NCBI GenBank assembly: GCA_023512255.1
Contig: JAILZY010000125.1
Location: 1-8,786 of the forward strand
Source of the DNA: a bacterium
GTDB lineage: Bacteria > SZUA-182 > DTGQ01
DNA length: 8,786 bases
Reading direction: 5' to 3'
Shown here: positions 1 through 8,786 of the stretch, piece by piece
Position numbering within the stretch: position 1 is the first letter of the stretch
Layout of the letters: each line of letters begins with the position of its first letter
Notes under the pieces: model-generated
What the model saw: only the letters and a program-made list of their open reading frames with translations
What the model was told of the DNA's origin: nothing
The model's database searches: none
Made by a program: the position numbers and the translations under genes

Positions 1-2
1 AG

Positions 3-122
3 CAGTATGCCAGAGCCATAAATGATGAAAAGTGGCGAGCTGATGCTTTTAAATTCATTGAAAATCCAACTGTTTTTAACCCTTTCAAAGGCCCTATCCC
101 CTTGGCAGAAGAGCAATCCTGA
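3..122 (+). CDS. C-terminal end of an unrecognised protein, cut by the window start
   Basis: An open frame runs from the window edge to a TGA at 120-122 and gives 39 residues. It includes the segment AINDEKWRADAFKFIENP and ends in PIPLAEEQS. The mix of charged and aromatic residues looks like genuine coding sequence, and the other two forward frames stop within the first 25 bases. I do not recognise the family and assign no function. It lies upstream of cas6 on the same strand, separated by 168 bases of repeat-containing DNA, so it could be an earlier gene of the CRISPR locus or an unrelated neighbour. The 5' part lies outside the window. Confidence 0.45.
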   Translation, partial: QYARAINDEKWRADAFKFIENPTVFNPFKGPIPLAEEQS

Positions 123-232
123 GAAACTCTTCGTCTACGCCTGATTTTGATTTATCGTACAAATCCATGACCTGATGATTAAGGGATTGCGAAATGATAT
201 GATATAAAGACAATAAAGGAATAAAGATGGCA

Positions 233-293
233 AGTCCAAAGCATGAGAACATGAGTCCAAAGCATGAGAGTGAGAGCATGAGTCCAAAGTATG
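233..293 (+). repeat. Three degenerate direct repeats ending in the cas6 start codon
   Basis: AGTCCAAAGCATGAGA occurs exactly at 233-248 and again at 254-269. A third, changed copy at 281-293 reads AGTCCAAAGTATG. The spacings between copies are 21 and 27 bases. The ATG at 291-293 in the third copy is the apparent cas6 start, so the repeat reaches into the gene. An unclear AT-rich stretch at about 195-208 (ATGATATGATATAA) could supply a -10 box for cas6, but no convincing -35 box accompanies it. The rest of 123-290 shows nothing else I can support. Confidence 0.8.
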
Positions 294-1256
294 CTATACA
301 GCCGCCTAAGCTTTACTACTGAACTTAGCGCCAGCGCCTCTTTGCCCCTATTTAAGGGCTCGACCTTTCGCGGGGCCTTTGGCAATGCCTTAAAGCGGGT
401 GGTGGCCTGTGCGCTTGAGAGGCAGGAGTGTCAAAGCTGTTTGCTGGCAAGCCGGTGCGTATATCCCTTTTTTTTCGAAAGAAAGGCCGCGTGCGCAAAG
501 AAGGGGCTCCGTCTTCCCTCACCGCCTCATCCCTTTGTCATTGAGCCGCCGCTGACTACCGAGGTGAATTTTAACCCAGGTGATAGCTTTGACTTCAACC
601 TCATCCTCTTTGGCCGGGCCAATGACTATCTTCCCTACTGCATCTATGCCTTTGACCAGATGGGCCGGGTGGGCATTGGAAAGCGGATCAAGGGAGTGAG
701 GGCTGGATTTGTGCTCAAAACCGTCTCATCCGAAAGTGGCAAGATTATCTACTCCAGCCAGGATCAGAGACTGATCAGAGAGGATGAGTTTGCAGTGCAG
801 CTTAAGCTTCAAAAACCGGAGAAAGAAAAGGTGAGTCGTCTGACTGTTTATCTCAAGACACCGCTTCGGATAAAGCATGGAAACCGCCTATTGAGGAGTG
901 ATCTACCTTTCCACGTCCTGATCAGGGCAGCTCTTCGCCGAATATCCTCACTCTTTGCCTGCTACGGACAGGGGGATGAGGATAAGCTTGCCCTAGACTA
1001 TCGGGGCTTGGTGGCCCGGGCCCAGGATCGGAGCATTAGGGTCGAGGAGTCTGATCTTTGCTGGTTTGACTGGTCGCGCTACTCAAGCCGTCAGGATACA
1101 AAAATGCTGATGGGCGGTATGCTAGGAAGCATCAGCTACTGGAGCGAGCGGGGCAATCTGGGGGAATTTCTGGCCCTACTTCAGCTAGGGGAGAAGGTCC
1201 ATCTTGGCAAGCAAAGCACCTTCGGGCTGGGGCAAATTATGGTGGAGGCAGAATAA
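291..1256 (+). CDS. cas6: CRISPR-associated endoribonuclease Cas6
   Basis: This 321-residue RAMP-fold protein should cut the CRISPR precursor transcript within its repeats to give crRNAs for the Csm complex. The N-terminal part carries the family segment LPLFKGSTFRGAFGNALKR (18-36). A cysteine cluster follows, C47-x2-C50-x5-C56, ending in VYPFFFE, as in the larger Cas6 proteins of the precrRNA-processing RAMP family. PPHPFVIEPP (78-87) and GRANDYLPYCIYAFDQMG (108-125) are also typical. The C-terminal half has RYSSRQ (263-268), a GGMLGSISY segment and the glycine-rich RNA-binding loop GKQSTFGLGQI (306-316). Which residue is catalytic is not clear; H304 next to the loop is one candidate. The length is normal and the frame is intact. 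There is no strong Shine-Dalgarno sequence at the ATG, which sits in an upstream repeat copy. The gene looks richer in G and C than the csm genes downstream. Confidence 0.92.
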   Translation: MLYSRLSFTTELSASASLPLFKGSTFRGAFGNALKRVVACALERQECQSCLLASRCVYPFFFERKAACAKKGLRLPSPPHPFVIEPPLTTEVNFNPGDSFDFNLILFGRANDYLPYCIYAFDQMGRVGIGKRIKGVRAGFVLKTVSSESGKIIYSSQDQRLIREDEFAVQLKLQKPEKEKVSRLTVYLKTPLRIKHGNRLLRSDLPFHVLIRAALRRISSLFACYGQGDEDKLALDYRGLVARAQDRSIRVEESDLCWFDWSRYSSRQDTKMLMGGMLGSISYWSERGNLGEFLALLQLGEKVHLGKQSTFGLGQIMVEAE

Positions 1257-1283
1257 GGCAAATTGTAGAATAAAGGCAAATTG
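1250..1283 (+). repeat. Two-copy tandem repeat across the cas6 stop codon
   Basis: AGAATAAGGCAAATTG (1250-1265) is repeated at 1267-1283 as AGAATAAAGGCAAATTG, a period of 17 bases with one inserted A. The first copy contains the cas6 stop codon, so the duplication appears to start at the end of the gene and to have lengthened the gap that follows. Confidence 0.75.
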
Positions 1284-1326
1284 CGCTGAAAGTCAGGCTG
1301 AAGTCAAAATGAGTCAGAATGGCTGA

Positions 1327-1356
1327 AGTCAGAATTAGGGTAGTCAGAATTAGGGT
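1327..1356 (+). repeat. Perfect 15-base tandem repeat ahead of the NE0113-family gene
   Basis: AGTCAGAATTAGGGT is present twice head to tail (1327-1341 and 1342-1356), followed by the beginning of a third copy (AGTC, 1357-1360). Related fragments (AGTCAGGCTGA, GAGTCAGAATGGCTGA) lie just upstream at 1291-1326. Because 15 is a multiple of three, an upstream ATG at 1319 stays in frame with the gene. Starting there would add a low-complexity leader (MAEVRIRVVRIRVVG). The family start is better placed at 1364. Confidence 0.85.
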
Positions 1357-1363
1357 AGTCGGG

Positions 1364-2604
1364 ATGAAGCGAAATATTCTTTTGGCTGTCTGTGGGCTAA
1401 GTCCCCAGGTGATTACTGAGGCTCTCTATGCTCTGCACCAGGAGGGTGGCCGGGTCGATGCCATTCATGTGATTACCACCAGGGACGGGAAGGAGATGAT
1501 TTGCTCCTCTCTTCTCTCTCCCCTTGATGGGCAGTATTACCAATACCTGCGGGATTACCACCAAGCCCCTAGCAGATAGAGTTTGGCCCGAATAATATTC
1601 ATGTAATTACTGATGATAGTGGCCGACAGATAGAGGATATCCGAGACGAGGATGATAATGAGCAGTTGCTCAAGCTGTGTCTTGATCTTACCTTTAAACT
1701 GACCGCTGATTCGCAAACCGCTGTTTTTTTTCTGGTTGCTGGTGGCCGCAAAACTATGAGCTCTTGTCTGACTCTGGCTGCCCAGTTGTATGGCCGACCG
1801 CAGGATAGAATTTATCATGTCCTGGTATCGCCAGAATTTGAGAATAACCGAAACTTTTTCTACCCTCCGCCAGTGCCGATCGAGATTGAATTGAGGGATC
1901 AAAAGGGAGATCGGTATATCAAGAAAACCAGCTATGCCCAGATTAGCCTTATCTGCGTGCCCTTTGTCTCAATCCGCGATCGCCTAGCTGACAGGTGGCT
2001 GAACGAGCCTCAGGATCCGGCAACCTTGATGCTCTCGCTCATTCGAGATGAACACCCCACCTTGACCATAGATTTGTCTGAGCAAAAGCTGATCTACAAG
2101 AGAATAGAACTTGACCTGCCACCCTCACTCTTAGCCCTCTACACCTTCTTTGCTCAGCAGAAAAAGAATTGCCCGCTAAAGAAAGCCTCATGCCGCGACT
2201 GCCAGAAGTGCTTTTTGACCATCCAGGAGATTTTTAAGGCTCAGGATAAGCTAGACAAACTATACCGCCGCATCAAAAGCAAGTCTTATTCACCGCCGCC
2301 TCTCACTCATTCGCCTCTTCCCAGCAATATAAGCAATCTCGATGCTGAAACGCACCATCATGATGATTGGCATCATCTCGATTGGCATCATCGCTCAGCA
2401 GCAGCTACGCCCCCCAGCAGCATAAACAGTCTCGATGCTGAAACCTTCAATCAGTACAAGGCTAAGATCAGAAAGAAAATCATCCAGCAGTTTGGGGGAT
2501 CTATTCTGCGCCTTCTTGAGATCTCATCCGTTGGCCATAAGCCAGACACCAGATACGGCCTCCTCCTGGATAAGAGATGGATACGCATACTGCCGGATGA
2601 ATAA
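1364..2604 (+). pseudogene. NE0113-family CRISPR ring nuclease / CARF protein, with a frame break near 1574
   Basis: Reading starts at MKRNILLAVCGLSPQVITEAL and stops at TAG 1577-1579 after 71 codons. The next part of the same protein continues in another frame (IEFGPNNIHVITDDSGRQIE from 1576). Adding one base near 1574-1576 would join them into about 413 residues. Both halves match the family known as Cas_NE0113, which some databases name a Csm6-type ring nuclease. The matches are GLSPQVITE at the N-terminus, AGGRKTM (about 126-132 of the joined protein), GRPQDRIYHVLVSPEFENN, and a cysteine set C-x6-C-x2-C-x2-C (about 270-283). The end TRYGLLLDKRWIRIL is also family-like. Proteins with this fold bind, and in ring nucleases cut, cyclic oligoadenylate. 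I see no HEPN R-x4-6-H motif. A His- and Pro-rich linker (about 309-363) is unusual. No ATG, GTG or TTG gives a good restart just after the stop; the first in-frame one is TTG 1666. It is either a damaged gene or an assembly error. Confidence 0.8.
2320..2444 (+). repeat. Nested in-frame duplications encoding a His-rich linker
   Basis: Two 32-base copies (2320-2351 and 2413-2444) lie 93 bases apart. Each encodes a version of the segment ISNLDAET or INSLDAET. Between them GATTGGCATCATC occurs at 2365-2377 and 2380-2392, a 15-base period that yields DWHHL followed by DWHHR. Both periods are multiples of three, so the frame is kept. The result is a linker with nine histidines in a short stretch, inside the NE0113-family gene between its cysteine cluster and its C-terminal segment. 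Confidence 0.85.
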
Positions 2605-2692
2605 GGAGTGGACGCCATCAAACTACACCTTCAGACTGATACACCCCCCTTGGATAAGCAGGCTGATACAATCACTTGGTGGTTCTTTCGCT

Positions 2693-2715
2693 AAGTGTGC
2701 GTAACACAAGTGTGC
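2693..2715 (+). repeat. AAGTGTGC direct repeat, 15-base period
   Basis: AAGTGTGC occurs at 2693-2700 and 2708-2715. The seven bases between are GTAACAC, so GTGT at 2695 and ACAC further on could also form a very small hairpin. It is short and its meaning is uncertain. Confidence 0.5.
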
Positions 2716-2735
2716 AGCGGATCAATTACGCTATC

Positions 2736-2790
2736 AATTTGTAGGGGCGGGGATAAGTAATTTGTAGGGGTGGATAAGCTAATTGTAAGC
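2736..2790 (+). repeat. Tandem repeat of an AATTTGTAGGGG unit
   Basis: A 23-base unit starting AATTTGTAGGGG and ending GGATAAGT (2736-2758) is followed directly by a 22-base version (2759-2780). A partial third copy, AATTGTAAGC, follows (2781-2790). The two full copies differ by one base gained or lost and a few substitutions. Confidence 0.8.
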
Positions 2791-2820
2791 GCGGCCATCA
2801 GGTCCGCCACAGCTTTGGGC

Positions 2821-2868
2821 ACTTTATTAGAGATGTGTCCGCTTGCAGCTTGCGACTTTATTAGCGAT
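2821..2868 (+). repeat. ACTTTATTAG direct repeat, 34-base period
   Basis: ACTTTATTAGAGAT (2821-2834) recurs as ACTTTATTAGCGAT (2855-2868). Between them, GCTTGCAGCTTGCG contains a further small repeat of GCTTGC. The surrounding block from about 2790 looks richer in G and C than the flanks. Confidence 0.65.
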
Positions 2869-2876
2869 AGAGCCAC

Positions 2877-2905
2877 TAAAAAATTAGGGGATAAAAAATT
2901 AGGGG
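2877..2905 (+). repeat. Perfect tandem repeat TAAAAAATTAGGGG
   Basis: TAAAAAATTAGGGG is present at 2877-2890 and 2892-2905, a 15-base period with a single A between copies. It is the cleanest repeat in the gap before cas10. Confidence 0.85.
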
Positions 2906-2973
2906 AAAAGTGACCTTGAGCAGCATTTGACGAAAGCAGCCAAGGAGTAAGGCTTGAGGATCAATTTACTACT

Positions 2974-2989
2974 TTGTCAACGTTGCCAA
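2974..2989. promoter_or_regulatory. Imperfect 16-base palindrome, possible operator upstream of cas10
   Basis: TTGTCAACGTTGCCAA reads almost the same on both strands; only one base pair (positions 4 and 13) breaks the symmetry. It lies 82 bases before the cas10 start and 25 bases before a possible -10 box. This size and symmetry suit a dimeric repressor or activator site, but no regulator gene is in the window and the role is inferred from shape and position alone. Confidence 0.35.
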
Positions 2990-3014
2990 GGGTGAAAATC
3001 TCAGGCTGAAGGAG

Positions 3015-3020
3015 TATACT
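3015..3020 (+). promoter_or_regulatory. Possible -10 box for the csm operon
   Basis: TATACT differs from the TATAAT consensus at one base and lies 51 bases before the cas10 ATG. At the ideal distance upstream there is no good -35 box (the bases there are GTGAAA), and TTGCCA at 2983-2988 is too far away. If used, the promoter may need an activator, for which the nearby palindrome is one candidate. Confidence 0.25.
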
Positions 3021-3057
3021 TTTAGGCAGCTGGAGAGTAGGGGACCTAGAGAGAAAT

Positions 3058-3063
3058 AAGGAG
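3058..3063 (+). promoter_or_regulatory. Ribosome binding site of cas10
   Basis: AAGGAG lies eight bases before the ATG at 3072 and fixes that start for cas10. Confidence 0.8.
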
Positions 3064-3071
3064 AAAAAAAT

Positions 3072-5753
3072 ATGAATGATAACATCTACAAAATCGCTAT
3101 TGCCGGGTTCATGCACGACATAGGTAAATTCGCTGAGCGGGCGAACATGCCTATCAACAAAGAGTTTGAGATCGGCAATGCCGATCTGTATCAACCTCAT
3201 AGAAACAATCGGTACACTCACCGACATGCCCTGTATACCGCTGCCTTTATTGACTCTTTCGAGAAAATTCTACCCAAGGAGTTTAACCGGGCAAACTGGG
3301 GGTTTGAGGATTCTTTCATCAACATTGCTGCTGGACATCATATGCCTGAAACTCCTCTGCAATGGATAATTGCTATGGCCGATAGGGTCAGTAGCGGTTT
3401 TGAGCGGGATGAGTTTGAGGACTATAACCAGGAAATAGGGGTTCGAGACTACAAAAAGACTCGACTTATCCCTATCTTTGAGGGGATAGACCCGGATAGG
3501 GGTGGAAAAGCTGATAGCCTAGACTCTTACCATTTTAGATATCCCTTAAAAGAGCTTTCTCCAAATCCAGAGAACTTATTTCCAAAAAATGAAGATGCCC
3601 TAAGATCGCTAGACAATGAGCAAGCATCGAAAGAATATAATGAGTTGTTCAATAAGTTTATAGCTGAACTGGAGAAATTGCTCCACCGCTACCAAAGCAT
3701 ACCTCTTTGGTTGGAGCACTTTGATAGCCTATTTATGATCTTTGCCTCCTACATACCCGCAGCTACGGTCGGAAAGGTTATCCCTAATGTCTCTCTTTAT
3801 GATCATTCTAAGGCCACAGCAGCCTTAGCCGCTGCTCTGTATTTGTATCATTTACAAACCGATAGTATGAAAAAAGAGAAGATTACTGACTACGAAGAGA
3901 AAAAATTTTTGATCGTCTCAGGCGACTTTTACGGCATCCAAAGTTTTATCTTCAGCGCTGGAGGAAGCACAAATAAAGCTGCGGCGCGGCTTTTGCGAGG
4001 CAGATCATTTGCCATATCGCTTATCTCAGAGCTAGCGGCAGATCTAATTTGCCGAGAAATAGGACTGCCTCCCACCTGCTCCATTATTCTGAATGCCGCC
4101 GGCAAATTCACCATTATGGCGCCGAATACGGATAAGGTGCGCAGACAGATTGAGGCGGTTGAAAAGGAAATCAATGACTGGCTAATCAAAAATTTCTATG
4201 GGGAGTCAACCATTGGCCTGGCCTGGATTGAGGCCTCTTGTAGTGATCTTAGCTCAAAACAAATCGAAGGCTTATGGGATTCTCTAGCTAAGGAGCTAGA
4301 AAAGAAAAAGTATAGCAAAATCGATCTCGAAAGATATGGCGGGGCAGTTAAAGACTACCTTGACCAGTTTAACAATGAGCTGAGCAGCAAGCTCTGTCCA
4401 TTTTGCGGCAAGAGGCCATCAGATAAACAGATAGAAAATGATCCCCTGGTGAGAGATGATAACAATAGGTCAGCCTGCAAGATATGCAGAGACCATATTT
4501 ATCTAGGCAAAAAGCTGGTTAAATCCCCAAAGATGGCTATTGTCAGCCATGATGCGGAAATTTATGGTGATAAGCTCAGTGAGCCAATCTTTGGTAAGTA
4601 TCAGGTATCTTTCGACGTTGAGGGAAAGCTTAATGAGCTGGCCAAAAAAGGGAAGCTTTTAAAATATTGGGACCTTTCTATCTCCAAGGATGGCAAAATT
4701 ACCAAAGAGATAGCCGCCAAATTTATCAATGGCTATGTGCCGGTCTGGTCAGAAGAGGATCAAACAGAAGAAACTTTAATTCGCATTCTTCATGGTCGTA
4801 AGTCAGAAAAGACAAAAAATGAATTATTTGATGCTATTAAGGAAGGGGCGATAAAAGAGTTTCTCTATTTAGCCAAGATGTCCATAAATGTAAAAGTTAA
4901 CTATAAAGAGAAGGGAGAAACCAAAACGTGCGGGATAGAGGCCCTAGGGGTCCTGAAGGCAGATGTAGATAATTTAGGGCTTATCTTTACCTGCGGGCTT
5001 AAAAATAACAGCATCTCCCATCTAGCTACCCTGAGCAGGCAAATGAATAACTACTTTGCTATATACTTGCCTTACTTATTAAGCAAAGAAGAAAAGTTTA
5101 GGGATATTTACACAATTTTTGGCGGCGGAGATGACCTTTTCCTAATCGGCCCTTGGAACAGAATCATAGATTTTACCCAATTCCTTAATCAATCATTCAG
5201 GCAATATGTTTGCCAAAATAAGCATATTACCATCTCAGCCGGGCTGAGTATCCACAAGCCATCTGATCCTGTTCCGCTGCTTGCCGAAACGGCCGAGGAT
5301 GCCTTGAAAAAGGCAAAACATAATGGCAGAGATTCAATTACTCTCTTTGATGAGACGGTAAAATGGGAATTATTTGAGAAATTAAATAGCGAAGTTAAAG
5401 AGAAGATAGAAAGCTGGCTGGATAAATCCTACATTAATAATGCCATGCTCTTTAGGCTTAATCTACTCTCAGAAATGGCTAAACAGGAGAAAGAGCTGAT
5501 AAATGGAGATAAAAAACAGGCAAAGGAAGTAGCCAATAGAGGGGTTGCCCTTGAAGACTGCGAATGCCTGAAGTGGCACGCTATGTTCAAATACAACCTG
5601 GTGAGAAATATTGGCAAGAAATTACAAGAAAGTGCCAGAAATGAGGCTATTTCCAAAGTGGATGAGGCCGCCCTCTGGCTAGATGAGTATGGCGGAGCGA
5701 TGAAGATTCCGCTCTGGCAGGTTATCTACAACCAAAGGAGGTTAAAGCCATGA
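3072..5753 (+). CDS. cas10: Type III-A CRISPR-associated protein Cas10/Csm1
   Basis: At 893 residues this is the large subunit of the Csm complex. It cuts single-stranded DNA through its HD domain and makes cyclic oligoadenylate through its Palm domain when target RNA is bound. The N-terminal HD domain has H15-D16 in FMHDIGKF, GHH at 88-90 and D103 in AMADRVSSGFER. The first, degenerate Palm domain begins near 277 with SGDFYGIQSFIFSAG and continues through LLRGRSFAI and AAGKFTIMAPN. A zinc-binding set follows: C442, C445, C469 and C472. The second Palm carries LKADVDNLGLIF (628-639) and the cyclase motif GGDD (685-688). A helical C-terminal domain runs from about 760. All key residues are present, so both activities should be intact. 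The start is set by AAGGAG eight bases upstream. It opens the csm operon; the csm2 ATG lies 103 bases after its stop. Confidence 0.96.
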   Translation: MNDNIYKIAIAGFMHDIGKFAERANMPINKEFEIGNADLYQPHRNNRYTHRHALYTAAFIDSFEKILPKEFNRANWGFEDSFINIAAGHHMPETPLQWIIAMADRVSSGFERDEFEDYNQEIGVRDYKKTRLIPIFEGIDPDRGGKADSLDSYHFRYPLKELSPNPENLFPKNEDALRSLDNEQASKEYNELFNKFIAELEKLLHRYQSIPLWLEHFDSLFMIFASYIPAATVGKVIPNVSLYDHSKATAALAAALYLYHLQTDSMKKEKITDYEEKKFLIVSGDFYGIQSFIFSAGGSTNKAAARLLRGRSFAISLISELAADLICREIGLPPTCSIILNAAGKFTIMAPNTDKVRRQIEAVEKEINDWLIKNFYGESTIGLAWIEASCSDLSSKQIEGLWDSLAKELEKKKYSKIDLERYGGAVKDYLDQFNNELSSKLCPFCGKRPSDKQIENDPLVRDDNNRSACKICRDHIYLGKKLVKSPKMAIVSHDAEIYGDKLSEPIFGKYQVSFDVEGKLNELAKKGKLLKYWDLSISKDGKITKEIAAKFINGYVPVWSEEDQTEETLIRILHGRKSEKTKNELFDAIKEGAIKEFLYLAKMSINVKVNYKEKGETKTCGIEALGVLKADVDNLGLIFTCGLKNNSISHLATLSRQMNNYFAIYLPYLLSKEEKFRDIYTIFGGGDDLFLIGPWNRIIDFTQFLNQSFRQYVCQNKHITISAGLSIHKPSDPVPLLAETAEDALKKAKHNGRDSITLFDETVKWELFEKLNSEVKEKIESWLDKSYINNAMLFRLNLLSEMAKQEKELINGDKKQAKEVANRGVALEDCECLKWHAMFKYNLVRNIGKKLQESARNEAISKVDEAALWLDEYGGAMKIPLWQVIYNQRRLKP

Positions 5754-5772
5754 GACCCAGGCCACAATCATA
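5749..5772 (+). other. Seven-codon mini-ORF with a strong ribosome binding site, possible relic of the csm2 start
   Basis: AAAGGAGG lies at 5734-5741 and is followed by ATG at 5749, which overlaps the cas10 stop as ATGA. The frame encodes MRPRPQS and stops at TAG 5770-5772. Overlap of this kind normally couples the next gene of an operon (csm3 uses it), yet csm2 starts only at 5857. I infer a former csm2 start cut off by later sequence expansion, or a small translational leader. There is no evidence that the peptide has a role. Confidence 0.4.
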
Positions 5773-5786
5773 GGTAATAAACCTCA

Positions 5787-5834
5787 AAAGTAAAATCAAC
5801 TTCACAAAGTAAAATCAATCCACAAAAAGTAAAG
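5787..5834 (+). repeat. Tandem repeat AAAGTAAAATCAA between cas10 and csm2
   Basis: AAAGTAAAATCAA occurs at 5787-5799 and 5806-5818, and a partial third copy (AAAGTAAAG) lies at 5826-5834. The period is 19-20 bases. The A-rich block fills most of the gap between the two genes, which interrupts an otherwise tightly packed operon. Confidence 0.8.
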
Positions 5835-5856
5835 TGTAAGGAGGTAAGATAAGGCT

Positions 5857-6318
5857 ATGAATATGGAATCTAAGCCTTCGCAAAAATTGGCGCTAAAGCT
5901 TTGGCAAGATAAGACCAATAAAGAGATTGATCCAGATCTATTTTCAGCTCGAGCGGACGAGTTAGCCAGGGTAATATACCGTGAGGGAAAGGATCAGGAA
6001 AAGAAGCAATTAAACAAGCCTACTCAGATCAGAAAATTCTACGATGAGGTACTGCGGTTTGATAGCCTCATAAAGACAAAGACAAACTTTAGCGAACTAC
6101 TCCCGTATTTGAAGATGCTAAATGCCAAAGCAGCCTACGCTTTGGGCCGAAACCTAATTTCACAAGGATTCAAGGAGTTTATTTCAACTTCACTGGATCA
6201 GATTAAGGATAAGGAGGATTTTAATGTTTTTGTCTCTCTGTTTGAAGCCTTTATGGGCTACTATAAGTTCTATTATGAAAAAGAAGGAGAGCAGATTGCT
6301 CAAGGAGGTAGAATATGA
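5857..6318 (+). CDS. csm2: Type III-A CRISPR complex small subunit Csm2 (Cas11)
   Basis: This 153-residue, mainly helical protein is the small subunit that lines the inside of the Csm complex along the crRNA and target duplex. Family features visible are KPTQIRKFYDEVLRFDSLI (54-72), LLPYLKMLNAKAAYALGR, and the end segment IKDKEDFNVFVSLFEAFMGYYKFY. No catalytic residues are expected. The start at 5857 has TAAGGAGGT twelve bases upstream (5837-5845), slightly far; ATG 5863 in the same frame is a possible alternative. The first 40 or so residues, before the conserved part, are charged and variable. The stop overlaps the csm3 start as ATGA, so the two are probably translationally coupled. Its presence is what makes this a III-A rather than a III-B locus. 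Confidence 0.92.
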   Translation: MNMESKPSQKLALKLWQDKTNKEIDPDLFSARADELARVIYREGKDQEKKQLNKPTQIRKFYDEVLRFDSLIKTKTNFSELLPYLKMLNAKAAYALGRNLISQGFKEFISTSLDQIKDKEDFNVFVSLFEAFMGYYKFYYEKEGEQIAQGGRI

Positions 6319-7058
6319 GACTCATCGAGATTAAAAAACTTGAGGGGACAATTGTGTTAAAAAGCGGACTTCATATTGGCTCAGGCAATATGGAAATGCA
6401 TATTGGCGGAACAGACATGCCGGTAATCAAGCATCCCCATACCCTCGAACCCTATATCCCTGGCTCTTCACTTAAAGGAAAGGTCCGCTCTCTTCTTGAA
6501 ATGGAAAGCGGCCTGATGATCTACACCAATGGGGATGTGGTCTCAGGGAAGACCTTGAAGGAAGTAGCTAATGATCCTAAACTAAAGGACAAGGGTGAGG
6601 CTATACTGAAACTACTAAAGGACAAGGGTGAGGCTATACTGAAAATTTTTGGCTCAAGCGGTGCAGATAAGGAAGATGAAACAGGGTTTGGGCCAACTAG
6701 GGTCTCTTTTGCGGACTGCTATCTGGCAGATGATTGGAGGGAGAAGGCTAAAGAGAATCGCTGGCTTCTGACTGAAGAAAAATCTGAAAATATTATTAAT
6801 AGGATCAAGGGTGTGGCCGAGCATCCGCGCTTTATTGAGCGGGTGCCAGAGGGAGCCAAATTTTCTTTCTTAATCACCTTTAAGGTGCTAGAAGATAGCG
6901 ATAATAAGCTTTTTGATAGCGTGCTTTTGAAAGGGCTTAAGCTTCTTGAGATGGATACCCTTGGTGGAAACGGCAGCCGGGGCTATGGAAGGATTAAGTT
7001 TGAGTTTAAAGACCAAGAAGTAGAAAAAAAATTTGCGGCCCTGAATCCCTTTTCATGA
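6315..7058 (+). CDS. csm3: Type III-A CRISPR RAMP protein Csm3 (Cas7), target RNA nuclease
   Basis: This 247-residue backbone subunit binds the crRNA in repeated copies and cuts the target RNA at six-base intervals. The RAMP fold is shown by LKSGLHIGSGN near the N-terminus, IPGSSLKGKVRSLLE (48-62), FGSSG (112-116) and the glycine-rich loop GGNGSRGYGRI (217-227). D34 in IGGTDMPVIK is at the position of the catalytic aspartate known in other Csm3 proteins, so target cutting should work. An 11-residue tandem duplication (90-100 and 101-111, LKDKGEAILK in both) lies in the region before FGSSG and lengthens the protein. AAGGAGG at 6302-6308 is six bases before the start, which overlaps the csm2 stop. 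Confidence 0.95.
   Translation: MRLIEIKKLEGTIVLKSGLHIGSGNMEMHIGGTDMPVIKHPHTLEPYIPGSSLKGKVRSLLEMESGLMIYTNGDVVSGKTLKEVANDPKLKDKGEAILKLLKDKGEAILKIFGSSGADKEDETGFGPTRVSFADCYLADDWREKAKENRWLLTEEKSENIINRIKGVAEHPRFIERVPEGAKFSFLITFKVLEDSDNKLFDSVLLKGLKLLEMDTLGGNGSRGYGRIKFEFKDQEVEKKFAALNPFS
6581..6646 (+). repeat. 33-base in-frame tandem duplication inside csm3
   Basis: Bases 6581-6613 and 6614-6646 are head-to-tail copies that are identical over their first 31 bases. The period is 33 bases, or eleven codons. Such near identity at the DNA level, including third codon positions, points to a recent event. Confidence 0.93.
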
Positions 7059-7071
7059 GGAGGGGAAAACC

Positions 7072-8163
7072 ATGGAGGTCTATGAGATAACCATAAAACC
7101 ACTCTCAGGATTTGGGACGCCGTTGAAAGGGGATACCATATTCGGGCAATTTTGCTGGCAGATTGTCTATGATGATACGCTTTGCCATAAAACTCTTGAC
7201 AGTCTCCTTGCCCAATACCATACCAGCCCCTTCATTATCTTTTCATCTGCTTATCCAAAGATTAAGATCGGGCAAAAGGATCATTATGCCTTGAAGACTC
7301 CTGCCCTGCCTATGGTGGAATTATTTGATCTGCCAGAGGATAAGAAAGAGAAGATCAAAAAGCGCAAAGAATATAAGAGCAAGGTGTGGATGATCCTTAA
7401 GGAGAGTGGTCAGATATCATCTTTTCGTGAGCTAGAAAAACTTACTAACCAAGAGCTTCTCGATAAGATCAAAGTGAGTGTAGCTGCCGAGGCTGGAGGC
7501 AGAAAATTAGCCAAAAGAGGCGGAGCTAAAAGCCTTGTGGCCACCTTCAATCAGCCGCACAACACCATCAACAGGCTTACTGGCAAGACCGGCGAGGGCC
7601 GCTTTGCTCCGTTTGCGGTTGAGCAGGAGGTATTTTATCCTGATAGCGAATTGGCGTTGTTTGTCGGCCTTGATGAATCAACCATAGATATTGCCCAAGT
7701 AAAGAAAGCTCTTGAGCGAATAGGTGCTTTTGGGTTTGGTAAGGATGGATCATCAGGGTTAGGCAGGTTTGCCGTAGTAGGTGAGCCTAGGAAAATTGAC
7801 CTCGCTAAGCTGGGCAGCAGCTCACCGAATGCCTGCTATACGCTTGCTCCGTGCGTTCCTGAGAAAGACACTTTCGATGAGGTATTTTTTACCCCTTTTG
7901 TTAGGTTTGGTAGGCATGGGGATACGCTGGCTAAGTCTAGTAATCCATTCAAAAATCCTGTAATCATGGCCGATGAGGGAGGAGTATTAAGGCCAAAGGA
8001 TAATAGCCGGGTATTCAGCAAGCCCTACCTTGGTTTGGCTATATCTGACATCTCAAAGGTAGAACCCAACTCGGTAGCCCAAGGCTATACCCTTTATATT
8101 CCGGTTTCAATCTCAACTAAAGAACCTAAGGCAGCCACTCCGGATTCGGGCAGAGCAGGTTGA
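7072..8163 (+). CDS. csm4: Type III-A CRISPR RAMP protein Csm4 (Cas5-like)
   Basis: This 363-residue RAMP protein should cap the 5'-tag end of the crRNA and join it to Cas10. The N-terminus has the family signature SGFGTPLKGDTIFGQFCW (12-29). NTINRLTGKTGEGRFAPF (164-181) and the glycine-rich loop GFGKDGSSGLGRF (221-233) follow. The C-terminal RAMP-like half includes FFTPFVRFGRHGD (272-284) and GGVLRPKDNSRVFSKPYLG (303-321), as in other Csm4 proteins. A lysine-rich segment at about 89-104 is probably an exposed loop. The length and frame are normal. GAGGAGG (7057-7063) overlaps the csm3 stop and lies eight bases before the ATG. The last codons carry the region ahead of csm5. Confidence 0.94.
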   Translation: MEVYEITIKPLSGFGTPLKGDTIFGQFCWQIVYDDTLCHKTLDSLLAQYHTSPFIIFSSAYPKIKIGQKDHYALKTPALPMVELFDLPEDKKEKIKKRKEYKSKVWMILKESGQISSFRELEKLTNQELLDKIKVSVAAEAGGRKLAKRGGAKSLVATFNQPHNTINRLTGKTGEGRFAPFAVEQEVFYPDSELALFVGLDESTIDIAQVKKALERIGAFGFGKDGSSGLGRFAVVGEPRKIDLAKLGSSSPNACYTLAPCVPEKDTFDEVFFTPFVRFGRHGDTLAKSSNPFKNPVIMADEGGVLRPKDNSRVFSKPYLGLAISDISKVEPNSVAQGYTLYIPVSISTKEPKAATPDSGRAG

Positions 8164-8177
8164 AGGAGAAGTATAAG

Positions 8178-8786
8178 ATGGAAAAACCACTTAAAATAAG
8201 GATGCATATCATATCACCGGTACATATTGGCTGTGGCGATGCATATGAGCCAACAAGCTTTGTCATTGATGAGAAAAGCGGGAAGCTGATTGAATTCGAT
8301 CCCCTAGATTTTATCAGCTCTCTCTCACCACATGATAAGGAGCAATTTGCCAGCATCTGCATGGAGGGAACGCTTTCCTCGATTATCAAAATCTACCGAT
8401 TTATTTCAGACAGGAAGATCCAGATTATTAGTAAGGGTCGGCAGATCGAAATAGCCGCTGATCTGAAAGAACATTATAATAAAGTCAAGAAGCTGCCACT
8501 TCAGGATGAGCAAAAAATCAAGCAAGAGTTAAACAAATTTGCCATCAGCCGGACAGCTTATAATCCTCATACCAATCTGCCCTATATTCCAGGCACTTCG
8601 GTAAAAGGCGCCTTAAGAACAGCCTACCTGAGCAAGCTGGCCAAAGATAAGGGGATAAAAGAGTGGTGGACAACACAATTGGCCAAAAAAGTCAAAGATA
8701 AAGAGCAGGCCCAGATGTTCCCCATATTTAAAATTAGGAGAAGTAGATAAGCTGCAGGGGAAGGGTATTGAGGTAAAAGACAATAG
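8178..8786 (+). CDS. csm5: Type III-A CRISPR RAMP protein Csm5 (Cas7-like), frame break near 8730, cut by window end
   Basis: Csm5 caps the 3' end of the crRNA in the Csm complex. I start it at ATG 8178, nine bases after AAGGAG (8163-8168); the TTG at 8160 lies ahead of that site and is a poor choice. The N-terminus MEKPLKIRMHIISPVHIGCG and the segment NLPYIPGTSVKGALRTAYLS (133-152) are typical. The frame ends at TAA 8748-8750 after 190 codons, about half the usual length, with the odd tail FPIFKIRRSR. From 8731 another frame is open to the window end and reads KLGEVDKLQGKGIEVKDN, which is a more natural continuation. Removing one A from the AAAA at 8730-8733 joins the two. The coordinates given cover the inferred gene, which continues past the window. 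Confidence 0.88.

Follow-up and report, generated by a model that had tools for sequence, protein, structure and literature searches.

In E. coli, the topA R168C mutator generates head-to-tail duplications of 2-19 bp that are independent of existing repeats (PMC6954433). Bachar et al. compared the hotspots of these duplications with known TopA motifs and found none, and they called the origin of tandem repeats from non-repeated DNA unknown (PMC6954433). Tandem duplications that are initiated de novo by a topoisomerase have also been described for trapped Top2 in yeast and human cells, where they measure 2-4 bp, start from a double-strand break and need NHEJ together with Pol4 (PMC11477040), and in plants paired nicks on opposite strands lead to tandem duplication through end joining. 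A C at position -4 is the cleavage preference of topoisomerase I (type IA) and of reverse gyrase (PMC7587558). Our literature searches on short tandem duplications in bacterial gene gaps returned nothing direct. Here we describe a natural bacterial genome that has been widely lengthened by short head-to-tail copies of 8-22 letters. These copies resemble the products of the E. coli R168C mutant in being short (mostly 8-22 bp), head-to-tail and repeat-independent; they differ in that the E. coli strain carries a laboratory point mutation whereas TopA is unchanged here, and in that they carry a C(-4) boundary signature, which was not reported for that mutant. The presence of C at -4 at both duplication boundaries and its linkage on the same strand are new here.

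The window analyzed is the whole of an 8,786-nucleotide contig (C144) belonging to a genome of 3.83 Mb in 172 contigs that is 97% complete. Since the closest match to its MutS protein was that of Bacterium UASB270 with 52%, which we take to be a candidate-phylum KSB3 bacterium, the lineage is poorly sampled. The window holds a type III-A CRISPR locus comprising cas6, a broken NE0113-family gene, cas10, csm2, csm3 and more RAMP-like genes. The repeats named in a preliminary description of this DNA were all found in the window where it had placed them, and the in-gene periods of 15, 33 and 93 that it had noted were seen at 2356-2392, 6581-6646 and 2320-2453, respectively. Tandem Repeats Finder (period 8 or more, score 40 or more) detected 8 arrays in the window, versus a mean of 0.26 and a maximum of 3 in 200 Markov-2 shuffles. 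The features are as follows.

233..296, before cas6: three copies of AGTCCAAAGCATGAGA at 233, 254 and 281 (spacing 21 and 27), the copy at 281 being degenerate.
1250..1321, after cas6: successive decayed tandem duplications with units of 17-18 bp, AGAATAA(A)GGCAAATTG (spanning 1250-1283), ~11 bp, GCTGAAAGTCAG, and 10 bp, AGTCAAAATG.
1327..1360: perfect tandem duplication of a 15-bp unit, AGTCAGAATTAGGGT, and 4 bases of a third copy.
2320..2453, plus strand, NE0113-family gene: in-gene repeat of period 93 with 80% identity over 41 bases.
2356-2392, NE0113-family gene: 15-bp repeat inside the period-93 repeat.
2676..2880, plus strand: copy of a MITE-like dispersed repeat, lengthened by internal duplications.
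2736..2784: 21-23 bp tandem duplication inside the MITE copy, the 21-bp version being common to a MITE subfamily.
2821..2868: 34-bp spaced duplication (ACTTTATTAGAGAT / ACTTTATTAGCGAT) inside the MITE copy.
2877..2906, 3′ edge of the MITE: perfect 15-bp tandem duplication TAAAAAATTAGGGGA, with C at -4 of its left boundary and G at +4 of its right boundary.
5776..5833, between cas10 and csm2: 18-19 bp repeats AAAAGTAAAATCAACTTCAC, including copies of AAAGTAAAATCAA at 5787 and 5806.
6581..6646, plus strand, csm3: in-frame 33-bp tandem duplication with one mismatch.

The csm3 duplication encodes LLKDKGEAILK twice, and the best solved Csm3 is shorter at that place. The NE0113-family CRISPR gene (1319-2604) is split by a frameshift near 1570-1580, one half aligning with profile positions 1-48 and the other, in a different frame, with 82-206. 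Separately, the last 75 bases of the window (8712-8786) are also found, 91-100% identical and with different flanks, at the termini of 14 or more contigs of the sample; they are the end of a multicopy insertion element (starting TGTTCCCCAT) that interrupts csm5 and breaks contigs.

Repeat density was determined in a sample of 1.04 Mb taken as 20-kb stretches (27% of the genome), in which genes were called crudely as long non-overlapping open frames and arrays were identified by Tandem Repeats Finder. The results showed 2.60 arrays per kb of gap. The corresponding figure was 0.90 for a same-genus genome, 0.61 for a same-family genome and 0.36 for 80 loci pooled from other bacteria, some of them situated close to a single conserved gene, mutS; another same-family genome, G003, gave 1.58 per kb, from only 8.8 kb of gaps. 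The coding sequence of this genome held 0.26 arrays per kb, and Markov-3 randomization of an earlier 393-kb sample gave ~0.04 per kb. The duplication process is therefore genome-wide, and since density was high everywhere in the genome, the ordinary density that the preliminary description had named as evidence against such a process was not encountered. Its statement that every gap of 80 bases or more contains repeats was borne out in the window (4/4 gaps) but not across the genome, where an array at score 30 or more was present in 64% of such gaps; the share was 35% for the same-genus genome, 21-25% for other bacteria and 13% for shuffles. Array density did not vary with gap type (0.96-1.26 per kb), and gap orientation revealed no promoter or supercoiling dependence of the arrays.

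The units had also been ascribed to a process and not to a mobile repeat family, a view that is upheld by the genome-wide count (only 69 of 415 gap arrays fall within dispersed repeats) and fails at 2636-2905, which belongs to a MITE-like copy. The gap at 2605-3071 is largely one copy of this dispersed element, in which tandem duplications were acquired later. The element has a consensus of ~121 bp with inverted ends TAGTGGTTCTTTCGCTAA / TTAGCGAAAGGACCACTA and is present in 81 copies in 1.04 Mb of genome plus the window. Thus, it resembles MITEs in being short, in its many dispersed copies and in its terminal inverted repeats; it differs from them in that neither an autonomous transposase-bearing copy nor a clear target duplication was found in 1.04 Mb, the flanks reading CT/AG or TT/AG, an ambiguous TA. 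No copies were found in the same-genus genome or other class relatives, and a DNA pattern scan of the genome's contigs for the MITE gave no matches. Alignment of 61 near-full copies to their consensus, from which insertions were read, revealed private tandem duplications of adjoining sequence (with lengths including 7, 8, 12 and 22 bp) and a subfamily characterized by one 21-bp duplication. Because MITE copies carry such private duplications, the repeats are gained copies and not relics of an ancestral array. With the MITE-like family and other dispersed repeats being abundant, the tandem copies might themselves be target-site duplications or footprints of mobile elements; we regard this as most improbable, as the unit length is spread over 8-22 bp and not fixed, the copies abut without an insert, and so few of the gap arrays lie in dispersed repeats. 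A second dispersed family (TATATCAGACACCATAAACCCTATATCAGAACAACCATAAACCCT), which contains a duplication of ~22 bp within its own sequence, turns up repeatedly in the genome (in the sampled stretches at L012:7181-7224, L015:9515-9555, L023:12519-12563 and others). Two long young duplications with periods of 166 and 154 (L025:2661-2990 and L025:11613-11919, 97-98% identical) fall outside the 8-22 bp class, in apparently disrupted coding sequence.

At every length between 8 and 14 bp, perfect gap duplications numbered ~8-12 per 100 kb, and they became rarer up to 22 bp; lengths under ~8 bp are indistinguishable from chance. The 158 kb of gaps contained no perfect duplication of 23-40 bp, and imperfect ones of 24-36 bp exist and are rare. 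The duplicated units in gaps were AT-rich (GC 0.31 vs 0.40 in the flanks). The matching run extended beyond two copies by 0, 1, 2 and 3 bases in 83, 32, 8 and 4 of 131 cases, where by our own arithmetic chance would give roughly 0.54, 0.28, 0.11 and 0.04. Junction microhomology therefore equals chance and the duplications are independent of pre-existing repeats, the 4-base partial copy at 1327..1360 being an exception. These data bear on the slippage offered as an explanation in the preliminary description, here taken as replication slippage or an unusual polymerase, perhaps combined with weak mismatch repair. Slippage usually yields tandem arrays, and a few arrays with long overlap do exist (3/131 with an excess of 10 or more), but the perfect duplications lack junction microhomology and thus give slippage no support; MutS and MutL are present, which gives no support to missing mismatch repair, for which the preliminary description had suggested looking, and slippage yields no C(-4) motif of the kind reported below, so that we consider this explanation very unlikely. 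The expectation that duplications inside genes keep the reading frame was confirmed, given that 53 of 71 perfect coding duplications were multiples of three, a bias that is favored by open frames and is also present in other bacteria. Duplications thus persist in gaps, MITE copies included, and in genes mostly those in multiples of three survive.

In a duplication of the form X-U-U-Y, the breakpoints are unambiguous when the matching run is exactly two copies, and the boundaries can then be read base by base. In the discovery set, consisting of the first 97 perfect gap duplications, C was found at left -4 with a frequency of 0.44 and G at right +4 with 0.31, versus 0.19 (outer p=1.7e-9). Across 213 unambiguous duplications, the frequency of C at -4 was 0.357 for the outer and 0.300 for the inner boundaries versus about 0.2, and at other offsets (-2 to -8) C reached at most 0.237 and 0.192, respectively. 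The motif was found post hoc, and it recurred in two sets not used for its discovery, which come from the same genome: 51 coding duplications, with p=3.9e-3 for the outer and 2.3e-2 for the inner boundary, and 65 imperfect duplications, with p=1.7e-3 and 1.5e-4, respectively. It held in both halves of the sample and in a declustered set, and in duplications with 1-3 ambiguous bases the peak was blurred but still lay around -4. The C at this position is favored and not obligatory, the fitted frequency on the inferred strand being 0.45-0.50, and 42 of the 213 duplications had no C at -4 at any of the four positions. The motif itself is a direct measurement. Other bacteria showed the signal weakly: 74 perfect duplications gave p=0.0016, 38 imperfect ones gave no signal, and the pooled value was 0.019, which is no more than a hint of generality. 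The paired C's are not accounted for by a decayed third copy, because X and the end of the unit lack general similarity. UvrABC, for which the damaged base lies four bases from the 3′ incision, would give a peak at 12-13 nt and no C at the second boundary, and neither was seen.

The C residues at the two boundaries were linked. C at left -4 went with C at right -4 (OR 2.27, p=0.007), and co-occurrence on the same strand was 59 versus 46 (permutation p=0.0024), compared with 37 versus 46 expected for opposite strands. A same-strand model outperformed independence by 6.6 log units and opposite-strand mixtures by 14.7 (two parameters each). Both the perfect gap set and the coding set showed the association clearly; in the imperfect set the linkage was absent for one of the two pairs, that of left -4 with right -4 (OR 1.08). 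There is thus moderate evidence, from one genome, that both C's tend to sit on the same strand. A strand bias of the motif within genes was considered and rejected (sense 44, antisense 56). The enrichment at the inner boundary and the pairing of left -4 with right -4 argue against cuts on opposite strands, where the inner position would stay at background. Staggered nicks on opposite strands, with the 5′ overhangs filled in and the ends joined bluntly, would leave no microhomology and short units, as observed here, and duplication by fill-in is known for yeast Top2 at 2-4 bp (PMC11477040). This route nevertheless appears unlikely to us: inner C(-4) is present where it predicts none, the opposite-strand co-occurrence and the model fit given above go against it, and Ku, which we sought as a test of the end joining invoked in the preliminary description, was found neither in this genome (97% complete) nor in the eight class relatives searched. 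The signature of NHEJ fill-in, breaks on opposite strands, was likewise not found. The duplications described here would share with those of trapped Top2 a de novo origin initiated by a topoisomerase, but they reach ~22 bp, carry a same-strand signature and occur where Ku was not found; with the paired nicks of plants they would share an origin from nicks, the opposite-strand geometry fitting worse here.

Only one type IA topoisomerase, TopA, was found in the genome, and we infer that it is the enzyme behind the motif. By our own reading of the alignment, its R147, R151 and Y155 match R169, R173 and Y177 of E. coli, and the residues contacting the C appear to be conserved. We consider it somewhat probable that short tandem duplications, mostly of 8-22 bp, arise de novo where TopA would cut one strand at 5′-CNNN^. 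We propose that TopA would hold the 5′ end of this cut on its tyrosine while a polymerase would extend the free 3′ end by 8-22 nt, displacing the held strand; TopA would reseal once the new 3′ end again puts a C in its -4 pocket, and the resealed strand would carry the segment twice, so that replication would fix the duplication. The observations behind this proposal are the genome-wide excess, the size range, the absence of microhomology, the C at -4 at both boundaries and the same-strand tendency; the extension and resealing steps are conjectural. Such cutting, extension and resealing by TopA would account for the geometry of the strands, for junctions without microhomology and for the lack of Ku. 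Strand exchange between two molecules by TopA may be at work instead and would leave the same marks.

The excess of duplications in this genome is a separate matter from how they form. No R168C-like or other known mutator change was seen in its TopA, in which the equivalents of E. coli R168, R169, R173 and Y177 are intact and only 478S, 518R and 638D are private to this genome; a mutator substitution in TopA was therefore rejected as the cause. Given that the TopA of the same-genus genome is near-identical (87%) and that genome has ~1/3 of the repeat density, the sequence of TopA does not explain the excess, and an altered topoisomerase I was not found. The position of E. coli TopA R35, which when changed to P gives a deletion mutator, is a lysine here and in most class relatives compared. 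Loss of the PF02739 5′-3′ exonuclease domain family (PolA type) and loss of RNase HII were also considered, and both are present. Candidate reasons for the excess are more cleavage by TopA, a change in supercoiling, a slower rate of repeat loss and weak selection. Alternatively, the process may be slow and universal, with this genome keeping its duplications longer through weak selection or a weak deletion bias in long gaps. The weak C(-4) signal in other bacteria, the ordinary TopA and a median gap of 210 bases (134-158 in the pooled other bacteria) are consistent with longer retention, but many copies are perfect and hence young (0.82 perfect duplications per kb of gap, versus 0.20 in the same-genus genome), and G002, a member of the family whose gaps are longer (median 307), holds fewer arrays. 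We think longer retention rather unlikely; because it concerns the excess and not the mechanism, it can coexist with duplication by TopA.

The hundreds of events in a natural genome yielded a boundary signature that a small laboratory set did not give, and this signature points to a candidate enzyme and a strand geometry, from which sharp predictions follow for the topA mutant data already published. The boundary preference suggests that topoisomerase I, an enzyme that untwists DNA, can create repeats where none existed. That TopA-dependent cutting, extension and resealing might produce new short tandem repeats across bacteria in general, and be unusually active, or its products unusually well preserved, in this lineage, is a tentative extension that we consider possible though somewhat doubtful. 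Duplication by TopA would also explain the growth of gene gaps and the in-frame insertions in proteins in such lineages.
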